The notes below the pieces were generated by a model, which searched no databases, was not told the DNA's origin, and was given only the letters and a program-made list of their open reading frames with translations. A stretch of DNA of 8,587 nt. It comes from Novosphingobium sp. Its GTDB lineage: Bacteria > Pseudomonadota > Alphaproteobacteria > Sphingomonadales > Sphingomonadaceae. This document shows positions 1 to 8,587 of the stretch, piece after piece (the stretch's first letter is position 1; every line of letters starts with the position of its first letter). Location of the stretch: assembly GCA_009885425.1 (NCBI GenBank), contig VFKS01000230.1, forward strand, positions 1-8,587, given 5' to 3'. Position numbers and translations under genes: made by a program.

Positions 1-1257
1 CGCAGCTTTGACCGGCTTGAACAGTTCATCGAAGCTGGAACAGCGGTATCGGGCCTGTGGTGCGAGGATTGGGCCGGGATCCGCGAGACCAGCTTTGGCC
101 GCCGGCTGTTCTGGGACTGGCGCCGCGACAACCAGCGCTTTCCCGATCTGCCCAAACGGATCGCGCGTCTGGCGGCGCGCGGGATCCGCTTTCTGGCCTA
201 TGCCAACCCCTATTTGTGCAACGATGGAATCCTCTACGAAGAAGCGCGCGAGCAGGGGCACTTCTGCCTCCGTCAGGATAGCGACGAGGTCTATCTGGTC
301 GATTTCGGCGAGTTCGATTGCGGGGTGATCGATTTCACCCGCACTGAGACCCGCGAGTGGTTTGCCGAAAAAGTGCTGGGCCGCGAAATGCTCGACATCG
401 GGATCGCTGGGTGGATGGCCGATTTCGGTGAGTACCTGCCAACCGATGTCCGGCTCGCTGATGGCTCCGACCCGATGGAAGCGCACAACCGCTGGCCGGT
501 GCTGTGGGCTGAAGTCAACGCGATGGCGCTGGCCAGCCGGGGCCAAACCGGTGAGGCGGTGTTCTTTATGCGCGCCGGGTTCAGCGGCGTTCAGGCGCAT
601 TGCCCGCTGCTGTGGGCCGGCGACCAGTCGGTTGATTTCACCCGCCATGACGGGATCGGCACCGTCATCACCGGGGCGCTTTCGGCAGGCCTTGTCGGCA
701 ATGCCTACAGCCATTCCGATTGCGGCGGTTACACTTCACTGCTCGGCAATGTCCGGACTGCGGAACTGATGGAGCGCTGGTGCGAGCTGGCTGCCTTTGC
801 CCCGGTAATGCGCAGCCACGAAGGCAACCGCCCGGACGACAATCTGCAGTATGACAGCACGCCGGAGCTGCTGGCCTGCTTCGCCCGGTGGAGCCGGGTT
901 CATGCGAATCTTGCACCCTATGTGCGGCACTTGTGCGATGAAGCGGTCAGCGCCGGATTGCCGGCGCAGCGCCCGCTGTTCCTGCACTACCCGGACGATC
1001 CGTCGCTCTACGCGGTGCAGGACCAGTTCCTCTACGGTGCCGATCTGCTGGTCGCGCCAGTGATCGAGGAAGGCGCGCTTGCCCGTTCGGTGATCCTTCC
1101 CGGTGAGGGCCCTTGGCGGCATTGCTGGACCGGGCAGGACTATGCCCCCGGCACCTACGAAATTGCTGCCCCGATTGGCCAGCCGCCGGTCTTCTATCGC
1201 CCGGACAGCGCTTTTGCCGCACTGTTCGGCGGGCTAAACGGAGTGCTGGGACAATGA
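1..1257 (+). CDS. yihQ: Sulfoquinovosidase, GH31 family (YihQ/SmoI-like), 5'-truncated by the window edge
   Basis: Reading frame 1 is open from the window edge and gives 418 residues, roughly the C-terminal 60% of a GH31 glycosidase; the true start lies upstream. The enzyme hydrolyses alpha-sulfoquinovosides such as sulfoquinovosyl glycerol to sulfoquinovose. It aligns closely from memory with E. coli YihQ. The nucleophile Asp is in GWMADFGEY (residue 141 of the fragment, codon 421-423) and the acid/base Asp is in WAGDQ (residue 208, codon 622-624). The sulfonate-recognition residues are also present: Arg35 and Trp38 in TSFGRRLFW (equivalents of YihQ R301 and W304) and Tyr244 in SDCGGYT (equivalent of Y508). 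Position 22, in CEDW, is Glu where YihQ has Gln288, which matches the KERWY-type subgroup of the Agrobacterium enzyme. The Lys of that motif should fall just outside the window. These residues separate it from ordinary GH31 alpha-glucosidases. It overlaps the regulator start by an ATGA. No signal peptide can be judged because the N-terminus is missing. Confidence 0.93.
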   Translation, partial: RSFDRLEQFIEAGTAVSGLWCEDWAGIRETSFGRRLFWDWRRDNQRFPDLPKRIARLAARGIRFLAYANPYLCNDGILYEEAREQGHFCLRQDSDEVYLVDFGEFDCGVIDFTRTETREWFAEKVLGREMLDIGIAGWMADFGEYLPTDVRLADGSDPMEAHNRWPVLWAEVNAMALASRGQTGEAVFFMRAGFSGVQAHCPLLWAGDQSVDFTRHDGIGTVITGALSAGLVGNAYSHSDCGGYTSLLGNVRTAELMERWCELAAFAPVMRSHEGNRPDDNLQYDSTPELLACFARWSRVHANLAPYVRHLCDEAVSAGLPAQRPLFLHYPDDPSLYAVQDQFLYGADLLVAPVIEEGALARSVILPGEGPWRHCWTGQDYAPGTYEIAAPIGQPPVFYRPDSAFAALFGGLNGVLGQ

Positions 1258-2267
1258 GCGAGCGGTCGAACATCCGCGACGTGGCGGCCCTGGCCGGAGT
1301 GGCGGTCAAGACGGTCAGCCGGGTGCTCAACGGCCATCCCTATGTCAGCGCCGAAACCAAGGCCCGGGTTGACGAGGCGATGCTGGCGCTTGATTTTCGG
1401 CCAAGCGTGGCAGCGCGGATCCTGTCGGGCGCAAAGAGCAACCAGATCGCGCTGATCTATGACAATCATAGCCCGTTCTACATGTTCCAGATCCAGACCG
1501 GCTGCTGGGAATACTGCAAGGCCCACGGCATCCGCTTGCTGGCCCAGCCAGTCGATGTGGCCGATCCGCAGGTCGGCGAGCAGGTCCGCGGGCTGGTCAC
1601 CGAAACCCATGTCGACGGGATCATTCTGTCTTCGCCTGTGACCGATTGTGATCCGGTGCTGCGCGCGCTGGAATCGATGGACATTCCGTTCGTGCGAATC
1701 TCGCCCGGCACCAACCACGCGCTGACCAGTTCGGTGTTCATGGACGATGCCCAGGCGGCGGATGACATGACCACCCACCTGATCAACCACGGCCACCGCC
1801 GGATCGGGTTCATCAAGGGCCATCCCAATCACATGGCCTCTGACGACCGCTTGAACGGATACCGACGCGCGCTGAGCCGGGCTGGGATCAGCTATGCCGC
1901 TGAGCTGGTCTGCGATGGTGCATTCGATTTTGAAAGCGGGGTGCGCGCGGCTGAATTGTTCCTGGCCATGCCCGACCGGCCAACCGCGATATTCGCCTCG
2001 AACGACGATATGGCCGCCGGGGTTCTGGCCGTGGCGCATGATCGCGGGATCAGCCTGCCGGATCAGCTTTCGGTCGCCGGGTTCGACGATACCACGCTGG
2101 CCCGCACGGTCTGGCCGCCGCTGACCACGATCCATCAGCCGATGGCGGAACTTGCCCGCACCGCTACCGAAATCCTCATCGCCGGGGGTGATATCAACCA
2201 TCGCCGCTTGCCCCATAGACTCGTCGAGCGCGCATCGGTCGCGCCGCCATTCAGGAAACCAACATGA
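1254..2267 (+). CDS. LacI-family transcriptional regulator, probable sulfoquinovose-operon regulator
   Basis: This 337-residue protein has normal LacI/GalR length. Residues 6-28 (NIRDVAALAGVAVKTVSRVLNG) form the classic N-terminal helix-turn-helix. A hinge helix follows at about 49-60, and a periplasmic-binding-protein-like effector domain covers about 64-325, with the family motifs GHRRIGFIKG, FASNDDMAAGVL and LSVAGFDDTTLA. The open frame extends further upstream, but the start at 1254 is chosen because the helix-turn-helix follows it directly, it forms an ATGA overlap with the glycosidase stop, and GGAG lies at 1240-1243. The ligand cannot be read from sequence. From its position inside a sulfoquinovose operon I infer that it senses SQ, a sulfoquinovoside or the 6-oxo-glucose product. 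Being inside the operon, it is probably autoregulated. Its operator is presumably upstream of the window; I found no convincing LacI-type palindrome here. Confidence 0.92.
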   Translation: MSERSNIRDVAALAGVAVKTVSRVLNGHPYVSAETKARVDEAMLALDFRPSVAARILSGAKSNQIALIYDNHSPFYMFQIQTGCWEYCKAHGIRLLAQPVDVADPQVGEQVRGLVTETHVDGIILSSPVTDCDPVLRALESMDIPFVRISPGTNHALTSSVFMDDAQAADDMTTHLINHGHRRIGFIKGHPNHMASDDRLNGYRRALSRAGISYAAELVCDGAFDFESGVRAAELFLAMPDRPTAIFASNDDMAAGVLAVAHDRGISLPDQLSVAGFDDTTLARTVWPPLTTIHQPMAELARTATEILIAGGDINHRRLPHRLVERASVAPPFRKPT

Positions 2268-3178
2268 GCGCATTACCCCTACCGCCCGCCACCCGCAGCC
2301 TTGGTTCCAGCGGGATTACTGTATCGTCGATCGCCTGGGGGATGTGGCGGCTGGCCGAAGGCGGACGCTCTGCCGCAGAGGCGGCGGCCTTGGTCCATGC
2401 TGCGCTCGATGCCGGGGTCAACTTCCTCGATACGGCTGATATCTATGGCTTTAACGGGACAAGCGGGTTTGGTGATGCCGAAGCGCTGCTGGGCGAAGTG
2501 CTCAGCGCGGAACCGGCGCTGCGCGGGCAGATGGTGCTCGCCACCAAGGGCGGAATCATGCCGCCGTTGCCCTATGACCAATCGCCCGAATACCTGCGCA
2601 GTGCGATTGATGCCTCGCTGGCCCGGCTGAAGACCGACAGTGTCGATCTTTGGCAAATTCACCGGCCCGACATTCTCGCCCATCCGCAGGAAGTGGCGCG
2701 GGTGCTCGACGATGCGGTAGCGGCGGGCAAGATCCGCACGATTGGCGTGTCGAACTTCACGCAGGCCCAGATCGCGGCGCTCAACCATTTTCTCGGCCAC
2801 AAACTGGTTTCCACCCAGCCCGAAATCAGCGCGCTGCGGATCGATTGCTTTGAGAATGGTGAGCTCGATCAGGCGATGCAGTTGGGGCTGACCCCCTTGG
2901 CTTGGTCGCCTTTGGGCGGCGGGCGGATTGCTGGCGGTGATAGCGCGCGCGACAAGGCGGTAATCGCCGAGCTCGACCGGGTCGCCGCTGCCAAGGGCAT
3001 TTCGCGCAGTGTCGCGGCCTATTCGTGGTTGCTGGCCCATCCTGCCGGGATCATTCCGATCATCGGATCGCAGCAGGCCGAACGGATTGCCGAGGGTGCA
3101 TCGGCGCTCAGCGTCCAGTGGGACCGCACCGATTGGTACGCGGTGCTGGTCGCCGCACGAGGAGAACGACTGCCATGA
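2264..3178 (+). CDS. smoB: Aldo/keto reductase, probable 6-deoxy-6-oxo-glucose reductase (SmoB-like)
   Basis: This 304-residue cytoplasmic NAD(P)H-dependent oxidoreductase has the single (alpha/beta)8-barrel AKR layout. The catalytic tetrad is visible: Asp56 and Tyr61 in FLDTADIYG, Lys95 in VLATKGG and His133 in DLWQIHRPD. IRTIGVSNF (158-165) and the C-terminal nucleotide-binding segment IPIIGSQQAERI (264-275) are typical of the family. The start at 2264 forms an ATGA overlap with the regulator and has AGGA about 8 nt upstream. By itself the sequence supports only 'aldo/keto reductase', with resemblance to the YdhF group. The specific role comes from context: in the Agrobacterium SQ monooxygenase pathway an AKR (SmoB) reduces 6-oxo-glucose, released by C-S cleavage, to glucose. 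The adjacency of sulfoquinovosidase and SsuD-like monooxygenase genes makes that the best assignment. An alternative is an SQ dehydrogenase-type activity, which is less likely. Confidence 0.85.
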   Translation: MSALPLPPATRSLGSSGITVSSIAWGMWRLAEGGRSAAEAAALVHAALDAGVNFLDTADIYGFNGTSGFGDAEALLGEVLSAEPALRGQMVLATKGGIMPPLPYDQSPEYLRSAIDASLARLKTDSVDLWQIHRPDILAHPQEVARVLDDAVAAGKIRTIGVSNFTQAQIAALNHFLGHKLVSTQPEISALRIDCFENGELDQAMQLGLTPLAWSPLGGGRIAGGDSARDKAVIAELDRVAAAKGISRSVAAYSWLLAHPAGIIPIIGSQQAERIAEGASALSVQWDRTDWYAVLVAARGERLP

Positions 3179-4254
3179 CCCAGCCGACAACCCAGCCCCA
3201 GTGCGAAATCTCGTGGTTCTCAGCCCTGTGCGATGACGATTATGAATTCCTCGGCGTGCCCGATCCCTATCTGGCGTCGAGCTGGGAACATTGCCGCAAT
3301 ATCGTGATGCGCGCCGAAGAAGGCGGGTTCGACAACGTCTTGTTGCCCTCGGGCTATGCCCTCGGCCTTGATACCACCGTGTTCGCCGCGGCTGTGGCGA
3401 CGCAGGTTCAGCGTATCCGCCTGCTGATGGCGGTGCGGATTGGTGAGGACTGGCCGCCGCAACTAGCCCGCCGGATCGCCACGCTCGACCGGATTTTGGG
3501 AGGGCGGTTGACCGTCAATATCATCTCGTCGGACATTCCGGGGGAAACTATGGAAGGTGGCCCGCGCTATGCCCGCACGGTTGAGGCGATGAAGATCCTC
3601 AAGACCATGCTGAACGGCGAGCACCTGTCTCACAAGGGCGAGTTCTATCAGTTGGAGCTCGATCCGCCGCGGATGACCACGGTGTCGGGCAAGTGCCCGC
3701 CGCTCTACTTCGGCGGGCTCAGCCCAGTTGCGCGCGAATGCGCCGCCGAAGCTGCCGACGTATACCTGATGTGGCCCGATACGATGGACAAGGTCCGCGA
3801 GACGGTGACCGATATGAAGGAACGCGCTGCGAAGTTCGGCCGCACGCTCAAATACGGCTACCGCGCCCATGTGATCGTTCGCGAGACTGAGGACGAAGCG
3901 CGCGCCTATGCCGACCGTCTGCTATCCAAGCTGGACGAGGAAGCCGGCAAAGCGATCCGTGAGAAGTCGCTGGATGCCAAGAACTATGGCGTCCAGCGTC
4001 AGGCCGAATTGCGCGGCGCAGCGGGCGGTGACGGGTTTGTCGAGGACAACCTGTGGACCGGGATCGGCCGGGCCCGATCGGGCTGCGGTGCGGCGATAGT
4101 CGGCACCCCCGATCAAGTCCTGGCCAAGCTGCGAGCCTATCAAGCCGAAGGGATTGAGGCTTTCATCCTGTCGGGCTATCCGCATGTGAACGAGTGCGAC
4201 ATGTTCGCGCGCTATGTCCTGCCGCACATCCAGCACGGTCCGCTGACACTCTGA
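3175..4254 (+). CDS. smoC: FMNH2-dependent alkanesulfonate monooxygenase of the LLM family, probable sulfoquinovose monooxygenase (SmoC/SquD-like)
   Basis: This 359-residue bacterial luciferase-like flavin monooxygenase is close in length and sequence style to SsuD. It is proposed to use FMNH2 and O2 to cleave the C-S bond of sulfoquinovose, giving sulfite and 6-oxo-glucose. Visible SsuD-equivalent active-site residues are Arg230 and His232 in YGYRAHVIVRET (SsuD R226/H228), Arg301 in GIGRARSGCG (R297) and Tyr335 in LSGYPH (Y331). SsuD Cys54 is not conserved: the segment PSGYALGLD (58-66) has no Cys. The open frame extends upstream, but ATG 3175 is chosen because it makes an ATGA overlap with the reductase stop, has GAGGAGA at 3159-3165, and begins just before the conserved N-terminal strand. 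Position between a sulfoquinovosidase cluster and an FMN reductase gives the substrate inference. A generic alkanesulfonate monooxygenase is the alternative. Confidence 0.9.
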   Translation: MTQPTTQPQCEISWFSALCDDDYEFLGVPDPYLASSWEHCRNIVMRAEEGGFDNVLLPSGYALGLDTTVFAAAVATQVQRIRLLMAVRIGEDWPPQLARRIATLDRILGGRLTVNIISSDIPGETMEGGPRYARTVEAMKILKTMLNGEHLSHKGEFYQLELDPPRMTTVSGKCPPLYFGGLSPVARECAAEAADVYLMWPDTMDKVRETVTDMKERAAKFGRTLKYGYRAHVIVRETEDEARAYADRLLSKLDEEAGKAIREKSLDAKNYGVQRQAELRGAAGGDGFVEDNLWTGIGRARSGCGAAIVGTPDQVLAKLRAYQAEGIEAFILSGYPHVNECDMFARYVLPHIQHGPLTL

Positions 4255-4266
4255 GAGGAATATCTT

Positions 4267-4842
4267 GTGACTACCCGGATCGTCGCCATCGGCGGCACCG
4301 TCAATCCCGGTTCGACCACCGAACAGGCGCTGCGGCTGGCGGCTGCGGCGGCTGGTGCGGGCGGGGCAGAGGTGCAGGTGTTTGGCGGGGCCTACCTCGC
4401 CAAGCTGCCGCACTATGGCAGCGCCGAACACCAAAAGGGTGATGGCAGCGAACTGGTCGAAGCGGTGCGCGCCGCCGATGGCCTGCTGATCGCGGCGCCC
4501 GGCTATCACGGCACGATTTCGGGGCTGGTCAAGAACGCGCTCGATTTCCTTGAAGACCTGTCAAAGGATACGCGGCCCTATCTTGATGGCCGCGCGGTTG
4601 GCTTGATTGCCACCGCTTACGGCGATCAGGCGACAATGAGCACGCTCATCACAATGCGCGCGATTGTCCACGCGCTGCGCGGCTGGCCGACCCCGATGGG
4701 GGCGACGATCCGCACCTATCACGGGCTGTTCAGCCCCGATGGTGAGTGCCTTGATGACCGCGCGCGGTTGCAGCTTGAAATGGTCGGTGCGCAGGTGCTG
4801 CGCGGAGCGCAATCTTTTGCGGGAACGGCGGAGGGACAATGA
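4267..4842 (+). CDS. NAD(P)H-dependent FMN reductase, flavodoxin fold (SsuE/MsuE superfamily)
   Basis: This 191-residue protein is of the NADPH-dependent FMN reductase family (flavodoxin-like). The N-terminal strand and FMN-phosphate loop are IVAIGGTVNPGSTT (5-18), and the second flavin-contacting segment is APGYHGTISGLVKNALDFL (77-95). The role is to reduce free FMN and hand FMNH2 to the monooxygenase encoded immediately upstream, as in the SsuE/SsuD two-component system. The start is GTG at 4267. It is supported by AGAGGA at 4254-4259, with 7 nt of spacing, and by the conserved strand beginning at residue 5; the gap to the upstream stop is 12 nt. In the Agrobacterium pathway this role is filled by SmoA, but I cannot tell whether this protein belongs to the same fold family as SmoA, so no symbol is given. 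Confidence 0.88.
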   Translation: MTTRIVAIGGTVNPGSTTEQALRLAAAAAGAGGAEVQVFGGAYLAKLPHYGSAEHQKGDGSELVEAVRAADGLLIAAPGYHGTISGLVKNALDFLEDLSKDTRPYLDGRAVGLIATAYGDQATMSTLITMRAIVHALRGWPTPMGATIRTYHGLFSPDGECLDDRARLQLEMVGAQVLRGAQSFAGTAEGQ

Positions 4843-5432
4843 GCGGACGGCTGGATCAAGCACTCGCTGCCTTGGCCGCCGGCAAGGTCATCGTTCTCAC
4901 CGGCGACCGGCTGCGCGGCGGGGACATTGATTTCGCCGTGGCGGCGCGTCATGCCGATGCTGATACGGTCAACTTCATGGCCACCCATGGCCGCGGGCTG
5001 ATCTGCCTCGCGCTAACCCCGGCCCATGCGATGCGGCTTGGAATCAGCCTGATCAATCCCGGCAGCGACCGCCAGTCAGGCCGCCCGCACGGCCGCTCGA
5101 TCGAGGCGACAACCGGGGTTTCAACCGGTATTTCCGCCGCCGACCGGGCGCGGACGGTTGCCGTGGCGATTGATCCGGCTTCGAGTGGCGATGACCTGGT
5201 CTCTCCTGGCCACGTCTTCCCGCTGATCGCCGCTGCTGGCGGCGTGGCAGAGCGGCCTGCGGCATTGGAGGCGGCGATTGAACTGTGCCGCCGCGCCGGG
5301 GCCGGGGACGCCGCCGTGATCTGTTCGATCATGCGCGAAGATGGCGAAATGGCCCGGATCGAGGATCTGGCTGAACTGATCGCGGCGCACGGGCTGTGCG
5401 TTGCCGATCTGGGGGATTTGTTGCCGGGCTAG
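4839..5432 (+). CDS. RibB-like protein (3,4-dihydroxy-2-butanone-4-phosphate synthase fold) lacking key catalytic residues
   Basis: This 197-residue protein is close to the length of single-domain RibB. Family signatures are clear: VNFMATHGRGLICLALT (44-60), TTGVSTGISAADRARTV (91-107), SPGHVFPLIAAAGGV (122-136), VICSIMREDGEMAR (160-173) and a C-terminal LCVADLGDLL. However, the DRENEGD metal/substrate loop of RibB is DRLRGGD here (23-29), losing both glutamates. The GGHTEA motif reads PAALEA (140-145), losing the metal-binding His. The catalytic Glu of the CE motif is Ser163. Asp29 and His125 remain. Real RibB makes the four-carbon precursor of riboflavin from ribulose 5-phosphate; with these changes that activity is unlikely. 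The start gives an ATGA overlap with the FMN reductase and GGAGGG at 4830-4835, so it is the tightly coupled last gene of the operon. I infer a role linked to flavin or sugar handling in SQ desulfonation, but the function is unknown. The frame is intact, which argues for a maintained function rather than decay. Confidence 0.82.
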   Translation: MSGRLDQALAALAAGKVIVLTGDRLRGGDIDFAVAARHADADTVNFMATHGRGLICLALTPAHAMRLGISLINPGSDRQSGRPHGRSIEATTGVSTGISAADRARTVAVAIDPASSGDDLVSPGHVFPLIAAAGGVAERPAALEAAIELCRRAGAGDAAVICSIMREDGEMARIEDLAELIAAHGLCVADLGDLLPG

Positions 5433-5438
5433 GCTCTG

Positions 5439-5459
5439 TTGCCGATCAGCGATTGCCAA

Positions 5460-5466
<7 letters not shown>
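5439..5466 (+). promoter_or_regulatory. Candidate promoter of the quinone reductase-thiolase unit
   Basis: TTGCCG (5439-5444) and TTTAAC (5461-5466) are separated by 16 nt and resemble -35 and -10 boxes, each at about four of six consensus positions. A start site near 5473 would leave about 40 nt of leader before the GTG at 5514. It sits in the only sizeable gap between the SQ operon and the next gene, and the -10 falls inside a palindrome. This is a by-eye call and weak by itself. Confidence 0.35.
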
Positions 5467-6491
<1,025 letters not shown>

Positions 6492-6513
6492 CCCGCTATT
6501 AAGGAGAATTCCC

Positions 6514-7767
6514 ATGGCCGAAGCCTATATCATCGACGCCGTCCGCACCCCGCGCGGGGTGGGCAAACCCGGCAAAGGCGCGCTTTCGCACCTTCACCCG
6601 CAGCATCTGGCCGCGACTGTTCTGAAAGCGATCAAGGACCGCAACAACCTCGACACCGCAACGGTCGATGACATCATCTGGTCGACTTCTACCCAGAAGG
6701 GCAAACAGGGCGGCGATATGGGCCGGATGGCCGCGCTGGCGGCGGGTTATGACACCAAGGCCAGCGGCACCACGCTTGACCGGTTCTGCGGCGGCGGGAT
6801 TAGCTCGGTCAACTTTGCGACCGCATCGGTGATGAGCGGGATGGAAGACTGCGTAATCGCCGGTGGCACCGAAATGATGAGCTATACGGCGGCGATGGGC
6901 GCCGAAGAAGCCAACGCCGGGCTGAAGCCGATGGGCATGGGTTCGGGCAATGCGGCGCTCGACGCCATGCATCCGCAAAGCCACCAGGGCGTTTGCGGCG
7001 ATGCGATTGCGACGCTGGAAGGGATCAGCCGCGAAGCGCTGGACACGCTGGCGCTGGTCAGCCAGCAGCGCGCCGATGTTGCGATCAAGGAAGGCCGCTT
7101 TGCCAAGTCGATCGTCCCGGTGCTGAACGAGGACGGCTCGGTCGCACTCGACCGTGAGGAATTTCCCCGTCCCGAAACCACTGCCGAGGGTCTGGCCGCG
7201 CTCAAGCCCAGCTTCGCCGGGATCGCCGATTTCGATCTTGGCGGCACAACCTTCCGCAAGCAGATCAACCGCCGCTATCCTGATCTGGAAATCCAGCACT
7301 TCCACCACGCCGGCAATAGCTCGGGCGTGGTCGATGGCGCGGCCGCACTGCTGATCACCAGCAAGGCCTATGCCGACCAGCACGGGCTGAAACCGCGGGC
7401 CAAGATCGTGGCCTATTGCAACCAGGGCGATGACCCCACGCTGATGCTCAACGCCCCGGTTCCGGCGGCCAAGAAGGTGCTGGCCAAGGCCGGGCTGAGC
7501 AAGGACGATATCGATGTCTGGGAAATCAACGAGGCTTTTGCGGTGGTTGCCGAAAAGTTCATCCGCGATCTCGATCTTGACCGGGCCAAGGTCAATATCA
7601 ACGGCGGGGCCTGCGCGCTGGGCCACCCGATCGGCGCGACCGGATCGATCCTGATCGGCACGGCGCTGGATGAACTGGAACGCACGGGCGGCCGTTATGG
7701 CCTGATCACGATGTGCGCGGCCGGCGGCATGGCCCCGGCTATCATCATCGAGCGGATTGACGGCTGA
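6514..7767 (+). CDS. Thiolase (acetyl-CoA C-acetyltransferase / 3-ketoacyl-CoA thiolase family)
   Basis: This 417-residue protein is slightly longer than the usual ~390 for the family. It has a complete thiolase active site: nucleophilic Cys92 in DRFCGGG, Asn339 in the NEAF motif, His371 in [14 protein letters not shown] (364-377), and the base Cys401 in MCAAGG. The N-terminal [12 protein letters not shown] is also typical. It catalyses CoA-dependent cleavage of a 3-ketoacyl-CoA to acetyl-CoA plus a shortened acyl-CoA, or the reverse condensation; chain-length preference is not readable. The nucleophile loop CGGG differs from the commoner C-N/S-S-G form of FadA/PhaA, suggesting a separate subfamily. 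A strong AAGGAGA at 6501-6507 precedes the ATG. It is probably co-transcribed with the quinone reductase upstream. Two hairpins follow the stop codon. Confidence 0.92.
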
Positions 7768-7799
7768 TTCTGCAACACGTCAGCCGATTTTGCGCTTTT
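7761..7799 (+). terminator. Candidate intrinsic terminator of the thiolase transcript
   Basis: Exact 7-bp arms CGGCTGA (7761-7767) and TCAGCCG (7780-7786) enclose a 12-nt loop and are followed by ATTTTGCGCTTTT. The first arm includes the thiolase stop codon. The stem is short and the T-run is interrupted, so termination may be partial. Confidence 0.5.
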
Positions 7800-7830
7800 C
7801 GCCCCGGCCGTAGCTGATACGGTCGGGGCG
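7800..7830 (+). terminator. Strong hairpin between the thiolase and FAD-oxidase genes, possible second terminator
   Basis: CGCCCCGGCCGTA (7800-7812) pairs with TACGGTCGGGGCG (7818-7830) around a GCTGA loop: 13 pairs including one G-U. The tail ATGTGTTT is only weakly T-rich. The hairpin ends 20 nt before the start of the next gene and 8 nt before its ribosome binding site. It could end the upstream transcript together with the preceding stem-loop, or act as a leader structure for the FAD oxidase. Confidence 0.55.
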
Positions 7831-7850
7831 ATGTGTTTGGAGAGGGATGG

Positions 7851-8587
7851 ATGACCGACCTGCTGGACCAGATCGCTGCAATCGTTGGCCCGCAGGGGCT
7901 GCTGACCGGGGCTGACGTATCCGCCCGCGCGGCCGATTTCATGGGGCTGACGACGTGTCAGGCCAAGGCGATTGTCCGCCCAGCCAGCACGCAGGAACTC
8001 TCAGCGGTGATGAAGCTGTGCCACGCCGCTGGACAGGTGGTGGTGCCCGCCGGCGGCAATACCGGGTTGGTTCATGGCAATGTCTGCCAGCCAGATGACA
8101 TCCAGATCTCGCTGGAACGGATGCGCGGGATTGAGGCGATCGATCCGGTGGGCCGCACGATGATTGTCGGCGCAGGCTGCCCGGTGCAAGCCGCGCAGGA
8201 AGCGGCGGCAGAACGAGGCCTGAAATTCGCGGTCGATTGGGGCGCGCGCGGCTCGGCCACGATTGGCGGCGGGATCGCGACCAACGCCGGGGGCAATTCG
8301 GTGGTCCGCTTTGGCATGATGCGTGACAACGTGCTGGGGCTTGAAGCTGTGCTGGCCGACGGCACGGTGATTTCATCGCTCAACGTGCTACTTAAAAACA
8401 ACGCGGGCTATGATCTGAAGCAGCTGTTTATCGGCAGCGAGGGGACGCTGGGCATCGTCACTCGCGCGGTGCTGAAATTGCACCCAGCGCCGCTCTCCAC
8501 GGGCACCGCGCTGTTGGCGCTGGACAGTTTCGAAGCAGTCCAGCGGCTGTTCGTGCAAGCGGGTCAGCGGCTGGGCGGAATGCTGAC
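7851..8587 (+). CDS. FAD-linked oxidase of the GlcD / D-2-hydroxyglutarate dehydrogenase-like family, 3'-truncated
   Basis: The frame is open from ATG 7851 to the window edge (245 residues; usual family length about 460-480). It shows the VAO/PCMH-type FAD-binding domain: VRPASTQELSAVM (42-54), the pyrophosphate loop VVVPAGGNTGLVHG (63-76), GSATIGGGIATNAGGN (134-149) and GYDLKQLFIGSEGTLGIVT (186-204). A C-terminal FAD-oxidase domain would follow outside the window. Members oxidise D-2-hydroxyacids such as D-lactate, glycolate or D-2-hydroxyglutarate and pass electrons to quinone or ETF; the substrate cannot be chosen from this half. GGAGAGGG at 7839-7846 supports the start. Hairpins upstream suggest a transcription unit distinct from the thiolase. 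An overlapping ATG at 7847 is in another frame. Confidence 0.9.
   Translation, partial: MTDLLDQIAAIVGPQGLLTGADVSARAADFMGLTTCQAKAIVRPASTQELSAVMKLCHAAGQVVVPAGGNTGLVHGNVCQPDDIQISLERMRGIEAIDPVGRTMIVGAGCPVQAAQEAAAERGLKFAVDWGARGSATIGGGIATNAGGNSVVRFGMMRDNVLGLEAVLADGTVISSLNVLLKNNAGYDLKQLFIGSEGTLGIVTRAVLKLHPAPLSTGTALLALDSFEAVQRLFVQAGQRLGGML

Follow-up and report, generated by a model that had tools for sequence, protein, structure and literature searches.

The 8,587-nucleotide stretch of Novosphingobium sp. DNA analyzed here, hereafter the window, which is an entire contig (C294), appears to hold most of a sulfo-ASMO-type operon for the use of sulfoquinovose (SQ), and the last gene of this operon encodes a RibB-like protein that, on balance, seems to act as a partner of the flavin reductase in the handling of FMN(H2). 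The core of the pathway is the known sulfo-ASMO route and thus the ordinary part of the find; what is new lies in the last gene.

Results

Layout of the operon

Six genes lie on one strand in the first 5,432 nucleotides of the window (Table 1). GH31 is open at the 5' end, and its N-terminal third, about 250 residues, falls off the contig. ATGA overlaps were found at four of the five gene junctions, while the monooxygenase and reductase genes are separated by a 12-base gap. The sequence-only reading of one translationally coupled operon therefore holds for the presence and placement of all six genes, but the reductase gene is not coupled by overlap to that of the monooxygenase. The gene order is not due to chance because 74 of the 80 loci retrieved with SmoC contain the full set of GH31, LacI, aldo/keto reductase (AKR), and SmoC relatives; the remaining six are without GH31 and/or LacI, and the LacI relative is 64–90% identical in those loci that carry one.

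Table 1 Genes of the putative SQ operon in the window.
Feature	Coordinates	Strand	Basis and remarks
GH31 sulfoquinovosidase (YihQ/SmoI type), partial	1..1257	+	PRK10426 profile and PDB matches; predicted activity
LacI-family regulator	1254..2267	+	Start overlaps GH31 stop (ATGA)
SmoB/SquF-type aldo/keto reductase	2264..3178	+	Best PDB matches 7bbz/7bby; predicted 6-dehydroglucose to glucose
SmoC/SquD-type FMNH2-dependent monooxygenase	3175..4254	+	Best PDB match 7olf; predicted C-S cleavage of sulfoquinovose
PF03358 NADPH-dependent FMN reductase, GTG start	4267..4842	+	Pfam PF03358
RibB-like protein lacking the catalytic set of DHBP synthase	4839..5432	+	Overlaps reductase stop (ATGA); PF00926, modeled fold

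The NMO/thiolase/FAD-oxidase genes that follow (about 5514–8587) were considered as further members and rejected, on the basis of their spacing in another locus, L082, and of a perfect 7-bp palindrome that separates them from the operon. L082 is the only one of the 80 loci in which this block was found, and there it lies about 4 kb further away. A scan of positions 4700–6600 gave no promoter-like site (0.3 in shuffles) and two terminator-like sites (1.4 in shuffles).

Predicted enzymes of the SQ pathway

The GH31 protein scored 640.9 bits against NCBIfam PRK10426 (cut-off 553), which places it among the sulfoquinovosidases by sequence, and its closest solved structures are the YihQ entries 5ohy (589 bits) and 5ohs. 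It retains both Asp residues at the positions of Ec D405 and D472, as well as the Ec R301/W304 positions, all of which have functional roles in YihQ. The monooxygenase matched 7olf (378 bits) and 7oh2 (367 bits), followed by 7jv3 (216 bits) and 1nqk (191 bits), and the AKR matched 7bbz/7bby (187.5 and 186.3 bits), followed by a structure at 141.1 bits. The PDB table names these entries generically; we take 7olf/7oh2 to be SmoC and 7bbz/7bby to be SmoB. The comparison with SmoI, SmoC, and SmoB that the sequence-only reading had proposed thus bears out the sulfo-ASMO (Smo) logic, since the best solved-structure relative of each of the three enzymes is the one that the pathway needs. The PF03358 reductase is far under the SsuE and MsuE equivalog cut-offs (27.7 of 164.05 and 31.0 of 212.5 bits). 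The joint presence of SmoB-type and SmoC-type genes has served as the mark of sulfo-ASMO/sulfo-SMO (PMC13372026), and the window carries both, along with a flavin reductase whose family is other than the PF01613 found in locus L180.

It is highly improbable that the operon is not for SQ, with the monooxygenase acting on simple alkanesulfonates and GH31 on ordinary alpha-glucosides. Alkanesulfonate monooxygenases are indeed homologous, as the match to 7jv3 indicates, and the family names are generic, as are those of 6pnr and 8r56, which are among the six best GH31 structures, but the other four are YihQ entries, the scores of 7olf/7oh2 stand well apart from that of the next structure, the monooxygenase reaches only half of the SsuD equivalog cut-off (NCBIfam TIGR03565, 258.8 of 518.2 bits), and the gene set is conserved together across loci. 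We consider the SQ pathway reading, to which these sequence comparisons point, highly probable, with all enzyme activities of the operon being predicted ones.

Accessory families of the 80 loci were compiled as ORF clusters, each read from one Pfam-scanned representative. A TonB receptor cluster occurs in 72 loci, MFS in 65, PF03601 (YeiH type) in 54, a GlpD-like oxidase in 49, and an FGGY kinase, taken to be a glycerol kinase, in 16; the latter two are consistent with glycerol arising from SQ-glycerol. In the genome of the window, adjoining genes on a separate contig (C527) encode a TonB receptor and an MFS permease 84% and 93% identical, respectively, to those of locus L075. By analogy with that locus they are candidates for the uptake system, the MFS gene having one in-frame TAG.

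The RibB-like protein lacks the catalytic residues of DHBP synthase

The RibB-like protein belongs to the sequence family of DHBP synthase (RibB/RibBA), scoring 183.4 bits against Pfam PF00926, but is under the cut-off of NCBIfam TIGR00506 (157.9 vs 177.45 bits). It is 23–38% identical to solved RibBs, and its identity to RibBAs from the order reaches about 51%. The structure model (pLDDT 83.7) has the DHBP synthase fold, and all 46 Foldseek matches at E <= 0.001 were RibB/RibBA entries. At the positions of Glu38, Glu40, His153, and Glu174, all retained by 12 of 12 sphingomonad RibBAs, the window's protein has G, D, A, and S, so that the metal-binding and catalytic set is not retained. These changes run through the family alignment of 58 sequences from 57 genes, L169 being a truncated copy of L117: Glu38 is kept in one, aligned with a gap in one, and otherwise changed; position 40, Glu in DHBP synthase, is Asp in 57 of the 57 with a letter; position 153 is Ala/Thr and position 174 Ser/Ala in all 58. 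Acidic residues and His136 are kept, and an invariant Arg93-Pro94 in the lid loop is new.

The family is under purifying selection and is thus functional; its median dN/dS is 0.246, compared with 0.233 for the FMN reductase, 0.219 for GH31, and 0.128 for SmoC. This selection and the folded model rule out a decaying pseudogene.

A real DHBP synthase that raises the riboflavin supply for an FMNH2-hungry monooxygenase would agree with the retained fold, with the part of the pocket that is kept, and with the linkage to a flavin-using enzyme. It is nevertheless very improbable, given the family-wide changes at the four positions and an intact RibBA elsewhere in the same genome; moreover, changes in the Vibrio cholerae equivalents of the first three, Glu39, Glu41, and His154, led to loss of activity, according to passages of PMC5228156. 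As judged from its residues, the protein is very probably not a DHBP synthase. The claim that an extra RibB-like gene distinguishes this cluster accordingly stands as to its presence and distinguishing role, but the product is not a normal RibB.

Linkage to flavin reductases

The RibB-like gene was found in 23 of 296 genomes of the order, and in all 23 it lies within 80 bp of a flavin reductase gene and within 11.3 kb of smoC, which rules out a chance neighbor. A second, overlapping set gave the same tie to the reductase in 26 of 26 cases, including those in which the pair occupies the other arm of the locus. Of the 56 SmoC+ genomes, 30 have a member of the reductase family within 20 kb, and the RibB-like gene occurs in 23 of these but in none of the other 26. 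The partner would be dispensable because it is absent in 33 of the 56 and because the reductase family also occurs alone, in seven genomes within 20 kb of SmoC and in 34 genomes without SmoC. In one of the 23 pairs (G240), the reading frame of the reductase contains a stop. The adjacency of the two genes could also mean that they move as a pair and not that they act jointly.

A RibB domain is fused to a flavin reductase of the unrelated family PF01613 in all 120 matches listed, from at least 120 proteins, and the six that are named all come from Actinobacteria; no PF03358-RibB fusion is among these 120 best matches. Of the 117 listed fusions that have a residue at position 38, 116 have lost Glu38; Glu174 is replaced with Gln in 120 of 120, and Asn39 is replaced with Gly, as in the window's RibB-like family. 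Unlike that family, they keep Glu40 (in 117 of the 118 that have a residue there) and Asp33, and therefore the losses in the two groups overlap but are not identical. Both retain Arg37, Thr107, Asp113, His136, and Arg150 at 95% or more. Loss of His153 by itself is not telling, because 22 of 22 RibBA controls picked from the fusion search have Gln at this position. In a tree of 21 of the 58 RibB-like sequences and 23 of the 120 fusion domains, the groups are separate in the best topology, and 39% of 200 bootstrap trees unite them.

Discussion

Sulfo-ASMO has been studied in Novosphingobium aromaticivorans, as the sequence-only reading had mentioned, with SquD and SquF performing oxygenolytic C-S cleavage and then aldehyde reduction as predicted here (passages of PMC9594981 and PMC12890257); the pathway in the window is therefore not new. 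That cluster is described as being without an SsuE homolog, whereas here a PF03358 reductase and the RibB-like gene follow the monooxygenase. The monooxygenase and AKR are also homologous to those of the Agrobacterium Smo cluster (SmoA, SmoB, SmoC, and SmoI), and a more distant SmoC group, 52–54% identical, is taken to be of that type. One locus of this group, L180, has a PF01613 reductase instead of PF03358 and, on inspection by eye, TRAP-like transporter genes, in contrast to the TonB receptor and MFS of the loci related to the window. Compared by identity alone, no RibB-like match above 47% was found in 20 SmoC+ genomes of the distant and other groups.

A literature search, with the primary papers Liu 2021 and Sharma 2022 outside it, did not find a link between sulfoquinovose and a RibB gene; "ribB" occurs 0 times in PMC13372026 and PMC9594981, as does "riboflavin" in PMC12890257. 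For DHBP synthase, flavin reductase, and fusion, this search found one paper, with a passage on cofactor engineering.

In the mechanism that we propose, SQ or SQ-glycerol would enter through the TonB-dependent receptor and MFS permease, GH31 would release SQ from sulfoquinovosides, and the PF03358 reductase would supply FMNH2, with which the monooxygenase would convert SQ and O2 into sulfite and 6-dehydroglucose, which the AKR would reduce to glucose; LacI would control the operon. The RibB-like protein, whose RibB fold has lost the catalytic set, would have been recruited as the partner of the flavin reductase to handle FMN(H2). We regard the partnership with the reductase as probable.

Two other roles have to be weighed. 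The protein might be a pseudo-subunit that pairs with RibBA and tunes riboflavin synthesis in trans, as could be expected because the loop lent to the partner's active site is kept while its own site is largely lost (loop roles according to passages of PMC5228156). Of the positions that are conserved across 12 canonical RibBAs, 9 of 13 are retained in loops 4 and 5, the lent ones (6 of 6 and 3 of 7), compared with 9 of 30 in the cis segments, defined as loops 1–3 plus the added His153 stretch (p = 0.02). The contrast is modest, however, because 39 of 87 are retained in the remainder of the protein, and cis loop 3 itself keeps 7 of 9; pairing with RibBA, which would leave the reductase linkage and the fusions unexplained, seems unlikely. 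Somewhat less unlikely is a role as a new pathway enzyme that acts on sugars, such as a mutarotase or isomerase of SQ or 6-dehydroglucose, in which the old sugar-phosphate pocket would accept the sulfonate or aldehyde sugar. The occurrence of the gene solely within 11.3 kb of smoC among the 296 genomes, the retained acidic residues and His136, and the new Arg93-Pro94 would fit such an enzyme, but the gene is absent from the majority of SmoC+ genomes, is tied more closely to the reductase than to smoC, and has a related domain fused to flavin reductase in the fusions.

How a reductase partner of RibB fold would handle FMN(H2) can be envisaged only tentatively. The pocket that holds ribulose 5-phosphate, an open C5 sugar phosphate, in RibB might possibly now hold the ribityl 5'-phosphate tail of FMN(H2), an idea weakened by the additional loss of His153 and of the loop-2 residues that in RibB contact the phosphate of the substrate. 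More speculative still is that the RibB fold serves as a non-catalytic holder that would grip FMNH2 by this tail and hand it from the reductase to a luciferase-type monooxygenase, both in sphingomonad SQ operons and, separately according to the best tree, in actinobacterial fusions.

Loss of function in a RibB domain has a precedent in Arabidopsis RIBA3, in which essential residues are exchanged and DHBPS activity is lost (passages of PMC3509567), although that domain remains joined to a working GTP cyclohydrolase II while the RibB-like protein stands alone. For a role beside a monooxygenase, an analogy is at hand. Lumazine protein assists an FMNH2-dependent luciferase; its fold and ancestor differ from those of RibB, and no homology is claimed. 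This Photobacterium protein, of the riboflavin synthase superfamily, is related to an enzyme of the riboflavin pathway and, in luminous bacteria, binds a ligand resembling flavin (abstracts of PMC8272222 and PMC10049116). If the role as FMNH2 holder is true, the RibB-like protein would be the second riboflavin-making enzyme, after lumazine protein, to be recruited as a helper of a luciferase-family enzyme. How FMNH2 passes from reductase to monooxygenase without waste on oxygen is an old question in two-component systems, and a conserved RibB-fold protein that is without the catalytic set and tied to two unrelated families of flavin reductase is a concrete candidate for such a helper.

Results

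The six genes at the 5′ end of the window, which is all of contig C294 in a draft genome of 2.39 Mb (557 contigs, 80.6% complete), lie on the + strand, and a four-base ATGA overlap occurs at four of the five junctions within positions 1–5432. The sequence-only reading of a single translationally coupled operon therefore holds for those junctions, but not for that between the monooxygenase and reductase genes, where a 12-base gap takes the place of an overlap. The FabK/NMO-like/thiolase/FAD oxidase block was rejected as part of the operon and is a separate neighbor, because in the related locus L082 the same three genes stand some 4 kb more distant from the RibB-like gene. In the window, a perfect palindrome, ATTTAAC-N6-GTTAAAT (5460–5479; one match, none in 200 shuffles), lies between that gene and the block and looks like a repressor operator of the downstream unit.

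Features of the window
Feature	Position	Strand	Remark
GH31	1–1257	+	5′ end cut off by the start of the contig
LacI	1254–2267	+	
Aldo/keto reductase	2264–3178	+	
Luciferase-like monooxygenase	3175–4254	+	
PF03358 FMN reductase	4267–4842	+	
RibB-like gene	4839–5432	+	
FabK/NMO-like protein	start 5478 or 5514		ATG at 5478 or, by our reading, GTG at 5514
Thiolase (PRK06025 type), then GlcD-like FAD oxidase	within about 5478–8587		

The comparison with Smo-type relatives that the sequence-only reading had proposed bore out the core of the sulfoquinovose (SQ) pathway through the best structure matches of three proteins. The GH31 protein matched the YihQ entry 5ohy best (589 bits), with six sequences above 430 bits (four named YihQ, two generic) before a fall to 145, and it retains Asp at the positions of E. 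coli D405 and D472, and also R301 and W304, while the Q288 position is Glu, the same as in 5ohy; we take these five to be the catalytic and sulfonate-holding residues of E. coli YihQ. The monooxygenase, whose score falls short of the SsuD equivalog cut-off by half, matched 7olf (378 bits) and 7oh2 (367), then 7jv3 (216) and 1nqk (191), and the first matches of the aldo/keto reductase were 7bbz and 7bby; 7olf, 7oh2, 7bbz, and 7bby are presumably Smo proteins (the depositors' names are generic). The Novosphingobium report mentioned in the sequence-only reading is real, as excerpts of two reviews describe studies of the sulfo-ASMO pathway in Agrobacterium and N. aromaticivorans (PMC9594981, PMC12890257), one of them giving the latter's cluster as free of an SsuE homolog, and the excerpted text of a 2026 study predicts the pathway for relatives of 13C-SQ-labeled Novosphingobium (PMC13372026). 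Judged from the sequence, the pathway assignment is right, but it is already known.

GH31, LacI, aldo/keto reductase, and SmoC relatives occur jointly in 74 of the best 80 of 575 loci from a monooxygenase scan of genome contigs, nearly all of them sphingomonad by name (L006, L007, and L074 are named to class or phylum only). When neighboring ORFs of these 80 loci were clustered and one representative per cluster was scanned for families, a TonB receptor was found in 72 loci, MFS in 65, PF03601 (YeiH type) in 54, a GlpD-like oxidase in 49, and an FGGY kinase, interpreted as a glycerol kinase, in 16. In the genome of the window, contig C527 (L182, L190) carries a TonB receptor, which begins at contig base 1 and is 84% identical to that of locus L075, and an adjoining MFS gene 93% identical to its L075 counterpart. 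This pair is the probable upstream arm of the window's locus, a placement modeled on L075 since C527 and C294 are unjoined contigs. The MFS frame contains one in-frame TAG relative to the 93% identical gene, either a base error or a real defect.

SmoC was found at E ≤ 1e-60 in 56 of 296 genomes of Sphingomonadales (54 at ≥70% identity, two at 52–53%) and at 1e-90 in 19 of 337 genomes of Alphaproteobacteria (the window, 11 at 63–68%, and seven at 52–54%). The low-identity group (52–54%) is taken to be the Agrobacterium type. In L180, a locus of this group, the gene after the aldo/keto reductase belongs to PF01613, and the window's reductase to PF03358, so the two SmoC groups use unrelated reductases.

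Among the 296 genomes, calls of the RibB-like gene had an identity of at least about 49.5% and E ≤ 4e-55; below these, matches resume at 9e-51, with canonical residues in every one that was read. The gene is present in 23 genomes, always with the reductase ≤80 bp and SmoC ≤11.3 kb away (one pair, in genome G240, has a stop in the reductase frame); 33 genomes have SmoC without it and 240 have neither (Fisher p = 2.8e-19, kinship ignored). A second set of 50 genomes behind the loci, leaving out 14 known carriers and sharing several genomes with the 296, has the gene in 26, beside the reductase in all 26. A sugar enzyme of the SQ pathway would likewise co-occur with SmoC, and we consider this identity unlikely; among the 56 SmoC-positive genomes, 23 of the 30 that have a member of the reductase family no more than 20 kb from SmoC carry the RibB-like gene, against none of the other 26 (p = 8e-10, kinship ignored), and in some loci the gene and the reductase form a pair roughly 11 kb away from smoC, on the far arm. 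In 20 other SmoC-positive genomes (18 outside the order, two of the low-identity group), no RibB-like match exceeded 47% identity. That the reductase family also occurs in 34 SmoC-free genomes among the 296 counts against a tight bond. In L172 and L175, from genomes without SmoC, reductase relatives at 68–69% stand beside GlpD-like genes; in L175 these are joined by a YeiH-like gene and by an ORF that looks CysN-like by eye.

In alignment with RibB, the RibB-like protein has TGDRLRGGDID in place of DDEDRENEGD. Across 58 sequences representing 57 genes (L169 duplicates L117 in truncated form), in E. coli numbering, position 38 is Gly in 47, Arg in seven, His, Asp, and Glu in one each, and a gap in one; position 40 is Asp in 57 of 57 with a letter; position 153 has Ala in 53 and Thr in five; and position 174 has Ser in 46 and Ala in 12. 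The member with Glu38, from L133, still lacks the catalytic residues at 153 and 174. All 12 sphingomonad RibBAs retain Glu38, Glu40, His153, and Glu174, and 22 of 22 further RibBAs, picked from the matches to a fused reductase/RibB-like query (the few with a host name being Gaiella or Patulibacter), retain the three Glu residues and have Gln at 153, so His153 is not universal. Excerpts on the V. cholerae enzyme describe Glu39 (E. coli 38) as a ligand of both metals and report that activity is lost when Glu39, Glu41, or His154 is changed (PMC5228156). The protein scores 157.9 bits versus an NCBIfam RibB cut-off of 177.45, and its family forms one side of a tree branch with 100/100 support. It is probably not a DHBP synthase, and it is under selection, with a median dN/dS of 0.246 (from the 895 of 1653 pairs whose dS was usable; 0.219 for GH31, 0.233 for the reductase). 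The predicted model has the DHBP synthase fold (pLDDT 83.7), with lid loop 77–94 below 50. An intact RibBA with DRENEGD is encoded on contig C190 of the same genome and could take the RibB-like protein as a partner subunit; given a gene that sits beside the reductase in every carrier, we regard this as quite improbable.

Discussion

The substrate of RibB, ribulose 5-phosphate, has an open chain of five carbons that ends in a 5-phosphate, and a ribityl 5′-phosphate is part of FMN. With its metal site lost and Arg37 and loop 4 kept, the RibB-like pocket may hold this tail of FMN without chemistry, beneath a lid loop apparently remade with a new Arg93-Pro94. The loss of His153 and the loop-2 phosphate contacts makes it less likely that the pocket was simply carried over. 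An FMN(H2)-handling partner of a flavin reductase would have a precedent of kind in lumazine protein, which has a helper role. Excerpted accounts describe it as a riboflavin synthase relative of luminous bacteria (PMC8272222, PMC10049116).

A joined reductase and RibB-like query found no such fusion among its best 120 matches, which did include two proteins whose RibB domain precedes PF01613. One of these, used as the query in turn, yielded at least 120 RibB-PF01613 fusions (all 120 matches listed), the six with host names coming from Actinobacteria or Solirubrobacterales. These fusions (P0189, P0220, P0241–P0358) make up a large family, where named mostly called DHBP synthase. Among the 120 listed, Glu38 is gone in 116 of 117 with a letter, Asn39 is replaced by Gly as in the window's family, Arg occupies 153 in 118 and Gln 174 in all 120, and Glu40 and Asp33 are retained; Arg37, Asp42, Thr107, Gly108, Asp113, His136, and Arg150 are common to both groups (≥95%). 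The two form separate clades, with a single origin in 39% of bootstrap trees. The PF03358 neighbor and the PF01613 fusions thus tie a RibB domain without the full catalytic set to two unrelated flavin reductase families. The RibB-like accessory gene is real and, within the openly licensed literature, apparently undescribed, and the locus as a whole represents a known pathway joined by this gene, in a genus that is likely a known one.
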